This document shows positions 1-64,000 of a DNA stretch of 64,000 nucleotides, piece after piece. Origin of the DNA: Limnohabitans sp. (GTDB taxonomy: Bacteria > Pseudomonadota > Gammaproteobacteria > Burkholderiales > Burkholderiaceae_C); the NCBI RefSeq assembly GCF_017848645.1, contig NZ_JAFEIF010000027.1, positions 1 through 64,000 of the forward strand. The letters run 5' to 3'. The position numbers were made by a program, and so were the translations under genes. The notes below the pieces were generated by a model. It searched no databases, was not told the DNA's origin, and saw only the letters and a program-made list of their open reading frames with translations. Positions within the stretch are counted from its first letter, which is position 1. Each line of letters opens with the position of its first letter.

Positions 1-135
1 GGTCGATTTGCCGCAGCCGGAGGGCCCGACAAAAACCACGAACTCGCCGTGCTGAATCTCGAGATCGATGCCGTGGATGACCTGGTTTTTGCCGTCGTAG
101 GATTTTTGAACGTTGTGAAGTTGAACAGAGGCCAT
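1..135 (-). CDS. ABC transporter ATP-binding protein (N-terminal fragment)
   Basis: The first 45 residues of an ABC-transporter ATPase are visible; the gene runs off the left edge. The Walker A motif GPSGCGKST lies at residues 37-45, and the preceding residues, ending in [11 protein letters not shown], are typical of MalK/UgpC-type importers of sugars or sugar alcohols. The ATPase would energise import at the inner membrane. The next gene upstream on the same strand is a Gfo/Idh/MocA dehydrogenase about 95 bp away, which fits a carbohydrate-uptake and catabolism cluster. Substrate cannot be inferred from this fragment. Confidence 0.9.
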
Positions 136-191
136 GGTCGATTCGCAGTCCCTTGATGTCAATCAAAGGAGAAAAAGCAATAAAAATGTAT

Positions 192-203
192 ATGAATAAT
201 AAA
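192..203 (+). promoter_or_regulatory. Candidate operator, copy 1 of ATGAATAATAA(A/T) motif
   Basis: ATGAATAATAAA sits in the A/T-rich gap upstream of the ABC ATPase gene. The same 12-mer, 11 of 12 identical, recurs in opposite orientation at 1561-1572 upstream of the dehydrogenase gene. A site shared by two promoters of one cluster suggests a common regulator, for which the GntR protein at 1959-2684 is the local candidate. Function is inferred. Confidence 0.35.
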
Positions 204-230
204 TGAATCGGACCTAAATGCCTCTTGGGG

Positions 231-1382
231 TTAATCCTGATGCAGCAGGCCTTTCAGAGAAAAATCCCCCTCTCGCAAGGAAATGGCCTGACCGGTGCGC
301 GCGGACTCCTGAGCCGCCAGACCCATCAACACGGCCGCCAGACCATCGCCCAAGCCCACTTCCACCTGGCCTTGCCCGCGCACCACCGCGTTGAAACGCT
401 GGTGTTGGTAAAAGGTGGAGCCGTTGTGGTCGCCTGCGGCCAAGGCCGTGGGGTCAACCGGCACATCCAACTCGCGAGGGCCTTTGGGATGGCGCGGGCT
501 GATCACGACCTTGGGCACTGGTGGCTCGCCCAGATGCTCGGGCCAAAAACGGCCCGGACCCGGCACAAAACACTCGACCTTGCCGAGCGGGCCGACCACC
601 GAGATTTCTTCTTGGTAGCGGGCACCTTCGGCAAACATGCACAACTCGAGCAAGGCGCGCTGTCCGCTGGCGAAGTCGACCACCACATAGGCGTTGTCCA
701 GGATGTCGGGCGTGCCGTCGGCATAGCGCTCGTCCAGGTGGTTGTGGGCCACCGAGGCCGAGGCGTAAATGCGCACGGGTTCACTGCGCGTCATGTGGCG
801 CATCAGGTCAAAAAAGTGGCAGCACTTTTCCACCAAGGTACCGCCGGTGTACCGGTTGAAACGGTTCCAGTCCCCCACCTTGACCAGAAAAGGAAATCGG
901 TGCTCACGGATGCTGAGCAGGGTGACAGGACCGGTGTTTTGCGCGCTGTGAACCTCTTCGGTCAAGCGTGCCACGGGCGGCATGTAGCGGTATTCCATGG
1001 CCACCCAGATCGGCGCCGGGTAATGGCGGCCGAGTTCGGCCAGCGCTCGGGCATCGGCCAGGCTGGTACAGGCCGGTTTTTCCAGCAGCACAGGCAAAGG
1101 CCGCAGCGCAGCGATTTCGCGCAGCTGTTCGGCGTGGCAGAAGTTGGGGCTGGCGATCAGCAGGCAGTCCACATCGGCGGCGCTGACCACCTCGGCCAGG
1201 CTGCCTGCGCGGCGGGCACCTGGCGCCAGGCCCAAGCTGCTGGTGGCCATGTCGTCATCGGGTTCAAAAATGCAGCTCACGCTGGCACCGGGCAGCAGCG
1301 CAATGTTGCGCAAATGCTCCTGACCCATCATGCCGCAGCCAATGATGCCGTATCGCACGCTCTGGTTCGTGGGGTGATTCAA
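231..1382 (-). CDS. Gfo/Idh/MocA family NAD(P)-dependent oxidoreductase
   Basis: This is a 383-residue dehydrogenase of the Gfo/Idh/MocA family, which oxidise or epimerise sugars, inositols or sugar acids. The Rossmann motif GCGMMG is at residues 15-20. The family signature EKP, carrying the catalytic-site lysine, is at about 101-103. I chose the TTG at 1382 as start because GGAGA lies just upstream and the Rossmann strand follows at once; the frame stays open for 26 more codons without similarity to family N-termini. Its position between an ABC sugar-type ATPase and a GntR regulator suggests a role in catabolising the imported compound. The exact substrate is unknown. Confidence 0.88.
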   Translation of the reverse strand: MNHPTNQSVRYGIIGCGMMGQEHLRNIALLPGASVSCIFEPDDDMATSSLGLAPGARRAGSLAEVVSAADVDCLLIASPNFCHAEQLREIAALRPLPVLLEKPACTSLADARALAELGRHYPAPIWVAMEYRYMPPVARLTEEVHSAQNTGPVTLLSIREHRFPFLVKVGDWNRFNRYTGGTLVEKCCHFFDLMRHMTRSEPVRIYASASVAHNHLDERYADGTPDILDNAYVVVDFASGQRALLELCMFAEGARYQEEISVVGPLGKVECFVPGPGRFWPEHLGEPPVPKVVISPRHPKGPRELDVPVDPTALAAGDHNGSTFYQHQRFNAVVRGQGQVEVGLGDGLAAVLMGLAAQESARTGQAISLREGDFSLKGLLHQD

Positions 1383-1958
1383 GGGGAGTTCTCCGAGGTG
1401 TGGGGTTAAAAATGCCAAGCGTTCAGGTCGGGTTGACTGACGGCCAGGACAGCTGGCCAAGGGCGAGAAAACCGTTCAGATCGGCTTTGAGGAGGGCTGC
1501 GCAGTCGGCTGCACCCCATGACGCCGATTCAAAAAGATCAGATTGAATCATAAAAGGTCAATTATTATTCATTTACTTTGTTTTATATTTATCTTTTGAG
1601 CGTTTTTGAACTGCCATTTTTCGCCGTTTTCCACATCCACCTTGCATCAACAGCATTGCCCCATCGCTGCTGGTGGGCCCTGTCCAAGCATCACCAACCC
1701 ATCGCCGTGCTGCAGGTGACCTGCGTGCCCTGCGCGTTCAAGGCGCAAGGTGGCAAGGCGCGGCAAACCCTGCCTGGGCCAAGGCGGGACCTGGGCGCGG
1801 TGCCAGGAGGGTGTGGGGGCATTGGCCGGCAGCGCAGCTGGGTTCGGTGCGCCACGTGAACCCAGGCGTGCTGGGCGAATCGGCGCTTTTTTTCGGTCAG
1901 CCGTTCAAGGTCGCCATCGGGCAGACGCGCCCGCAACGCGGGGCGGGGCCAGAGCGCA
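1383..1958. other. Intergenic region, 576 bp, promoter of the oxidoreductase
   Basis: No convincing gene is seen. The part nearest the oxidoreductase, about 1530-1600, is strikingly A/T-rich and holds the second copy of the ATGAATAATAA motif, so it is probably the promoter. The remaining GC-rich part, 1620-1950, holds open frames on both strands with repetitive, unrecognisable translations and no ribosome-binding sites. Confidence 0.6.
1561..1572 (-). promoter_or_regulatory. Candidate operator, copy 2 of ATGAATAATAA(A/T) motif
   Basis: On the minus strand this reads ATGAATAATAAT, 11 of 12 identical to the copy at 192-203. It lies about 180 bp upstream of the TTG start of the oxidoreductase, inside the A/T-rich core of the intergenic region. 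A regulatory role is inferred from the pairing and position only. Confidence 0.35.
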
Positions 1959-2684
1959 TCACTGGCTCAGGCGCGAGGAATACCGGCAAACAGCCGGATC
2001 GAACCAGGTCCGTGAATACTCGGCCAGGACATTGGCGGCGGTCCAAGACAGGCGCTCGACGAACCCGGCGATGTCGCCTGGGGCCAACCCACAGGGCGGG
2101 CAAGCCCAATCCGGGGCGGGCGCGGCCGAGAGGCGGTCCTCCACCCGCGCCATCCAGACCCCAAAGCGCTGCTGGTAAAACAAATACATCGAGTCGCCCA
2201 GGTCATGGGCAGACAAGGTCTGCAAAGAAGGGGCCTGGAACCAGATTTCTTCAAGCGCGACCGGCACTTGGCTGAGGTGGCGCAGCCGACGCACGCGCCA
2301 GGCCGGGGCCTTCGGGTCTTCGCCCAACGCGGGCACGTAGGCAGGCCTGGGCAGTTGCTGCACGTCGAGGATGTGCGCCGTGGGCAGGCCGGGACCGGTG
2401 CTCAGCTCCAACCGAAAGAGTTCATAGATTTGCTGGGTACCCGCCACTTTTTTGACGTAAGTGCCCGAGCCTTGAATGCGTTCGAGCACGCCCTGCTGCT
2501 CCAGCAAAGCCAGCGATTTGCGCAAGGTGCCCACCGCCACGTTCAGCTTCTGGGCCAATTCGGCCTCGGTGGGCAATCGCTCGCCTTGGTGCCAATAGCC
2601 CGCCTTGATTTGACGGGCCAGCAATTCGGCAATCTGAAGGTAGACCGGCAGGGGTTTGGCGGGAGTGGATTGCTGCATGTTCAA
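1959..2684 (-). CDS. GntR family transcriptional regulator (HutC/UTRA type)
   Basis: This 241-residue protein has an N-terminal winged helix of GntR type (about residues 10-78, with GERLPTEAELAQ and the wing GVLERIQGSGTYV). A UTRA-type ligand domain follows at about 90-235, as in HutC and PhnF regulators that sense small catabolic metabolites. Translation starts at MNMQQS; the in-frame second Met two codons later is an alternative. It lies upstream of and in the same direction as the dehydrogenase and ABC genes, so it probably controls that cluster. The effector is unknown. Confidence 0.88.
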   Translation of the reverse strand: MNMQQSTPAKPLPVYLQIAELLARQIKAGYWHQGERLPTEAELAQKLNVAVGTLRKSLALLEQQGVLERIQGSGTYVKKVAGTQQIYELFRLELSTGPGLPTAHILDVQQLPRPAYVPALGEDPKAPAWRVRRLRHLSQVPVALEEIWFQAPSLQTLSAHDLGDSMYLFYQQRFGVWMARVEDRLSAAPAPDWACPPCGLAPGDIAGFVERLSWTAANVLAEYSRTWFDPAVCRYSSRLSQ

Positions 2685-2913
2685 AGTATGTCAAAAACCA
2701 TGAGGCTTGGTGAAAACCCGGAGGTTGTCGGGCGCCCATTCATCAGCCCATCATTGGCTTCTGGAAAAGAGGTGCATGGACGCGCATTGTCCCCGTGAAT
2801 GGCGCAGACGGGATCGTCGCACCAACCGATGACAGCGCATGGGCCAGGTGCGCAAACGGCCCTTTTGCGGTTAACCTCAAAAGTGTTCAACCGATTTTGA
2901 AAGCACCTCGCCC

Positions 2914-3771
2914 ATGCCTTCCATTGCCCGCCTTTGGCCCCTTATGGCCTTGGTGCTGCTGCAAGCCTGCACCAGCCTGCCGCCCGAAACCTATGCACCC
3001 AAGCTGGGCCAAATGGGCAAGGACGTGATGTGGCTGCCCACCCGCGATGAGCTGGTGACCCAGCTTTTGACGGCGGCGCGGGTTGGCCCCGAGGACGAGG
3101 TGGTGGACCTGGGCGCGGGGGACGGCAAGATCCCGATCGCGGCGGCGCGGCAGTTCGGGGCGCGGGCCTGGGGCATTGAGTACAACAAGGACCTGGCCGC
3201 ACTGGCCCAGCGCAACGCGCAGCGGGCGGGGGTGGCCGACCGTGTGCGCATCGTGCATGGCGACATCTTCAAGGAGGACTTTTCCAAAGCCACGGTGGTC
3301 ACCCTGTACCTGCTGGAAGAGCTGAACGCGCAGCTGCGCCCCACGATTTTGGCCATGCGCCCGGGCACGCGGGTGGTGTCCAACACCTTCTCGATGGGTG
3401 ACTGGGAGCCGGACCAGGTGATCCGTGTGGGCACGAACACCGGTTATTTCTGGACGGTGCCCGCTGTGGTGGCGGGCCAGTGGACGCTGCAAGGCCTGGA
3501 CCGCCGTGGCCCGGCACGGCTTCAGCTGACGCAGCGCCACCAGCGCTTGGGCGGCACGCTGGCCTGGGGCGCGCAGGTGCAGCCTGTGCTGGGCGCGCGC
3601 ATCGACGGCGCCGATTTGCACTTCAGTTTTGTCAATGCCGAGGGGCAGTTGCAGGCTGCCAAACTGCAGGTGCAAGGGCAGACGCTGGCGGGTGCGCTGA
3701 TCGGCCCTTACGGCATGGTCGAGGTGCAGCCCGAGATGGTGAAGGTCTTGGGGCAGCGGATCGACAATTAA
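2914..3771 (+). CDS. Predicted lipoprotein with SAM-dependent methyltransferase fold
   Basis: This is a 285-residue protein. A hydrophobic N-terminus ends in the lipobox LQAC with Cys19, so it is predicted to be exported and lipidated. The body has a class I methyltransferase fold: SAM motif DLGAGDG at residues 65-71, an acidic residue in GIEYN at about 89, and HGDIF at about 112. The C-terminal 100 residues are not recognised. The stop codon is 13 bp before the reductive dehalogenase start, suggesting one transcript. Export of a SAM-binding fold is odd, because SAM is cytosolic. Related exported methyltransferase-like proteins are known to me from betaproteobacteria, but their function is not established. 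Confidence 0.75.
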   Translation: MPSIARLWPLMALVLLQACTSLPPETYAPKLGQMGKDVMWLPTRDELVTQLLTAARVGPEDEVVDLGAGDGKIPIAAARQFGARAWGIEYNKDLAALAQRNAQRAGVADRVRIVHGDIFKEDFSKATVVTLYLLEELNAQLRPTILAMRPGTRVVSNTFSMGDWEPDQVIRVGTNTGYFWTVPAVVAGQWTLQGLDRRGPARLQLTQRHQRLGGTLAWGAQVQPVLGARIDGADLHFSFVNAEGQLQAAKLQVQGQTLAGALIGPYGMVEVQPEMVKVLGQRIDN

Positions 3772-3784
3772 AAAGGCTTTGAGC

Positions 3785-6700
3785 ATGCGCTTGTTTTCGT
3801 ACCGCGACCGCCCCGTGCACTTGGGGCCCTACCCGCTGGAACGCCTGCGCCGCACGACCCACACGCCCGACGACAGTACCCTGCCGCCCATGCAGGCGCT
3901 GCGTTTTGAGCACGATGACCCCGAATCGATGGCCCACGCCATGGCGCGTTACATGGCCATGTTCGACCTGGTGCGCGACGGGGCCGTGAACCCGCAAGTG
4001 GGCGAGATCCCAGCTGAGCCCGACGAGCGTGGACGCCACCTGAAGGCCGCCGGTTATTACTTTGACGCATCGATGATGGGCATTTGCGCCCTGCCCGCCA
4101 GCGCTTGGCTGGCCGAGCCGATCCGCAACCCCGCTGTGCCCGCCCTGGGCGAAGAGTTGGCGCAGAGCCAACCGGCCAGTTTTGCGGCAGGCATGGACAT
4201 GATCCTGGCCGATGTGCTGGAGTCGGCCCGCACGGTGCACGGGCCGATTGCGCACCACAGCCACGCCATCGTGATCCTGGTGGAGTTTGCGCGGGACCCC
4301 AAACCGGGTGAGCCCGGCTGCGACTGGCTGGCCAGCACACAAGCGCCCCGCGCCGCCGTGCTGGCGGCGCAAACAGCCGTGCTGCTGTCGAGTTATTTGC
4401 GCATGCTGGGCCACGAGGCCCGCGCCCACAGCGCCAGCTGCAGCGACTTGGATTTGGCCCGCCTGGCCCTGGCCGCAGGCCTGACGCTGCCCGATGGCGG
4501 CAACCCCTATGTTGGCCAGCGCTACGCCCTGGCCGCCGTCAGCACCACTTTGGCGTTGGCCCCGGATCAGGCGCTGGACCCGCAGCAAAACCGCTGGCAA
4601 AGCCACGGCCCGGCCTGGTGGCTGGGGCTGGGCACGTTCAAAAGCGCGTTTCACCAAGACGCATTTGCGCAGCGCGAGTTTCGCCAAGGCGCGCACCCGT
4701 TTGAAACGCTCAAACGCCAGGACACGCCCACCACCTTCATCGACCACGACCGGGTGCCTCGATTCCCGAAGCGGGCCGACTTTTTTGCGCGGGCTTTGTT
4801 TGGCGACTTGGGCAAGACGGTGCAGGACAGCGCCAAGAACGCGCACTACGTGATGAAAAGCCCCATCGGGGCCTGTGCGCGTCGGGCGCTGGGCGCTTTG
4901 CTGCTCTTGCAGTTTGGCCCGGCGCGTGGCCCGGTGGCCGCCAGCACGCTCGACCCCCAACGCAACGCCGACAAGCTCAAAGCCGCTTCTTACTATTTGG
5001 GGGTGGACGCGGTGGGCCTGTGCGCCGTGCCCGAGTGGGCCTATTACTCGCACGACGCGGGCGGCAACCCCATGCCGGCTTACCACGCCAACGCCGTGAA
5101 CCTGCTGATCGACCAGGGCCACGAAACCATGGAAGGCGCCAGCGGCGACGACTGGATTTCGGTGGCGCAAAGCATGCGGGCTTATTTGCGGTTTTCGCTG
5201 ATGGGCGGCATCTTGGCCGAACAAATCCGGCGGCTCGGTTATTCGGCTCGGGTGCATTCGGTGCTCGACGGCGATGTGCTGCAACCGCCTTTGTTGCTGC
5301 TGTCGGGCCTGGGCGAAGTCAGCCGCATTGGCGAGGTGATCCTCAACCCGTTTTTGGGCCCGCGCCTGAAAAGCGGCAGCGTGACCACCGACATGCCCAT
5401 GACGCCCGACCGGCCCATCGACTTTGGCCTGCAAAGCTTTTGCGAAAGCTGCAACAAGTGCGCCCGCGAATGCCCGTCCGGGGCCATCACCGCGGGGCCC
5501 AAGCTGATGTACAACGGCTACGAAATCTGGAAGAGCGACGCCGAAAAATGCGCCCGCTACCGCATCACCAACGCGGCAGGCGGCATGTGCGGGCGCTGCA
5601 TGAAGACCTGCCCCTGGAACCTCGAAGGCCTGCTGGCCGACAGCCTGTGGCGGCAAGTGGCCATGAAGCTGCCCGCCGCTGCACCCGCGCTGGCACGGCT
5701 CGATGACTTGCTCGATCGCGGCAGCATCAACCCGGTCAAGAAGTGGTGGTGGGACATCGAGCTGGACAAGCGCACGGGGCGCTATGTGCAAGCGGCGCAA
5801 ACCCACCAGCGCACCCTGCAAAAAGACCTGGACCTGCGCTATGAAGACCAAACCCTGGCCGTGTACCCGGCCGACAAAATGCCGCAGCCCTACCCGGTCA
5901 ATTACCCGGTCAACCGCGAAGAGGGCATTGCCCGTTACCAGGCCTTGCTCACGCCCGCGCAATACCAAGCCCGCTTGGCAGCAGGCCAGACCGAGGGCCT
6001 GGCCCCGGGGCCGCAGCCCTTGCCGGCCGAACCGCCCGTGTTTCCGGTGGTGTTGCACAAACGCGAAGAGATGGCCGAGGGCCTGGCGCGTTACGTGTTC
6101 AAAGCGCCCGATGGCCGCGAGTTGCCGCCCTTCACGGCAGGCGGGCACATTGACGTGGTGATCGCGCCCGAATACCAGCGCCCCTACAGCCTGGCGGGCG
6201 ACCCGGCCGACCGCAGCCGCTATGTGCTGGGCGTGTTGCGCGAGCCGCCCGAATCAGGGGGGCGCGGCGGCTCGGCGCTGATGCACCGGGCCTTTCGCGA
6301 AGGGCGCCGGGTGTTTGTGTCGCGCCCGGTCAACCACTTTGCGCTGCACGAAGACGCCACGCACAGCTGGCTGTTTGCAGGCGGCATTGGTGTCACGCCC
6401 ATGATCGCCATGGCGCACCGCCTGCACGCTTTGGGCAAGCCTTTTGACTTTCACTACAGCGCGGCCAGCCGAACAACAGCAGGCTTTTTGAAAGACCTGG
6501 CCCAGGCCCCTTGGGCCCAGCGAGTTCAGTACCACTTCAAAGACGAAGGCCAGCGGGCTGAGCTGATGCAGCTCTTGCCCGACTACGCGCCGGGCCAGCA
6601 TGTCTACACCTGTGGTGCACCACGGTTCATGGACGGCGTGTTCGAAGCGGCTGCTGCGCACAGCTGGCCACAAGACGCCATGCACCGCGAATACTTCAGC

Positions 6701-7003
6701 GTGCCCGAGGCCGACGCTTGGGTGAACCAAGCCTTTGAATTGGTGCTGCAAAAGTCGGGCCGCCGCTTGAGCGTGTCCGCCGAGCGCAGCGCGACTGAGG
6801 TGCTGGCGGAGGCAGGGCTGGGCATCAGTGTGAAATGCAGCGACGGTCTGTGCGGCGTGTGCGCCCTGCCCTACGATGCACAGGCCTCTGACCCGGTGGA
6901 GCACCGCGACTTTGTGCTCAGCCAAAAAGAGCGGCAGCACAAAATCATCTTGTGCTGCTCACGCACCCAGCAGGCCGGGGGTGTGATCCGCCTGGACTTT
7001 TAA
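3785..7003 (+). CDS. Self-sufficient (catabolic-type) reductive dehalogenase fused to flavin/ferredoxin reductase
   Basis: This 1072-residue protein joins an RdhA-type, presumably cobalamin-dependent, dehalogenase to its own electron supply. Residues 1 to about 690 resemble the non-respiratory BhbA/NpRdhA group. Two [4Fe-4S] motifs are complete: Cys553-x2-Cys556-x2-Cys559-x3-Cys563 and Cys589, Cys602, Cys605, Cys609. Residues about 750-970 are a phthalate-dioxygenase-reductase-like module with RPYS at 799-802 and GGIGVTP near 864. The C-terminus is a plant-type [2Fe-2S] ferredoxin with Cys1018, 1023, 1026 and 1057 or 1058. No Tat signal or membrane-anchor partner is present, unlike respiratory RdhA. 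Start: ATG at 3785 gives the family-like MRLFSYRDRP; a TTG two codons earlier is possible. A promiscuous oxidoreductase role cannot be excluded. Confidence 0.9.
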   Translation: MRLFSYRDRPVHLGPYPLERLRRTTHTPDDSTLPPMQALRFEHDDPESMAHAMARYMAMFDLVRDGAVNPQVGEIPAEPDERGRHLKAAGYYFDASMMGICALPASAWLAEPIRNPAVPALGEELAQSQPASFAAGMDMILADVLESARTVHGPIAHHSHAIVILVEFARDPKPGEPGCDWLASTQAPRAAVLAAQTAVLLSSYLRMLGHEARAHSASCSDLDLARLALAAGLTLPDGGNPYVGQRYALAAVSTTLALAPDQALDPQQNRWQSHGPAWWLGLGTFKSAFHQDAFAQREFRQGAHPFETLKRQDTPTTFIDHDRVPRFPKRADFFARALFGDLGKTVQDSAKNAHYVMKSPIGACARRALGALLLLQFGPARGPVAASTLDPQRNADKLKAASYYLGVDAVGLCAVPEWAYYSHDAGGNPMPAYHANAVNLLIDQGHETMEGASGDDWISVAQSMRAYLRFSLMGGILAEQIRRLGYSARVHSVLDGDVLQPPLLLLSGLGEVSRIGEVILNPFLGPRLKSGSVTTDMPMTPDRPIDFGLQSFCESCNKCARECPSGAITAGPKLMYNGYEIWKSDAEKCARYRITNAAGGMCGRCMKTCPWNLEGLLADSLWRQVAMKLPAAAPALARLDDLLDRGSINPVKKWWWDIELDKRTGRYVQAAQTHQRTLQKDLDLRYEDQTLAVYPADKMPQPYPVNYPVNREEGIARYQALLTPAQYQARLAAGQTEGLAPGPQPLPAEPPVFPVVLHKREEMAEGLARYVFKAPDGRELPPFTAGGHIDVVIAPEYQRPYSLAGDPADRSRYVLGVLREPPESGGRGGSALMHRAFREGRRVFVSRPVNHFALHEDATHSWLFAGGIGVTPMIAMAHRLHALGKPFDFHYSAASRTTAGFLKDLAQAPWAQRVQYHFKDEGQRAELMQLLPDYAPGQHVYTCGAPRFMDGVFEAAAAHSWPQDAMHREYFSVPEADAWVNQAFELVLQKSGRRLSVSAERSATEVLAEAGLGISVKCSDGLCGVCALPYDAQASDPVEHRDFVLSQKERQHKIILCCSRTQQAGGVIRLDF

Positions 7004-7024
7004 CAACAGCAAGGGAGAGGTTTC

Positions 7025-7744
7025 ATGGACACAGTCAAAAAAGTTTTCATCACCGGTGGCACCAGCGGCATTGGCGCGGCCATCGCCCGTGCCTTTGCCG
7101 CAGCGGGTTGCAGCGTGACCGCCACCGGGGCCACACCTGCCGAAGTCGAAACGGCACAAGCCCTCGGCGCCAACCGCCTGATCGCCTTCCATGTGCTGGA
7201 TGTGCGGCAAAACGAGCATGTGCAAAACGTGCTGGCGGAGTTTGGTGAATGCGATGTGCTGGTCAATTGCGCGGGCATCATCCAGCGCCATGTCGAGCAC
7301 GACCCGGAAGTGTTCGCGCAGACCGTGGACATCAACCTCAACGGCACCATGCGGGTGTGCGCTGCGGCGCGTGCGGGCCTCAAGGCGCGCCAAGGCTGCA
7401 TCGTCAACACCGCCTCGATGCTGAGCTTTTTTGGGGGCGGCCTCACGCCCGGCTACAGCGCCAGCAAGGGCGGCGTGGCGCAACTGACCAAGTCGCTGGC
7501 CATTGCCTATGCGGCCGACGGCATCCGGGTGAATGCGGTGGCCCCGGGCTGGATCGCCACGCCCTTGACGCAGACCCTGCAGGACGACCCCACACGCAGC
7601 GCCCAGATCGTGGGCCGCACACCCATGGGCCGCTGGGGCCAGCCCGAAGACGTGGCGGGTCCGGTGCTGTTTCTGGCCAGCCCGGCGGCGCGCTTTGTCA
7701 CGGGCGTGGTCTTGCCGGTGGATGGCGGTTACCTGATCCAATAA
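7025..7744 (+). CDS. Short-chain dehydrogenase/reductase (SDR)
   Basis: This 239-residue classical SDR has the cofactor motif TGGTSGIG (residues 10-17), a catalytic Ser near 131, and Tyr144-x3-Lys148. The C-terminus VDGGYLIQ is typical for the family. A clear ribosome site (GGGAGAGG) precedes the ATG, and it starts 21 bp after the dehalogenase stop, so it is probably the last gene of that operon. It may oxidise or reduce a hydroxyl or keto group in the same catabolic route; substrate unknown. All catalytic residues are present, in contrast to the SDR at 24511-25305. Confidence 0.92.
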   Translation: MDTVKKVFITGGTSGIGAAIARAFAAAGCSVTATGATPAEVETAQALGANRLIAFHVLDVRQNEHVQNVLAEFGECDVLVNCAGIIQRHVEHDPEVFAQTVDINLNGTMRVCAAARAGLKARQGCIVNTASMLSFFGGGLTPGYSASKGGVAQLTKSLAIAYAADGIRVNAVAPGWIATPLTQTLQDDPTRSAQIVGRTPMGRWGQPEDVAGPVLFLASPAARFVTGVVLPVDGGYLIQ

Positions 7745-7757
7745 GCCCAGCCAAGGC

Positions 7758-8075
7758 TCAGGGCTGAGGCCCCCATGGCGCAGACATCATGAGCTTGTTT
7801 TGCTGTTCGGCAATCAGCGGCCGAATTTTGGCGGCAAAGGCCATGAAGTCCGGATCGCCGTAGACGCCAGCCCAAAAGGCACGGCGGTCGGCATCGTCGT
7901 CAAACTTCCAGATGTGGATCAGCTGGTTCAAGGCCCCCACATCGCCCGTGAAGTAACCCACCAATTTGGATGGGTGCTTGGACAGCGCAGGCCAGCCCTC
8001 GCTTTTGTAAAGCGAGGTAAGTTCCGACATTTTCCCGACGATGGCGTTGTAGGTGCGCAGCTCATAAATGGCCAT
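7758..8075 (-). CDS. NIPSNAP family protein
   Basis: This 105-residue protein has the NIPSNAP hallmarks: an opening MAIYELRTY strand and a central QLIHIWKFDDDADRRA segment. The fold is a dimeric alpha-beta barrel, and bacterial members often sit in catabolic clusters without a proven reaction. It is convergent with the SDR, with only 13 bp between stop codons. Function is unknown beyond family membership. Confidence 0.85.
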   Translation of the reverse strand: MAIYELRTYNAIVGKMSELTSLYKSEGWPALSKHPSKLVGYFTGDVGALNQLIHIWKFDDDADRRAFWAGVYGDPDFMAFAAKIRPLIAEQQNKLMMSAPWGPQP

Positions 8076-8205
8076 GAAAAACTCCTGTTAAATGGACATC
8101 CCACTGTAGGCGGGCCGAAGCGGCTGCGCTGTCGGCAAGGTGACGCTGCAGGTTCTGGCGCCCTGTAAGATCATTCACACCCTGATTCTTATTGGACGCA
8201 AACCC

Positions 8206-9426
8206 ATGAACGCCCCCCTCTCCCGCGCAGCCTTGGCGAATGTGCAAGCCGCCGACCTGGCCGCCTTGCCCCTGATCGAAAAATGGATCGCCTTTGCCAC
8301 CGTCTCGCGGGACAGCAACCTGGCCTTGTTGGACTGGACCGAGGCTTACCTGAACGATTTAGGCATCCACTGCAGCCGCACCTACGACGACAGCGGCCAA
8401 AAAGCCAACCTCTGGGCCACGCTGCCCGCGCACGACGGTGAAACCCAAATCGGCGGCCTGGTGCTGTCGGGCCACACCGACGTGGTGCCGGTGGACGGCC
8501 AGCCCTGGGAGACCGACCCGTTCAAGGTGGTGATCCAAGGCGACAAGATGTACGGCCGTGGCGTGACCGACATGAAGAGTTTTGGGGCCATCTGTTTGAT
8601 GATGGTGCCCGAGTTGCTCAAGCGCAAACTCAAGCGCCCGATTCACCTGGCCTTCAGTTACGACGAAGAAGTGGGCTGCATCGGCGTGCGCCGCATGATT
8701 GCCGACATGGTGGCGCAGGGCTTCAAGCCTGCAGGCTGCATCGTGGGCGAGCCCACCGGCATGCAGGTGGTGATTGCGCACAAGGGCAAGCATTCGTACA
8801 AAACCACGGTGCACGGTTTTGAGGCGCACTCCTCGCTCACGCCGCTGGGTGTGAACGCGGTCGAGATCGCTTGCGAGTTTGTCGCCAACCTGAAAAGCAT
8901 GCACCGCGAGTTGGTGCAAAACGGCCCGTTTGACCCGATTTACGACGTGCCGCACACCACCATCCACACGGGCGTCATCGCAGGCGGCACCGCGCTCAAC
9001 ATCATCCCGCGCCAGTGCGAGGTGACTTGGGAAATCCGCCACCACCACATGAACACGCCGGAAGACCTGTTTGCCCGCGCCAAAGCCTTTGGCGAGAGCT
9101 TGGTGCCCGCCATGCAAGCGGTCGCGCCGGACACGGGCATCACCCACGAGCTCAAATCGGTGCTGCCCGGTTTTGCCACGGCGGCCGACAGCGAGATCGC
9201 GCAGCTGTGTTTTGACTGCGCCGAGGTCGACCCGGCCAGTGGCGCAGGCAAGGTGTCGTTTGGCACGGAAGCTGCTCTGTTCCACCAGGCGGGTGTGCCC
9301 ACCATCGTGTGTGGCCCCGGCCACATCGCGCAGGCGCACCAGCCCAACGAGTGGGTCACGCTGGAGCAGCTGGCCTGGTGCGAGCGCTTCATGCGCCGCC
9401 TGGCCGACCGGGTGTGCGTGGGCTGA
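8206..9426 (+). CDS. argE: Acetylornithine deacetylase
   Basis: This 406-residue M20-family metallohydrolase would deacetylate N-acetylornithine to ornithine in arginine synthesis. Visible metal or catalytic positions are His90 in GHTDVVPVD, Asp122 in VTDMKS and Glu154-Glu155 in YDEEVGC. GPGHIAQAHQPNE near the C-terminus carries the last metal-ligand region and is characteristic of ArgE rather than DapE. The ATG at 8206 is chosen over an in-frame start 22 codons upstream, whose extra residues look unlike the family. A related N-acyl-amino-acid amidohydrolase role is possible, as many Burkholderiales have several paralogues. Confidence 0.87.
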   Translation: MNAPLSRAALANVQAADLAALPLIEKWIAFATVSRDSNLALLDWTEAYLNDLGIHCSRTYDDSGQKANLWATLPAHDGETQIGGLVLSGHTDVVPVDGQPWETDPFKVVIQGDKMYGRGVTDMKSFGAICLMMVPELLKRKLKRPIHLAFSYDEEVGCIGVRRMIADMVAQGFKPAGCIVGEPTGMQVVIAHKGKHSYKTTVHGFEAHSSLTPLGVNAVEIACEFVANLKSMHRELVQNGPFDPIYDVPHTTIHTGVIAGGTALNIIPRQCEVTWEIRHHHMNTPEDLFARAKAFGESLVPAMQAVAPDTGITHELKSVLPGFATAADSEIAQLCFDCAEVDPASGAGKVSFGTEAALFHQAGVPTIVCGPGHIAQAHQPNEWVTLEQLAWCERFMRRLADRVCVG

Positions 9427-9464
9427 TGGGTCTAACGGTTTGATCGAACTTCAAGGAATCTCAA

Positions 9465-10433
9465 ATGATGCAACGACGTGAAATTTTGGCTTCCAGTCTG
9501 GGCATGGCCATGCTGTCGGCGGTGGGCTTGGCCCAGGCCCAATCCACCAAAACGGTGCGCATCGTGGTGCCCTTTGCTTCCAGTGGCGTGCAGGACACCT
9601 TGGCCCGTGCGCTGTCACAGGAAATGGGCGCGGCCTTGGGCCAAACGGTGATTGTGGAAAACCGTGCAGGTGCGGGCGGCACCATAGGCACCGGCTATGT
9701 GGCGCGTGCAGAGGCCGACGGCACCGTGATGGTGGCTGCAGCGGCCAGCCACAACATTGCAGGCTCGCTCTACACCAAGCTGCCTTACGACCCGCAAAAA
9801 GACTTCACGCCACTGGCCCACATTGGCAGCGCCAGTTATGTGCTGATGGTGCACCCCGATGTGCCCGCCAAGACCGCTGCCGAATTCATCCGCTACGCCA
9901 AGGCCAACCCCGGCAAGATGAACTACGCCAGCGCCGGCGTGGGCAGCGCCACGCACTTGGCCATGGCCTATTTCACGGGTTTGGCCGGCATCGATGTGGT
10001 GCACATCCCGCTCAAAGCCACAGGCGAAGCCATCAACGAAGTGCTGTCGGGACGGGCGCAGGCCGTGATTGCTGCCAGCATTGGCGCGCTGGCCTTTGCC
10101 AAGGACAGCCGCGTGCGCTTGCTGGGCGTGACCTCGCCCCAGCGCAGCAAATACCTGCCCGATTTGCCCACCATCGCCGAGAGCGGCCTGCCGGGTTACC
10201 AGTTTGATTCCTGGTTTGGCTTCCTTGGCCCGGCAGGCGTTCCCCCCGAGCAGGCCAACCGCATCAACGCTGCCGTGAGCAAGCTGCTCAAGGACCCGGT
10301 GATCTTGGGACGTCTGGACAAGCAAGGCATCGAGCCGCGCGACATGAGCAACGCCGACTTCGGCAAGTTGCTGGCCGCCGACTATGTGCGCATGGCGCAG
10401 GTGGTCAAGGCCTCGGGCGCGAAGATCGACTGA
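9465..10433 (+). CDS. Bug family periplasmic solute-binding protein (TctC-like)
   Basis: This 322-residue receptor has a signal peptide ending near AQAQS. The Bug-family blocks are present: VRIVVPFASSG, VIVENRAGAGG, and PDLPTIAESGLPGY near the C-terminus. Bug proteins bind carboxylates in the periplasm, and some pass them to TctAB-type permeases; most, like this one, have no permease gene alongside. It follows argE by 38 bp on the same strand and has its own AAGGA site. A second paralogue is at 26279-27298. Ligand unknown. Confidence 0.93.
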   Translation: MMQRREILASSLGMAMLSAVGLAQAQSTKTVRIVVPFASSGVQDTLARALSQEMGAALGQTVIVENRAGAGGTIGTGYVARAEADGTVMVAAAASHNIAGSLYTKLPYDPQKDFTPLAHIGSASYVLMVHPDVPAKTAAEFIRYAKANPGKMNYASAGVGSATHLAMAYFTGLAGIDVVHIPLKATGEAINEVLSGRAQAVIAASIGALAFAKDSRVRLLGVTSPQRSKYLPDLPTIAESGLPGYQFDSWFGFLGPAGVPPEQANRINAAVSKLLKDPVILGRLDKQGIEPRDMSNADFGKLLAADYVRMAQVVKASGAKID

Positions 10434-10477
10434 CCGGTTCAGGACGCGCCAGGCGGGACGGGCTGGAAACGGTCCGT

Positions 10478-10921
10478 TCAGTCAAAGCCCCTGACCAACA
10501 GCACGGGCACAGGACTGTCGCGCAAAATCTGTTCTGAACCACTGCCCAGCAGCAAGCGGCCAATGCCCCGTCGGCCATGGCTGCCCACGACCACCAAATC
10601 AGCACCCCAGTCACCCACAGCGTCGGCCACTGAGTGCCCCAAACGCTGACCTGCGCGTTCCAGCAGCAAGGTGTCGGCATTCACCCCCAGCTTTTGCGCG
10701 GCCGCCAAAGCGTCTTGCAAGATCTTCTGGCCCGCCTGCCGCGCTTGCTTGATCAATTCACTGGAATACTCATAGGCGTCAAGGAAGGACGTCTCGTCAA
10801 TGCAGTGGAGCAACCGAACACTGGCCAGATCGTCTTTTGCCATTCGCAAGGCAAAGTCCACCGCTTTGTTGGAAGTGGCGCTGCCGTCCACGGGAACGAG
10901 GATTTTTTTGAATACGGGCAT
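10478..10921 (-). CDS. Universal stress protein (UspA family)
   Basis: This 147-residue single-domain Usp opens with FKKILVPVDGSATSNKA. It carries the ATP-binding signature GSHGRRGIGRLLLGSGSEQI in the last third, so it probably belongs to the ATP-binding UspFG-like subgroup. It is convergent with the Bug receptor. No operon partner is evident, and its role in stress survival is inferred from the family. Confidence 0.93.
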   Translation of the reverse strand: MPVFKKILVPVDGSATSNKAVDFALRMAKDDLASVRLLHCIDETSFLDAYEYSSELIKQARQAGQKILQDALAAAQKLGVNADTLLLERAGQRLGHSVADAVGDWGADLVVVGSHGRRGIGRLLLGSGSEQILRDSPVPVLLVRGFD

Positions 10922-11077
10922 GAAGTTCTCCGAAGTGAGGTGATGACGTGGGGAGCCACGCTGGACACTGAACCCCGACTGGCAACGGGGCGCAATGTGG
11001 CTTCATGCTAAAAAAATGCGCCAGATAAAACCATTGACCTTTGGATAGAGATCTGTATACCGGGCTCTACCTGCTCG

Positions 11078-11824
11078 TCACAGTGCAGCGCTGAAAATCT
11101 CCCACGCGATGTAGGCCAACACACACAACAGCAACAAGACCGCCAGCCACACGCGGTTGTGTGCGATCAGATCGGGGCCACGGCCTTCGAGGCGACCCGT
11201 GAGCATGGGCAACGCCAGGTTTTTTTGACGCCAATAGCTTTGACCTGCCAGCAGGGCCAGATGCAAGAGCACCAGGCTCAAAGCCGTGTTGCCAAAAAAC
11301 TCGTGCAAAGACCCGAACACCTCGCCGCCCAGATCGCCCCCCCACTCGTGGAAGGTGCCATAGCCGGTCAGGGTCAGCGGCAACACCACGGCCAGCAAGG
11401 CCAGCAAGGACATGGCCATCCCCAAAATAGGTGCCTGTCGCCACACCACCGCTTGCCAGCTGCCACCTGGCCCCCAAGCGGCTTGAATGGTTTTCAGCCA
11501 GGCCTTGGTCCCACTCACCTTGCGCCACATCGTGCTGAACCTGGCCGGTCTGGGCCCCACCAGGCCATAAACGATCCGAAAAGCCAGCAAGCCCGCCAGG
11601 GTGTAGCCCAGCACCACATGCACCAGCCGCCAGTGCTCGCTGTCGGCGCTGATGTAGGCCCCGACAAAGCTCAGGGCAAACAGCCAGTGGAACATGCGCA
11701 TGGGCGCATCGGTCACGAGGCGGCCGGGGCCCTCGGGTGCCACCGGCTTGGCGGGTGGGGCGGGCGTGACGGCTGGGCCGCTGGCCGCATTCGGCTCAGG
11801 ATAGGAGGATGTCAAGGTGGTCAT
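11078..11824 (-). CDS. Di-haem cytochrome b (b561-like) of SHP/DHC cluster
   Basis: This 248-residue membrane protein has about four or five transmembrane segments and histidines suited to two b haems, for example in MRMFHWLFAL, WRLVHVVLGY, LHEFFGN and LLHLALLAG. The family resembles Ni/Fe-hydrogenase cytochrome b subunits. A Pro/Ala-rich stretch of about 35 residues precedes the first helix. It follows the DHC gene by 27 bp and the SHP gene lies further upstream, matching the three-gene SHP-DHC-cytochrome b arrangement known from Rhodobacter sphaeroides. It probably links the quinone pool to the periplasmic cytochromes. Confidence 0.9.
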   Translation of the reverse strand: MTTLTSSYPEPNAASGPAVTPAPPAKPVAPEGPGRLVTDAPMRMFHWLFALSFVGAYISADSEHWRLVHVVLGYTLAGLLAFRIVYGLVGPRPARFSTMWRKVSGTKAWLKTIQAAWGPGGSWQAVVWRQAPILGMAMSLLALLAVVLPLTLTGYGTFHEWGGDLGGEVFGSLHEFFGNTALSLVLLHLALLAGQSYWRQKNLALPMLTGRLEGRGPDLIAHNRVWLAVLLLLCVLAYIAWEIFSAAL

Positions 11825-11851
11825 GGTGTGCTTTCTGGGTGCCGAGGTGTT

Positions 11852-12274
11852 TCAGTCGTTCCAGGCGCGGCTTTGGCGGGCGCTCAGGCCTGCGGGGCGT
11901 TGCAGGTGGTCGTCGTCAAACCGGCCTTGCTCGGTGCCGGTGTGGCAAGCGGCGCAGTTGGCAGCCGACTTGACGCTGGGCAGTTGCCAGACAGCGGGCT
12001 CGATCTTGCGGTGCTTGCGCTCGAACCAGACCGACTTCGTCAGGCGGTCTTGTGGCGGCTCTTCAGCCACGCGTTTGTAGGTGCCCGCATGGGTTTGCAG
12101 CCACTGGCCGATCTCGGCCACGGTTTTTGCATCGAGCGAGGCATCGCTGCCGTAATGCTGGTCCAGCCCTTTCATGATGCGTTGCCAGGACTTGGCCGGC
12201 AGCATGCCGGGCGGGTAAGCCGTGTGGCAAGCCGCGCATTCGGCCGTGTAAGACGGCAGAACTTTCGCAGGCAT
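11852..12274 (-). CDS. Diheme cytochrome c (DHC); leader peptide apparently split by a frameshift
   Basis: This reading frame gives 140 residues with two CAACH haem-c motifs and TAYPPGMLPAKSW, matching the DHC family that exchanges electrons with SHP. The first ATG (MPAKVL) leaves no export signal. The same frame continues upstream as LGLGLSGAHADGTR, which looks like the end of a signal peptide but has no start codon. A second frame from ATG 12390 or 12357 supplies a plausible signal start (MRRPIWQVTACTS) and would join by a single-base shift near 12300-12325. Either the gene is frameshifted or one base is wrong in the sequence. The family call is firm; the true start is not. Confidence 0.8.
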   Translation of the reverse strand: MPAKVLPSYTAECAACHTAYPPGMLPAKSWQRIMKGLDQHYGSDASLDAKTVAEIGQWLQTHAGTYKRVAEEPPQDRLTKSVWFERKHRKIEPAVWQLPSVKSAANCAACHTGTEQGRFDDDHLQRPAGLSARQSRAWND

Positions 12275-12424
12275 GCGGGTGCCGTCGGCGTGGGCACCGG
12301 ACAGGCCCAGGCCAAGACCGAGGTGCAGGCCGTGACCTGCCAGATCGGGCGGCGCATGGCCCGCTGAGTCGTTTGAAAAATGGGGTTCATGGGTGATGCT
12401 TTCATCATGGGTGCTTCGGGTGCT

Positions 12425-12868
12425 TCAGGGCTTGAGCTGGATCAGGTAAGCCAGCACATCGGCCTTTTCCTGTGCGCTGCATTCGCGGCTGAACACGTCT
12501 TTGCAGTTGCGTTTGAACCATTTGTCGACCTTGGCGGTGTCGGTGAAGGCTTTGGCATTGAAGGCCGGTGCCAAAGGCGCGATGGCTTTGCCCGTGCTCG
12601 CGTGTTTGCCTTGGGCTGTGGGTGGCGTGCCGTGGCACGAGGCGCACGACCATTCGCCGCCTTGGCGTTGGTTGAACAGGGCCTGGCCCCGATCGGCCTT
12701 GGCCGGGGCACCGGCCTGGGCTATCCAGTGGTTCAGCTGCTGCGCCGGGCTGGTGTCTGCGGCGTGGGCGGATGGGGTGGCCATGGCTTGCAGGGCGCAC
12801 AGGCCTGCCAGCGCCCAAAAGCGGCGGGTGGCGAAAGTGCCGAAAGTGTTGGGGATGAGCCGCGTCAT
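12425..12868 (-). CDS. SHP-like mono-haem cytochrome c (DUF1924)
   Basis: This 147-residue exported cytochrome has a signal peptide ending near AHAADTS and one haem-c motif, CASCH, near residue 75. A C-terminal pair of cysteines sits in KRNCKDVFSRECS. This matches the sphaeroides haem protein (SHP) family, whose haem iron can open a site for small ligands such as O2 or NO. ATG 12868 has a GGAGAA site at good distance. It is the first gene of the SHP-DHC-cytochrome b operon. Roles proposed for the family are ligand binding or terminal redox reactions; the physiological substrate here is unknown. Confidence 0.88.
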   Translation of the reverse strand: MTRLIPNTFGTFATRRFWALAGLCALQAMATPSAHAADTSPAQQLNHWIAQAGAPAKADRGQALFNQRQGGEWSCASCHGTPPTAQGKHASTGKAIAPLAPAFNAKAFTDTAKVDKWFKRNCKDVFSRECSAQEKADVLAYLIQLKP

Positions 12869-13024
12869 GATGTTCTCCGTTCAAGGCTTCAAGGGGTGTA
12901 TGTGAAGGCGTGTGTGGGTCGATTGTGTGAGGCCCTGCTTGAACCTTGGCTGAAGCGTTTGTTCATCGGCCGTTCAGCTTTGGTGCGGGACAATCCAGGG
13001 GTGAAAAACACCTGCACCTCCCCC

Positions 13025-13369
13025 ATGACCCTGCTGCCGAATTGGCGCTGGGCCGCCTGTGTCATGCTGGCCACGCTGACCGTCTGCGCTGCGGTTTGGC
13101 ACGGCAACGCGCTGGCCAGTGACAAGGGCGACCATGAACGCGCCTTGCAGGCGGTGCAGTCAGGCCAGGTCTTGCCGCTGGCCAAGGTGCTGGCGCTGAT
13201 CGAGAAGGCCCACCCCGGCCAGGTGCTGGAGGTGGAACTGGAGCACGAGAAGCAACAATGGCAATACGAGATCAAACTCTTGCAGCCTGATGGCCGCTTG
13301 ATGAAGCTCCAGGTCGATGCCCGCACGGGCGAGGTCCTGAAGCGCCAAACCCGTCGTGAACGCCGTTGA
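13025..13369 (+). CDS. Exported PepSY domain protein
   Basis: This 114-residue protein has a signal peptide (first about 32 residues, ending in GNALAS). A single PepSY domain follows, with the typical run VLEVELEHEK, WQYEIKLL and DARTGEVL. PepSY domains are thought to inhibit peptidases or sense the envelope, and are often encoded beside two-component systems, as here (21 bp before the response regulator). Translation may instead start at GTG 13001, eight codons upstream. It is transcribed divergently from the SHP operon. Confidence 0.85.
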   Translation: MTLLPNWRWAACVMLATLTVCAAVWHGNALASDKGDHERALQAVQSGQVLPLAKVLALIEKAHPGQVLEVELEHEKQQWQYEIKLLQPDGRLMKLQVDARTGEVLKRQTRRERR

Positions 13370-13390
13370 GAACCCCCTTGAGAAAGTCCC

Positions 13391-14065
13391 ATGCGCATCT
13401 TGCTGGTTGAAGACGAACCCACTTTGCGTGCGCAATTGCACGCAGGCCTGGCCGAGGCCGGGCATGTGGTGGAACAGGCCGACAACGGGCGCGATGCCCA
13501 CTTCATGGGCGAGAGTGAAGACTTTGATGCCGTGGTGCTGGACCTGGGCCTGCCCCTGATGGATGGCCTGACGGTGCTTCAGCGCTGGCGCGAGCAGGGC
13601 CGCCGCATGCCGGTGCTGATCCTGACGGCACGCGACAACTGGCACGACAAAGTGGCGGGCATCGACGCCGGGGCGGACGATTATTTGACCAAGCCTTTTC
13701 ACATGGAAGAGTTGCTGGCCCGCTTGCGTGCCTTGAACCGACGTGCCAACGGGGTGGCCTCTGCGGTGCTGCGGCTGGGCGATGTGGCGCTGGACACGCG
13801 CAGCGGGCGCGTGACGGTGCAGGGCCAAACCGTGCCCCTGACCAGCCACGAATACAAAGTGCTGGACTACCTGATGCACCGCCCGGATGCCGTGGTTTCG
13901 CGCAGCGATTTGATTGCGCACATTTATGCCCAAGACTTTGAGCGCGACTCCAACACCATAGAGGTGTTCGTGGGCCGCCTGCGCAAGAAACTGCCCACTC
14001 TGACGATCGAGGCCGTGCGCGGTTTGGGTTATCGGCTGCTGCACGCCAAGGATGAGGCTGCGTGA
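13391..14065 (+). CDS. OmpR-family response regulator (QseB/PmrA-like)
   Basis: This 224-residue regulator has a receiver domain with acidic pocket Glu7-Asp8, phosphoacceptor Asp51 in LDLGLPLMDG and the conserved Lys in YLTKPF near 101. A winged-helix DNA-binding domain follows (SNTIEVFVGRLRKKL, GLGYRL). It overlaps the kinase gene by 4 bases, so the two are co-translated. Its likely targets are the adjacent PepSY gene and perhaps the divergent SHP-DHC-cytochrome b operon; this is inference from position. Confidence 0.94.
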   Translation: MRILLVEDEPTLRAQLHAGLAEAGHVVEQADNGRDAHFMGESEDFDAVVLDLGLPLMDGLTVLQRWREQGRRMPVLILTARDNWHDKVAGIDAGADDYLTKPFHMEELLARLRALNRRANGVASAVLRLGDVALDTRSGRVTVQGQTVPLTSHEYKVLDYLMHRPDAVVSRSDLIAHIYAQDFERDSNTIEVFVGRLRKKLPTLTIEAVRGLGYRLLHAKDEAA

Positions 14066-15471
14066 AGCCCGGCGTCAAAGGCCTGATGGGCTCGCTGCGC
14101 TTTCGGCTGCTGGCCGCGACCGTGCTGGGGGTGTCGCTGGCCATGGTCTTGGCGGGCGTGGTGCTCAATGGCTTGTTCCAAGAGCATGTGATGCGCCAGT
14201 TTGAAAAAGGTCTGGCCCAGCAGCTCGACCAGGTCACCGCCCGTTTGTCGGCCGATGCGCAAGGCCAGCCCCTGATCGATGCACAGTCCTTGTCCGACCC
14301 GCGCTGGCAGCGGCCTTATTCGGGTTTGTATTGGCAACTCGACGATGTGACGCCCACCGCTGGTCGGGCGGGCGTATTGCGCTCACGCTCTTTGTGGGAC
14401 ACGCAGCTGGCCTTGCCCGCCGATGTGCTGCGCGATGGCGAAATCCACGCGCACGAGTTGCCCGGCCCCGGCGACACCCGCTTGCGCGTGCTGGAGCGCA
14501 CGGTGCGGCCGGACGAGCGTGTGCGCTGGCGCTTGAGTGTGGCAGCCGACCTGAACGACACGCACGAGGCGGTGGCGGGGTTTCAGCGCGTGCTGGTCGC
14601 CTCGCTGGCGGCGCTGTTCTTGCTCTTGCTGGCGGCAGCTTGGGCGCAAGTGGCTGTGGGCTTGCGGCCTTTGATGGCTTTGCAGCAGGGTTTGAACACG
14701 CTGCGCGAAGGACGCTCGCCCCGTTTGACGGGCGACTTCCCAAGCGAGGTGCAAGCCTTGGTGGACAACTTCAACGGCGTGCTGGACCGCAACGACGAGG
14801 TGGTGGGCCGTGCACGCACACAGGCGGGCAACCTGGCCCATGCCTTGAAAACCCCGCTCACCGTGCTGGACCAGGCTTCGCGCCAAACCGACACGACAGG
14901 CCTGGCACCGCTGGTGCGCGAACAGGTGCAACTGGCCCGGCGGCACATCGACTGGCACCTGGCACGCGCACGCATGGCCGCGTCCACCGGCGTGCCCGGT
15001 CAGCGAGTGCCTGTGGTCCACACGCTGCAAGGCCTGGTGCGCGTGATGCAGCGCGTGCACGCCGAGCGCCAGCTGGCCATCACGCTGGAGGGGGCAGATG
15101 AACGCGTGCAGTTTGCTGGTGAATCGCAAGACCTGCAGGAGATGCTGGGCAACGTGCTGGACAACGCTTGCCAATGGGCGCACAGCGCAGTGCGCATCCG
15201 GGTGCAGCCCGTGCCGGGTGTGCCTTCAAGTGCATCGCTGGGCATGTGCCGCGTCGAAATCGAAGACGACGGCCCGGGCATGCCAGCCGAGCAGATGCCC
15301 CGCGTCCTGCAGCGCGGCGTGCGCCTGGACGAGTCCGTGCCCGGAAGCGGCCTGGGCTTGGCGATCGTGCAGGATCTGGTGGCGGTGTACGGGGGCGATC
15401 TGCAATTGCAAACCCCGGCGCAGGGCCGGGGTTTGCAGGTGACGCTGACCTTGCCTGCCGCAGCCGCGTGA
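14062..15471 (+). CDS. Sensor histidine kinase
   Basis: This 469-residue membrane kinase has transmembrane segments near 12-34 and 175-198, flanking a periplasmic sensor of about 140 residues. HAMP-like and dimerisation regions follow, with phosphoacceptor His260 in HALKTPL. The ATPase domain shows the N box (NVLDNACQWA), G1 (EDDGPGMP) and G2 (GSGLGLAI). The GTG start overlaps the regulator stop as GTGA. The signal is unknown; a PepSY partner and the facing cytochrome operon hint at an envelope or redox signal. Confidence 0.94.
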   Translation: MKPGVKGLMGSLRFRLLAATVLGVSLAMVLAGVVLNGLFQEHVMRQFEKGLAQQLDQVTARLSADAQGQPLIDAQSLSDPRWQRPYSGLYWQLDDVTPTAGRAGVLRSRSLWDTQLALPADVLRDGEIHAHELPGPGDTRLRVLERTVRPDERVRWRLSVAADLNDTHEAVAGFQRVLVASLAALFLLLLAAAWAQVAVGLRPLMALQQGLNTLREGRSPRLTGDFPSEVQALVDNFNGVLDRNDEVVGRARTQAGNLAHALKTPLTVLDQASRQTDTTGLAPLVREQVQLARRHIDWHLARARMAASTGVPGQRVPVVHTLQGLVRVMQRVHAERQLAITLEGADERVQFAGESQDLQEMLGNVLDNACQWAHSAVRIRVQPVPGVPSSASLGMCRVEIEDDGPGMPAEQMPRVLQRGVRLDESVPGSGLGLAIVQDLVAVYGGDLQLQTPAQGRGLQVTLTLPAAAA

Positions 15472-15533
15472 CAGCTTGCACAGGATGCGCGAGGGTCTTG
15501 GCGCTTTGTGCAGCCAGGCGCGGGGCCTGCCCT

Positions 15534-15570
15534 CAGACAGATCGCGGCCAGAGACCGCTCCTACAGACAG
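15534..15570. repeat. REP-like extragenic palindrome flanked by CAGACAG direct repeats
   Basis: The core ATCGCGGCCAGAGACCGCTC forms a small hairpin (GCGG/CCGC) and resembles REP elements of the type reading CTCCTACAG on one edge, which I know from pseudomonads and relatives. Identical heptamers CAGACAG lie at 15534-15540 and 15564-15570, on both sides. It sits between the convergent kinase and YceI genes. Only one copy is seen in the window. Confidence 0.5.
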
Positions 15571-15626
15571 CAGTTTGAGTGCCCGACCTCAACGCCTAAA
15601 GCGCAACGCCCAATACCCGACGCCAA

Positions 15627-16205
15627 TCAGGGCGCCACGGCTTCGATGGCGATGTCGATGCGCACCTCGTCACCCACATAGGGTGCAAATTTACCGGCAT
15701 TGAATTCGGTGCGTTTGATGGTGGTGAAAGCGTTCGCGCCCAAAGCCGGTTTTTTCATCATCGGGTGGGGCATGGCCAGGAAGTTGGTGACCTGCAGGGT
15801 CACGGGCTTGGTCACGCCCTTGATGGTCAGGTTGCCTTCGATGGTCTTGGGCTTGTCGCCTTCAAACACCACCTTGGTCGACTTGAAGGTCGCGGTGGGA
15901 AACTTGGCCGTATCGAGAAAGTCTTCGCCCTGGATGTGGCTGTTGAAGTCGGCAAAGCCGGTGTTGACCGATTTCATGTCGATGGTGATGTCCACCGAAC
16001 CCGTCTTGGCTGCGGCGTCAAACACCACTTTGCCGCTGGTGTTGCTGAAGCTGCTCAGCTGTGTGGACAGACCGAAGTGCGAATACGAAAAACGTGGGAA
16101 GGTGTGCGAGCCGTCCACGTTGTAGGTCACGGGTGCGGCCAGGGCCGCGCCTGCGGTCACTGATGCGAAGGCCAAAGCTGCGGCGAGTTGTTTGAAAGAT
16201 GTCAT
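15627..16205 (-). CDS. YceI family periplasmic protein (copy A)
   Basis: This 192-residue protein has a signal peptide ending at ALAAP. The YceI lipocalin-like barrel is evident from TYNVDGSHTFPRFSYSHFG near the start of the mature protein and GNLTIKGVTKPVTL in the middle. YceI proteins bind isoprenoid or lipid-like ligands in the periplasm. A paralogue is 71 bp upstream and cytochrome b561 is upstream of that, a pairing common for YceI. Specific ligand unknown. Confidence 0.94.
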   Translation of the reverse strand: MTSFKQLAAALAFASVTAGAALAAPVTYNVDGSHTFPRFSYSHFGLSTQLSSFSNTSGKVVFDAAAKTGSVDITIDMKSVNTGFADFNSHIQGEDFLDTAKFPTATFKSTKVVFEGDKPKTIEGNLTIKGVTKPVTLQVTNFLAMPHPMMKKPALGANAFTTIKRTEFNAGKFAPYVGDEVRIDIAIEAVAP

Positions 16206-16276
16206 GAGAAAGCTCCTGTTGAAAAAAGTGAGTTGAAAGGAAAAGGGGAGATCCGGGGTCCATGTCTTGGGCTAGT

Positions 16277-16843
16277 TCATTTGCCCTGTGACGCAGTGAT
16301 CGAAAAGTTGACCTGGATGTCGTTGGCCACCACATCGAACTTGGCCCACATGCCTTCGCCGATGCTGTAGTCGGCGCGCTTCAAGGTGAAGCCGCCTGTG
16401 AGCAGGCCGTCCTTGCCTTGGGGCGTGTGCTTGAGGGGAAACTTCACTTCGCGGCTTTGGCCTTTGATGCTCAGCGTGCCCAGCACTTCGTATTGGTTGG
16501 GTCCGGTTGGCTTGATTTGCTTGCTGACAAACTGGGCCTTGGGGAAAGCAGCCGTGTTGAACCACGACTTGGTCACCACTTCCTGATCGGCTTCGCCCGA
16601 GCCGGTGTCCACACTGGCCAACTCGACTTCAAAGCTGGCTTGGCCTTGGGCGGCCTTGGCCGGGTCAAAGTTCACTTGCGCGGCGAACTTTTTGAAGCGG
16701 CCATCGGCGCTCACGCCCATCTGTTTGAAGTTGAAAGTGATGCTGCTCTTGGCAGGCACGATGGATTGGTAAGGTGCGGCCTGCACTTGCCAAGCGAGCG
16801 CGGCGGCTGACAGGGCGATGAGGGATTTCAACAGGGTATTCAT
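16277..16843 (-). CDS. YceI family periplasmic protein (copy B)
   Basis: This 188-residue protein has a signal peptide ending near WQVQAAPYQ. YceI blocks are SSITFNFKQMGVSADG and GTLSIKGQSREVKFPL. It shares the fold but only limited identity with copy A, suggesting an old duplication with different ligands. It sits between cytochrome b561 and copy A in one apparent operon. The heptanucleotide repeat at 16862-16945 lies directly upstream of its start and could affect its expression. Confidence 0.94.
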   Translation of the reverse strand: MNTLLKSLIALSAAALAWQVQAAPYQSIVPAKSSITFNFKQMGVSADGRFKKFAAQVNFDPAKAAQGQASFEVELASVDTGSGEADQEVVTKSWFNTAAFPKAQFVSKQIKPTGPNQYEVLGTLSIKGQSREVKFPLKHTPQGKDGLLTGGFTLKRADYSIGEGMWAKFDVVANDIQVNFSITASQGK

Positions 16844-16861
16844 GGAGCTTCTTTTTAAGGG

Positions 16862-16945
16862 GCGTTGAGCGTTCGGCGTTCGGCGTTCGGCGTTCGGCGT
16901 TCGGCGTTCGGCGTTCGGCGTTCGGCGTTCAGCGTTCAGCGTTCA
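16862..16945. repeat. Heptanucleotide tandem repeat, 12 units
   Basis: The array starts with GCGTTGA, then has eight copies of GCGTTCG and three of GCGTTCA, with no gaps. A related GCGTGCG follows inside the cytochrome gene. It fills almost the whole gap between the stop of cytochrome b561 and the start of YceI copy B. Seven is not a multiple of three, but the array is not inside a gene, so copy-number change would alter spacing rather than a reading frame. Confidence 0.97.
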
Positions 16946-17473
16946 GCGTGCGGGCAGCATGCGGCGCAAGGTGTCGTCTTTGTGCACGAGGTGGTGCCAC
17001 AACGCGGCACCTGCATGGCCTGCGATCAGCAGCAGCAAGCCCACGTTCAGGGCCCAGTGCAACTGGGCCAATTGATCGCCCAGCGCTTTGTCTTTGACCA
17101 GCAAGTCGGGCAAGGGCAATACGCCAAACCACACCGTCTGAAAGCCTTTGGCCGAGCTCATCAGCCAGCCCGTGAGGGGAATCAAGACCATCAACGCGTA
17201 AAGCACCCAGTGCCCGGCGTGCGCTGCGAATGTCATGGCGCTGGACATGCCCAGAGGCAAGGGCGGCGGCGGGAACATGAGCCGCCAGGCCAGACGCAGC
17301 CAGACCAGGATGAACACACTCACCCCAGCCCATTTGTGCCAAGCGTAGTACTGCAGCTTGTCGGGCGACAGAGGCAGGTCGGTCATGTAAAAGCCGAGCG
17401 CGAGCATGCCCAAAATCAAAAGTGCCATCAGCCAGTGCAGGCTTTTGGCCACGGCGGTGTAGTGCGTGTTCAT
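16943..17473 (-). CDS. Cytochrome b561 family protein
   Basis: This 176-residue membrane protein has four transmembrane segments. Histidines suited to two b haems are visible in KSLHWLMALL, AWHKWAG, AAHAGHWVLYAL and AQLHWALNVG. Bacterial b561 proteins move electrons from quinol to periplasmic acceptors. It is the first gene of a b561-YceI-YceI group; its 3' end touches the heptamer array. It starts 23 bp after the dioxygenase stop on the same strand, so that gene may be cotranscribed. Confidence 0.94.
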   Translation of the reverse strand: MNTHYTAVAKSLHWLMALLILGMLALGFYMTDLPLSPDKLQYYAWHKWAGVSVFILVWLRLAWRLMFPPPPLPLGMSSAMTFAAHAGHWVLYALMVLIPLTGWLMSSAKGFQTVWFGVLPLPDLLVKDKALGDQLAQLHWALNVGLLLLIAGHAGAALWHHLVHKDDTLRRMLPAR

Positions 17474-17496
17474 GGTGTGCGGTTTTGAAAAGTCGG

Positions 17497-18282
17497 TCAG
17501 TGGAAGGCGTAGCCATCCATCGCAATGACGTGGTCGCTGATGCCCCGGAAAAACGCTTCGGGTTGCGCGTCAGTTCCCGCTGCACCCAGGGCGGTGAAGA
17601 GCGGCAGCAGGTGCTCGTCGCTGGGGTGGGCGCGCTGGCCGGCCGCTTGCTGGCGGTAGGCCAGCAGGCCGGGCACATCGCGCTCGGTCATGTGGGTGTG
17701 GATCCAGTCGGTAAAGGTCTGCACATAAGCGGGGGTGGCACCGCCCTGCATGCGCACGACCATGAAGTCGCGCAGGTTGTGGGTGATGTTGCCCGAGGCC
17801 AGCACCAAAATGCCTTGTTGCGCCAGACCGGCGAGAGCCTGGCCCACGCGGTAAGCGTGCTCCGGGCCCAGGTGGCTTTGCACCGACAGGGGCACCACCG
17901 GCACGTCGGCGTCGGGAAACATCTGTCGCAGCGGAATCCAGGCGCCGTGGTCCAGGCCGCGCTGGACGTCTTGTGCCACGGGCAGGCCCGCCGCTTGCAG
18001 GGCAGCCACCACCTGCGCGGCCACTTCGGGGCAGCCGGTGGCGGGGTATTGCATCTCGTACAGGCGCGGGTCAAAGCCGCCAAAGTCGTGGATGGTCTCG
18101 GGCCGGGTGGAAAAACCCACTGTGGGCACAGAGGTTTCCCAGTGCGGACTGACCACCACGATGGCGCGGGGCGTGCCCAGCTGGGCCGCTAACTGCGTCA
18201 TGGCCGCGCCCGCCGCGCCGGGGTGCAGGGCAAACATGGGCGAGCCATGGGGCACAAACAAAACAGAGCGTGGGGCGGACAT
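17497..18282 (-). CDS. Class III extradiol dioxygenase (LigB/DODA/YgiD type)
   Basis: This 261-residue enzyme would open an aromatic diol with molecular oxygen. Metal-site histidines are visible in FVPHGSPM (His12), VVSPHWET and LDHGAWIPL, and NITHNLRD is also conserved. Length and order fit the YgiD/DODA group. It is divergent from the LysR regulator at 18387, with about 100 bp between them containing a perfect palindrome, so it may be that regulator's target. Native substrate unknown. Confidence 0.9.
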   Translation of the reverse strand: MSAPRSVLFVPHGSPMFALHPGAAGAAMTQLAAQLGTPRAIVVVSPHWETSVPTVGFSTRPETIHDFGGFDPRLYEMQYPATGCPEVAAQVVAALQAAGLPVAQDVQRGLDHGAWIPLRQMFPDADVPVVPLSVQSHLGPEHAYRVGQALAGLAQQGILVLASGNITHNLRDFMVVRMQGGATPAYVQTFTDWIHTHMTERDVPGLLAYRQQAAGQRAHPSDEHLLPLFTALGAAGTDAQPEAFFRGISDHVIAMDGYAFH

Positions 18283-18367
18283 GGTGGTTTCAAAAGGGTG
18301 GGTGTGGCGATGGGCTGGACTTTAGGCGGACCAGTCGATTTGAAAAAGTAGCCAATCTTCAAATGTT

Positions 18368-18386
18368 TGTTGCACAATCGGCAACA
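18368..18386. promoter_or_regulatory. Perfect inverted repeat TGTTGC-N7-GCAACA before lysR
   Basis: TGTTGC at 18368-18373 and GCAACA at 18381-18386 form a perfect 6-bp inverted repeat with 7 bp between. The repeat ends at the base before the LysR start codon. It covers the place of the ribosome site and lies in the divergent promoter region shared with the dioxygenase, as expected for an autoregulatory LysR-type operator. Binding is inferred. Confidence 0.5.
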
Positions 18387-19274
18387 ATGGACAAACTCGA
18401 TGCGATGCAAACCTTTGTGCGGGTGGCCGAAGCGGGCAGCTTCACCGCCGTGGCCGACCAACTGCAGGTGGCCCGCTCGGTGGTCACGCGCCAAATCGCG
18501 GCACTTGAAAAGCGCCTGCGCGTCAAACTCATCACGCGCAGCACCCGCAGCCTGACCCTCACGCCTGCAGGCGCGGCCTACCTCGAAAAGTGCCGCGTGA
18601 TCCTGAACATGGTGGACGCCGCCGAGTCCAGTCTGGACGAAGAAAAAGCCGTGCCACGCGGACGCATCCGCCTGGGCCTGCCGCTGAGCTTTGGACTGCA
18701 GCGGCTCATGCCCGCCTTGCTTGCGTTCGCCAAAGCGCAGCCGCACATCGAGTTGCTGATGGACTTTTCGGACCAAAGGGCCAACCTGATCGAGGAAGGC
18801 ATCGACCTGTCGATCCGCATCACCGCCGACCTGCAGCCCGGCGACATCGTGCGCAGCCTGGGGCATTGCCGATTGCTGACGCTGGCCTCGCCCGCTTACC
18901 TGTCCGAACACGGCACGCTGCGCCACCCCGATGAGTTGCGCCACCACGAATGCTTGGTCTATTCCATCACCGCCAAAGGCGCAAGCTGGCCGTATCGCGT
19001 TCAAGGCCAGCCGCAGTTGTTTGCGGTGCGCGGCCGCATTCAGGCCAACAATGGCGCGGCCTTGGTGCAGGCGGCCGCGCAGGGCATGGGCATCACTTTG
19101 CAACCGGACTTCATTGCCGAACCGTTCTTGCAAAGCGGCGAAGTGGTCGAGATCTTGCAGGACTTCGAGGCGCCGCCCTTGGGCATTTACGCCGTCTTGC
19201 CCAGCAACCGTTACATCCCGCACCGGGTGAATGCGCTGATCGAGCACCTGTCTGACTTTCTTGCCGACCGCTGA
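18387..19274 (+). CDS. LysR family transcriptional regulator
   Basis: This 295-residue regulator starts MDKLDAMQTFVRVAEAGSF and has the LysR winged helix-turn-helix in the first 60 residues (AVADQLQVARSVVTRQI). The effector-binding domain follows from about residue 90. Start ATG 18387 matches the family N-terminus; another in-frame ATG lies at 18363. It is divergent from the extradiol dioxygenase gene and 95 bp upstream of the aldehyde dehydrogenase gene, so either may be its target. Confidence 0.93.
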   Translation: MDKLDAMQTFVRVAEAGSFTAVADQLQVARSVVTRQIAALEKRLRVKLITRSTRSLTLTPAGAAYLEKCRVILNMVDAAESSLDEEKAVPRGRIRLGLPLSFGLQRLMPALLAFAKAQPHIELLMDFSDQRANLIEEGIDLSIRITADLQPGDIVRSLGHCRLLTLASPAYLSEHGTLRHPDELRHHECLVYSITAKGASWPYRVQGQPQLFAVRGRIQANNGAALVQAAAQGMGITLQPDFIAEPFLQSGEVVEILQDFEAPPLGIYAVLPSNRYIPHRVNALIEHLSDFLADR

Positions 19275-19369
19275 ACAGGGCTTGCGCTGTCACGGTGTTG
19301 ACGGCGGCCCACCCATTTCAAGCCACAATCACCCAACCTTTTGTCGACTGTTTTTGACTGGACCCCGCC

Positions 19370-20806
19370 ATGACCTACCCCAACACCCAACTCTTCATCA
19401 ACGGCCAGTGGTGCGATGCCGAAGGCGGCCGCACCCTGGCCGTGTTCAACCCCGCCACCGGCACCGAAATCGGCCGCCTAGCGCACGCGGGCATCCCCGA
19501 CCTGGAGCGTGCCGCGCAAGCTGCCCAAAAGGGCTTTGAGTTGTGGCGCGATGTACCGGCCAACGAGCGCAGCGCCATCTTGCGCAAAGCGGCTGCCCTG
19601 ATGCGCGAACGTGCTCCGCAAATTGCCGAGCTGCTCACCCAAGAGCAAGGCAAACCCCTGGCCGAAGCCAAGGTCGAGGCCATGTCGGCCGCCGACATCA
19701 TCGAGTGGTTTGCCGAAGAAGGCCGCCGCGTGTATGGCCGCATCGTGCCGCCGCGCAACATCAACGTGCAGCAGCAAGTGCTCAAGCAGCCCGTGGGGCC
19801 TGTGGCTGCCTTCACGCCCTGGAACTTCCCCATCAACCAGGCGGTGCGCAAGATGTCGGCCGCCCTGGCCACAGGCTGCTCCATCATCGTCAAAGCGCCT
19901 GAAGAAACGCCTGCCGCGCCCGCCGAGTTGATCCGCGCCTTTCACGATGCGGGCGTGCCTGCTGGCGTGATCGGTCTGGTCTACGGCACGCCCGCCGAGA
20001 TTTCGAACTACCTGATCGCGCACCCACTGATCCGCAAGATCACCTTCACCGGCTCCACGCCCGTTGGCAAGCAACTGGCCGCCTTGGCGGGTCAGCACAT
20101 GAAGCGTGTGACCATGGAGTTGGGCGGCCACGCCCCGGTCATCCTGGCCGAAGACGCCGACATCGCGCTGGCCCTGAAAACCGCCGGCGCGGCCAAGTTC
20201 CGCAACGCGGGCCAGGTCTGCATCTCGCCCACCCGCTTCTTGGTGCACCACAGCATTGCCGACGCCTTTGCCGAACAATTTGCCGCGCAAGCTCAGGCCC
20301 TGAAAGTGGGCGACGGCCTGGCCGCAGGCACACAAATGGGGCCACTGGCCAACGAGCGCCGCCTGGCGGCCATGCAGTCCATCGTGCAAGACGCCCGCGC
20401 CAAAGGCGCCAAGGTGCTCACCGGTGGTGAACGCATTGGCACCCAAGGCAACTTCTTTGCACCCACCGTGCTCTCGCATGTGCCGCTCGACGCCGATGTG
20501 GTGGTCAACGAACCCTTTGGCCCCATCGCCGCGATCCGCAGCTTCGAAAAAATCGAAGACGCGATTGCCGAAGCCAACCGCCTGCCGTTTGGCCTGGCCG
20601 GTTATGCCTTCACCAACTCCATGAAAACCATGCACCAGCTCAGCCAGCGTCTGGACGTGGGCATGCTGTGGGTCAACCAGCCTGCCGCGCCCTGGCCCGA
20701 GCTGCCTTTTGGTGGCGTCAAGGATTCGGGTTACGGCTCCGAAGGCGGCCCTGAGGCGCTGGAGGCTTACCTGAACAGCAAGACGGTGTCGATCTTCAAC
20801 GCCTGA
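19370..20806 (+). CDS. NAD(P)-dependent aldehyde dehydrogenase (succinate-semialdehyde type)
   Basis: This 478-residue aldehyde dehydrogenase has catalytic Cys284 in [12 protein letters not shown] and the general base Glu250 in TMELGGHAP. The cofactor-site segment [12 protein letters not shown] is also present. Overall similarity is to GabD-like dehydrogenases that oxidise succinate semialdehyde or related aldehydes to acids. It lies downstream of the LysR gene on the same strand, and pcp follows after 14 bp. Substrate within the family cannot be fixed by sequence reading. Confidence 0.92.
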
Positions 20807-20820
20807 AGGGCAAGGCCGTG

Positions 20821-21477
20821 ATGCGCATCCTGGTCACCGGCTTTGAGCCCTTTGGCGGGCAAAGCCTCAACCCGTCGTGGGAGGTGGCGCGTGCCTTGCA
20901 CGGTTTGCAACTGCAAGGTGCTCAGGTCACGGCGGTGCAGCTGCCCTGCGTGTTTGCCCAAGCCCTGCCCGCTCTGCAGCAAGCCTTGCAGCAATACCGC
21001 CCGGACATCGTGCTGGCGCTGGGCCAGGCCGAGGGGCGTTGTGATTTCTCGGTCGAGCGTGTGGCCATCAACGTGCAAGACGCCCGCATCCCCGACAACG
21101 CGGGGGTGCAGCCGATCGATGTGCCGGTGATCGCGGGGGGACCTGCGGCCTACTTCAGCACCTTGCCCATCAAGACGCTGGTGGCGGGCTTGAAGGCGGC
21201 GGGTTTTCCGGCCTCGGTGTCGCAAACGGCGGGTACCTTTGTCTGCAACCAATTGTTTTATGCCTTGCAGCACACGCTGGCGGGGCTGGGGGTGCACAGC
21301 GGCTTCATGCACCTGCCGCTGCTGCCCGAGCAAGCCGCGCAGTGGAAAGGCCCCAGCCTGCCCAGCTGGCCCGCCAGCTTGCAAATCGCCGGCGTGACGC
21401 AGGCCCTGGCCCTGCTCCTGGCGCAGCGCCAGCAAGGCTTGGCCGATGCGGCCATCAGCGGCGGTACGCTGAACTGA
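20821..21477 (+). CDS. pcp: Pyrrolidone-carboxylate peptidase
   Basis: This 218-residue cysteine peptidase would remove N-terminal pyroglutamate from peptides in the cytosol. The catalytic triad is visible as Glu79 (FSVERVAIN), Cys142 (GTFVCNQLFY) and His164 (GFMHLP), and the N-terminus MRILVTGFEPFGG is diagnostic. ATG 20821 is preferred to the GTG one codon earlier. It is 14 bp after the aldehyde dehydrogenase gene and so probably cotranscribed, though no metabolic link is obvious. Confidence 0.95.
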   Translation: MRILVTGFEPFGGQSLNPSWEVARALHGLQLQGAQVTAVQLPCVFAQALPALQQALQQYRPDIVLALGQAEGRCDFSVERVAINVQDARIPDNAGVQPIDVPVIAGGPAAYFSTLPIKTLVAGLKAAGFPASVSQTAGTFVCNQLFYALQHTLAGLGVHSGFMHLPLLPEQAAQWKGPSLPSWPASLQIAGVTQALALLLAQRQQGLADAAISGGTLN

Positions 21478-21647
21478 ATCGCGTTGAATTCACGCCACCG
21501 GCGCATTTTTCAGGGCACAGAACCTGTGCGCCAGACACCGTTACCTGCAAATGGGTAGCCCAATCCCGACGTTTTGGCGTGCCAACGCACAGACGTTGAA
21601 CACCCTTTTTCAGATGATGTGGCTTTTGCAAAATAACAGGAGCCCAC

Positions 21648-22076
21648 ATGGACAAACAAAGCATTTGCCGCTGCGTCATCGCCAGCATCCTCAGCATCAC
21701 CGCCTCTTCATGGGCACAGACATCTGTGGGTTTGGGCCGCGTTGATTACAAGGACAACTGCGCCAGCTGCCACGGCGCATCGGGCAAGGGCGATGGTCCG
21801 GTGCATTCGTTTTTGGTGAAACCGCCCTCGGACCTGACCACCATCGCACAGCGCAACGGTGGCAAGTTTCCGCAGGAGTTGATGTGGGAGGTGATCGACG
21901 GCCGTTGGTCGGGTGATGGTGGGCCTCACGGCTCACGCGAGATGCCGGTCTGGGGCAACGAGTTCAAGGCCCGTGCCATGACTCATCCCAGCGACTCGCC
22001 CCGCACCGCCGAGTGGTCGGCTCGCAACCGCATCGTGTCTTTGCTCAAATACCTGGAGACGATTCAGCAGCCCTGA
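21648..22076 (+). CDS. Exported c-type cytochrome
   Basis: This 142-residue protein has a signal peptide of about 23 residues ending in SSWAQ. One haem-c motif, CASCH, follows close after, with GKGDGPVHSFLVKPPSDL and a Met in MPVWG that could be the sixth ligand. It would carry electrons in the periplasm. An AGGAG site precedes the ATG. Its 3' end overlaps the convergent MpaB-like gene by 32 bp. No oxidase or dehydrogenase partner is adjacent. Confidence 0.92.
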   Translation: MDKQSICRCVIASILSITASSWAQTSVGLGRVDYKDNCASCHGASGKGDGPVHSFLVKPPSDLTTIAQRNGGKFPQELMWEVIDGRWSGDGGPHGSREMPVWGNEFKARAMTHPSDSPRTAEWSARNRIVSLLKYLETIQQP

Positions 22077-23004
22077 AGCTTGGGACCATGCGCTGTCGAG
22101 CGCGGGCGGCCACGCCCGTGTCGGCAAAAGCCCAGGCCAGCGACACGCCCATGCCTTGCAAGGCTGTGCGCACTGCGGCTTGCTCCAACGGGCAACTGCG
22201 CTCGCGCCCCAGCATCTCCAGCGCCCAATCGGGCAGCATCTGAAACGCGGCCCGCACGATCAGGCTCACCAAGGGCCGGTCCAGGGGCGCACACGGGTAG
22301 TGTTCGATCAAGTCAATCGTCTCTCGCGTGCGCTCGTCCACCCGCAGCTCGGTACGAAAAGCTTGCAGCTGCGTCAGGGCCTGGTGGCGTGTCAGCGGCA
22401 AATCGTGAGCCCCCAGGCGCTCGCCGACGTGCGCCATTTCGGCAAAGTACAGGTCCTGCCTGTCGGTGGGCAAAGGCTGCAGCGACAGGTCCTGGTAGGC
22501 CCGCAAAAAACTGGTGGTCTCGCCCAGGTGCACCCAACGGATCAGCTCCGGATCATTGGCCACATAGGGCGTGCCGTCGGGCAGCGTGCCGCGAATGTGC
22601 GCGTGGATGCGGTTGACCCGCTCGATGGTTTGCACGGCCGCCGCTGTGCCTCCATAGGTGGTGGTGGCCACAAACAAGGCGGTGCGCCCCAGGCGGGCCT
22701 GCAGCTGGGTGCGAAAACTGGAGTGGTCCCACACGGCGGCCAGCGCCCGAGGGTGCAGGGCCTGCAGCATCAGCGACGACAAACCACCGGTCATCATGGC
22801 CACAAAGTGAGCGTGCACCTGCCAGGCGGCCGAGTCGGGGCCAAACAGACCGGGGTCGCCCGCAGGCTGCAAGAAGTCCCGCGCATCGCCCGTGGCCCCG
22901 GTCATGGCCCGCACGCGCTGGCCCAGCTGGTCCTTGATCTGCGCTTGGAGCTGCGTTTGCAGCTGACTGGTCAAGGGCGATTGAAAAAACGACGGTCTGG
23001 CCAT
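22045..23004 (-). CDS. MpaB/Lcp-like oxygenase family protein (DUF2236)
   Basis: This 319-residue protein matches the DUF2236 family, whose better-known members are the rubber oxygenase Lcp and mycophenolic-acid MpaB'. Family-like segments are FLQPAGDPGLFGPDSAAWQVH, LHPRALAAVWDHS and the later block RIHAHIRGTLPDG with candidate haem or metal histidines. Members are often haem-dependent but reactions vary. The start MARPSFF at 23004 is chosen; 46 upstream codons in frame look non-native. It overlaps the cytochrome c gene tail to tail by 32 bp. Confidence 0.85.
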   Translation of the reverse strand: MARPSFFQSPLTSQLQTQLQAQIKDQLGQRVRAMTGATGDARDFLQPAGDPGLFGPDSAAWQVHAHFVAMMTGGLSSLMLQALHPRALAAVWDHSSFRTQLQARLGRTALFVATTTYGGTAAAVQTIERVNRIHAHIRGTLPDGTPYVANDPELIRWVHLGETTSFLRAYQDLSLQPLPTDRQDLYFAEMAHVGERLGAHDLPLTRHQALTQLQAFRTELRVDERTRETIDLIEHYPCAPLDRPLVSLIVRAAFQMLPDWALEMLGRERSCPLEQAAVRTALQGMGVSLAWAFADTGVAARARQRMVPSFRAAESSPGI

Positions 23005-23186
23005 GGCCTGTGGGTTTGGAAAAACCCCAGTGTGGTTCAGCGGCAACTGCCGTGCAGGCGCAAGGCCAATGGCCTTTGCCCACCCCTTCGCTCTAATACC
23101 CCGACACAAAACAAGCCCATTGCGAGCCCCAAGGGTCTGCACCTCGGGCCATGGCCGAACATGCAGGGTAATATTTTGGAGACTTT

Positions 23187-23804
23187 ATGGCCTGGCTGGA
23201 CTTTTTGAAAAACGGCAACGAACTGAGCGAACTGCTGATTGAGGGGAACAACCCCTACGGCGCCCAGTTGCTCAAGCAAGCCGATGTGGACCAGATGCGC
23301 AACCACATCCAGCCCGACGAGCGGGTGCTGGGTTATGTGCTGGGTCGTGTGGTGTTGTCCGGCCGTGGCTTGTGGTTGCTGACCGACCGCCACCTGCTGG
23401 TTTCAGAAAACGACACGGGCACCTTGGTGCACCACTTTGCCCTGAAAGATATCACCCAGGCCGAGTGCGTCAAAGGCAAATACGGCTACACCTTGCGAGT
23501 GACGGCCGCCGGCCAGCAGCGCAGCGTGTACGGCGCATCCAGCCACCTGGCTGCGGTTTTCTACCGAGCCCTGGGCCAAAAAGCGCCTTACAGCCCGGTC
23601 TACAAACCCACGGCCCTGGATGCGGACGACGTGGCCGAGGTGGTGCACCACTTCTCGGACGCCGCCCTGCGCCTGCAACCCGTGGCCATGGTCAACGCCG
23701 ATGCCCGCGCCCTGATCGCCCAATTGGCGCAAGACGCCGCAGCCCAAGGCTGGCTGCAGGCCAGCGAAGCGCGTCAAGTGCGCGAGACCGCAGCCGCACA
23801 CTGA
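23187..23804 (+). CDS. Conserved protein with PH-like domain, unknown function
   Basis: This 205-residue protein has no signal peptide or membrane segment. Residues about 45-125 (ERVLGYVLGRVVLSGRGLWLLTD, then ENDTGTLVHHFALKDITQAE) look like a bacterial PH domain, an adaptor fold seen in YokE and YvlB-like proteins. The C-terminal 70 residues are Ala-rich helices. It stands alone; the lipocalin gene is convergent 3 bp away. Function unknown, and the domain call is from pattern only. Confidence 0.7.
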   Translation: MAWLDFLKNGNELSELLIEGNNPYGAQLLKQADVDQMRNHIQPDERVLGYVLGRVVLSGRGLWLLTDRHLLVSENDTGTLVHHFALKDITQAECVKGKYGYTLRVTAAGQQRSVYGASSHLAAVFYRALGQKAPYSPVYKPTALDADDVAEVVHHFSDAALRLQPVAMVNADARALIAQLAQDAAAQGWLQASEARQVRETAAAH

Positions 23805-23807
23805 CGC

Positions 23808-24413
23808 TCAAGGCCGACTGGGCTCGATCCGTTTGAGGTCGAAGCCCCGGTCGTGCAGTCTGCCCAGCAACTCCTGGTAGGTCGCCGCCGGCATTTGCGG
23901 CGTGCGCGACAGGATCCACAAGTAATCTCGATCAGGCTCGCTCACCACCACCCACTGGTAGTCCGGGTCCAGGTCGATGATCCAGTAGTCCCCCCAGACC
24001 AGGGGGATGAAGGACAGCCACTCGGGGGCAAAGCGCACCTTGAGCCGGGGAGAGTTCGGTCCGCCGATTTGGCGTGCCGCACCCAGCGCTTCGCTCCATT
24101 CGCCCTTGTCGGTTTTACAGCGGTTGAGCACCTGCACCCGGCCGTCGGTTTGCAGTGTGTAGGTGGCCTGCGTGCTGCTGACGCATTTTTTCTGAAACCA
24201 GTTCGGGTACTTGGCGATCTCGTGCCAGGTGCCCATGTAGCGCGGCACGTCGACCGAGGGCACGGTTTGCAAAGGCGCGGGCTCGGACTGCGCGGGACCG
24301 ATGGCCACAAATGCGCTCAAGGCCAAAGCCAGCAGGCCTGTGGCCATCTTGGGCAAGGTGGTCCGACCGGCCCGTCGCGCTGGCGTGTTCGTTGGATGGG
24401 GTGTGGGGTTCAT
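23808..24413 (-). CDS. blc: Bacterial lipocalin (Blc-like)
   Basis: This 201-residue exported protein has an Arg-rich N-terminus followed by a hydrophobic segment ending near PAQSEP. The lipocalin signature MGTWHEIAKYPNWFQKKC opens the barrel, and VLNRCKTDKGEW and WGDYWIIDLDPDYQW complete the family pattern. Blc binds lysophospholipid-like molecules at the envelope. Unlike E. coli Blc it has no obvious lipobox Cys at the signal end, so it may be soluble and periplasmic. Confidence 0.92.
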   Translation of the reverse strand: MNPTPHPTNTPARRAGRTTLPKMATGLLALALSAFVAIGPAQSEPAPLQTVPSVDVPRYMGTWHEIAKYPNWFQKKCVSSTQATYTLQTDGRVQVLNRCKTDKGEWSEALGAARQIGGPNSPRLKVRFAPEWLSFIPLVWGDYWIIDLDPDYQWVVVSEPDRDYLWILSRTPQMPAATYQELLGRLHDRGFDLKRIEPSRP

Positions 24414-24510
24414 GGGCTTGTCCAGTGTGGGGTAACGGGGGATGCGGCAATGCTGGGGCGACTGCGCCTTTTCGGCGAGCTTGGCACAGCGAGCGCCCCG
24501 GGTCTGTCCG

Positions 24511-25305
24511 TTACACCACGATCGGGTTCAACGCGCCGTCCATGCTCATGCAAATGCCGGTGACGTAGCTGGCTTTGGACGAGGCCAAAAACAGCACAGC
24601 GTTGGCGATTTCCTCGGGCTCGGCCATGCGGCCCAGCGGGATTTTGGCGACAGCTTGGGCCATGGCTTCTTCGGTGCCGATGCCCTTGAGGCGCGCATCG
24701 GCCGCCATGCCCTCTTGCAGGCGGCCCGTCAAGGTCAGCCCGGGGTTCACCGCATTCACACGGATGCCCTGCGCGCCATAAGCGGCGGCAAAGCCCGCGC
24801 TCACCAGCATCAGCGCCGCATTGGCTGCGCCACCAGGCAGGTGGATGGGGCTGGCCACTTTGCCGCCGTTGCCCACCACGTTCACCACCGCGCCTTGCCC
24901 GCGTGCGGCCATGCGCTGGATGCAGGGCGTGAGCATGTGGATGGTGGTGAAGTACTTGGCCTGCATGGCGTCGGCAAAGGCCTCGGGCGTGAGTTCGGGC
25001 GCGGGCGTGCGCTTGGCCGCGCCGGCCGAGTTGACCAGCACATCGACGGGGCCGAACGCGGCTTCGGCCGAGTCCAGAGCCGCCAGCGCGGCCGAGGCGT
25101 CGCGCAAATTGGCGGCCACGGTGTGGATGCGCTCAGCAGGGAATGTGGCTTGCAGCTGGGCGCGTGCGGCGTCGAGGTGGGCGCTGTCACGCGAGACCAG
25201 GCTCACGCGGGCGCCTTCGGCCAAAAAGCCCTGCGCGCAAGCCAGGCCAATGCCCTTGCTGCCGCCAGTGATGAGGATGTGCTTGTCGCTTAGGTGCAGG
25301 TCCAT
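24511..25305 (-). CDS. Divergent SDR-fold protein lacking the catalytic Ser-Tyr-Lys
   Basis: This 264-residue protein has a normal SDR cofactor motif (TGGSKGIG), NSAG and the C-terminal MDGALNPIVV. The catalytic positions are changed. Where a classical SDR has Ser, the sequence reads NVVGNGGKV; where it has Tyr-x3-Lys, it reads LPGGAANAAL. It may bind NAD(P) without classical reduction chemistry, or use a different active site. The start MDLHL at 25305 fits the family. It is divergent from the isocitrate-lyase-family gene, with 71 bp between starts. Confidence 0.88.
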   Translation of the reverse strand: MDLHLSDKHILITGGSKGIGLACAQGFLAEGARVSLVSRDSAHLDAARAQLQATFPAERIHTVAANLRDASAALAALDSAEAAFGPVDVLVNSAGAAKRTPAPELTPEAFADAMQAKYFTTIHMLTPCIQRMAARGQGAVVNVVGNGGKVASPIHLPGGAANAALMLVSAGFAAAYGAQGIRVNAVNPGLTLTGRLQEGMAADARLKGIGTEEAMAQAVAKIPLGRMAEPEEIANAVLFLASSKASYVTGICMSMDGALNPIVV

Positions 25306-25376
25306 GGTGTTTTTCTCTGATGAAATGGAAAATTCAAAACCTGCCAATTTAATCACTCTTGCTCGGGTCCTGCTCC

Positions 25377-26249
25377 ATGAATTCCAAAACCTCTGCGCTG
25401 CGTGCGCGTTTGAACCAACCCGGCCTGGTGGTGGCCCCCGGTGTGTTTGACATGGTGTCGCTGCGCTTGGCCGACAGCTTTGGCTTTGATGCGCTCTACA
25501 TGACCGGTTACGGCACCGTGGCCTCGCACATGGGCCTACCCGACGCGGGCCTGGCCACCTACAGCGACATGGTGGGCCGCGTCACGGCCATGGCGGGCAT
25601 GGCCCGCACGCCACTCATTGCCGATGCCGACACGGGTTATGGCGGCTTGCTCAACATGCGCCACACCATCCGGGGCTATGAGGCGGCAGGCGCTTGCGCC
25701 ATCCAGCTCGAAGACCAGGAGTTCCCCAAAAAATGCGGCCACACGCCGGGACGCCGCGTCATCCCCATGGCCGACATGGTGCGCAAGATTCGGGTGGCGG
25801 TGGATTCGCGCGCATCCAAAGACTTTTTGATCATCGCCCGCACCGACGCCCGCACCACGCTGGGCCTGGACGAGGCGCTGCGCCGGGCCGAAGCCTATGC
25901 CAAAGCCGGTGCCGACATCTTGTTTGTGGAGTCGCCCGAGTCCGAAGAAGAGATGCGCCGCATCGGCCAAAACTTTGATGTGCCCTTGGTGGCCAACATG
26001 GTCGAGAAAGGCCGCACCCCGGTGCTGACGAAGCCAGAGCTGGAAGCACTGGGCTACAAGATCGCCATCTTTCCGGTGACCGCGTTGCTGGCGGGCGTGC
26101 AGGCCATGGCGCAGGTGTACCAGCAGTTCAAGGACACCGGCTCGTCGGCCAAGGGCAACACGCCTTTGTACGACTTTGCCGACCTGACGAAGCTCATGGG
26201 TTTTGAAGACGTGTGGGCTTTTGAAAAGCGCTACGCTGAAACCGATTGA
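25377..26249 (+). CDS. Isocitrate lyase/PEP mutase family protein
   Basis: This 290-residue enzyme has the family blocks DADTGYGG (metal site) and the active-site loop KKCGHTPGR with its catalytic Cys. The family cleaves or forms C-C or C-P bonds in 2-oxo or 2-hydroxy acids; close relatives are 2-methylisocitrate lyases, oxaloacetate decarboxylases and dimethylmalate lyases. It is followed 29 bp later by a Bug-type carboxylate receptor, suggesting uptake and cleavage of one carboxylic acid. Which acid is unknown. Confidence 0.88.
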   Translation: MNSKTSALRARLNQPGLVVAPGVFDMVSLRLADSFGFDALYMTGYGTVASHMGLPDAGLATYSDMVGRVTAMAGMARTPLIADADTGYGGLLNMRHTIRGYEAAGACAIQLEDQEFPKKCGHTPGRRVIPMADMVRKIRVAVDSRASKDFLIIARTDARTTLGLDEALRRAEAYAKAGADILFVESPESEEEMRRIGQNFDVPLVANMVEKGRTPVLTKPELEALGYKIAIFPVTALLAGVQAMAQVYQQFKDTGSSAKGNTPLYDFADLTKLMGFEDVWAFEKRYAETD

Positions 26250-26278
26250 TGGACCACTTAAACCCCTTGGAGACAAAC

Positions 26279-27298
26279 ATGCCTCAGAACACGACAACAC
26301 CCCGACGCCAATGGCTCAAAGCCGCGCTGAGCACGGGCTTGATGGCCGCTGCCTGCAGCGGTCTGGCCTTGAGCGCCAGCACCGCTGCTGCACAAGCGGC
26401 CTACCCCGCCAAACCCATTCGCCTGGTGGTGCCCTTTGCGACCGGCGGCGTGACCGACACCAGCGGCCGATTGATCGCCGAGCAGCTGTCCAAGCGCTTG
26501 GGCCAGCAGGTGATCGTGGACAACAAGCCCGGCGCCTCGGGCAACATCGGCACACAAATGGTGGCCACGGCCGAGCCCGATGGTTACACCTTGCTCTTGG
26601 GCTTCGACGGCACGATGGTGATCAACCCCCATGTGTTTCCCAAAGTGGGTTTTGACACCGCCAAGGACTTTGCCCCCATTGGCAAGATTGGCGATGCCAT
26701 TTTGATTCTGGTGTCGCACCCCGGCGTGCCCGCCAAAACACTGCAACAAGTGATCGCCCTGTCCAAGACCCAATCGGGCGGCCTGTCGTATGGCACCTCC
26801 GGCACGGGCGGCACGCCACACATCGCGGGTGAATTGCTCAAGCAGCGCACGGGAGCCAACCTGACGCACATCCCCTACAAAGGCGGTGGGCAGGCCATGA
26901 TCGATGTGATGGGCGGCAACATTCCGCTGGTCTACACCGCTGTAGCGGGGGCGATCCAGCACGTCAAGTCGGGAAAGCTGAACGCGGTGGCCGTGTCCAG
27001 CGCACAACGCGCCCCGTCCATGCCCGATGTGCCCACCTTCATCGAAGCGGGCGTGGCCGATTTCGACATCAACTCCTGGGTCGGTTTGCTGGCCCCGGCC
27101 AAAACGCCCCGGGCGATTGTGGACAAGCTCAACACCGAGCTGAACGCCGTGCTCAACGACCCGGCCGTGCGCGAGCGCCTGAACACCTTGGGCATCACCG
27201 CCAGCCCCGGCGGCCCAGAGCGCTTTGGCCGCGACATGGCGCGAGACCTGTCGCGCTACGCGGCAGTGGTCAAGGCGGCCAACATCAAGGCCGAGTGA
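26279..27298 (+). CDS. Bug family periplasmic solute-binding protein (TctC-like)
   Basis: This 339-residue receptor has an N-terminal twin Arg (RRQWLKAAL) and long hydrophobic leader ending in AAAQAAYP, so it may be exported by Tat. Bug-family blocks KPIRLVVPFATGG, VIVDNKPGASGNIG and MPDVPTFIEAG are present. GGAG lies 7 bases before ATG 26279. It is a paralogue of the protein at 9465-10433 and probably forms an operon with the isocitrate-lyase-family enzyme. The FadR-type regulator is tail to tail, one base away. Confidence 0.93.
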   Translation: MPQNTTTPRRQWLKAALSTGLMAAACSGLALSASTAAAQAAYPAKPIRLVVPFATGGVTDTSGRLIAEQLSKRLGQQVIVDNKPGASGNIGTQMVATAEPDGYTLLLGFDGTMVINPHVFPKVGFDTAKDFAPIGKIGDAILILVSHPGVPAKTLQQVIALSKTQSGGLSYGTSGTGGTPHIAGELLKQRTGANLTHIPYKGGGQAMIDVMGGNIPLVYTAVAGAIQHVKSGKLNAVAVSSAQRAPSMPDVPTFIEAGVADFDINSWVGLLAPAKTPRAIVDKLNTELNAVLNDPAVRERLNTLGITASPGGPERFGRDMARDLSRYAAVVKAANIKAE

Positions 27299-27299
27299 T

Positions 27300-28073
27300 T
27301 CAGCCCCGCAGCCCCTTGACCAGGGGCTGCGCCAGCCGCTCGCCTTCTTGTACCCAGAAGGCCGGGTCGGCGTTGCGGATGCGGCCGATGGCGTTGCCCA
27401 TGTGGGCGGCGGCAGCTTGTCGCGCTTGGACCGGATCGCCAGCCCGCACGGCCTGCAAGATGGCCTGATGCTCGCTGCGCACAGCGGCCGCAAAGTCACC
27501 ACGCCGGGCCTCGTTGGCCCGCGTGACCTGGGTGGCCCCGTGCAAAAACTGGCTGAGATAACCGAGCGTCTGGATCAAGAAAGGGTTGCGCGTGGCCTCC
27601 GCAATGGCGCGGTGGAAGTTCACGTCCTCGGCCACGCCATCACCACCGGACTGCACCGCCTGGTCCAGCGCCTGGACCGCCTGCTCGATGGCCCGCAGGT
27701 CGCTGGCACTGCGCCGCTCGGCCGCCAGTGCTGCCACCTCGGCCTCCAGGGCGCGGCGCACCTCCACCATCTGGACCACGGCCTCTTGCGAAGCGGCATG
27801 CCGGGCTTCGAAGTTCAGGGGCGCAAAAGGCTGCTGCGCACTCACAAACACCCCACTGCCCTGGCGCGAATCCACCAAGCCCAGCGATTTGAGGCGCGAC
27901 ACCGCCTCGCGCACCACGGTGCGGCTGACGGCGAACTGCTCGACCAGTCGCGCCTCGGTGGGCAGTTTGTCGCCCGGTGCCAAACGACCTTGCTTGATCT
28001 CGGCGCTCAATTGCTCGGCCACCTGATCGGACAGGCGAGCGCCGCTGGAGACGGGGGTGAAGTGTTGACTCAT
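27300..28073 (-). CDS. GntR family regulator, FadR subfamily (FCD domain)
   Basis: This 257-residue regulator has an N-terminal winged helix (residues about 10-78, GDKLPTEARLVEQF, then GLVDSRQGSGVFV) and an all-helical FCD ligand domain. The metal or ligand residues are suggested by EDVNFHRAIAEATRNP and RSEHQAIL. FCD regulators usually repress carboxylate-catabolism genes until an acid binds. The best local targets are the isocitrate-lyase-family gene and Bug receptor. Start MSQHF at 28073 is taken over a Met five codons upstream. Confidence 0.93.
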   Translation of the reverse strand: MSQHFTPVSSGARLSDQVAEQLSAEIKQGRLAPGDKLPTEARLVEQFAVSRTVVREAVSRLKSLGLVDSRQGSGVFVSAQQPFAPLNFEARHAASQEAVVQMVEVRRALEAEVAALAAERRSASDLRAIEQAVQALDQAVQSGGDGVAEDVNFHRAIAEATRNPFLIQTLGYLSQFLHGATQVTRANEARRGDFAAAVRSEHQAILQAVRAGDPVQARQAAAAHMGNAIGRIRNADPAFWVQEGERLAQPLVKGLRG

Positions 28074-28077
28074 GTGG

Positions 28078-28088
28078 TTGTCATACAA
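28078..28088. promoter_or_regulatory. FadR-type operator-like palindrome TTGTCATACAA
   Basis: TTGT-CAT-ACAA is a short palindrome that fits the known FadR/GntR core pattern GT-N3-AC with matching flanks. It starts 5 bases upstream of the chosen start codon of the GntR/FCD gene, the expected place for autoregulation. Inferred, not proven. Confidence 0.45.
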
Positions 28089-28527
28089 GAAACAAGTTCA
28101 AGCATAACTGGGCTTTGACAGCTTGTCTGTCATCCATGAGCGCGTCCCTCATTACCAAACTATAGATTCGGCTCCATGATGCTTGAACTGTTTGAGAAAA
28201 GTCCAAGATGGCGTTGTCTTCACTTTTGTAGGTGCCCACCGCCCTGTGGGCGATGGTTTTTGAGGGCATGTAACGCGCCCATCGCCCACGGAGTGGTCTC
28301 TTTGACCAAGATTCGTACAATGGCTATCGCTTAAATCTCTATCAGACCGGATCAAAAAAGCAACAATTCCGTCTGGCTGCGCTGTGCCCGAAACCGTCGA
28401 ATGAACCGGTAGCTAAATTCGACAAGTCCGTTCAACTTCGAGAACGTATCCTTGTGATTTTTGAAAAATCTGAAGGTCCTGATCATCCTTTAACAGTCCA
28501 GGCTTCGAGCAACTTGTCGCTAGATCT
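28089..28527. other. Intergenic region at left edge of island
   Basis: No supported gene. The sequence changes here from GC-rich to more A/T-rich. It contains the 11-bp inverted repeat listed separately, and short frames on the minus strand (for example a 44-codon frame from ATG 28486 without a clear ribosome site) that match nothing I recognise. It may be degraded mobile DNA. Confidence 0.6.
28246..28289. repeat. Perfect 11-bp inverted repeat
   Basis: GTGGGCGATGG at 28246-28256 is repeated inverted as CCATCGCCCAC at 28279-28289, with 22 bp between. It lies near the left edge of the low-GC island, downstream of its operon. No U-rich tract follows on either strand, so it is not a standard terminator; it could be a structured RNA or a recombination remnant. 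Confidence 0.8.
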
Positions 28528-28773
28528 TTAACCTATACAGAACGATGCCATCAGGGTGCCGTCGACATGGCGCAGCGCGACTGCTAGCGGATCGGCCGTC
28601 GCGCTGATGCTAGCAACCAGCACTGCAGTGGTCCACCACCCAGCATCGTGCTGGGACCGCTGTAAACGCAGCGCAGCGATGATTACCGGAGTGGTGCAGC
28701 AAACGACCACCGCCCATCTAAGAACATCAGCTAGCAACACTATGACTGTCCCAGTTCCATTAGGTGGCAACAC
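28528..28773 (-). CDS. Possible small membrane protein, unknown
   Basis: A GTG start at 28773 is preceded by AGAAGG at 5 bases and overlaps the end of the PLP-enzyme gene by 14 bp, which suggests translational coupling. The 81 residues contain two hydrophobic segments (GTVIVLLADVLRWAVVV... and TTAVLVASISATADPLAVAL). A longer version from ATG 28821 is open too. I recognise no family. It could be the last member of the island operon or a chance frame. Confidence 0.35.
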   Translation of the reverse strand: MLPPNGTGTVIVLLADVLRWAVVVCCTTPVIIAALRLQRSQHDAGWWTTAVLVASISATADPLAVALRHVDGTLMASFCIG

Positions 28774-29971
28774 TCTCGCCTTCTCGCTCTGCGTGCATTG
28801 ACGAGATGGATGTGAGCCCAAGGTGGATGTCTGACATCAAGTCGGCCTCATTCTCTAGACCAACGGACAGGCGGACCAAACGATCAGTGATGCCCACGAA
28901 CAGCCGCTCGTCCGGTGACAGCTTTCCGTGCGTAGTCGACGCAGGGTGGGTGATCATGCTGCGAGTGTCGCCAATGTTGGTCGCAATGGAGATCAACTGG
29001 AGCGAATCGATCATCGCCCAAGCACTCTCACGGCTGCAACCTACTTCGAAACTCAGCACGCCACCGTAGCCGGTCTGCTGACGGCATATCAGCGCGTGCT
29101 GATCATGGTCATTGAGGCCCGTGTAGAACACACGCCCGACCTCGGGCTGGGTACGAATCCAGTGGGCGAGCTGCAAGGTCTTCTGACTGATGGCGTTAAC
29201 ACGCAATTCAAGCAATTCGAGGCTCTTGTGTAGCAACCACGCATCCATGGCCCCAAGCGTGGACCCGAGCGCGCGCAGCACGCCTCGCAGTTCGTGCATT
29301 AGACACTCGCTACCAACGACGACACCAGCTACGCAACGCCCTTGGCCGTCGATGTACTTTCCTGCTGAATGCACAACGAGGTCGGCCCCATGCTCCAGCG
29401 GATTCTGGTGAATTGGCGTCAGCAGCGTGTTGTCAACCACTACCAGCGCGCCGAGCGCATGCGCGATCTGGGCAATCGCAGCAATGTCGCCAACGTTTTG
29501 TAAGGAATTCGACGGTGACTCCAAGAAGACGAAGGCGGTGTTCTCATTGATGGCAGCTCGCCATTCGTTGAGGCATGTGAGGTTCACCACCCGCACGTCG
29601 GCACCCAGCTTTCTGAAATAGTTGCAGAAGGCAGTCAAGGTCGTTCCGAACACGTCGCGGGAAACTACCAAGTTCTTCCCTGCGCTCAGCCAAGCATGAG
29701 CGATGCCGACTATAGCGGCCATGCCTGACGAGAAGGCAACCCCATCCTCTGCGCCCTGCATAGATGCGATGCGTTTCTCGAAAGAACGTACGGTGGGGTT
29801 CGAGAAGCGCGAATAGACATTCCCCTTCTTCGCGCCGCTGAATTTGCTCGCTGCGTCCGCAGCGGACGCAAACACGTACGCCGAAGTCATGCCGATTGGC
29901 TCGCAATAGGCATCGGACATGTCCGGGAACTGTCCAATGCGTACTGCGCGGGTCGTTAAATGGTGTGTCAA
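28760..29971 (-). CDS. Cys/Met-metabolism PLP enzyme, O-succinylhomoserine sulfhydrylase-like
   Basis: This 403-residue fold-type I PLP enzyme has the family YSRFSNPT (Tyr53), the PLP-binding Asp180 in VVVDNTLL and the Schiff-base Lys205 in HSAGKYIDGQGR, a MetZ-like signature. Most MetZ proteins have Thr before the Lys; here it is Gly. The family makes or breaks C-gamma bonds of homoserine- or cysteine-like amino acids. Start is TTG 29971 with GGGAG at 8 bases. As part of the island operon with an HDO enzyme, exporter and acetyltransferase, it may act on an unusual amino acid rather than in methionine synthesis. Confidence 0.88.
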   Translation of the reverse strand: MTHHLTTRAVRIGQFPDMSDAYCEPIGMTSAYVFASAADAASKFSGAKKGNVYSRFSNPTVRSFEKRIASMQGAEDGVAFSSGMAAIVGIAHAWLSAGKNLVVSRDVFGTTLTAFCNYFRKLGADVRVVNLTCLNEWRAAINENTAFVFLESPSNSLQNVGDIAAIAQIAHALGALVVVDNTLLTPIHQNPLEHGADLVVHSAGKYIDGQGRCVAGVVVGSECLMHELRGVLRALGSTLGAMDAWLLHKSLELLELRVNAISQKTLQLAHWIRTQPEVGRVFYTGLNDHDQHALICRQQTGYGGVLSFEVGCSRESAWAMIDSLQLISIATNIGDTRSMITHPASTTHGKLSPDERLFVGITDRLVRLSVGLENEADLMSDIHLGLTSISSMHAEREGESVAT

Positions 29972-30026
29972 AGCAGTTACTCCCTTACTGAACGTACTTA
30001 GTGGTGTGTTGTGACATCATGCTTCT

Positions 30027-31280
30027 CTACCTATCGAACTCCACCAATGAACAAGTCTCCGGTTCAGGCACGCGTTGGCTACTACGCAACGTCAACCAAC
30101 TAATCACCGAACCGACAATAGTCACCCCGGCCAGTGAGACGATGACTGGCGTGTAAGTCTTGAAGGCGTCGAAAGTAGCGGCCCCCAGTTGCACCGAGAC
30201 GAAAGCGCCTAGCTGGTGTGCTAGGAATAGCAGCCCGAAGGTCTGTCCCTTGATTTTTAGCCCGTAACGCTCTAGGCAGTACATCGACGTGATCACGACA
30301 GTCCCGAGGTAGCTCGCCCCAAACAAGCTGGCGAAGACGATGGTGCGTACTTCCGATACCGAGCTAAGCAACAGCAGCATGGCGAGCGAACGCATCACGT
30401 AGAAGCTAGCAAGCAGTGAATGCTTGTTGTATCGCATAGCCAGCCAGCCGGTCACTAAACCGCTTACCAGTTCAAGCGTGCCAAGCATGCCAAGACTAAC
30501 GGCCATCTGGGTGCGCGACGTTCCGCCGTCCTGCCAGAAGGCGACCAGATGAACATCGACAAATGCCATAGTGGCGCCGCAGCCAAAGAAGCCGCATGCT
30601 AGGGCATAGAAGCCAGGATCAGTGCGCACCTCTCGCCAAGCCGAAGGCTTGCGCTCCGTCCCAACCGACGCCTCCTCACCCAACCCGACTGAGTCGGCTC
30701 TACGCGCAGCGTACCAAGCAATTACTGCAGTTGGAACAAGCAGGACGAATCCGGTCCAGAAGAAGGCCTCTGTCCAGCGCACCTGCGGTTGCAGCCACAA
30801 CCAGAACGGTGACAGGATGATGAAGCCAATGGACGTGCCATTGGTGATCACTGCATAGGCAAATCCGCTTTTGCGCTGCTCGAACAGTCTGTCGACCAGC
30901 ACTCCCATCGGTACGTAGGTCATGGCGGCTAAACCGAAAGCTCCACACAATCCATAGGCAAGGATAAACAGGCCGAGAGACTGGTTCAGAAGGCTGGTCC
31001 CGACGAGCGCGATGCCCGCGGCAACAGCGCCGACCACCACAGTGCGTAGAGGCCCGAATCGATCACTGAGCAAGCCGACGAGCGGCGAGACGAGGCCGGT
31101 AACCAGCATGAAAATTGAACCCGACCAAGCGAAGTCGGCTCGGCCGCGGCCGAAATGCCCCGCCAAGTCGCTAAAGTAAATTTGATAGACGCTCTTGATG
31201 CTCGTGGATAGAAACATCACCACGAAGCCGAATGTAACCAGCAAGTAAATTAACTTGCGCGAAGCAGCTGAGTTGTTCAT
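30027..31280 (-). CDS. MFS transporter
   Basis: This 417-residue protein has twelve predicted transmembrane segments and the MFS motif A-like loop VGLLSDRFGPLRT between helices 2 and 3. The overall type resembles oxalate/formate-like or small-metabolite carriers, but the substrate cannot be read off. It is 12 bp after the HDO gene and 55 bp before the PLP-enzyme gene, so it is cotranscribed and is the likely exporter or importer for the island's compound. Confidence 0.92.
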   Translation of the reverse strand: MNNSAASRKLIYLLVTFGFVVMFLSTSIKSVYQIYFSDLAGHFGRGRADFAWSGSIFMLVTGLVSPLVGLLSDRFGPLRTVVVGAVAAGIALVGTSLLNQSLGLFILAYGLCGAFGLAAMTYVPMGVLVDRLFEQRKSGFAYAVITNGTSIGFIILSPFWLWLQPQVRWTEAFFWTGFVLLVPTAVIAWYAARRADSVGLGEEASVGTERKPSAWREVRTDPGFYALACGFFGCGATMAFVDVHLVAFWQDGGTSRTQMAVSLGMLGTLELVSGLVTGWLAMRYNKHSLLASFYVMRSLAMLLLLSSVSEVRTIVFASLFGASYLGTVVITSMYCLERYGLKIKGQTFGLLFLAHQLGAFVSVQLGAATFDAFKTYTPVIVSLAGVTIVGSVISWLTLRSSQRVPEPETCSLVEFDR

Positions 31281-31292
31281 GTTTCACTCAGC

Positions 31293-32012
31293 CTAAGCGA
31301 TTTCTGCAGATGCACGGTATTCGCGATGCATGTCGTCATACATTGCATAGAAGAGGCGGCAGGTGTGGTCGACTGCATACAGTGCCTCTTTGCGCATCAC
31401 CTCGGTGGTGCATAGTTCAGAAACGAGGTTCAGTCCCTGCTCGACGTGTCCCACATCCTCCTGCTGGTGGACTGAGAAGAACTGTAGGTCGAATTCGTTG
31501 AGTCCATAGACCTTTCCTAGTAGCTCATGACGAGCCTCGCCGGCACGGGTCTCGAGATTTTGCCCCTCGCTGGCAATCATGACTGCTGCCGCTCCAATGT
31601 GGTAACACGAAATGTCGCGCACTGCGTTTAAGCGGTAATTGATCAGCTCCTGAGTGGCCGGCAAGGGCGTGATGGAATCGCGCCAGGCCTCGTCGACACC
31701 CAGAGCACGGATGAAGTTTTGCATCAGCACAACATGGTTGTCTGTTTTGGAGAGACGTCCGGTCTCCTCTTCGTAGACATTGATCAGCAAGGCGCGCTTG
31801 AATTTCGGCTCTGGGCAATAGAAGTAGAGGTGCTCAACGTAGTCGAGAAAATGCTTGGTGAGCTGGTAGCCCTGCAGAGTTACCTTGCGCAGGAGGTCGA
31901 TATTCTTGCATTTCGGGTCGAGTAACTCGTGGAAGATCGGATGTGAGAGCGTCAGGTGGCTCTCGAGCAGTTCACGAAGCTCCTGCTTGAATCGTGCTTT
32001 CGAATTGGACAT
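31293..32012 (-). CDS. Haem-oxygenase-like di-iron enzyme (TenA/CADD-type fold)
   Basis: This 239-residue all-helical protein has the iron-ligand pattern of haem-oxygenase-like di-metal oxidases. Glu82 in NVYEEETG and His93 form the first pair, Glu149 the bridge, and His182-x3-Asp186-x2-His189 the last set. The last spacing equals that of CADD. Known members (UndA, BesC, SznF, CADD) cleave or oxidise amino acids and fatty acids with O2. A haem-degrading role is unlikely because the di-iron ligands are complete. AGAGAGA precedes the ATG. The gap to the MFS gene is 12 bp and to the GNAT gene 16 bp. Substrate unknown. Confidence 0.82.
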   Translation of the reverse strand: MSNSKARFKQELRELLESHLTLSHPIFHELLDPKCKNIDLLRKVTLQGYQLTKHFLDYVEHLYFYCPEPKFKRALLINVYEEETGRLSKTDNHVVLMQNFIRALGVDEAWRDSITPLPATQELINYRLNAVRDISCYHIGAAAVMIASEGQNLETRAGEARHELLGKVYGLNEFDLQFFSVHQQEDVGHVEQGLNLVSELCTTEVMRKEALYAVDHTCRLFYAMYDDMHREYRASAEIA

Positions 32013-32028
32013 GGGTATTTCTCTCTAG

Positions 32029-32595
32029 TTAGGTGGATTGGTGGTTATCGGGAAGAACCAGCGCACGAAGGGCGGTGACGCTCTGGATCATGAAATGCCC
32101 GCGGTAACTCTTGCCGCCGATACGCGCGTAGTCATCAAGTACACCGAAGCTGACAAAGCCGAAACGCTGCCACAAAGCGTGTGCCCGGCAGCCTTCACGG
32201 ACATCGAGTACCAGTTGATCGACGCCTAGTTGCTCGGCGCGCTGGACCAAGGCGCGGAACCCCAGTTGGACATAGTTTTTTCCACGATAGTCCGGATGCA
32301 CGACTCCCTTGCTTAGCTCGGCACGATGCCGACAGTTGGGCATGCGGTTTAGCGTGATGATTACGAGGAAGGCGGGTTGACTGTCCACGCGACCAAGCAG
32401 GACACTGGACTCTCCAGCAACCACGGAGCGTCGTAAAGCTTCGATAAAGGCCTGGGCTTCGGCTACGGACATTAGCTCTGCATAACCCAGCGTGCCCCCG
32501 TCCCCGGTTGCGCAATTGACCAGATTGACAATGGCGCTTGCCATGTCAGGATTGAACTCCGCGATCCACTCATAAGTCACACTTGGGCTATTCAT
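32029..32595 (-). CDS. GNAT family N-acetyltransferase (island operon)
   Basis: This 188-residue acyltransferase has the acetyl-CoA-binding motif A as GVVHPDYRGKNYVQLGFRAL and motif B around LWQRFGFVSFG. It is the first gene of the island operon, with GGAGA before ATG 32595. GNAT enzymes N-acylate amines; in clusters that make amino-acid antimetabolites a GNAT often gives self-protection by acetylating the product. That role is inference. Substrate unknown. Confidence 0.88.
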   Translation of the reverse strand: MNSPSVTYEWIAEFNPDMASAIVNLVNCATGDGGTLGYAELMSVAEAQAFIEALRRSVVAGESSVLLGRVDSQPAFLVIITLNRMPNCRHRAELSKGVVHPDYRGKNYVQLGFRALVQRAEQLGVDQLVLDVREGCRAHALWQRFGFVSFGVLDDYARIGGKSYRGHFMIQSVTALRALVLPDNHQST

Positions 32596-32629
32596 TTTTT
32601 CTCCGACACCAAATTATTTACCTTCCATC

Positions 32630-32657
32630 AGAATACGTGATTACCATTCTTTGTTAA
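32630..32657 (-). promoter_or_regulatory. Candidate sigma-70 promoter of island operon
   Basis: On the minus strand TTAACA (32657-32652) and TATTCT (32635-32630) are separated by 16 bp. The start codon of the GNAT gene is 34 bases downstream of the -10 box. This is the only good match in the A/T-rich gap shared with the divergent regulator. Confidence 0.4.
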
Positions 32658-32742
32658 GCAAAATTAGAGACCAAAATACCAATAAAATGGACATCTAGCT
32701 TTGCACCCGATTCCCTTGCTCCATCACGGTGCTTTTTCGACC

Positions 32743-33720
32743 ATGAAACACGCCTACTTCGTCGTCTTACCAGACACACATGTGCTCGATTTGGCGGGCC
32801 CGCTGCAGATCATCTCGACGCTGCGTGAGCTCAATATCGCCAACATCAACGTGGAGTGCATCGGGCCTCAAGCACAGGTTAAAACCTTCCAAGGCTCAAC
32901 GATCTCAGATGTGTGGCCATTGCCAAAGCGGCTGCGTCCACACTCAGTGGTGTTTGTCGCCGGAGGTAAATTCAACGTAGCGATGCAGCGTTCGCGTCCT
33001 TGGCTCGAAGCCAGCGAATGGTTGCGCGAACGCACCGCGAATGTCGATGGCGACTGGAATGTCTGCGGTATTTGCACTGGTAGCTTCCTGCTCGCGCAGG
33101 CCGGTTTGCTGAATGGACGGACGTGTACAACCCATCATCGTTTTTTGCAGCAACTCAGGCGGGACTATCCTGCAGTTAATGTTGTCGAAGGGCGCTTACA
33201 CGTCCGCGACGACAAGGTGTGGACTTCCGCTGGTGTGGCTGCTGGGATAGACCTAGCGCTACACCTGATCGCCGACGCCTTCGGCGACGACGCGGCGATT
33301 CAAGTAGCCAGGGAGAATGTCGTCAGCTTTCGCCGATTCGGCAGTGATCCGGAATTGGGCGCAGCGTTCCGTTACCGCTCTCACTGCCATTCCAAGATCC
33401 ATGCCGTACAAGATCTGATCGCTAATAATCTCACGCGCGACATCAAAGTCGCTGAGCTTGCGCAGACCATAGGCTACAGCCAGCGTCATTTGGCTCGCGT
33501 CTTCCTGACCGAGACAGGCATCACGCTGAAAAGCTTTCAGACAAAACTCCGCATGGAACAGGCGCGTCGAATGCTCACCGGAACAAAGCTCTCACTCGAG
33601 CTCATCGCCGAGCAATGCGGCTTCCACAGCGTTCAGGCCTTCAGGGCCAACTGGGTTAAGCGTGAGGACGTGCTGCCTTCTGCCTTGCGCTTGAACCGTC
33701 CACGCAATCGCGCGTTTTGA
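32743..33720 (+). CDS. GlxA-type transcriptional regulator (DJ-1/PfpI plus AraC helix-turn-helix)
   Basis: This 325-residue regulator has an N-terminal DJ-1/PfpI-like domain (residues about 1-170, with WNVCGICTGSFLLAQAGLL). A C-terminal AraC-type double helix-turn-helix follows (KVAELAQTIGYSQRHLARVF; LSLELIAEQCGFHS). Homologues such as GlxA, ArgR of Pseudomonas and CdhR activate amine and amino-acid metabolism genes. ATG 32743 is chosen; a TTG at 32701 is possible. It is divergent from the island operon and probably controls it in response to the substrate or product. Confidence 0.9.
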   Translation: MKHAYFVVLPDTHVLDLAGPLQIISTLRELNIANINVECIGPQAQVKTFQGSTISDVWPLPKRLRPHSVVFVAGGKFNVAMQRSRPWLEASEWLRERTANVDGDWNVCGICTGSFLLAQAGLLNGRTCTTHHRFLQQLRRDYPAVNVVEGRLHVRDDKVWTSAGVAAGIDLALHLIADAFGDDAAIQVARENVVSFRRFGSDPELGAAFRYRSHCHSKIHAVQDLIANNLTRDIKVAELAQTIGYSQRHLARVFLTETGITLKSFQTKLRMEQARRMLTGTKLSLELIAEQCGFHSVQAFRANWVKREDVLPSALRLNRPRNRAF

Positions 33721-33872
33721 CAGCATGAACTGCCGCGTATCGTGGAGGCTGGTTGGATGAAGCTGATCTTCCACTAGGGCACGCGACGAACTCGCCCAGC
33801 CCGTTCTTATTTCAGCAGTAGTTAACTGCACGCGCATTAAACCTCATCCGCTGACGCTTCAAGGCATATGAC

Positions 33873-34160
33873 CTAGCTCAAATCGTCGTGCGTGTGCCTG
33901 TGGAACGCGTGCATCACGCGCATGTCACGCGTGAGTTGGTCCAGTGCTTTCCAGCCGTTGTAGTGGCTTGAGGGGGCCTCGTGTGTGGAAGCAAGGATCT
34001 GCGCCTTCTACCGGGCCAGGGGGCTATATTGTCCGGGTAGATTGCGCAGTGCAATTTCGAGTTTCACCGTTGGCCGTCGCGCCATCCGTACGGGCCGGGC
34101 TTCATTACCGCAGTTGTACTTGCATAGGGCCAAATCAATGAGCCGACACAGCAAGCCCAC
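33873..34160 (-). pseudogene. Degenerate reading frame, unknown origin
   Basis: A minus-strand frame from GTG 34160 encodes about 50 residues (with CKYNCGNEARPV and VKLEIALRNLPGQYSPLAR), stops at TAG 34010-34008 and continues in the same frame for 44 codons (KAQILASTHEAPSSHYNGW onward) to TAG 33875-33873. The composition looks protein-like on both sides of the internal stop. I recognise no family. It may be a decayed gene at the island edge, or chance. Confidence 0.3.
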
Positions 34161-34164
34161 CTTG

Positions 34165-34206
34165 AAATTACGTTTAGGTAAACCGATTTATCAATGGTAA
34201 ATTACG
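34165..34206. promoter_or_regulatory. Repeated AAATTACG operator-like sites before hydroxylase
   Basis: AAATTACG occurs at 34165-34172 and again at 34199-34206, 34 bp apart. GGTAAA also occurs twice in the interval, and GTTTAGGTAAAC forms an imperfect palindrome. The cluster ends 46 bp before the hydroxylase start codon, as expected for a regulator-binding region. No regulator gene is adjacent. Confidence 0.4.
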
Positions 34207-34252
34207 GCCTGGGCACCGCAGGGTGCTTTTTGACCAATTTGGAGCTCGTCAC

Positions 34253-35920
34253 ATGGGTGCTTACGTCAACCCGATTTATCCCTACAAGTCGCCTGCCGAC
34301 CTGATGGCCACACCGCCGCAGCGCAAACCGCTGATCGTGATTGGCGCAGGGCCGGTGGGCCTGGCCGCTGCGATCGATGCGCGCTTGCAGGGCCTGGATG
34401 TGCTGGTGCTGGACGACGACAAAACCGTGTCGGTTGGCTCGCGGGCGGTTTGCTACGCCAAGCGCTCGCTCGAAATTCTGGACCGCCTGGGCATTGCCAA
34501 CGAGGCCTGCCAGCTGGGCGTGAGCTGGAACATTGGCCGCACCTTTTTGGAAGAAGACGAGGTCTACCAGTTCAACCTGGTGCCCGATGCGGGCCACAAG
34601 CGCCCCGGCATGATCAACCTGCAGCAGTACCACGTCGAGGAGATGCTGATTGCACGCGCCCTCGAATTGGGGGCCGACATCCGCTGGCAGCACAAGGTCA
34701 CTGCCGTCACGCCCCACGACACGCACGCCACGCTGACGGTAGAAACGCCCGAAGGCACGTTCGACATCGAGGCCGACTGGCTGGTGGTGGCCGATGGCGC
34801 ACGCAGCCCCATTCGTCGCCATTTGGGGCTGGACATCGAAGGCCGCGTGTTCCAGGACCGCTTCTTGATTGCCGACGTGATCATGAAAGCCGACTACCCC
34901 GCCGAGCGCTGGTTCTGGTTCGATCCGCCCTTTCACCCCAACCAAAGCGTGCTGCTGCACAAGCAAAGCAACAACGTCTGGCGCATCGATTTTCAGCTCG
35001 GCTGGGACGCCGACCCTGAAGAAGAAAAGAAGCCCGAAAAAGTCATTCCGCGCCTGAAGGCCATGCTGGGCGACGAGCGCCCGTTTGAGCTGGAGTGGGT
35101 CAGCATCTACACCTTCCAGTGCCGCCGCATGACCGACTTTCGCCATGGTCGTGTGCTGTTTGCGGGCGACGCGGCGCACCAGGTCTCACCCTTCGGTGCA
35201 CGCGGGGCCAACTCGGGCTTTCAGGACGCGGACGATTTGATGTGGAAACTGGGCCTGGTCATCAAGGGCCAAGCCAGCGAGAAGTTGCTCGACACTTACG
35301 CGATGGACCGTCAGTTTGCCGCCGACGAAAACATCATGAACTCGACGCGCTCGACCGACTTCATCACACCCAAGAGCCGCACCAGCAAGACATTCCGCAA
35401 CCAGGTGCTGGCACTGGCCAAGCACCACCCCTTTGCGCGCAAGCTGGTCAACTCGGGCCGCCTGTCGGTGCCGTCTTTCCTGACCGGCTCGGTTCTCAAC
35501 ACTCCCGACGCCGACGCGTTTGAAGGCCAGATGGTGCCCGGCGCACCGATGGACGACGCACCCTTGCAATTGGACGGCCAAGACGCCTGGCTGCTGGACC
35601 AGGTGGGGCGCGGCTTTGCGGTTTTGCACTTTGTGGATGCTGCGCCCGATGCCCAGACACTGGCCACGCTGCAAGCGCTGAAACAAGGCGCGGTGCCGGT
35701 GGACAGCCTGATTGTGTCGCGCCAGGCCCTGCAGGTGCCCGGCTTTAAAGTGTTGGTGGACGCGCAAGGCTGGATGGCCAAGCGCTACGACGCCCAGCCC
35801 GGCACCACCTATTTGCTGCGCCCCGACCAGCATGTGCTGGCCCGCTGGCGCAGCCTGGACAGCGCCCGGCTGCAAACGGCCATGGCCCGTGCCTTGGGGC
35901 AAGTGGGCGAACGGGCCTGA
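34253..35920 (+). CDS. FAD-dependent aromatic hydroxylase (MhpA/TfdB type)
   Basis: This 555-residue flavoprotein monooxygenase has the FAD motif GAGPVGLAAA, the DG motif VVADGARSPIRR and the GD motif LFAGDAAHQVSPFGARG. This is the class A aromatic hydroxylase set using NAD(P)H and O2. Its C-terminal thioredoxin-like extension is typical of MhpA/TfdB-type enzymes. GGAG precedes ATG 34253. It is followed by DUF2783 and VOC genes, probably one catabolic operon. The aromatic substrate cannot be deduced. Confidence 0.9.
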   Translation: MGAYVNPIYPYKSPADLMATPPQRKPLIVIGAGPVGLAAAIDARLQGLDVLVLDDDKTVSVGSRAVCYAKRSLEILDRLGIANEACQLGVSWNIGRTFLEEDEVYQFNLVPDAGHKRPGMINLQQYHVEEMLIARALELGADIRWQHKVTAVTPHDTHATLTVETPEGTFDIEADWLVVADGARSPIRRHLGLDIEGRVFQDRFLIADVIMKADYPAERWFWFDPPFHPNQSVLLHKQSNNVWRIDFQLGWDADPEEEKKPEKVIPRLKAMLGDERPFELEWVSIYTFQCRRMTDFRHGRVLFAGDAAHQVSPFGARGANSGFQDADDLMWKLGLVIKGQASEKLLDTYAMDRQFAADENIMNSTRSTDFITPKSRTSKTFRNQVLALAKHHPFARKLVNSGRLSVPSFLTGSVLNTPDADAFEGQMVPGAPMDDAPLQLDGQDAWLLDQVGRGFAVLHFVDAAPDAQTLATLQALKQGAVPVDSLIVSRQALQVPGFKVLVDAQGWMAKRYDAQPGTTYLLRPDQHVLARWRSLDSARLQTAMARALGQVGERA

Positions 35921-35938
35921 ATGGAAGAGAGAACAGAC

Positions 35939-36181
35939 ATGCCCACCGACACCCCCACAGCCCTGAACACCGCGCCGAATTTTCATGAAACTGGACGCCA
36001 CTTCTTCCGTGACTTCTCACCCGGCGACGAGTTTTATGAACACCTGATCGACGCGCACAACGGCCTGAGCGACGAACAAAGCGAGGCGCTCAACGCCCGC
36101 CTGATCTTGCTGCTGGCCAACCACATTGGCGACTTGCGCGTGCTGCGCGAGGCGCTGCAGGCCGCCCGCCAAACCGACTGA
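35939..36181 (+). CDS. DUF2783 domain protein
   Basis: This 80-residue protein (80 from ATG 35939, 86 from ATG 35921) has the DUF2783 pattern DEFYEHLIDAHNGLSDEQSEALNARLILLLANHIGD. The family is small, helical and of unknown function, and is usually found between an aromatic hydroxylase and a ring-cleavage or VOC gene, as here. ATG 35939 has GGAAGAGAG upstream; ATG 35921 directly abuts the hydroxylase stop. Confidence 0.85.
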   Translation: MPTDTPTALNTAPNFHETGRHFFRDFSPGDEFYEHLIDAHNGLSDEQSEALNARLILLLANHIGDLRVLREALQAARQTD

Positions 36182-36198
36182 GCCCCTAGGAGAACCCC

Positions 36199-36735
36199 AT
36201 GAAAATCGACCGCATCCACCACGCCGCCTACCGCTGCAAAGATGCCAAAGCCACCGTCGAGTGGTACGTGAAAAACCTGAACATGGACTTCGTGCTGGCC
36301 ATCGCCGAAGACCTGGTGCCTTCAACCAAAGCCCCCGACCCCTACATGCATGTGTTTCTGGACGCAGGTGGCGGCAACGTGTTGGCTTTCTTTGAGCTGC
36401 CCAACTCGCCAGAGATGGGCCGCGACACCAACACCCCCGCCTGGGTGCAGCACATCGCCTTCAAGGTCGATAGCCTGCAAGCCCTGGAAGACGCCAAAGC
36501 CCGCCTGCAAGCCAACGGCGTGGAGGTGCTGGGCCCCACCAACCACACCATCTTCAAGAGCATTTACTTCTTTGACCCCAACGGCCACCGCCTGGAACTG
36601 GCCGCCGACGTGGGCACGCCCGAGATGTACGCCAAGCTCGACGCCTGCAAGTGGGACATGCTCCATGAATGGGCCCAAACCAAACGCGCCCCCAAACACG
36701 CCGCCTGGATGCACGAGACCGAGTTGCAAAGCTGA
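36199..36735 (+). CDS. VOC superfamily protein (glyoxalase/extradiol-dioxygenase-like)
   Basis: This 178-residue protein has the vicinal-oxygen-chelate fold: IDRIHHAAYRCKDA at the start with candidate metal His, VQHIAFKVD in the middle and DPNGHRLELAAD near the end. A strong GGAG site precedes the ATG, 17 bp after DUF2783. Its place after an aromatic hydroxylase suggests ring cleavage or isomerisation of the hydroxylated product, but VOC proteins have many activities. Confidence 0.9.
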   Translation: MKIDRIHHAAYRCKDAKATVEWYVKNLNMDFVLAIAEDLVPSTKAPDPYMHVFLDAGGGNVLAFFELPNSPEMGRDTNTPAWVQHIAFKVDSLQALEDAKARLQANGVEVLGPTNHTIFKSIYFFDPNGHRLELAADVGTPEMYAKLDACKWDMLHEWAQTKRAPKHAAWMHETELQS

Positions 36736-36787
36736 AGCGACGCAAGGGCGTCGGATGGGCCTGTGTGTCCCCCATCCGATCCCCCCC

Positions 36788-37060
36788 TCAGTGGTTGGCA
36801 GCTGCCGCTTGACGTTTGCGCTTGGCCAGGATCCGTGCCGAGTTGAGCCCGGTGAGGACCATGATGGGCCACAAGAAGGTGCAGACCAGGGCCCACAACA
36901 GGCGACCGCCCAGCGTAGAGCCCCCTTCAGGCGTCTCCACCTTGTGTGGCCCCTCGCTGAAGATGTGCTGGTAAGAAAAAGTCGCCAGACCGAACACAGC
37001 GCCAAACAAGAGGAACAGACAGATGTAGATGTTCAAGGCCATCTCCTGGTTGAAAGCCAT
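36788..37060 (-). CDS. Small membrane protein, unknown function
   Basis: This 90-residue protein has two transmembrane segments (NIYICLFLLFGAVFGLATF and LLWALVCTFLWPIMVLTGL) separated by a short polar loop, and a basic Ala-rich tail (KRKRQAAAANH). This suggests an inner-membrane hairpin with both ends in the cytosol. It is alone between the VOC gene (convergent) and the ATP-grasp-like gene. I recognise no family. Confidence 0.7.
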   Translation of the reverse strand: MAFNQEMALNIYICLFLLFGAVFGLATFSYQHIFSEGPHKVETPEGGSTLGGRLLWALVCTFLWPIMVLTGLNSARILAKRKRQAAAANH

Positions 37061-37260
37061 CAGGGCCGCCTGGATGGGCGGTGTGCCTGAATTTAAGCCG
37101 GCAGACCCAGTCAGTGTAATGCCAAGATGACATCAAGAAGTGAACATATCCCGTTACACAAAGGGGTTTAGGTGCATGGCTCAACCCCAGGCGGGGGCAC
37201 ATCCCATGGACGGCCAGGTGCAGGCAGCCCTCTTGCAGCGGGGTTCTGAACGCCTGCGTT

Positions 37261-38532
37261 TCAAGGGGCCACATACACCGGCGAGAAGCCGCCGCCAGGT
37301 GTTCTGAAATTGGTGGTTTGACCTTGGTACAAACGGGCAGCCAAAGACTGCACCTGGCCGTCGTACACGTAGTTGCGCACATCGAACTTGAGCACCTGCG
37401 CCGAGTCGCCGCCCGCGATGGTGCGCTCGCCCGGAGCCACCCAAGCCTGGGCGATGTAGCCGCCCGCCGCGATCTCGGCCCAGACACGTTGTGTCAGCTT
37501 GTCGCCCCGGTAAGCGGCCTTGCCGCCATAGCCTGCAAAGGGCTTGAAGAAAAACTGTTTGCGCTCGGCCCAGAAACGCTCGGCATTGGCAGGTGTCACC
37601 ACTTCGGTGTGCGGAATGCCCGACAACAACACCGCTTGCGTCGCTTCAGGCACACCCATGGCCTCAAGCTTGTTCGCGTTGCACAAGATGGTCAGGTTGC
37701 GCTTGTCGGCCCACAGCGCATGGGCTTGCGGGTGGGGCGTCAAGACGACCGCGTCCTGCACATAGGCTTCACGCAAGTGGGCATGTTGGGGCTCTCTCAA
37801 GCCAAAGTCGGTCAGGCGGTTGTACACCAGATCGATGGCCACACCCTCGCACCACAGCTGCTGATCGCGCCAGTCCAATTGCGCCGGGTCTGCCACGAAG
37901 GCCGCCACGCCATGGCGCTTGAACAAGGACTGAAACAGCAAGAATTCGGGATACAGGTATTGCTGCTCGGGTGAGGCGTCCACAATGGCCACGGTTCGCA
38001 AAGGACGACCCGGGTGACAAAGCTGCCACTCGCGCTCAAACATGGCCACCCAGGCCGCTTCCAGGGCATCCACTTGGGCCTTGGTGGGCACCAGCGATTC
38101 GATCTCGGCGCAGCATGCTCGCTGCGCTCTGGCCAGCAAGGCGTTGAGCAATGCGCCGCCCGCATTCGTGTTGACCTCGATCAGGCCAAGACCCGCGTCA
38201 TTGACATGAAAGTCATAGCCCATGAAGACACTTTTGGCGTTGGTCGGGTGACGGGCAATCGGGGTTGAACGAGACAAGACCTCCTCACGGTAAGTGGGCA
38301 AGGCCACCACAGATTCCAGCGCCGAAATCAGTTGGGCCATGCCCTGAACCTGGGCTTGTGACAGCACCACGGGCCGCGCTGAAAACAAGGAGGGCAAGCG
38401 GCCCTGCACCCACTCAAACAAAGCCGGGTCCCCGATCTCTGCCGCCATGCTGCGGCGCAAGGCTTGCTCATCCAGACTGATGCAAAAGCATTCGCGGTTG
38501 AAGTTGTCGGCGTTGATGTGTGTGGTGTTCAC
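37261..38532 (-). CDS. ATP-grasp-like protein of unknown function
   Basis: This 423-residue cytosolic protein has features of an ATP-grasp ligase: LGLIEVNTNAGGALLN resembles the metal-binding NxN strand, and FFFKPFAGYGGKAAYRGDKL a glycine-rich nucleotide loop with Lys. Their order is reversed compared with usual ATP-grasp proteins, as in circularly permuted relatives. It may ligate an amine and an acid. It begins after a 140-bp gap from the small His/Lys-rich protein and has no operon partner. The family is a guess from motifs. Confidence 0.6.
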   Translation of the reverse strand: MNTTHINADNFNRECFCISLDEQALRRSMAAEIGDPALFEWVQGRLPSLFSARPVVLSQAQVQGMAQLISALESVVALPTYREEVLSRSTPIARHPTNAKSVFMGYDFHVNDAGLGLIEVNTNAGGALLNALLARAQRACCAEIESLVPTKAQVDALEAAWVAMFEREWQLCHPGRPLRTVAIVDASPEQQYLYPEFLLFQSLFKRHGVAAFVADPAQLDWRDQQLWCEGVAIDLVYNRLTDFGLREPQHAHLREAYVQDAVVLTPHPQAHALWADKRNLTILCNANKLEAMGVPEATQAVLLSGIPHTEVVTPANAERFWAERKQFFFKPFAGYGGKAAYRGDKLTQRVWAEIAAGGYIAQAWVAPGERTIAGGDSAQVLKFDVRNYVYDGQVQSLAARLYQGQTTNFRTPGGGFSPVYVAP

Positions 38533-38679
38533 AAGATGTGTTTGGACAAGAGGAATGACGGGATGGTCTACCCGTCATGACGCGCCAGGCATGCCTGCCC
38601 AAAAGGCGCAGGATACCAGCGCGAAAGGAGCCATCCGCCCTTGTGAGGCCAATAGCTCCTTGGTTAGCGCAGCGACCGC

Positions 38680-38913
38680 TTACTTGGACGCGGGCATGGC
38701 TTTTTTGGCCAAGTCTGCATGCTCTTTGGCTTTGCTCATGTGCTCTTCAGCCACCTTGGCGTGGGCTTGGGCTGCAGTGTGGTCATTGGCAGAGATGAGC
38801 TTGGCCACTTCTTTGTGAGACTTGGCGGCCATCTCCAGATGCTCAGCCACCTTGGTGTGGTGCTGCTCAGGTTTCACAGCGGTGGTCGCTGGTGTTTTGG
38901 TGTCGAGTGTCAT
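38680..38913 (-). CDS. Small Ala/Lys/His-rich helical protein, unknown
   Basis: This 77-residue protein is almost entirely helix-forming: repeated HxxVAEHLEMAAKSHKEVAKL-like turns and AHAKVAEEHMSKAKEHAD. It has no Cys and no membrane segment. It is conserved in style with small stress-induced helical proteins, but I cannot name a family. It stands alone with about 200 bp of noncoding sequence on its 5' side. Confidence 0.65.
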   Translation of the reverse strand: MTLDTKTPATTAVKPEQHHTKVAEHLEMAAKSHKEVAKLISANDHTAAQAHAKVAEEHMSKAKEHADLAKKAMPASK

Positions 38914-39186
38914 GGGGCTTCCCTTTTGAAAATGGTGAGTGAAAAGATCTGTAAACCATGTGCACCTGATTTACCCGCCCATTCTTTCCAACGGTCATCG
39001 CCCTGTCTGTCCGCCTGCACACGGAGCAAGCATCACTTCACCTCAACGTGATCGATCAACCACATGAAAGCGCACCGTTGACATGGATCAATCAAGCGCG
39101 GCCACCCTTGATTGAACATGGCCGATCTGGAGCACCGAAGCACCCGTGTGCCAAGGCCTCCCACTGTCAACGTTTTGAGGGCTGAC

Positions 39187-40635
39187 GTGGATTTTCTGTT
39201 GGTGATCTTGCAAAGCGGAATGGCCAGTCTGGTGTCGTACTTGGCGGCCCATGTCTTGCTTTGCCTTGTGCCCGCCTTCTTTGTCGCAGGTGCCCTCTCT
39301 GCCTTGGTGCCACAGGCAGCGGTGGTGCGCTTTCTCGGGCCCGGCGCATCCAAGTGGGTGGCCTACCCTGCTGCGGCTGGTGCAGGCAGCTTGCTGGCTG
39401 TGTGTTCCTGCACGGTACAACCCTTGTTTGCAGGCATCTACAAGCAAGGAGCGGGACTGGGGCCTGCCATGACGTTCATGTTCTTCGCACCAGCGGCCAA
39501 CATTCTGGCCCTGTCCTACACGGGCGTGGCGCTTGGCGGTGAATTCGCATTCGCACGGCTGGTCCTCTCGCTGATCTTTGGCGTCGGCATCGGCATGATC
39601 ATGGCCATGCTGTTCCACCGCGATGACATGGCGCGAACTGCCCAGATTGAAGCGTTCCAAGACAAGGCTGGCATGGGCCGCCTGACCCTTGTTTTTTTGT
39701 TGGCCTTGGTGGCATTGCTGATCGGCGGAACGCTCAAGACCAGCCCGCTCACCGCGCAACTCTGGCGTGCTGACTTGGCCTGGTCTTGGGCCCCCCTGGC
39801 ACAGGCGAAACTGGACCAGTGGCTGCCGATGGACGAGCTGCGCGGCGAAGAAGGCTTGAGCCTGCAAGGCACTGTGCTCATTGGCCTGCTGGGGCTCATC
39901 GGCATGACTTCGGTGCGCGGGCTGGGCAAGGTGGATGAGGGGTTCAACACACGCACATGGACCAGCCTGAGCCTCATTGCCTTGACGTTGATCTTTGCCG
40001 CAGTCGGCATTCGCGCAACAGCTGAAGGCCTTCAAGTGGCGCTGACGGGGCGCACCGTGGTGGTGGCAGCACTGATGGCCGCACTGGTTCCACTGGCCCG
40101 GACATTCGATCCTTGGGACGTGCAGCAGTGGCTCTGGGAGACATGGCGCTTCGTCAAACAGATCTTTCCGCTGCTGGTGGCCGGCGTTTTTATCGTGGGG
40201 GTCATCCGGGTTTTCATCGAGCCCGCCTGGGTGCAGGCCGTGGCGGGGCAGAACACGCTGTTGGGCAACATGGCGGGCGTGGTGTTTGGCGTTTTCATGT
40301 ACTTTCCAACGCTGGTCGAGGTACCCGTGGCCAAGATGCTGCTGTCGCTGGGCATGCACCCGGGCCCCTTGTTGGCTTACATCATGGCGGACCCGGAGCT
40401 CTCGGTGCAAAGCATGCTGATCACGGCCTCCATCATCGGCCGACGCAAGACGGCCACCTATGTGGTGTTGGTGGCCGTCTTTGCGACAGCAGCAGGTCTG
40501 GCCTATGGTGCTTGGACCGATGGACGACCGGTCTGGCACATCGCACTTTCTGTGGCGACGCTGGGCTTGGCTGTGGCAGCGACTGTCCGCATCTTGGCTC
40601 GCAGGCAACTGCAAGAACCCGTTGGCTCAGCCTGA
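39187..40635 (+). CDS. YraQ/UPF0718-type membrane permease
   Basis: This is a membrane protein of 482 residues from GTG 39187, chosen for its GAGGG site at 5 bases; ATG 39118 would give 505. It has about ten transmembrane segments and the permease core CSCTVQPLFAGIYKQGAG followed by FAPAANI. Related permeases export metal or metalloid compounds, for example organoarsenicals (ArsP) or Cu/Zn. It pairs with the mini-thioredoxin gene 24 bp downstream, an arrangement known for this permease group. Substrate unknown. Confidence 0.85.
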   Translation: MDFLLVILQSGMASLVSYLAAHVLLCLVPAFFVAGALSALVPQAAVVRFLGPGASKWVAYPAAAGAGSLLAVCSCTVQPLFAGIYKQGAGLGPAMTFMFFAPAANILALSYTGVALGGEFAFARLVLSLIFGVGIGMIMAMLFHRDDMARTAQIEAFQDKAGMGRLTLVFLLALVALLIGGTLKTSPLTAQLWRADLAWSWAPLAQAKLDQWLPMDELRGEEGLSLQGTVLIGLLGLIGMTSVRGLGKVDEGFNTRTWTSLSLIALTLIFAAVGIRATAEGLQVALTGRTVVVAALMAALVPLARTFDPWDVQQWLWETWRFVKQIFPLLVAGVFIVGVIRVFIEPAWVQAVAGQNTLLGNMAGVVFGVFMYFPTLVEVPVAKMLLSLGMHPGPLLAYIMADPELSVQSMLITASIIGRRKTATYVVLVAVFATAAGLAYGAWTDGRPVWHIALSVATLGLAVAATVRILARRQLQEPVGSA

Positions 40636-40659
40636 TGCGCAACATCAAGGAGCAACTGC

Positions 40660-40896
40660 ATGGACATCCAAATTTTAGGCACAGGCTGCGCCCGGTGCCA
40701 GCGCCTGGAGCAACTCACCCGCGATGCGGCTGCAGCACTGGGCCTCAGGATTGAAGTGGCGCATGTGCGAGACCCCGCTGAGATCATGAAATACCCTGTG
40801 GTCGGCACACCCGCCTTGGTGATCAATGGCACGGTGAAGGCCGCTGGACGCATACCCTCCCCCAGCGAACTGGCCGACTGGCTGAGACAAGCATGA
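40660..40896 (+). CDS. Mini-thioredoxin (redox-active disulfide protein)
   Basis: This 78-residue thioredoxin-fold protein has the active-site pair Cys-Ala-Arg-Cys in TGCARCQRLE and the cis-Pro segment VVGTPALVING. Such proteins accompany permeases of the YraQ/ArsP group, where they may handle a thiol-bound metal or metalloid. It follows the permease by 24 bp and is presumably cotranslated from the same mRNA. Confidence 0.93.
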   Translation: MDIQILGTGCARCQRLEQLTRDAAAALGLRIEVAHVRDPAEIMKYPVVGTPALVINGTVKAAGRIPSPSELADWLRQA

Positions 40897-40950
40897 TCGG
40901 CGCCCAGGGCCGTGGCCCATGGCGTGGAAGAGCGCGGGGCAGCGCAGAAG

Positions 40951-41847
40951 TCACCCCGCCGCCGCCTCCCAACTGAGCGCCTGCGCCAGCAAGGCCGCCA
41001 ACGTCACCACATTGCTCGGGTGCGTGACGCTGTCGGTGCTCCAGAATTCACCCACACCCGCTTGGTGGATGCATTGCAGCGCGTCGCCTGCCAGCAGGGC
41101 GTGCGTCACGGCCACGTCCACGCTGGCCGCACCTGCGGCCAATGCCAAGGCAGCTGCGGTAGCCAGGGTGTGGCCGCTGCTGGCCACATCGTCCAGCAGC
41201 ACCACGGCTTGGCCGCGCAGGTCGCACGCGGGCAGTGTGATGCGCACAGCGCGGTCGCCCAGGCGCTCTTTGCTGCACACCGCATGGGGCAGGCCGTGGG
41301 CCGTGGCCGCTTGGCTGATCCATTGCGCCGATTCGCTGTCGGGCCCGAGCAAGAACGCGCCCGGGCGGTGCTTTGCAATCCAGTTGCCCAGTAATGGGGC
41401 CGCACTGAGCGTGATGGCTTGTTGGGCGGGCACGGCTTCGGCCAGGGTGGTCACCCGGTGCAAGTGCGGGTCCACGGTGATGACGGCGTCGAACAGCGTG
41501 GCCAACCAGGCGCCCACGATGCGCTGGCTCACGGCTTGGCCCGGGGCGAAGGCTTTGTCTTGGCGCATGTAGGCCAGGTAGGGCGCGACCAGGCTGAGGT
41601 GCACTGCACCCAGTTGGCGGGCCGTGGGCGCGGCCAGCAGCAGTTCGGTCAGTTTGTCATGGGGCTGGTGCAGACTGCGCAGCAACACCACACGCGGGGG
41701 CAAGCGGGCGGGCAAGGTCAGCTGCATTTCGCCGTCGGGAAAGCGGTGACGATGCACCTGCTGCGGCTCGAGGCCCGAGGCTTCGGCCAAGCGCAGGGCG
41801 GCAGGGGCTTCGTCTTCAAAATACAGCAGGACGCCGGGCTGGGTCAT
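40951..41847 (-). CDS. Ribose-phosphate pyrophosphokinase-like protein
   Basis: This 298-residue protein has PRPP-synthase family blocks: VTVDPHLHR-like Asp-Pro-His-Leu-His, RFPDGEMQL near the start and the PRPP-binding loop VLLDDVASSGHT near residue 220. It is shorter and more divergent than housekeeping Prs (about 315 residues). It lies 12 bp after the phosphorylase gene and so works with it, perhaps converting ribose phosphates released from nucleotides. The housekeeping prs gene must be elsewhere. Confidence 0.85.
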   Translation of the reverse strand: MTQPGVLLYFEDEAPAALRLAEASGLEPQQVHRHRFPDGEMQLTLPARLPPRVVLLRSLHQPHDKLTELLLAAPTARQLGAVHLSLVAPYLAYMRQDKAFAPGQAVSQRIVGAWLATLFDAVITVDPHLHRVTTLAEAVPAQQAITLSAAPLLGNWIAKHRPGAFLLGPDSESAQWISQAATAHGLPHAVCSKERLGDRAVRITLPACDLRGQAVVLLDDVASSGHTLATAAALALAAGAASVDVAVTHALLAGDALQCIHQAGVGEFWSTDSVTHPSNVVTLAALLAQALSWEAAAG

Positions 41848-41859
41848 CGGAGTGTTGCC

Positions 41860-43458
41860 TTAAAACTCGACAAACACATGCGGCACTTCATGGGCCTGGC
41901 CCAGCGTGTAGCCGCTGGCTTTGCGGCACAGCTGCGTGGCAAATTCCAGGTCGCTCGGGTAGGCGGCGTGCACGCGGTACAACGGCTCGCCTGGCTTGAC
42001 GCTGTCGCCGAGTTTGAGCAGCAGGTCCACCCCGGCGCTTTGCACTTTGGGGGCCCCAGCCATGCGGGCCACACGGGCGATTTGCAGGTTGTCGATGCCG
42101 GTCACCACACCCTCCATGGGGGCGCACACCTCCAGCGTGAGCGCGCCCAGCGGCGGGTGGTTGTGATCAAAGGGGCGTGCACCTTGCGCGGCGATGATGG
42201 CCTGCATGCGGCTGAGCGCACGGCCGGAGTCGAGGATGTCGCGCGCTATGGCAAAACCGTCGCCGCCGCGCACATCGGGGTCGGCTTCGATCAGGCGCCC
42301 GGCCAGGCGCAGCGATTTTTGGCGCAGGTCGTTGGGCGCACGCGGGTCGTTTTCCAGCACGCGCATCACATCGCGGGCTTCGAGCATCGGGCCCACACCC
42401 TGGCCCACGGGTTGGCGGCCGTCGGTGATGACCACTTCGAGCGACAGGTGCATGCGCGAGGCTACGTATTCAAACAACCTGCGCAGGCGCTGCGCTTCGG
42501 GCATGGAGCGCACCTTGGCGGAGGGGCCAATCGGGATGTCCAGCACCAGATGGGTGGAGCCTGCCGCGATTTTTTTGGACAAGATGGAGGCCACCATTTG
42601 TGCGGGCGAGTCCAGCGACAGCGGGCGCTCGACCGCAATCAGCACGTCGTCGGCGGGCGACAGATCGGCCGTGCTGCCCCAGGCCAGACAACCCCGGTGG
42701 GTGCGCACGATCTCGGAGAGCTTTTCGAAGGGCAGTTCCACATCGGCCAACACTTCCATGGTGTCGGCCGTTCCGGCGGGCGAGGTGATGGCGCGAGACG
42801 AAGTTTTGGGGCACAGGATGCCGTAAGCCGCCAGGATGGGCATGACCAGCATGGAGGTGCGGTTGCCGGGGATGCCGCCGATGCAGTGTTTGTCGACCAC
42901 CAAGGGTTCGCGCCAGTCCAGACGCCGCCCGGCCTTGACCATGGCTTCGGTCAGGAAGTAGACCTCTTCGCGGTCCATCTCGCCCCGGTTGGTGGCCACC
43001 ACAAAGGCGGTGAGTTCGATCTTGGAGTAATGGTGCCCCGCAATGTCCTGCACGATGGCGTAGAAGTCGTCCTTGTCCAGCCGCTCGCCATTGATTTTGC
43101 GAAACAGCGCTTCCATCGAGGCAGGCGGCTCGGCCTGCGAGACCGAGGCGGTGTGGCCGCCTGGAATGCCCAGGTGCCGAAAGGCGTCTTCGGACAGGCC
43201 CACTTCGCCGCAAGCCACGATGCTGTCGTCGTCCACCACATTCAGGGTGGCGAGCACATGCCGCCCGTTGGCGCGCACTTCGATTTTGGACAGCGCCTGA
43301 AAACCCTCGGCCCGGTAAACCGCGCAATTGCGGTTGAGATAGGCCACGTTTTCGCGGTAGGTGTCGATGCCCACGCGGCGCAACGACAAGGGCGATGTCC
43401 TCTCGGGGGTGCTCGCAGGTCCGGTCGGGGTTGCGGCTGTGGGCGCTGGGGTGTCCAT
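41860..43458 (-). CDS. AMP/thymidine phosphorylase family protein
   Basis: This 532-residue enzyme belongs to the DeoA group but is longer than E. coli DeoA (about 440). It carries an N-terminal extension like archaeal AMP phosphorylase. Family blocks are [35 protein letters not shown] and a C-terminal phosphorylase domain. The reaction would release a base and a ribose phosphate from a nucleoside or NMP. It is transcribed with a PRPP-synthase-like gene. Whether it uses thymidine or NMPs cannot be decided by eye. Confidence 0.85.
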
Positions 43459-43470
43459 GGGTTTCAGGCT

Positions 43471-43492
43471 ACACCGAAAACCCGTTCGGTGT
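43471..43492. terminator. Hairpin between bcr/cflA-type gene and phosphorylase
   Basis: ACACCGAA (43471-43478) and TTCGGTGT (43485-43492) form a perfect 8-bp stem with a 6-nt loop, 12 bp before the phosphorylase start codon on the minus strand. It lacks a U tract, so it may act as an attenuator or RNA stabiliser rather than a strict terminator. Confidence 0.35.
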
Positions 43493-43523
43493 CAGTGCCC
43501 CCAGCACCAAGCCTTGCAGTGGC

Positions 43524-44723
43524 TCAACGCTTGTGCAGAAAAAATTGGGCCACGGCGCCGGTCAGGGCAAAGGCCAGCATCATCCAGCCCAGGTTCACCG
43601 CGCCTTCGTGCGGCACCAGCCCCACCAGATAGCCACCCGTGGCGCCGGTGAGTTGCTGCATGAGGCCGGCCACCGCAGCGGCCGAGCCGGCCAATGCAGG
43701 CAGCACGCTCACCGTGCCCGCCAGCGCTGGCGGGTTGAGCAAGCCGTGGCCAAAGCCCAGCAAGAGCAGCGGCAAGGCCACCGCCAGCGCCGTCTGCACA
43801 CCCCCCAGGCCCAGCGCCAGCATCACCACCAGGCCACCCAGCGTCAGGGCCTGGCCCCAGGCCATGACGCGCGATTCGCCCGCCTGTGCGATAAGCCGCG
43901 AAGTCATGAAGTTGCCCAGGATGTAGGACACTGGCACGGCCATGATGAACCAGCCAATGCCGTCCGGGCCGATGCCGTAGCCCTTGAGCACGATGGGTGC
44001 CCCGGCCAGGAAGGCGTAAAAGGTGGCGGTGGTGGCCGCGAGGATGGCGACGTAGAGCAAAAAACGCGGCTCGCGCAGCAAGCGGGCATAAGCACTGAGC
44101 ATGGCCCTCAGCCAATGGCCCGCAGCGGGCGCAGGTTTGGCCACACGCGGCAAGCCCAGCCAAGCGGCCACCAGCAGCACCACCGCCAACACGGCCAACA
44201 GCACGAAGTTGGTCTGCCAACCGTAGCGCACATGGATCTGCCCACCGATCAGTGTGGCCAGCGGCGGGCACATGCCCAGCGCCATGCCAATGTAGGCCAT
44301 GACACGGGTGCGTTGCGGTCCAGCAAAAAGGTCTTGCACCATGGAGCGGCTGACCACCATGCTGGCCGCACTGCCTGCGCCTTGCAACACACGGGCGGCG
44401 GTGAGCGTGGCGATGTCGGTGGCCAGCGCGGCCATGACCGAGGCCAGCCCCGCCACCACCAGGCCCAGCATCAAGATGGGTTTGCGACCGTGCCGGTCGG
44501 ACAGCGGGCCGTACACCAGTTGCAAGGCACCGTAGGCCACCACATAACCGCTGAAGGTCAGCTGCACATCGGCTTGGTGCGTGCTGAAGATGGCGCCCCA
44601 CTCCTGCATGGACGGCAGGCACAAGGTCATGGCCAGCAGGCCAAACGAGATTTGCGCCAGCACGTTGGCGATCAGCCAGGGGCTGTGGGCGGCCGGGCCT
44701 GGAGAGCCGGACGCAGTGACCAT
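43524..44723 (-). CDS. Bcr/CflA family multidrug efflux MFS transporter
   Basis: This 399-residue protein has twelve transmembrane segments, the MFS motif A VYGPLSDRHGRKPI and Bcr/CflA-type ARVLQGAGSAASMVVSRSM in helix 4. It would export drugs by proton antiport. It starts one base after the metW stop, so it is read from the metX transcript. A link to methionine synthesis is not expected and may only reflect gene order. Confidence 0.92.
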   Translation of the reverse strand: MVTASGSPGPAAHSPWLIANVLAQISFGLLAMTLCLPSMQEWGAIFSTHQADVQLTFSGYVVAYGALQLVYGPLSDRHGRKPILMLGLVVAGLASVMAALATDIATLTAARVLQGAGSAASMVVSRSMVQDLFAGPQRTRVMAYIGMALGMCPPLATLIGGQIHVRYGWQTNFVLLAVLAVVLLVAAWLGLPRVAKPAPAAGHWLRAMLSAYARLLREPRFLLYVAILAATTATFYAFLAGAPIVLKGYGIGPDGIGWFIMAVPVSYILGNFMTSRLIAQAGESRVMAWGQALTLGGLVVMLALGLGGVQTALAVALPLLLLGFGHGLLNPPALAGTVSVLPALAGSAAAVAGLMQQLTGATGGYLVGLVPHEGAVNLGWMMLAFALTGAVAQFFLHKR

Positions 44724-44724
44724 G

Positions 44725-45309
44725 TCAGCTGCGCTGCAGTTTGTAGACCGCCGTGCCCGCCATCAGGTTGGGCCACAGGCGCACTTCCTGGCCCTGCTGC
44801 AGGCCAAAGGCGTCCATGATGCGCAACTGGTTCTTGCGGGCCAGGTCGCCAAAGTCGGCGTAAGTGCCCACGCGGATATTGGGCGTGTCGTACCACTGGT
44901 AAGGCAGGCGCTTGGTCACCGGCATGCGGCCTTGCAGCACACTCAGGCGGTTGAACCAGTGCGCAAAGTTGGGGAAGGCCACGATGCCGACGCGGCCCAC
45001 GCGCACCGTCTCGCGCAGCATGGTCTCGGCGTTGCGCAGGTGTTGCAGGGTGTCGATTTGCAGCACCACGTCAAACGACTGGTCGGCAAACAGGCTCAGG
45101 CCTTCGTCCAGGTTGAGTTGGATCACATTCACACCGCGCTGCACGCAGGCGTGCACATTGGCGTCGTCCAGCTCTACACCGTAACCGGTGCAGCCCTTGT
45201 GTTGTTGCAGATAGGCCAGCAAGGCCCCATCGCCGCAGCCCAAATCGAGCACGCGGGCGCCTTGCGGCACCAGGCGGGCAATGGCTTGCATGATCAGGGG
45301 GTCGCTCAT
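44725..45309 (-). CDS. metW: Methionine biosynthesis protein MetW
   Basis: This 194-residue SAM-dependent methyltransferase-fold protein has motif [16 protein letters not shown] and the conserved pair with metX. MetW works with MetX in homoserine acylation in proteobacteria; its exact biochemical step is not settled. The gene overlaps metX by 4 bases (ATGA) and is followed directly by a Bcr/CflA gene. Assigned mainly by context plus motif. Confidence 0.95.
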
Positions 45310-46460
45310 GCGGCACCTCCTTCGTTCAAAGTCTTCGCCATGTTGTCAAAGTAAGAGCGCACCACGTTCATGTAGCGGGCATCGTCCAGCAAGAAGGCGT
45401 CGTGCCCGTGCGGCGCATCGATCTCGGCGTAGCTCACATCACGGCGGTTGTCGAGCAGGGCCTTGACCATTTCCCGGCTGCGGGCGGGCGAGAAGCGCCA
45501 GTCGGTGCTGAAACTGACCAGCAGGAATTTGCAGCGGGCACGGGCAAAAGCCTGCGACAAATCGCCGCCAAAGGCGCGGGCCGGATCGAAGTAATCGAGT
45601 GCCCGGGTGATCAGCAAATAGGTGTTCGCGTCAAAGTACTCGCTGAACTTGTCGCCCTGGTAGCGCAGGTAGCTTTCGATCTGGAACTCCACTTCTTGTG
45701 TGGAATATTTGTAGCCGGTGGCGTTGTGCGTGACGGCCTGGCGCAATTCGCGGCCAAACTTTTCGTTCATCACGTCGTCGCTCAGGTACGTGATGTGGCC
45801 AATCATGCGGGCGATGCGCAGGCCGCGCTTGGGCACCACGCCTTGCGCGACAAAGTGCCCGTCATGGAAGTCCGGGTCGGTCACGATGGCGCGGCGGGCC
45901 ACTTCGTTGAAAGCGATGTTTTCGGCGTTCAGGTTGGGAGCACTGGCCACCACCACCGCGTGCTTCACGCGCTCGGGGTATTGCAGCGTCCAGCTCAGAG
46001 CCTGCATGCCCCCCAAACTGCCTCCCATCACGGCGGCCAGTTGTTCGATGCCCAAAGCGTCGAGCAAGCGGGCTTGGGCGTTGACCCAGTCTTCTACCGT
46101 GACCACAGGAAAGTCCGCGCCATACACGCGCCCGGTGTCGGGGTTGATGTGCATGGGACCGGTCGAGCCAAAACACGAGCCCAGGTTGTTCACGCCGATC
46201 ACAAAAAAGCGGTCGGTGTCGAGCGACTTGCCCGGGCCAATCATGTTGTCCCACCAGCCCAGGTTTTTGGGTTGGTCGGCATAGACCCCCGCCACATGGT
46301 GCGAAGCGTTGAGCGCGTGGCAGATCAACACGGCGTTGGATTTGTCGGCGTTGAGCGTGCCGTAGGTTTCGTAGCTCAGCGAATAGCCACGGATGGACGC
46401 ACCGCTTTGCAAAGGCAAAGGGGCTTCAAACAGCATGCTTTGGGATTCGGCGATCAGCAT
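45306..46460 (-). CDS. metX: Homoserine O-acyltransferase MetX
   Basis: This 384-residue alpha/beta hydrolase would transfer an acetyl or succinyl group to homoserine, the first committed step to methionine. The nucleophile Ser148 is in [18 protein letters not shown] near residue 52 and GHDAFLLDD near the C-terminus with its catalytic His are diagnostic. Acyl donor preference cannot be read with certainty. The gene is preceded by a SAM-II riboswitch and terminator, so SAM should repress it. metW overlaps its end by 4 bases. Confidence 0.96.
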
Positions 46461-46479
46461 CGAATGTGTTCAGGTGTGC

Positions 46480-46522
46480 AAAAAAAACAAAACCCGGCTT
46501 CGCAGTCAGCTGGGCCGGGTTT
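46480..46522 (-). terminator. Rho-independent terminator in the metX leader
   Basis: On the minus strand AAACCCGGC and GCCGGGTTT form a perfect 9-bp stem (46514-46522 and 46490-46498) with a 15-nt loop. A U-rich run follows (complement of 46480-46491). It sits between the SAM-II aptamer and metX, as required for transcription attenuation. Confidence 0.85.
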
Positions 46523-46539
46523 CTGTGAGATGAAACACA

Positions 46540-46606
46540 CGCCATTTAGCTGAATTTCGAAACCATCGTGGTTTCGGCGCCCGCAATCGGGTTCAAATCG
46601 GCGCAT
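46540..46606 (-). promoter_or_regulatory. SAM-II riboswitch upstream of metX
   Basis: The minus-strand RNA shows the SAM-II order of blocks: GCGCC, the loop GAUUUGAACC, GAUUGC, the closing GGCGC of stem P1, and GCUAAAUGG, which closes the pseudoknot. These match the metX-associated SAM-II aptamer known from marine alphaproteobacterial DNA almost base by base. A seven-pair hairpin (46558-46576) is inserted in the linker. The terminator follows within 20 nt. Binding of S-adenosylmethionine would stop metX expression. Confidence 0.87.
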
Positions 46607-46652
46607 GGGGCAAGTATATGACGAAGCCCACGGGCCCATTTCAGGAGAACGC

Positions 46653-47468
46653 ATGTCGGATCTTTATGGCTCGGACGCCTACAGTCCCGTCGAGATCGCC
46701 CGCCGCATCGAGGCTGTGGGCGAGACCAAGGCCCGCATGGCCGCGCTGCCGCTGGCTTTGCTGGGCGTGTTGGCGGGGGCTTTCATAGGTCTCGGAGCCA
46801 TGCTGTTTGTGCTGGTCAAGTCCGACCCGAGCCTGGGCTTTGCGGCCAGTTCGGTGCTGGGCGGGCTGGTGTTTGCCATGGGTTTGCTCATGGTCGTGGT
46901 GGCCGGGGCCGAGCTGTTCACCGGCAACAACCTGATCGTCATGGCCTGGGCCGACGGCCGGGTCAGCACGGGGCAGGTGCTGCGCAACTGGGTCATCGTG
47001 TGCCTGGCCAATTTTGTGGGCGCGGCTGGTCTGGCGCTGCTGGTGTTTGCCAGCGGCCACGCCAGCCTGAACGGCGGCGCGATTGGCCACAAGGTGGTGC
47101 AGATCGCCGTGGCCAAGCAGGAGTTGCCCTTGGTCACGGCCTTGTTGCGCGGCGTGCTGTGCAACGTGCTGGTGTGCATGGCCGTGTGGATGGCCATGGC
47201 CGGGCGCAGTGTGACCGACAAGGCCGTGGCTGTGATGCTGCCGGTGATGGCCTTTGTGGCAGCTGGCTTTGAGCACAGCATCGCCAACATGTACCTGATG
47301 CCTTTGGCCATGTTGTTGCAGCAAAGCGGCCTGGCGGGCTACCCCGCCGTCACTTGGGGCGGCATGCTGGGCAACCTGCTGCCCGTGATTTTGGGGAATG
47401 TGTTGGGGGGCGCGGTCTTGGTGGCGGGGGTGTACCACGTAATTTACAAGCGCCAGCCGCCCACTTGA
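46653..47468 (+). CDS. Formate/nitrite transporter family channel
   Basis: This 271-residue membrane protein has six transmembrane segments and the FNT-family pore blocks AELFTGNNLIVM, ANFVGA and GFEHSIANMY. Such pentameric channels pass formate, nitrite or bisulfide. The ATG at 46653 has an AGGAGAA site. It is divergent from metX, and no formate or nitrite enzyme is next to it, so the substrate is open. Confidence 0.94.
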   Translation: MSDLYGSDAYSPVEIARRIEAVGETKARMAALPLALLGVLAGAFIGLGAMLFVLVKSDPSLGFAASSVLGGLVFAMGLLMVVVAGAELFTGNNLIVMAWADGRVSTGQVLRNWVIVCLANFVGAAGLALLVFASGHASLNGGAIGHKVVQIAVAKQELPLVTALLRGVLCNVLVCMAVWMAMAGRSVTDKAVAVMLPVMAFVAAGFEHSIANMYLMPLAMLLQQSGLAGYPAVTWGGMLGNLLPVILGNVLGGAVLVAGVYHVIYKRQPPT

Positions 47469-47520
47469 AAACATCGCGCACAGGGGTGCGCTCCCACACT
47501 CGGGTGCTTGACTGTTTTTT

Positions 47521-48087
47521 TTAAGCGCCCCAGCCCGACAGCGCGATCACGCCCAGCACGGCAAAGATGCCCGCCGAGATCAGGTGCACCAGACGCAGTG
47601 GCACACGCTTGGTGATGGCATCGCCGAACCACACCACGGGTGCGTTGGCCAGCATCATGCCCAGTGTGGTGCCCGCCACCACGGCAAACCAAGCGTTGTA
47701 TTGCGCGGCCAGCATGACGGTGGCGATCTGGGTTTTATCGCCCATTTCGGCCAAAAAGAAGACCACCACGGTGGTGAGGAACACCCCCATGCGCGGGGCG
47801 CTGTCGCCTTCTTCGTCGTCCAGCTTGTCCGGAATCAGCATCCACACCGCCATGGCGATGAAGGACGCGCCCAGCACCCAACGCAGCACATCAGGCCCCA
47901 TGAAAGTGGTGACCCAGCTGCCCACGGCACCGGCCAGGCCATGGTTGGCCAAGGTGGCCACCAAAATGCCGAGCACGATGGGCCAGGGTTTGCGAAAACG
48001 CGCGGCCAGCACGAGTGACAAAAGCTGGGTTTTGTCACCCATTTCGGCCAAGGCGACGATGCCGGTAGAGACGAAGAATGCTTCCAT
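47521..48087 (-). CDS. GDT1/TMEM165 (UPF0016) family cation transporter
   Basis: This 188-residue protein has six transmembrane segments in two homologous halves, each with the signature EMGDKTQ (AEMGDKTQLLSLV and AEMGDKTQIATVM). The family moves Mn2+ or Ca2+ in exchange for protons; bacterial members mostly export manganese. The start MEAFFVST at 48087 is preferred over a Met eight codons upstream. I looked for a manganese riboswitch upstream and did not find one. Confidence 0.93.
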   Translation of the reverse strand: MEAFFVSTGIVALAEMGDKTQLLSLVLAARFRKPWPIVLGILVATLANHGLAGAVGSWVTTFMGPDVLRWVLGASFIAMAVWMLIPDKLDDEEGDSAPRMGVFLTTVVVFFLAEMGDKTQIATVMLAAQYNAWFAVVAGTTLGMMLANAPVVWFGDAITKRVPLRLVHLISAGIFAVLGVIALSGWGA

Positions 48088-48127
48088 ACAGGACAAACAG
48101 CGGGCGACCAACCCACTTAAAAATCAA

Positions 48128-48141
48128 AAGATCCTGATCTT
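48128..48141 (-). terminator. Weak terminator-like hairpin after the GNAT gene
   Basis: AAGAT-CAGG-ATCTT forms a short A/T stem on the minus strand, followed by UUGAUUUUU. It lies 65 bases after the stop of the GNAT gene and 41 bases before the GDT1 start. The small stem makes it a weak call. Confidence 0.35.
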
Positions 48142-48205
48142 ACGGGAGTGCTGCGTCCCCCCTGCCTGTTGGGCTCCAACTCTGACGGGACATGGCCCCA
48201 TGGGT

Positions 48206-48733
48206 TTAGGAGGGGTGCAGGCCAGGCGGCGTGGGGTGCCAGCGGGCCATGCACAACACATCGCTGTATTGGCCGTTGCGCATGGCATAACCCTTGTGCC
48301 GTCCTTCATGTTCAAAGCCAAAGCGCTCATACAGCGCAATGGCCCGGGCATTGTCGGCAAACACCGTCAGCTCGATGCGCAGGATGTGTCCCCATTGGTC
48401 AGCGTAATCCGTCAATCCACGCATCAGGGCGGTGCCAACCCCTTGGCCTTGGGCGTGTTTGGCGACCGCGATGGCCAGACCGACAGCATGGCTGCGGCGC
48501 ACACGCCCCATGTCGTGCAGGTTGGCCAGCCCCACGACCTGCTCGGTTTGTATTGCGACCAGTCTCAAACTGCTGCCTGTTTGAGGTGTGCTAAGCCGTT
48601 TGGCCCAGTCCTCTTCGTTAGCATAAGGACCTGACAGCGAGTTACCAAAGACCTCGGGGTCGGCCATTAATGTGGCGATTGCAGCGGCGTCTTGCAGCTG
48701 AACGCTTCGGAGGGTGATCGGGGACGCGGTCAT
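48206..48733 (-). CDS. GNAT family N-acetyltransferase
   Basis: This 175-residue acetyltransferase has the CoA-binding motif A KHAQGQGVGTALMRGL and motif B ALYERFGFEHEGRHKGYA. It resembles RimI/YhhY-like small-molecule or protein acetyltransferases (ITLRSVQLQDAAAIATLM). It lies upstream of the GDT1-family gene on the same strand with a possible terminator between them. Substrate unknown. Confidence 0.9.
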   Translation of the reverse strand: MTASPITLRSVQLQDAAAIATLMADPEVFGNSLSGPYANEEDWAKRLSTPQTGSSLRLVAIQTEQVVGLANLHDMGRVRRSHAVGLAIAVAKHAQGQGVGTALMRGLTDYADQWGHILRIELTVFADNARAIALYERFGFEHEGRHKGYAMRNGQYSDVLCMARWHPTPPGLHPS

Positions 48734-49275
48734 GAAAGGCTCCTATGGGTGGTGGATTGCACAAACAAAAAGGCCCGCTGGGTGAGCGAGCCTTGGAGGA
48801 TTGGCAGTGGGTCACTGCCGGGGTGTCACAAGGGCCGCCATCGTCGGCTGCACAGGGTCAGCGCGCACATAGATGTGCCCATTTGCAGCAGTTGTGCAAA
48901 GTGATGTGTGAGTGCGGCTTTTGTGAACACGAAATAATTATTGATGACTGTTTCTTCAGCTGTCAATATTTTCTCAATGTCGATCCGAATTGTTTTTTCA
49001 CTGGCGGGCTCGATCAATCCTGTTTGACGAACCTTTTTTCGGCGACTTGCAAACAACGCACAGTCCTCCCCCTGTCGGCCGTGGGTGCTCAACCCGGATT
49101 GGGCTTGCTCAATGCTGACTTCAAAAACAAGATGCCTCACTGTGCAAGCGGTCCTGACTGTCCACAGTGTATGACGCGCATCAATTTGGGCCTACATCTT
49201 GCTTATGTTTGGTGCACCAAGGTGTTTTGAGCCCTTTATGCACCAAATCATTTCAAAAATCCTCAAAGGACGATC
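48734..49275. other. Intergenic region upstream of amt, 542 bp
   Basis: No gene supported. The stretch about 48920-49000 is A/T-rich, and a palindrome with a repeated half lies just before the amt start. The other open frames lack ribosome sites and recognisable products. It probably holds the nitrogen-responsive promoter of amt, which I could not place with confidence. Confidence 0.6.
49209..49220. promoter_or_regulatory. Palindrome TTGGTGCACCAA upstream of amt
   Basis: TTGGTGCACCAA is a perfect 12-bp palindrome 56 bp before the start codon. Its right half TGCACCAA recurs at 49239-49246, 26 bp further on. Its half-sites are NtrC-like but in reversed order, so it is not a standard NtrC site. 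Role inferred from position. Confidence 0.4.
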
Positions 49276-50478
49276 GTGGAAGCACTGAAACAGGGCGCAG
49301 ATGCGCTTTTTATTTTGTTGGGCGGCATCATGGTGTTGGCCATGCATGCTGGTTTTGCTTTTCTGGAGCTGGGCACGGTCCGCAAAAAGAACCAGGTCAA
49401 TGCGCTGGTCAAAATCCTGGTGGATTTTTCAGTGTCCACCGTGGTTTATTTTGTGGTCGGTTACAGCGTGGCCTATGGCACCACGTTCTTTGTGGGGGCG
49501 GAGCAGTTGGCCGCCAAGAACGGCTATGACCTGGTCAAGTTCTTCTTTTTGCTGACCTTTGCCGCCGCCATTCCCGCCATCATTTCGGGCGGCATTGCCG
49601 AGCGGGCCAAGTTCTGGCCGCAGTTGATCGCTACGGCGGTGATCGTGGGCTTTGTCTACCCCTTCTTTGAGGGCATTGTCTGGAACCAGCACTTTGGCGT
49701 ACAGGCCTGGATCAAAGCCGTCACGGGCGATGAGTTCCATGACTTTGCCGGCTCGGTGGTGGTCCACGCCATGGGCGGCTGGATCGCGCTGCCGGCTGTG
49801 GTCTTGTTGGGTGCCCGCTACAACCGCTACCGCAAGGACGGCGTGGTGTCGGCGCACCCACCCTCGAGCATCCCCTTCCTGGCCCTGGGTTCGTGGATCC
49901 TGATCGTGGGCTGGTTTGGCTTCAATGTGATGAGCGCCCAGACCTTGGACAAGATCTCGGGCCTGGTGGCGGTCAACTCCCTGATGGCCATGGTGGGCGG
50001 CACCTTGGCGGCTTTGATTTTGGGCAAGAACGACCCCGGCTTTGTGCACAACGGCCCCTTGGCCGGTTTGGTGGCGGTGTGTGCGGGCTCTGACTTGATG
50101 CACCCGTTTGGTGCACTGGTCACGGGCGCTGTGGCAGGCGCCCTGTTTGTGGTGATGTTCACACTGACCCAGAACAAGTGGAAGATCGACGACGTGTTGG
50201 GCGTGTGGCCCTTGCATGGCATCTGCGGTGCTTGGGGCGGGATTGCCGCTGGCATTTTTGGGGCCAGCAGTCTGGGTGGCTTGGGGGGCGTCAACCTGAT
50301 GGCGCAGTTGCTCGGCACGGCCATGGGTGTCGCCTGGGCCTTGCTCGGTGGCTTGGCGATTTACGGCATTTTGAAAATCACGCTGGGCCTGAAACTCAGC
50401 CCCGAAGAAGAGTACGACGGGGCCGATTTGAGCGTCCACAAAATCAGCGCCACACCCGACCGCGAAGTGAGTTGGTAA
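49276..50478 (+). CDS. amt: Ammonium transporter (Amt)
   Basis: This 400-residue membrane channel has eleven predicted transmembrane segments. The twin pore histidines are visible in GSVVVHAMGG and WPLHGICGAWGG, and AGFAFLELG and GGIAERAKFWPQ are typical. The GTG start follows AAAGGA. There is no N-terminal signal peptide, and no glnK gene precedes it, unlike the usual glnK-amtB pair. It would conduct ammonium into the cell. Confidence 0.95.
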   Translation: MEALKQGADALFILLGGIMVLAMHAGFAFLELGTVRKKNQVNALVKILVDFSVSTVVYFVVGYSVAYGTTFFVGAEQLAAKNGYDLVKFFFLLTFAAAIPAIISGGIAERAKFWPQLIATAVIVGFVYPFFEGIVWNQHFGVQAWIKAVTGDEFHDFAGSVVVHAMGGWIALPAVVLLGARYNRYRKDGVVSAHPPSSIPFLALGSWILIVGWFGFNVMSAQTLDKISGLVAVNSLMAMVGGTLAALILGKNDPGFVHNGPLAGLVAVCAGSDLMHPFGALVTGAVAGALFVVMFTLTQNKWKIDDVLGVWPLHGICGAWGGIAAGIFGASSLGGLGGVNLMAQLLGTAMGVAWALLGGLAIYGILKITLGLKLSPEEEYDGADLSVHKISATPDREVSW

Positions 50479-50709
50479 AACAACAACATCAAGGTGTGCC
50501 AGAGCACGTTTTGACGGGCCTTTAGGGAAAACGCCTTGCAATTTTTTTGGCGATATCGCAGATAATGACTTGACTTCGGTGCAAAAACCCTGAAGTCCAG
50601 TCTGCGGTGAACAGATCAGTTTCGCTTTCCTTCCGATGTTTTCAGGTTTGTTGAATGCGCTTTCGGAGCTCCATCGCTTTTATTTCTGTGTTTTGAGGAG
50701 TCCCTTTTC

Positions 50710-51291
50710 ATGGGCAACAAACTTTACGTCGGCAACCTGCCTTACTCGGTTCGTGACGGCGATCTGGAACAAGCCTTCGGCGAATTCGGTGCTGTGACCA
50801 GCGCCAAGGTCATGATGGAGCGCGACACCGGCCGCTCCAAAGGCTTTGGTTTTGTGGAAATGGGCAGCGACGACGAAGCGCAAGCCGCGATCAACGGCAT
50901 GAATGGCCAGCCTTTGGGCGGCCGCAATGTGGTCGTGAACGAAGCACGCCCCATGGAAGCGCGTCCTCCCCGCTCAGGTGGTGGCGGCTTCGGTGGTGGT
51001 GGTGGTGGCGGCTTTGGCGGCGGTCGCCGGGAAGGCGGCGGTGGTGGTTACGGCGGTGGCGGCTACGGCGGCGGTCGTGAAGGCGGCGGCGGTGGTTATG
51101 GCGGCGGCCGTGAAGGCGGTGGCGGCTACGGCGGTGGCCGCGAAGGTGGTGGCGGTTATGGCGGCGGCGGCCGTGGCGAAGGTGGCGGCGGTGGTTTCCG
51201 CAGCCCCTACGGCGCAGGCCCTCGCGGCGGTGGCGGTCGCCGTGAAGGTGGTCGCGAAGGCGGTGGCGGCGGCTACGGCGGCGGTTACTGA
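50710..51291 (+). CDS. Glycine-rich RRM RNA-binding protein (cold-shock Rbp type)
   Basis: This 193-residue protein has one RNA recognition motif (residues about 3-80) with RNP2 LYVGNLP and RNP1 KGFGFVEM. A disordered Gly/Arg/Tyr-rich tail of about 100 residues follows, built from repeats such as GGGYGGGREGGG. Single-RRM proteins of this type act as RNA chaperones induced at low temperature, and the Gly-rich tail is longer than usual. A long 231-bp leader before the ATG may carry the regulation. Confidence 0.94.
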   Translation: MGNKLYVGNLPYSVRDGDLEQAFGEFGAVTSAKVMMERDTGRSKGFGFVEMGSDDEAQAAINGMNGQPLGGRNVVVNEARPMEARPPRSGGGGFGGGGGGGFGGGRREGGGGGYGGGGYGGGREGGGGGYGGGREGGGGYGGGREGGGGYGGGGRGEGGGGGFRSPYGAGPRGGGGRREGGREGGGGGYGGGY

Positions 51292-51333
51292 TCGCGCAAT
51301 GGCTTGGGCTGATCACTCAGCCCCAACATGTCC

Positions 51334-51362
51334 AAGGCCCTGCATTGCAGGGCTTTGTCGTT
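51334..51362 (+). terminator. Rho-independent terminator of the RRM gene
   Basis: GCCCTGC and GCAGGGC (51337-51343 and 51347-51353) form a 7-bp stem, extended by A-U pairs, with the loop ATT, followed by TTTGTCGTTT. It is 43 bp after the stop of the RNA-binding protein gene. Confidence 0.75.
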
Positions 51363-51459
51363 TCTGGCGTTTGTTGAGTGCTTGTTTGAGCGCTGGCCCA
51401 GGTCGGCCTGGTCTCGGGTTGGGGTGCCCCATCCGCGAGGGGGCGAAGCCGATATGCCC

Positions 51460-52068
51460 TCAGGGGGTCTGACGTGGCGGCAAAACCGCGCGCACCCGGC
51501 CCTGCAGCTCGTACTGGCCGCTGCGGGTGTCGAAGTTCAGGGTTTGGGCGCTGAACACGTCCGCGCCGCGGGTGATGCGCACGGGTTGGTCCGAAACCAG
51601 GCGCTCTTCTTCCAGCCAAGCCGTGAGTGTTTCGCCGCGCAGCTCGACGCGCGGGCTCTGCGCATCGGCCTGTCGCACCGCGATCGCATCCCCGCTCAGG
51701 GTCACCTGTTGTTCGGCTTCACGGGAAATGCCTTTTTTCGCCTGGGCCGTCAGGCGTGTGCCCGCCTCGTTTTCGGCCAGGATGCGCACGCCCTCGATGT
51801 GCAGGCTTTGGGTGGCCGGAAAGTGGGTGGCGCTTTGGCCGCTGATTTCGCGGGTCAGTCGGCCTGAAGCGTCAAAGGATTTGACCGTGAATTGATCGAG
51901 CCGAAAATCCGGGTCCTGGCGCAGCTGGGGATCGATGCCGGGCGGCATCAACTCGGGCACGCTGCGCACCAGCCACCAGCTGCCCAAAGCCAAAATGGCA
52001 AACAGGAACAAGGGCAGGTAAATTGTGAACCGGTCCAGGGTGCGGCGCACTCGCGTGAACAGGTTCAT
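51460..52068 (-). CDS. lptC: LPS export system protein LptC
   Basis: This 202-residue protein has one N-terminal membrane anchor (FTIYLPLFLFAILALGSWWL) and a periplasmic beta-jellyroll. The family pattern is visible in LDQFTVKSFDASGRLTREISG and LHIEGVRIL. LptC passes lipopolysaccharide from LptB2FG to LptA. It overlaps kdsC by 4 bases. The usual next genes lptA and lptB do not follow; the transcript meets a convergent RNA-binding gene instead. Confidence 0.92.
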   Translation of the reverse strand: MNLFTRVRRTLDRFTIYLPLFLFAILALGSWWLVRSVPELMPPGIDPQLRQDPDFRLDQFTVKSFDASGRLTREISGQSATHFPATQSLHIEGVRILAENEAGTRLTAQAKKGISREAEQQVTLSGDAIAVRQADAQSPRVELRGETLTAWLEEERLVSDQPVRITRGADVFSAQTLNFDTRSGQYELQGRVRAVLPPRQTP

Positions 52069-52643
52069 GCCGATGCGCCCGGGTGGTCGTGCACACCCAC
52101 TTGTGCGAGCAAGGCGGCGTAGTGCCCGCCCGCCACCAGCAGCAAGTCACAAAAGGCGCGGGCAGCGCCTTCGCCGCCGCGCTCGGCGGTGGTGTGGTGA
52201 GCCAGCGCTTTGGCCTGGGCATGGGCGTTGGCCGGGGCGCAAGCGAAAGCGGCGCGTTGCATCACGGGCAAATCGGGCCAGTCATCGCCGATGGCGGCCG
52301 CTTGCGCCCAGCTCAGGTTCAATTCGCTCAAAAAGGCCTCGGCTGCCGGGCGCTTGTCTTCGGTGCCAAATCGGGCGTGGGTGATGCCCAGCGCCTTCAG
52401 GCGCAGGCGCAGCGGGGCCGAATCGCGGCCGGTGATGACCACGGGCGTGATGCCCGCCTTTTGCAGCAGTTTCAGGCCCTGGCCGTCCAGCGTGTTGAAG
52501 CGCTTGAGGGTCTCGCCGCTTTCAGAAAAATACAGCCCACCATCGGTCAGCACGCCGTCGATGTCGAAAAACGCCACACGAATGCCTTGTGCTTGCAGCA
52601 GCAATTCGGGCGGGTAGTGCAGAGCAGGTGTCAGGGCTTGCAT
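52065..52643 (-). CDS. kdsC: 3-deoxy-D-manno-octulosonate 8-phosphate phosphatase
   Basis: This 192-residue HAD phosphatase has nucleophile Asp27 and Asp29 in FFDIDGVLTDGG and later motifs VITGRDS and IGDDWPDLPVM. It removes phosphate from KDO-8-P to give KDO for lipopolysaccharide. It lies between kdsD (1 bp apart) and lptC (4-bp overlap), the classical envelope operon order. Confidence 0.95.
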   Translation of the reverse strand: MQALTPALHYPPELLLQAQGIRVAFFDIDGVLTDGGLYFSESGETLKRFNTLDGQGLKLLQKAGITPVVITGRDSAPLRLRLKALGITHARFGTEDKRPAAEAFLSELNLSWAQAAAIGDDWPDLPVMQRAAFACAPANAHAQAKALAHHTTAERGGEGAARAFCDLLLVAGGHYAALLAQVGVHDHPGASA

Positions 52644-52644
52644 C

Positions 52645-53622
52645 TCAGATCACCTTGGCGCGCATCAGGTCGTTGGAGTTGATGGCCCCGCACAGCAGGC
52701 CCTGCGCATCCACCACCAAAATGCTGGTGATGCGGTGCAGCTCCATCATCTCGGCGGCTTCGACGGCCAGCGCGTCGTGGCGGATGGTGCGCGGGTTGGG
52801 GTGCATGACGTCCCGGGCACTGAGGCTGCGCAGGTCCACGCCTTTTTCAATGAGGCGGCGCAAATCACCATCGGTGAAGACGCCCAGCACACGGCCATCG
52901 GCATCGGTGACCGAGGTCGCGCCCAGGCCTTTGCTGCTCATCTCGCGCATGAGGGCGGTGAATTCGGCATCTGGTCCGACTTGCGGCACATCGGCGCCTT
53001 TGCGCATCACATCGCCCACATGGGTGAGCAGCTTGCGGCCCAACGAACCACCTGGGTGCGAGCGGGCAAAGTCTTCCGGTTTGAAGCCCCGGGCGTCGAG
53101 CAGGGCCACGGCCAGCGCGTCGCCCATGGCCAGCTGGGCGGTGGTGCTGGCGGTGGGGGCCAGGTTCAGCGGGCAGGCTTCTTTGTCGACCGAGCAGTCG
53201 AGCACCACGTCGGCGTGGCGAGCCAAGGAGGACTGCAGGCCACCCGTCAACGCGATCAGGGGCACACCCTGGCGCTTGAGCACGGGCAAGATGGCCACCA
53301 GCTCGTCGCTTTCGCCGCTGTTGGAGATGGCCAGCACCACGTCCACGGTTTTGATCATGCCCAGGTCGCCATGGCTGGCTTCGCCGGGGTGCACAAACAT
53401 GGCCGGGGTGCCGGTCGAGGCCAGTGTGGCGGCAATCTTGCGACCAATGTGACCGCTTTTGCCCATGCCGGTGACCACCACGCGGCCTTGCACGGCCAGC
53501 ACCATGTTCACGGCCCGGACAAAGCGCTCGTCCAGCCGGTCTTTCAGGCGGAGCAAGGCGGTGGCCTCGATGTCGAGGGTTTCGCGGGCGAGCTGCAGGG
53601 TGTGGTCGGGATGGGCAAGCAT
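52645..53622 (-). CDS. kdsD: Arabinose-5-phosphate isomerase
   Basis: This 325-residue enzyme has an SIS sugar isomerase domain (about residues 40-190, with GMGKSGHIGRKIAATLASTG and NSGESDEL). Two CBS domains follow at about 205-325 (VMRKGADVPQV; DVMHPNPRTI). It interconverts ribulose-5-P and arabinose-5-P, the first step to KDO. It is the first gene of the kdsD-kdsC-lptC operon and divergent from the antiporter gene. Confidence 0.95.
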   Translation of the reverse strand: MLAHPDHTLQLARETLDIEATALLRLKDRLDERFVRAVNMVLAVQGRVVVTGMGKSGHIGRKIAATLASTGTPAMFVHPGEASHGDLGMIKTVDVVLAISNSGESDELVAILPVLKRQGVPLIALTGGLQSSLARHADVVLDCSVDKEACPLNLAPTASTTAQLAMGDALAVALLDARGFKPEDFARSHPGGSLGRKLLTHVGDVMRKGADVPQVGPDAEFTALMREMSSKGLGATSVTDADGRVLGVFTDGDLRRLIEKGVDLRSLSARDVMHPNPRTIRHDALAVEAAEMMELHRITSILVVDAQGLLCGAINSNDLMRAKVI

Positions 53623-53742
53623 GGCCTCATTTTATCGGGCGGCGTGTGGTGCCCCACTCCGGATCTGCCTGAGCCCGCACCTCGGGGTGAATGAATCGAC
53701 TGGAGCGCCCAGCAGGTCACACACGCTTGTTACCATTGACGC

Positions 53743-55728
53743 ATGAGTGCTTTGGAGTTGACCCTGTTGTATTTGCTGGCGGCCGTGCTGGGCGTGGTGG
53801 GCTGCCGCATGCTCAAGCTGCCGCCCATGCTCGGCTACTTGGCGGTGGGGGTGGTGATTGGCCCCAATGCGCTGGCGCTGGCACAAAACTCCGAGGGCGT
53901 TCGGCACTTGGCCGAATTCGGCGTGGTGTTTTTGATGTTTGTGATCGGGCTGGAATTCAACCTGCCCAAGCTGCGCTCCATGCGCAAACATGTGTTTGGC
54001 CTGGGTCTGTTGCAGGTGCTATTGACGCTGGTGATCGTGACGGTGTTTTCCTTGTTTGTGGCCACCTTGGCCCCTACGCTGTGGAAGATGGAGTGGCAAA
54101 CCGCGCTGGCGCTGTCGAGCGCCATGGCCATGAGCAGCACAGCGATCGTGATCAAGCTGGTGGCCGACCGATTGGAGCTCGAGTCCGAGCACGGCAAACG
54201 GGTGGTGGGCGTGTTGCTGTTTCAGGATTTGGCGGTGGTGCCCCTGATCGTGATGATCCCGGCCCTGAGCGCCCCCGCCGACCAGATGCTCACGGCCTTG
54301 ATGATGGCCGCGCTCAAAGCCACGGTCTTGATCACCTTGCTCATGACAGGCGGGCAGCGCGTGATGCGCTGGTGGTTGACCCTGGTGGCGCGGCGCAAAA
54401 GCGAGGAACTGTTTGTGCTCAACCTGCTGCTGGTCACGTTGGGGCTGGCCTGGATCACCGAGCTGGCGGGCCTGAGCCTGGCGCTGGGGGCGTTCATTGC
54501 GGGCATGCTGATTTCAGAGACCGAGTACAAGCACCAGGTGGAGCTGGACATCCGGCCTTTCCACGACGTGTTGCTGGGCCTGTTTTTCATCACCATCGGC
54601 ATGATGCTGGACTGGCACATTGTGGTCGAGCGCTGGCCTCTGGTGCTGATCCTGACCACCTTGCCGGTGTTGTTCAAGCTGGTGCTGGTGACGGCGCTGG
54701 CCAAGTTGACGGGTGCGCCCAATGGGGTGTCTCTGCGCACCGGCTTGTACCTGGCGCAGGCGGGTGAATTCGGATTTGTGCTGCTCACACTGGGGGCACA
54801 GAGCAACATCATCCCGCCAGCCTTGCTCAACCCGGTGTTGGCCAGCATGGTTTTGTCGATGATGGCCACGCCTTTCATCATCATGCACAGCGACCGCATC
54901 GTGCTCAAGGTGGTGGCCAGCGAGTGGTTGCAGCAGTCCTTGCAAATGACCACCATCGCCCGCAAATCGATCAACACCAGCAAGCATGTCATCATCTGCG
55001 GCTACGGGCGTTGCGGCCAGAACCTGGCCCGTATGCTTGAAAAGGAAAACATCCCTTACATGGCGCTCGACTTGGACCCCGACCGGGTGCGCCAAGCCGC
55101 TGCGGCCGGGGATTCGGTGGTGTTTGGCGATGCCGCACGCCTGCAGTCACTCATGGCCGCAGGCCTGGCCCGCGCCAGCGCAGTGGTGATCACCTATCTG
55201 GATGTGCCCGCTGCCATGAAGGTGCTGGACCACACCCACAGCCATGCGCCGCAAGTGCCGGTGATTGTGCGCACCAAGGACGACCTCGATCTGGAAAAAC
55301 TGCAGCTGGCTGGGGCGACCGAGGTGGTGCCCGAGGCGCTGGAGGGCTCGCTCATGCTGGCCAGCCATGCGCTGGCCCTGGTGGGCGTGCCCATGCGGCG
55401 CGTGATCCGCATCGTGCAAGACCAGCGCGACGCCCGCTACAACCTGCTGCGCGGTTACTTCCATGGCGCAGACGACGACACGCTGGACGAAATCGACCAC
55501 GAGCGTTTGACCACGGTGGGCCTGCCTCTGGCCTCCCCCTGGTTGGGAAAGCGGGTAAAAGACCTGGCCTTTCACGCCATGGGCGTGCGTGTGGTGAACC
55601 TGCGCCGCGCCAATGGCCAACCCGAAACCGTGAACGACAACACGTCGCTGCATCCGGGCGACACGCTGGTGCTGTCGGGCAAATCCCAAACGCTGGCAGT
55701 GGCCGAAGAAAAACTCTTAAGAGGTTAA
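53743..55728 (+). CDS. KefB/YbaL-type monovalent cation:proton antiporter
   Basis: This 661-residue protein has a CPA2-type membrane domain (residues 1 to about 390, about 12 helices). A TrkA-N nucleotide-binding domain with [13 protein letters not shown] follows near 425, and then a TrkA-C domain near the end. Such antiporters exchange K+ or Na+ for protons, gated by ligand binding at the RCK domain. Its stop is 4 bp before apt, indicating one mRNA. Whether it is a glutathione-gated Kef is not decided. Confidence 0.93.
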
Positions 55729-55732
55729 AGGC

Positions 55733-56287
55733 ATGGACGATTTGAACGTCAACGATTATTTGAAAAGTCACATCCGCACCGTGCCAGACTGGCCTGCGCC
55801 GGGCGTGCAGTTCCGCGACATCACGCCGCTCTTGCAAGACCCACGCGTGTTCCGAGTGCTGATCGACGCCTTTGTGCACCGTTACATGCACCCCGCCTTG
55901 CGGCCTGACGTGGTGGCAGGTCTGGATGCGCGCGGCTTCATATTGGGCTCGGTCGTAGCGTACGAGCTGGGGCTGGGTTTTGTGCCCATCCGCAAAAAAG
56001 GCAAACTGCCCTTCACCACGGTGGAAGAAACCTACGAGCTGGAATACGGCAGCGCCACCGTGGAGCTGCACACCGATGCCGTCAAGCCCGGTCAGCGCGT
56101 GCTGCTGATCGACGACCTGATCGCCACGGGCGGCACCATGATGGCGGGCAAAAAGCTGCTCGAAAAGCTGGGCGCGTCGGTCATCGAAGGCGCAGCCATT
56201 GTGGATTTGCCGGAGCTGGGCGGATCTGAGCGCATCCAAGCCAGCGGCTTGAAGCTGTTCACGCTGGTGTCTTTCGAGGGGCATTGA
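55733..56287 (+). CDS. apt: Adenine phosphoribosyltransferase
   Basis: This 184-residue enzyme converts adenine and PRPP to AMP in purine salvage. The PRPP loop [17 protein letters not shown] and the apt N-terminus [21 protein letters not shown] are clear. ATG 55733 comes 4 bp after the antiporter gene with AAAGG upstream, so the two are cotranscribed. No functional link between them is obvious. Confidence 0.95.
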
Positions 56288-56387
56288 GGATTGAGGCAGC
56301 CCCTGCTGCGCGCTGTCACCCCCGGCGCTGACAAGCCAAGCGGACCGTTTTAAGCTGGGTGTTTTCCACTTGGCCCAGGACCGCCCC

Positions 56388-56924
56388 ATGAGCACACCCT
56401 CCACCCCACCAGCGGCCGCCGACGACCGCGTGCCTTACGCCAAACCCCAACCCTGGGGCATGGCCCCGGACATGGTGGTGCACGACGTGCAAACCGAAGA
56501 CGAGCGCCTGTGGGCGCCTGTCGCCCCCGGCATCTGGTCGCGCCCGCTGCACCTGAACGTGACGGGTGGCTTTTATGTGCACCTGCTCAAAGTCAAGCGC
56601 TCGGGCTTGCTGCAGCGCCACCGCCATTCCGGCATGGTGCACGCGCATGTGCTGCGCGGCAAATGGCTGTATCTGGAACATGACTGGGTGGCCGAAGAAG
56701 GCAGCTATGTGTTCGAACCCCCGGGCGAGACCCACACACTGGTGGTGCCCGACGACTGCCAGGACATGGTGACGATGTTCACCGTGCATGGTGCTTTGAT
56801 GTACGTGGACACCCAAGGCAATGCCACCGGCTACGACGATGTGTTCACCCGCATCGAGAAATACCGCGCCCACTTTGAGGCGGTGGGGCTGGGCGCGGAT
56901 TACGTGAAGACCTTCATGCGATAA
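56388..56924 (+). CDS. Cupin protein, 2,4'-dihydroxyacetophenone dioxygenase-like
   Basis: This 178-residue protein has a cupin barrel with metal-site residues in LLQRHRHSGMVHAHVLRGKW (His cluster) and FEPPGETHTLVV. The segment VHGALMYVDTQGNATGYDDV matches 2,4'-dihydroxyacetophenone dioxygenase relatives, which cleave a C-C bond with O2. Start MSTPSTP at 56388 is chosen over a TTG six codons upstream. It stands alone before a strong hairpin. Substrate unknown. Confidence 0.85.
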   Translation: MSTPSTPPAAADDRVPYAKPQPWGMAPDMVVHDVQTEDERLWAPVAPGIWSRPLHLNVTGGFYVHLLKVKRSGLLQRHRHSGMVHAHVLRGKWLYLEHDWVAEEGSYVFEPPGETHTLVVPDDCQDMVTMFTVHGALMYVDTQGNATGYDDVFTRIEKYRAHFEAVGLGADYVKTFMR

Positions 56925-56942
56925 GCACCGACCTTTCTTAGC

Positions 56943-56972
56943 CCCCCGCCCCTTGTGCAAAAGGGGCGGGGG
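56943..56972. terminator. Strong 12-bp hairpin between convergent genes
   Basis: CCCCCGCCCCTT and AAGGGGCGGGGG form a perfect 12-bp GC-rich stem with a 6-nt loop GTGCAA. It lies between the cupin gene and the convergent seven-gene operon. No real U tract follows on either strand, so it may be a bidirectional transcription barrier. Confidence 0.7.
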
Positions 56973-57002
56973 TTGAAAGTTCAGACCGAAGCTGTTCAGG
57001 AT

Positions 57003-58076
57003 TTAACGCTCAATGGTGCGGTTCCAACGGGCATTCCAAGTGGGTCGGTTTTCGTTGATGACCGACCAATCGAGCACCACCGCTGTTTTCATGTAATCGG
57101 CAAATTGCCGGAGTTTCAATTTGGCATCGTCGCCCACAGCAGGTGCTTTGGGGTTGGACGGAATTTGATTGCCATGCTCCAGTCCAGCCGCTTGCGCAGA
57201 AGCTGACAACAGGTGCTCGGCCAACTTTTGTGCCAAAACCGGCTCGGAGTTGTTGGCGATCACACACTGGGCCACCATGAGCACAACAGAGCCTTCTTTG
57301 GGTTGTGCGTATTCAACGGCAATGCCTTTTTCCTGCAAAGTCGCCACGCTCGTGGGTGTCAGGGGCGCGATGGCTGCTTCGCCGTTCTGGATCATTTCAG
57401 CCAATTTGGCCGAGCTGGGGATGTACTCGAGGACATTGGGGCCAATCGATGATTTCCATGCACCGAAGCCGGGCTCCACATTGGCCTCGGTGCCGCCTTT
57501 GATGCGGTTGAACATCAAGAAACCATGCAGACCAAAGGAAGATGAGGGCATGGACTGGAACACGACCTTGCCCTTGAATTTGGGATCGGCCATGTCCATC
57601 CAAGAGGTGGGGGCGGCCCAGCCTTTTTCAGCAAACATCTTCTTGTTGTAGGCCAGCCCGGTCATGCCCATGGTCACGCCAGCGGCAATGTCATCCTTGA
57701 AACGAGCGGTGGGAAAAATCTCATTCAAAGCCGGGCTGGGTTTGAGTTTTTCACACAGGCCCATGCCAGCGGCGCGGATCATCACGCCATCGTCGAGGAA
57801 CATCACATGCATCTGAGGCTTGTCTTTGTTGGCCTGCGCCTTGGCCAAGATTTCGGAAGAGGTGCCAGGCACCACCACCACCTTCACATTGTTGGCCTTT
57901 TCAAAAGCTGGAAACACATGGCTTGTCCACGTTTTCTCCATCACGCCGCCATTCATGCCGATGTACAAGGTTTTGGTTTGGGCCTGCGACAAGCTCGGCG
58001 TCAAGGCCGCGAGTGCTACGGTGAGGGCGCAAAGGGGCGTTTTCACAGAAAGAGTGGATCGCAACAAGGGGGTCAT
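57003..58076 (-). CDS. ABC transporter periplasmic substrate-binding protein (spermidine/putrescine type)
   Basis: This 357-residue binding protein has a signal peptide ending near LSQAQTK. The extracellular solute-binding family 1 pattern is visible in TLYIGMNGGVMEKTWTSHVFPAFE and TPTSVATLQEKGIAVEYAQPKEGS. It resembles PotD-like binders of polyamines or opine-like amines. It is the last gene of the seven-gene operon, overlapping the DAO gene by 4 bases. It delivers the substrate to the two permeases encoded upstream. Confidence 0.92.
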   Translation of the reverse strand: MTPLLRSTLSVKTPLCALTVALAALTPSLSQAQTKTLYIGMNGGVMEKTWTSHVFPAFEKANNVKVVVVPGTSSEILAKAQANKDKPQMHVMFLDDGVMIRAAGMGLCEKLKPSPALNEIFPTARFKDDIAAGVTMGMTGLAYNKKMFAEKGWAAPTSWMDMADPKFKGKVVFQSMPSSSFGLHGFLMFNRIKGGTEANVEPGFGAWKSSIGPNVLEYIPSSAKLAEMIQNGEAAIAPLTPTSVATLQEKGIAVEYAQPKEGSVVLMVAQCVIANNSEPVLAQKLAEHLLSASAQAAGLEHGNQIPSNPKAPAVGDDAKLKLRQFADYMKTAVVLDWSVINENRPTWNARWNRTIER

Positions 58077-59224
58077 GGTAAGTCTCCTGGGGTTGATGTG
58101 ACGGACAAAGGAAAGGCAGAAAAACGGGCAATGGAAAACGCCTCAATGGGCGTGGTCGAGCGGCCGTGACAAACCAGTTCGGCCAACACCTCACCCACAG
58201 CGGGGCCGGTTTGAAAACCAGCGCCTGCGAAGCCAAAAGCGTGAATCAAGCCGGGCGTGGTCTGGCTCAAGCCAATCACCGGCTCGTGGTCTGGCAAGTA
58301 GCCTTCTGTGCCACTCCAGGTGCGGATCACATGGGCATGCCGCAAGCGGGGAAGCAATTCAACCGATCGGGCCAGCACCAGGCCAATGGCTTCGCGTGAG
58401 GGACTGGCCCGCAGGTCATCCAGGGCAAAACCACGCGAGCCACCGATCACGCAATTGCCTCTGGGCGCTTGTCTGGCGTAGATGCCACCGCCTTCCACAC
58501 CCAGGCTCAAGTTCATGAATGTTGGCAGGGGTTCGGTCACGGCCATCACCGGGTGTGCCGATTCCATGGGCACGGGTTCGTTGAATTGGGCGGCCACTTG
58601 CCCTGCCCAGGCCCCTGCACAATTGAGCAAATGGGTGCTGCCAATGCGAACACCCGTGTTCGTCTCCATCTCGAAACCACTCGGTGCATGAACGATGCGC
58701 ACACAAGAAGTTCTCTCCATGATCACCGCACCCGCATCTTGCGCGGCCTTGGCAAAAGCTGGTGACACCAAACGGGGGTTGGCGTGCCCATCTTCAGCGC
58801 ACAAAGAACCGCCCACGATGCGTTCGCCCAGCCAAGGGTAGGTTTTGCGCAATGCATCGCCCCCGATGGTCTGCAAATTCAGGCCATGCGCTTGACACTT
58901 CTCGCGGTACGCTTGCAGCGAGGCCATGTCCGCTTCTGTTCGGGCGATCTTCAGATGCCCGGAGCGAATGTATTCGCCTTCGATCCCGATCACTGCGGGC
59001 AAGCGTCCCCAGATTTCGTGGGCCCGCTGAGACAGGGGCAGCTGCACCAGCGAGCGACCTTGGCGGCGCACGCCACCGTAGTTCACTCCGCTTGAGCGTG
59101 ATCCACACACATCCCGCTCAAGGAGCACAACCGACTTGCCGTGTCGCCTCAAAGCCAAGGCAGCGGAGGCCCCGACAATGCCGCCGCCCACGATGGCCAC
59201 ATCAAAGTCTTGTCTGCGGCTCAT
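58073..59224 (-). CDS. FAD-dependent oxidoreductase, DAO family (beta subunit)
   Basis: This 383-residue flavoprotein has the FAD motif VGGGIVGASAALALRRHG near residue 12 and the DAO C-terminal segment GFAGAGFQTGPAVGEVLAEL. It resembles glycine, sarcosine or D-amino-acid oxidases and the catalytic subunit of hydroxyproline or opine dehydrogenases. It overlaps its neighbours on both sides by 4 bases, so it is probably the catalytic part of a three-subunit enzyme with the next two genes. Confidence 0.92.
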   Translation of the reverse strand: MSRRQDFDVAIVGGGIVGASAALALRRHGKSVVLLERDVCGSRSSGVNYGGVRRQGRSLVQLPLSQRAHEIWGRLPAVIGIEGEYIRSGHLKIARTEADMASLQAYREKCQAHGLNLQTIGGDALRKTYPWLGERIVGGSLCAEDGHANPRLVSPAFAKAAQDAGAVIMERTSCVRIVHAPSGFEMETNTGVRIGSTHLLNCAGAWAGQVAAQFNEPVPMESAHPVMAVTEPLPTFMNLSLGVEGGGIYARQAPRGNCVIGGSRGFALDDLRASPSREAIGLVLARSVELLPRLRHAHVIRTWSGTEGYLPDHEPVIGLSQTTPGLIHAFGFAGAGFQTGPAVGEVLAELVCHGRSTTPIEAFSIARFSAFPLSVTSTPGDLP

Positions 59225-60618
59225 GCAGGCCCCTCGGTTTGGGCGCTGAGCGTGTTTTCAAACGGAATGGGTTTGATGGGCGCTTGCCCACGCAAACGGC
59301 CCACCTGCGAGGGCGATTGCTGTGTGCAATGCGCCAGCAACTCGGCTGCGGCGCACCCACACATCCGCCCCTGGCAGCGCCCCATGCCGACGCGCGAAAA
59401 AGCCTTCAAACGGTTCAGCTCAAGCGCCCCCGATGCTTTGGCCGCGTTGCGAATGTCTCCGGCTGTGATCTCTTCGCAGCGGCAGATCACCACTGCATCC
59501 GAGGTCAACGCGGGCCATTGGTGCGGCTCGGGAAAGGCCTTGGTCAAACCCGCCCCAAAAGTCTTGCGTCGGGCCATCATTTTGTCCAGCGCCTCGATGC
59601 GTGCTTTTTCATCTTCGCTCAGCACCAGTCCTTGATCGCTGAGCAATGCCCACGCCGCCCGTTCACCAGACCATTGCGCGGCATCGGCACCCTGAATGCC
59701 CGCCCCATCGCCGGCCAAGTAAAGCCCTGGTACGGAGGCGCGGCCAGCGCTGTCTTTGGCAGGCAACCAGGCCCTGTCGGCCTCGTCATAGACCCATTCA
59801 CAACCCAACAAATCGGCCAACTGCGTTTCGGATCGTAAACCGTAACCCGTGGCCACGGCATCACAAACAAGGCGGTGTTCGCCTTGTTTGTCGCGCCAGA
59901 TCAACCGCTCTACCGATGCCTTGCCCAGCGCTTGCACCGGCAACGCACCTCGGTGAATCGGCACGCCATGCGCCATCAGCCAAGCCACGTAATACACGCC
60001 TTTGGACAGCATCGATGCCTGGGCCGTCAGCTCAGGCAACGCGCGAAGTTGATCGCTCCACTGGGCACTGTCCAAAATGGCCGCCACCTGCCCACCCGCT
60101 TTGGCGTATTGGTAAGCCACCAAATAAAGCAGCGGCCCCGTGCCCGCAAAAACCACTTGACGGCCAATGGCGCAGCCCTGAAATTTCAGCGCCACTTGAG
60201 CGCCGCCCAAGCTGAAGACGCCCGGCAGTGTCCAACCCAGGAAGGGCAAGATCCGGTCGGTGGCCCCGGTGGCCACCAGCAAGGCCCCATAGGGCAAGAC
60301 CGATGTCTTGCCCTCGTGCAGCAAATCCAGGCAAGCCGCTTGTGCATTCCACACCAAGGTGTTGGGCCGGTAATCAATGTGCGGCAACAAGTCCTGCATG
60401 GCCTGGAGCACAGCCCCAGCTTTGTCCGACTCAAACCCGTAAAGGGCCTTTGGGCTGCGCTGAAAATGTGCAGGCGGTTGGCGGAAAATCTGGCCGCCGT
60501 GGCGAGCGTTTTCATCCAGCACCACCGGGCGCAAACCTTTGCGCACCAGGGTTTGCGCAGCCAGCATGCCGGCCGGTCCTGCGCCCACAATCACAGGGGG
60601 TGACTGAAGCTTGTTCAT
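59221..60618 (-). CDS. NAD(P)/FAD oxidoreductase, opine/hydroxyproline dehydrogenase alpha-type
   Basis: This 465-residue flavoprotein has FAD motif VGAGPAGMLAAQTL at the N-terminus, a second Rossmann motif (VFAGTGPLLYLVAYQY) and a C-terminal BFD-like [2Fe-2S] part with CRCEEI and GRCQGRMCG. This architecture is found in the alpha subunit of octopine/nopaline oxidases, HcnB and D-hydroxyproline dehydrogenases. Electrons from the DAO subunit would pass through it. Substrate unknown. Confidence 0.92.
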   Translation of the reverse strand: MNKLQSPPVIVGAGPAGMLAAQTLVRKGLRPVVLDENARHGGQIFRQPPAHFQRSPKALYGFESDKAGAVLQAMQDLLPHIDYRPNTLVWNAQAACLDLLHEGKTSVLPYGALLVATGATDRILPFLGWTLPGVFSLGGAQVALKFQGCAIGRQVVFAGTGPLLYLVAYQYAKAGGQVAAILDSAQWSDQLRALPELTAQASMLSKGVYYVAWLMAHGVPIHRGALPVQALGKASVERLIWRDKQGEHRLVCDAVATGYGLRSETQLADLLGCEWVYDEADRAWLPAKDSAGRASVPGLYLAGDGAGIQGADAAQWSGERAAWALLSDQGLVLSEDEKARIEALDKMMARRKTFGAGLTKAFPEPHQWPALTSDAVVICRCEEITAGDIRNAAKASGALELNRLKAFSRVGMGRCQGRMCGCAAAELLAHCTQQSPSQVGRLRGQAPIKPIPFENTLSAQTEGPA

Positions 60619-60917
60619 GTTTTCACCACCAAGCGCATCCCTGACTCAATCAGGCGCAGACAACTGCGCAGCCGGGCACCGTCTTCTGTGGCGACCCAGC
60701 AATCCTGGCAAGCCCCCATGACACAAAACCCCGCCCGCAGGGTACCGGATTGATCGCTTTGGCCCAGAGCGCGACTTTGAGTCAGCAAGGCGGTCATGAT
60801 GGTGTCACCTGCCAACGCCTCGCAAGCTTGGCCATTGAGAAAAAAACCCAGCGTCTCACGCTCGGTCTCGGCCAGTCTGACCCACAAACCTGAGCCTGCG
60901 CAAGGTTCTTGTTTCAT
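60615..60917 (-). CDS. Small [2Fe-2S] subunit (HcnA/opine oxidase gamma-like)
   Basis: This 100-residue protein has the [2Fe-2S] set Cys-x4-Cys-x2-Cys in GFCVMGACQDCWV and a fourth Cys in RLRSCLRL. It is the small subunit of hydroxyproline- or opine-dehydrogenase complexes, linking the flavoproteins. Both gene junctions are 4-base ATGA overlaps, suggesting strict stoichiometry with its partners. Confidence 0.93.
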   Translation of the reverse strand: MKQEPCAGSGLWVRLAETERETLGFFLNGQACEALAGDTIMTALLTQSRALGQSDQSGTLRAGFCVMGACQDCWVATEDGARLRSCLRLIESGMRLVVKT

Positions 60918-61708
60918 TTGCCACCCAACAGTATTTTGTCCAGACCATACAGTCGGTCCAAGATGACCATCACCCCTGCGGTCAAAGCCACCATCAACGC
61001 CGATACGGCAGCCATCAAGGGGTCGACCGACTCCGTGGCGTACATGTACATGCGCACGGGCAAAGTCACCGTGGCTGGAGAGGTCACAAAAATAGACATG
61101 GTCACCTCATCAAAGCTGTTGATGAAAGCCAGCAACCACCCACCCGTCACGCCGGGCAAGATCATGGGCAAGGTCACGCGCCTGAAGACCGTCATCCGAC
61201 TCGCCCCCAAAGACAAAGCGGCATGCTCACAGTGCTTGTCCATGCCCACAGCCGCTGCCAACACCAGGCGCAAGGCATAGGGGGTGATCACCACCACATG
61301 CGCCAACATGAGCCAATAAAAATTGCCTGTCGCGCCAATGAGTGTGAACAGCCTCAAGATGGCCACACCCAACACCAAGTGCGGCACGATCAAAGGTGAA
61401 AGAAACAAGGCATTGAGTGCGTCGCGCCCTTTGAATTCATAGCGTGAAATGGCCAAGCCAGCAGGCACGGCCACCAGCGTGGACAAGCTGGCTGCACCCA
61501 AAGCCAGCCACAGACTGTTCCAGAACGAAGTGACGAAATCAGGGTGCTCAAACACGGCCTTGAACCAGCGCAATGAATACTCAGTGGTCGGAATCGTCAA
61601 GGTGTTTTCAGGAGTGAACGCGACCAGGCAAACCACAATCAATGGCGCCAGCATGAAGACCATCACCAGTGCGTTGAACAGCTTTGCAAGCCCGCCATTG
61701 GAGGTCAT
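60914..61708 (-). CDS. ABC transporter permease (PotC-like)
   Basis: This 264-residue permease has six transmembrane segments and the EAA loop EHAALSLGASRMTVFRRVTL, which contacts the ATPase. PotC-like permeases import polyamines, opines or similar cationic or amide compounds. It overlaps the PotB-like gene by 4 bases and the small Fe-S gene by 4 bases. Confidence 0.94.
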   Translation of the reverse strand: MTSNGGLAKLFNALVMVFMLAPLIVVCLVAFTPENTLTIPTTEYSLRWFKAVFEHPDFVTSFWNSLWLALGAASLSTLVAVPAGLAISRYEFKGRDALNALFLSPLIVPHLVLGVAILRLFTLIGATGNFYWLMLAHVVVITPYALRLVLAAAVGMDKHCEHAALSLGASRMTVFRRVTLPMILPGVTGGWLLAFINSFDEVTMSIFVTSPATVTLPVRMYMYATESVDPLMAAVSALMVALTAGVMVILDRLYGLDKILLGGK

Positions 61709-62565
61709 GCCACCCCCATTGATTTTTTGTAACGGCCTTCCAGCACGCGGTTGTAGCTGAGCATGACCACCAGATTGGCCACCAGCAAAATCAAGGCCAA
61801 AGTGGCCCCCAGCGGCCAGTTCAGTTCGTGCAGGTATTCGTCATAAACCACAGTGGCCACCATTTTCAAACGCCGCCCTCCCAACAAACCCGGAATGGCA
61901 AAAGCACTTGCACACAAGCCAAACACGATCAGACAGCCCGACAGAATCCCGGGCATCACCTGTGGCAACACAATGCGACGCACAGCAGTCCATCGCGATG
62001 CCGACAAAGACAGCGCCGCCTGTTCGACGCCCGGATCGAGCTTTTGCAGTGAGGTCCAGATCGGAATGATCATGAAAGGCAGCATGACGTGCACCAAGGC
62101 AATCACCACGGCCCACTCGGTGTAGAGGACTTTGAATGTGCCCAGGCCCGCAAAGTTGAAAAATTGGCTGATCACGCCTCGCGGCCCCAGCAGCATGCTC
62201 CAGCCAAAGGCCCTCACCACCACAGAAATCAGCAAGGGAGCCAGTACCACCAGCAAACACACCGTGCGCCATGGGTCACGCATGCGGCTCAACACATAGG
62301 CCTCAGGGGCACCGATCAGCAGGCATATGGCGGTCGTCACGGCAGACACCCAAAACGTTCGCCAGAAAATTTCAAAGTAATACGGGTCGGTCAGCACTGC
62401 CACGTAATGGGCCAAGGTGTACGCGTCTTTGACCCCCGTGTTGTAGTCAAAAACGTGGAATGACAGAATGCCCGTCATCAACAAAGGCAGCAGCAACAAA
62501 CCACAAAACAGCAGCAAAGCCGGTGCCGACAGAAACCAGGGTGTCCAGCGCCCCGGCCTGTTCAT
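61705..62565 (-). CDS. ABC transporter permease (PotB-like)
   Basis: This 286-residue permease has six transmembrane segments and the EAA loop EQAALSLSASRWTAVRRIVLP. The start MNRPGRW at 62565 overlaps the ATPase stop by 4 bases (ATGA). A longer frame runs into the ATPase gene but would not be used. With the PotC-like partner it forms the membrane channel of the importer. Confidence 0.94.
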   Translation of the reverse strand: MNRPGRWTPWFLSAPALLLFCGLLLLPLLMTGILSFHVFDYNTGVKDAYTLAHYVAVLTDPYYFEIFWRTFWVSAVTTAICLLIGAPEAYVLSRMRDPWRTVCLLVVLAPLLISVVVRAFGWSMLLGPRGVISQFFNFAGLGTFKVLYTEWAVVIALVHVMLPFMIIPIWTSLQKLDPGVEQAALSLSASRWTAVRRIVLPQVMPGILSGCLIVFGLCASAFAIPGLLGGRRLKMVATVVYDEYLHELNWPLGATLALILLVANLVVMLSYNRVLEGRYKKSMGVA

Positions 62566-63608
62566 GGCATCACCCGCATAGCGGCATCGGACCAATTCAG
62601 ACCGGTGATTTGCCCCTCTTGGAGGGGCAAACTTTCGTTGTTGGCACAGGTCACGGTCAGCAGTCCAAGCGCTGTGTCGATCTGGTAGAGCCATTGGCTG
62701 CCCAGGAAAAACCGCGCCTTGACAGTCCCCTCCAAACGGCCCGTGCCGGGTGCAACGCACAGAATTTTTTCGGGTCTCACGCTGACCATCAACGCCTGCC
62801 CTTCTGCCCAGACGCCACCAGCGACTGGGAGCTTCAAGCCTTGCATGTCTATGAAGCAATCTCCCTCGTTGACTTTGACTTGGCCATGCAAAAGGTTAGC
62901 TTTGCCAACAAATGTGGAAATGAAGGGTGTCTGAGGGTTTTCGTACAACGCATACGGTTTGTCGATTTGCGTGACGCGCCCTGCTTGCATGACCACCACC
63001 CGGTCGCTCAGCGACATGGCTTCGGTTTGGTCATGCGTGACCATGATGGTGGTGGTCCCCACTTTGCGCTGGATTTGCCGCAATTCAAACTGCATTTCTT
63101 CACGCAGTTTGGCGTCCAGGTTGGACAAAGGCTCGTCCAGCAACAACACTGGCGGCTCAATCACCAAAGCGCGAGCCAAAGCCACCCTTTGGCGTTGCCC
63201 GCCCGAGAGTTCCCGGGGGTAGCGCTGCGCCAAATCGCTCAGGTGCACCAAAGCCAAAGCCGAGGCCACGCGCTGAACACGTTCGGCCTTGGCCATGGAG
63301 CGCATCTCCAAGCCAAAACTCACGTTTTGGGCCACCGTCATGTGGGGAAACAGCGCATAGCTTTGAAACACAATGCCCAAGCCGCGCGTGTTCGGGGCTT
63401 TGTGGGTGATGTTCTGGCCATCCAGAAAAATGTCACCTTCGCTGGCTTCTACAAAGCCGGCCATCATTTGCAGCGTGGTGGTTTTGCCGCAGCCCGAAGG
63501 CCCCAGCAGGGTGACGAACTCGCCTTTTTCAACGCTCAGGTTCACCTTGTCGACGGCGCATTGCGTGCCGTAAAACTTGGAAAGATTTGTCAGCGTCAAA
63601 AAAGACAT
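62562..63608 (-). CDS. ABC transporter ATP-binding protein (PotA-like)
   Basis: This 348-residue ATPase has Walker A GPSGCGKTT, the signature LSGGQRQRVALARAL, Walker B VLLLDEPLSNLD and a C-terminal TOBE-like domain. It is the first gene of the seven-gene operon and energises uptake by the two permeases. The 188-bp A/T-rich gap to the divergent IclR gene should carry the promoter. Confidence 0.95.
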   Translation of the reverse strand: MSFLTLTNLSKFYGTQCAVDKVNLSVEKGEFVTLLGPSGCGKTTTLQMMAGFVEASEGDIFLDGQNITHKAPNTRGLGIVFQSYALFPHMTVAQNVSFGLEMRSMAKAERVQRVASALALVHLSDLAQRYPRELSGGQRQRVALARALVIEPPVLLLDEPLSNLDAKLREEMQFELRQIQRKVGTTTIMVTHDQTEAMSLSDRVVVMQAGRVTQIDKPYALYENPQTPFISTFVGKANLLHGQVKVNEGDCFIDMQGLKLPVAGGVWAEGQALMVSVRPEKILCVAPGTGRLEGTVKARFFLGSQWLYQIDTALGLLTVTCANNESLPLQEGQITGLNWSDAAMRVMP

Positions 63609-63715
63609 TCACCACACTCCTGTGCCCGCTGGCCTGGCTTTGGCCTTTGCAAATATGGACGACGGACATTGACAAATGGTGTTTGAATCAGGCGATGGCG
63701 TCAACAGGGTATTTC

Positions 63716-63762
63716 ATTAAATGATAAAAGTATTTATTTAATTCCATTCAGTCGAATTAAAT
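63716..63762. promoter_or_regulatory. Three A/T heptamers spaced 20 bp (IclR operator candidate)
   Basis: ATTAAAT at 63716-63722, its complement ATTTAAT at 63736-63742 and ATTAAAT at 63756-63762 start exactly 20 bp apart, about two helical turns. They lie in the divergent promoter region between the PotA-like and IclR genes, where an IclR operator is expected. Binding is inferred. Confidence 0.45.
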
Positions 63763-63796
63763 CCATAAAATTTCTTCAAAACTTCGGATCATCAAC

Positions 63797-64000
63797 ATGA
63801 CAACACCACAAATGGGATCAGGCGTGCTCGAACGCGCCTTCGCCATCATTGGCCATTTGTCCCAAGCCCAGCGCGAGGGAGCAAGGGTGACCCAAATCGC
63901 CAAAGACATCGGTTTGACGCAAGCCACCGTGCACCGCACTTTGCAGGCGCTCATTGCCCAAAATGTGGTGGAACAAGATGAGCGGACCAAGCATTACCGC
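63797..64000 (+). CDS. IclR family transcriptional regulator (5' part)
   Basis: The first 68 residues are in the window. They contain the IclR winged helix-turn-helix: GVLERAFAIIGHL, VTQIAKDIGLTQATVHRTL and LIAQNVVEQDERTKHYR. The gene is divergent from the seven-gene ABC/dehydrogenase operon and probably controls it in response to the imported compound. The effector domain lies beyond the right edge. Confidence 0.92.
   Translation, partial: MTTPQMGSGVLERAFAIIGHLSQAQREGARVTQIAKDIGLTQATVHRTLQALIAQNVVEQDERTKHYR

Follow-up and report, generated by a model that had tools for sequence, protein, structure and literature searches.

The pathway to ethynylserine and propargylglycine contains BesC and BesB, a haem-oxygenase-like dimetal oxidase (HDO) and a PLP enzyme of Cys/Met metabolism, and BesC pairs with the lysine 4-chlorinase BesD. 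MetZ-related PLP enzymes make O-, N- or C-linked aminocarboxypropyl compounds in the rhizobitoxine (RtxA), loline (LolC) and fusaric acid (FUB7) pathways, whose oxidases, to our knowledge, are not HDOs. The 3-amino-3-carboxypropyl group is transferred by MetZ-type and by nicotianamine-synthase (NAS)-type enzymes alike. The HDO superfamily itself is growing: PMC13108848 counts over 10,000 predicted members, of which some dozen are functionally validated. Here we analyse an HDO operon that is also found in distant bacteria, where an unrelated protein can stand in for one of its enzymes; its product is probably an unusual modified amino acid that is made and then exported.

An acquired operon in Limnohabitans

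The window analysed is a stretch of 64,000 nucleotides from Limnohabitans sp. (contig NZ_JAFEIF010000027.1), with the following features.

28133..34160, no strand: acquired low-GC island, edges approximate, between GntR and FAD-monooxygenase genes
28528..28773, minus: small membrane protein of 81 aa, likely start GTG 28773
28760..29971, minus: MetZ-like PLP enzyme, proposed 3-amino-3-carboxypropyl transferase (gamma-replacement)
30027..31280, minus: MFS transporter
31293..32012, minus: HDO, CADD-like fold
32029..32595, minus: GNAT N-acetyltransferase, tabtoxin-resistance-protein-like
32701..33720, plus: divergent GATase1 (DJ-1/PfpI)-AraC regulator (PF01965 and PF12833)
45348..46424, minus: host MetX-family homoserine O-acyltransferase, outside the island (TIGR01392)

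The island is a low-GC segment of ~6.0 kb whose minus-strand operon (28528-32595) runs GNAT-HDO-MFS-PLP, followed by the small membrane protein gene, with gaps of 16, 12 and 55 bp (GNAT/HDO, HDO/MFS and MFS/PLP). An ORF and Pfam check found the ORFs, strands, gaps and divergent regulator as originally predicted. The predicted difference from the flanks was also seen, with codon use gauged by GC3 only: the six island genes have a GC of 0.535-0.577 and a GC3 of 0.59-0.69, versus 0.607-0.678 and 0.81-0.83 in the five flanking genes measured. Two other regions of the window, 48-51 kb and 60-64 kb, likewise drop to a GC of 0.55-0.58, so that low GC by itself is not special here.

The empty site is stronger evidence of acquisition than low GC. 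In 11 of 14 same-genus loci the GntR gene lies next to the FAD-monooxygenase gene at a distance of 144-272 bp, and DNA similarity to the 14 loci compared ends at 28088-28132 and restarts at 34160-34253; the acquired block therefore spans approximately 28,133-34,160. The HDO is missing from all 35 other genomes of the genus that were examined, and sister species show the empty site. Judging from these comparisons, the operon is horizontally acquired from elsewhere. A plasmid collection searched for the HDO gave no match, and plasmid carriage was dropped on that ground. Neither promoter-like sites (1 versus a mean of 3.2 in shuffles) nor terminator-like sites (7 versus 6.2) were enriched, and a small ORF at 28081-28320, for which no family was found, was left out of the gene count.

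Recurrence of the gene set

Peptide patterns of the window HDO retrieved 31 HDO loci (44-76% identity), and the linkage counts therefore describe close relatives rather than HDOs at large. Presence counts rest on tblastn, gene calling having missed the HDO or PLP gene in several loci. All five operon genes were found again in 18 of the 31 loci. A GNAT gene lies within 2.3 kb of the HDO in 30, directly adjoining it in 22, which answers the question raised with the original prediction of whether homologues would be unlinked single genes: they are linked. A PLP gene is present in 20 loci, all of them with an MFS gene, and a NAS-like gene in eight; one locus (L026) has GNAT, PLP and NAS all absent nearby. 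The regulator has a homologue close to the operon in all 18 proteobacterial PLP loci. The claim of a linked, horizontally acquired small-molecule operon is supported. The arrangement, proposed as new and minimal, is not new, since it recurs in many genera.

The small membrane protein, initially listed with a "perhaps", is real. Counterparts with a Cys in the C-terminal region follow the PLP gene in 18/18 proteobacterial PLP loci and in L058, as in the window. Seven pairwise comparisons, six of which were drawn from four Pseudomonas loci, give dN/dS values of 0.29-0.41. It has two hydrophobic segments by hydropathy and a C-terminal motif DPLA....HVDG......C; no Pfam family was found for the window copy. 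Its start is likely GTG 28773, with AAGG 5 nt upstream, rather than TTG 28821.

Two Streptomyces loci (L018 and L020) have HDO, PLP, GNAT and MFS genes and carry a homoserine O-succinyltransferase-family gene (PF04204) directly after PLP, as expected if the PLP enzyme consumes O-acyl-homoserine; the acyltransferase scores 218 on the MetA model, under its cut-off of 358. The predicted lack of ligase and carrier genes holds for the PLP type, but not beyond it: of the 11 loci that lack PLP, 7 (L019, L022, L025 and L029-L032) have an AMP-ligase homologue nearby, and most of these seven also hold carrier, KASIII-like or amidohydrolase homologues, a content that favours biosynthesis over catabolism.

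A NAS-like enzyme in place of the PLP enzyme

The eight loci with a NAS-like gene are more distant ones in which no PLP gene was found. Six of the NAS-like proteins were scanned and match PF03059 (7.1e-18 to 7.7e-15); for that of L025 the nearest PDB sequence is thermonicotianamine synthase (2.8e-21), with CntL at 6e-5. In L027 HDO, NAS and GNAT are fused, followed by an MFS protein with 41% identity to that of the window, and a search of this genome for PLP homologues at E <= 0.001 found none. NAS-GNAT fusions occur in L030, L031 and L032 (in L030 and L031 by Pfam scan). On the HDO tree one PLP/NAS change suffices, with moderate support (82/73). Three loci have neither gene, and their genomes hold a NAS-like gene elsewhere, ~67 kb from the HDO in Tahibacter and on a different contig, beside an NRPS, in Lysobacter; in these two it may serve another pathway. 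The metagenome-assembled genome of L025 and L026 also holds a PLP homologue (49% identity) on a different contig. If chain position can be taken as residue number, the catalytic Tyr107 of MtNAS falls on Phe in each of the seven NAS-like proteins of the alignment, and textbook amine alkylation may therefore not be their reaction.

Properties of the operon proteins

The PLP enzyme matches Cys_Met_Meta_PP (PF01053, E 9.3e-120) above the gathering score. Its nearest PDB sequence is O-succinylhomoserine sulfhydrylase 9iqh (E 4.3e-105), with which it shares the motif FGTT (YGCT in methionine gamma-lyase 2rfv); FUB7 is among its PDB matches as well. Across 21 operon PLP enzymes, Y53, R55, F56, N58, P59, F108, G109, T111 and the PLP lysine K205 are invariant, including the YxRF.NP motif, and T110 is kept in 20. 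The window copy scores 489.7 bits on the O-succinylhomoserine sulfhydrylase model NF006003, under the MetZ equivalog cut-off of 522, which the Streptomyces L018 copy exceeds (536.2). The 21 proteins form one clade (97/95) relative to five own-genome paralogues, the comparison set of this tree. The chemistry of this enzyme is better read as gamma-replacement, namely aminocarboxypropyl transfer, because relatives bear a NAS-like gene instead and Streptomyces has the homoserine O-acyltransferase-family gene. The host MetX-family protein (462 bits on TIGR01392, cut-off 500, which none of 14 control genomes reached) could possibly supply activated homoserine from outside the island.

The HDO matches Haem_oxygenas_2 (E 7.5e-20) and has the predicted ligands E82, H93, E149, H182, D186 and H189, which together with its haem-oxygenase fold place it in the superfamily (at least 3H/3C dimetal ligands). 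These six, the ligands covered by the test, follow the 3H/3C pattern and not the 3H/4C of SznF.

The GNAT protein matches Acetyltransf_1 (E 3e-7). Its profile of 29 sequences has the tabtoxin-resistance acetyltransferase (TTR, 1ghe) as best solved match (E 4.1e-19; runner-up 3.8e-6). The transporter matches MFS_1 (PF07690, E 4.5e-33) and scores 103 bits on the SfMCT model, under the cut-off of 320; this resemblance to monocarboxylate carriers makes uptake rather than export possible. The regulator contains DJ-1_PfpI (3.6e-13) and HTH_18 (3.5e-18) and distantly resembles GbdR of choline catabolism (111 bits, cut-off 480).

A proposed biosynthetic module

We consider it reasonably probable that the operon is a module for biosynthesis, spread by horizontal transfer, whose output is a small non-proteinogenic amino acid or conjugate that the cell exports. 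Since MetZ-type and NAS-type enzymes share their transfer chemistry, the core can be seen as one three-enzyme module of aminocarboxypropyl transfer, dimetal oxidation and N-acetylation, plus export. Which genes are present, how they are linked, the conservation of the ligands, the PLP/NAS exchange, the fusions and the acquisition are observed, whereas each catalytic step below is inferred, as are the direction of transport and the order of transfer, oxidation and acetylation. The host would provide O-acyl-homoserine through its MetX-family gene, and the PLP enzyme would place a 3-amino-3-carboxypropyl group on an acceptor. The HDO, with O2, would oxidise the acceptor before transfer or the conjugate after it, by desaturation, N-oxygenation or C-C cleavage. 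The TTR-like GNAT would N-acetylate, and so mask, an amine of the intermediate or product. Export would fall to the MFS protein, possibly aided by the small membrane protein, and the regulator would sense a related metabolite.

The tabtoxin-resistance protein protects against tabtoxin and acetylates tabtoxinine-beta-lactam, and rhizobitoxine offers a comparison for a vinylglycine-like warhead. A free amino-acid antimetabolite, with an HDO that desaturates a homoseryl conjugate to such a warhead and a GNAT for self-protection only, would suit the TTR match and the MFS transporter, and desaturating HDOs exist (PolF and MboA, PMC13108848). We nevertheless regard it as unlikely, as GNAT domains fused to NAS or HDO-NAS fit an assembly step more than immunity alone. 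A metal chelator seems marginally less likely again: the HDO would N-oxygenate an amine, and the GNAT would turn the resulting hydroxylamine into a hydroxamate by acetylation, with an aminocarboxypropyl scaffold like that of NAS-type metallophores. IucD and IucB of aerobactin are the comparison for such chemistry. No metal-uptake receptor or opine dehydrogenase is among the genes classified, and the ligand pattern of the six residues covered differs from that of SznF, yet HrmI is also classed as 3H/3C in PMC13108848.

In a catabolic or detoxification operon the PLP enzyme would be a gamma-lyase (of canavanine, for example), the HDO and GNAT would process the fragment and the MFS protein would import the substrate. 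Gamma-lyases belong to the same PLP family, the transporter is weakly monocarboxylate-carrier-like and the regulator distantly resembles GbdR, but the FGTT motif is of the sulfhydrylase type, relatives hold NAS-like genes rather than lyases in its place, and the Streptomyces acyltransferase and the ligase and carrier homologues argue against it, making this reading improbable. The canavanine-gamma-lyase operon was dropped, the main text of PMC10018355 naming neither "heme oxygenase" nor "GNAT"; the gvg/FVG cluster (core gvgA, gvgC and gvgF) was dropped likewise on the main text of PMC8064604. That the PLP gene is a spare methionine-synthesis gene among unrelated neighbours is hardly credible despite its score on the MetZ model, given the separate MetZ-like paralogue in the same genome (43-44% identity), the separate clade within the comparison set above and a gene order conserved across genera; housekeeping MetZ was therefore rejected.

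Returning to the biosynthetic module, we tentatively suggest, with slightly less than even confidence, a wider reading: a previously undescribed three-enzyme chemistry spread across at least six phyla, with transfer by two unrelated enzymes (PLP from O-acyl-homoserine, NAS-like from SAM), a new amino-acid natural product family made via a novel HDO reaction, and the C-terminal-Cys membrane protein as a new export or sensing accessory. An open-licence literature search, with subscription journals and most preprints outside its scope, returned no paper that we recognised as describing the module. With the PLP enzyme exchanged for a SAM-dependent NAS-like one, and with the direct fusions, what was loosely an "HDO plus PLP" cluster becomes a chemical hypothesis that can be tested. 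As the HDO clade comes in a compact operon without a megasynthase, heterologous expression should give access to both the reaction and the product.

Comparison with known systems

The predicted analogy with BesC/BesB did not hold. An HDO and a Cys/Met-metabolism PLP enzyme are shared, but among five PDB sequence matches of the HDO that with BesC is the poorest (E 0.067), BesC ranks by fold below CADD, HrmI, PqqC, UndA and FlcD, the PLP enzyme is O-succinylhomoserine-sulfhydrylase-like, and a Pfam scan of the island proteins found no halogenase to pair as BesD does; a BesC/BesB-like acetylenic amino acid was set aside on the weak match and the absent halogenase. As for the HDO clade, the comparison covered sequence and fold, and the nearest by fold is CADD. 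The HDO scores 78.1 on TIGR04305, under the cut-off of 200, and carries a four-residue insertion between the first Glu and His relative to CADD. Tyr27 and Lys152 are the sacrificial residues of CADD-type pABA synthases, according to PMC11965152. In the 31-row HDO alignment position 27, equated through the shared N-terminal register of the fold match (7..230 on 7..220), is F in 23, V in 6, L in 1 and I in 1 and never Tyr, and the Lys152 column is an invariant Arg161; a self-sacrificing pABA synthase of the CADD/NePabS type was rejected on these residues.

The PLP enzyme shares fold family and the FGTT, YxRF and Lys motifs with MetZ, from which it differs in its separation from the own-genome MetZ-like paralogue and its score below the equivalog cut-off. 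The RtxA, LolC and FUB7 pathways likewise use a MetZ-related transferase, with non-HDO oxidases as far as we know, unlike the operon here. Compared with nicotianamine synthase and CntL (staphylopine), the NAS-like enzyme takes the place of PLP in eight relatives, has Phe at the Tyr107 position and has no opine dehydrogenase among the genes classified. TTR is the best PDB profile match of a GNAT that is here linked or fused to HDO and NAS-like enzymes.

Composition and acquisition of the island

The five main genes lie where the original prediction had placed them and the gaps measure 16, 12 and 55 bp as it stated; Pfam and curated profile scans assign the main operon genes to the families it had named. 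Their composition is, as it had claimed, unlike that of the flanks: codon use, judged by GC3, was 0.59–0.69 in the six island genes and 0.81–0.83 in the five flanking genes measured. GC alone is little proof of an island, since it drops to 0.55–0.58 elsewhere in the window too (48–51 kb and 60–64 kb). The empty site is stronger evidence for acquisition. The GntR and FAD-monooxygenase genes that bracket the island are neighbours, 144–272 bp apart, in 11 of 14 same-genus loci; the distance is ∼0.9 kb in L047, and no GntR gene was found within the 1.5-kb flank in L045 and L054. DNA similarity to same-genus loci ends at 28088–28132 and restarts at 34160–34253, which indicates that ∼6.0 kb was acquired, and two of these loci, L042 and L044, have a 97–125 bp spacer where the window has this block. 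A terminator-like inverted repeat was observed at the non-coding end of the island; such sites are no commoner than in shuffles.

28233..28252: inverted repeat TGCCCACCGCCCTGTGGGCG, adjoining the GntR gene

Among 59 other genomes examined, the HDO (haem-oxygenase-like dimetal oxidase) gene was absent from all 35 of the same genus, and a distant match (27% identity) was found in one same-order genome. An order-level draw of 399 genomes returned HDO matches (E ≤ 1e-30) in the window's own genome and in one other, G327, and a phylum-level draw of 397 genomes returned the same two. The G327 locus (L058) has the gene order GNAT-HDO-MFS-PLP and also encodes the regulator and small membrane protein. 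No HDO match was found in plasmid records.

Recurrence of the gene set

Short peptide patterns of the window HDO, searched against ∼85,000 species genomes, gave 31 HDO loci. This number is a minimum and favours close relatives (44–76% identity), and some members are not independent (L025 and L026 from one MAG, L005 and L012 from one strain, L005 and L028 near-identical). In 30 of the 31, no more than 2.3 kb separates GNAT from HDO, and in 22 the two are immediate neighbours. The order GNAT-HDO-MFS-PLP, accompanied by a regulator homologue (upstream and divergent in some loci, downstream in the rest), recurs in 18 loci from Burkholderiales, Pseudomonas, Iodobacter, Alcaligenes and kin. In two Streptomyces loci (L018 and L020) the order is HDO-PLP-homoserine acyltransferase family-GNAT-MFS, and an aminotransferase was identified in L018.

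Several of these loci show individual features. Pseudomonas indoloxydans JCM 14246 carries two diverged whole-operon copies on different contigs (L005 and L012), one with a dienelactone-hydrolase-like gene and one without; seven loci (L007, L008 and L011–L015; PF01738 in L015) have such a gene separating the operon from the regulator. An in-frame stop lies inside the tblastn match to MFS in Iodobacter BJB302 (L007, 8754–9956). Upstream of the Streptomyces set are a PvcA/DIT1-family gene and a ∼500-aa partner matching no Pfam family (L018, 3637–6635; L020, 3489–6613). The DJ-1/PfpI domain, fused to the AraC part in the window regulator, is a stand-alone protein between HDO and GNAT in Sorangium (L017, 8717–9256).

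Exchange of the PLP enzyme for a nicotianamine-synthase-like enzyme

Eight loci gave a NAS-like (nicotianamine-synthase-like) match without a PLP match, the NAS-type taxa being Sorangium, Rhodanobacter, Planctomycetota, a proteobacterial MAG, a cyanobacterial MAG and three Bacteroidota. In L027, a single 744-aa open frame comprises HDO, NAS and GNAT (Pfam 7.6e-19, 5e-16 and 7.9e-5) and is followed by an MFS protein with 41% identity to that of the window, in a genome with no PLP homologue at E ≤ 0.001. L027 is the enzyme and transporter set of the window with the PLP enzyme swapped for a NAS-like one. NAS and GNAT also form one protein in L030–L032, the GNAT half having 24–27% identity to the window GNAT and a weak Pfam match in both fusions scanned (L030 and L031). 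In L022, L026 and L029 the NAS-like gene is not at the HDO locus and lies, respectively, on another contig, beside a second HDO copy and ∼67 kb off; with these three scored as NAS type, one PLP/NAS change suffices in the HDO tree (support 82/73). In a PLP tree whose only other MetZ-like members were five own-genome paralogues, the 21 operon PLPs grouped as a single clade (support 97/95).

In Lysobacter (the case on another contig) and Tahibacter (the case ∼67 kb off), the neighbours of this distant NAS-like gene are NRPS-like and transporter-like (Pfam for the Lysobacter copy only):

L068, 8888..14699: NAS-like/NRPS-like/transporter-like region
L067, 8159..14185, coordinates on its reverse strand: NAS-like/NRPS-like/transporter-like region

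The Lysobacter gene has a C-A-T NRPS and an ABC transporter as neighbours and may therefore belong to a different pathway in that genome.

MetZ-family enzymes transfer a 3-amino-3-carboxypropyl group from an O-acyl-homoserine donor. For NAS-family enzymes, which move the same group, SAM is given as the source (PMC10491745). The PLP/NAS exchange, together with the acyltransferase-family gene adjoining PLP in Streptomyces, is our main argument for proposing that PLP is a gamma-replacement enzyme, to which a host gene outside the island could supply activated homoserine:

45348..46424: MetX-family gene of the host, same window

Against this reading, the window PLP scores under the curated MetZ cut-off, the Streptomyces acyltransferase falls under the MetA cut-off (218 versus 358), and the MAG of L025 and L026 (G799) also has a PLP homologue (49% identity) on another contig, C116. 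This homologue lies away from both HDO copies, is not in the PLP tree and has a higher identity than the MetZ-like paralogue of the window's own genome. In addition, taking chain position as residue number, each of the seven NAS-like proteins in the alignment has Phe at the position of the catalytic Tyr107 of MtNAS, so these enzymes may use an acceptor chemistry other than amine alkylation of the nicotianamine type.

GNAT and the small membrane protein

Searching the PDB with a profile built from 29 GNATs gave the tabtoxin-resistance protein at 4.1e-19, the next entry scoring 3.8e-6. This match fits a putative acetylation of an amino acid, as a protection or an assembly step, and the GNAT fusions favour assembly over protection.

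The small membrane protein follows PLP in 18 proteobacterial PLP loci, L058 and the window. In a Pfam scan of four copies, the only match was DUF4131 in L016, below threshold. A simple hydropathy scale gave two hydrophobic segments in 14 of 17 copies, three in L003 and one in L004 and L021. Lys and Arg are absent before the first segment in the 15 copies with at least two segments, and every copy has a Cys in the C-terminal region, 2–17 residues from the end. By the positive-inside rule, this tail would face the periplasm. Seven pairs gave dN/dS of 0.29–0.41.

Biosynthesis or catabolism

An AMP-ligase homologue lies near 7 of the 11 loci without PLP (L019, L022, L025 and L029–L032), accompanied in six of the seven by amidohydrolase and KASIII-like homologues; none of the three was found near L017, L024, L026 and L027. 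Near PLP-less loci, Pfam confirmed representatives of AMP-binding, Amidohydro_2, ACP_syn_III and CmlA_N, a carrier fell just under the cut-off (20.6 versus 20.8), and the thioesterase and PPTase labels are a reading of the sequence only. The AMP-ligase, amidohydrolase, KASIII-like and carrier genes favour biosynthesis over catabolism. The product of the window-type operon would be a free small molecule.

Comparison with known systems

Taken together, the operon is rather likely to be a three-enzyme module for aminocarboxypropyl transfer, oxidation and acetylation, with export. The observations behind the original prediction hold and its interpretation stands in kind, while its closest model, the BesC/BesB pair, is not supported. 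Our search of open-licence literature found no paper joining HDO with nicotianamine synthase, or HDO with O-succinylhomoserine and an operon. Among known structures, 9iqh shares the FGTT motif of the window PLP, whereas methionine gamma-lyase 2rfv has YGCT in its place.
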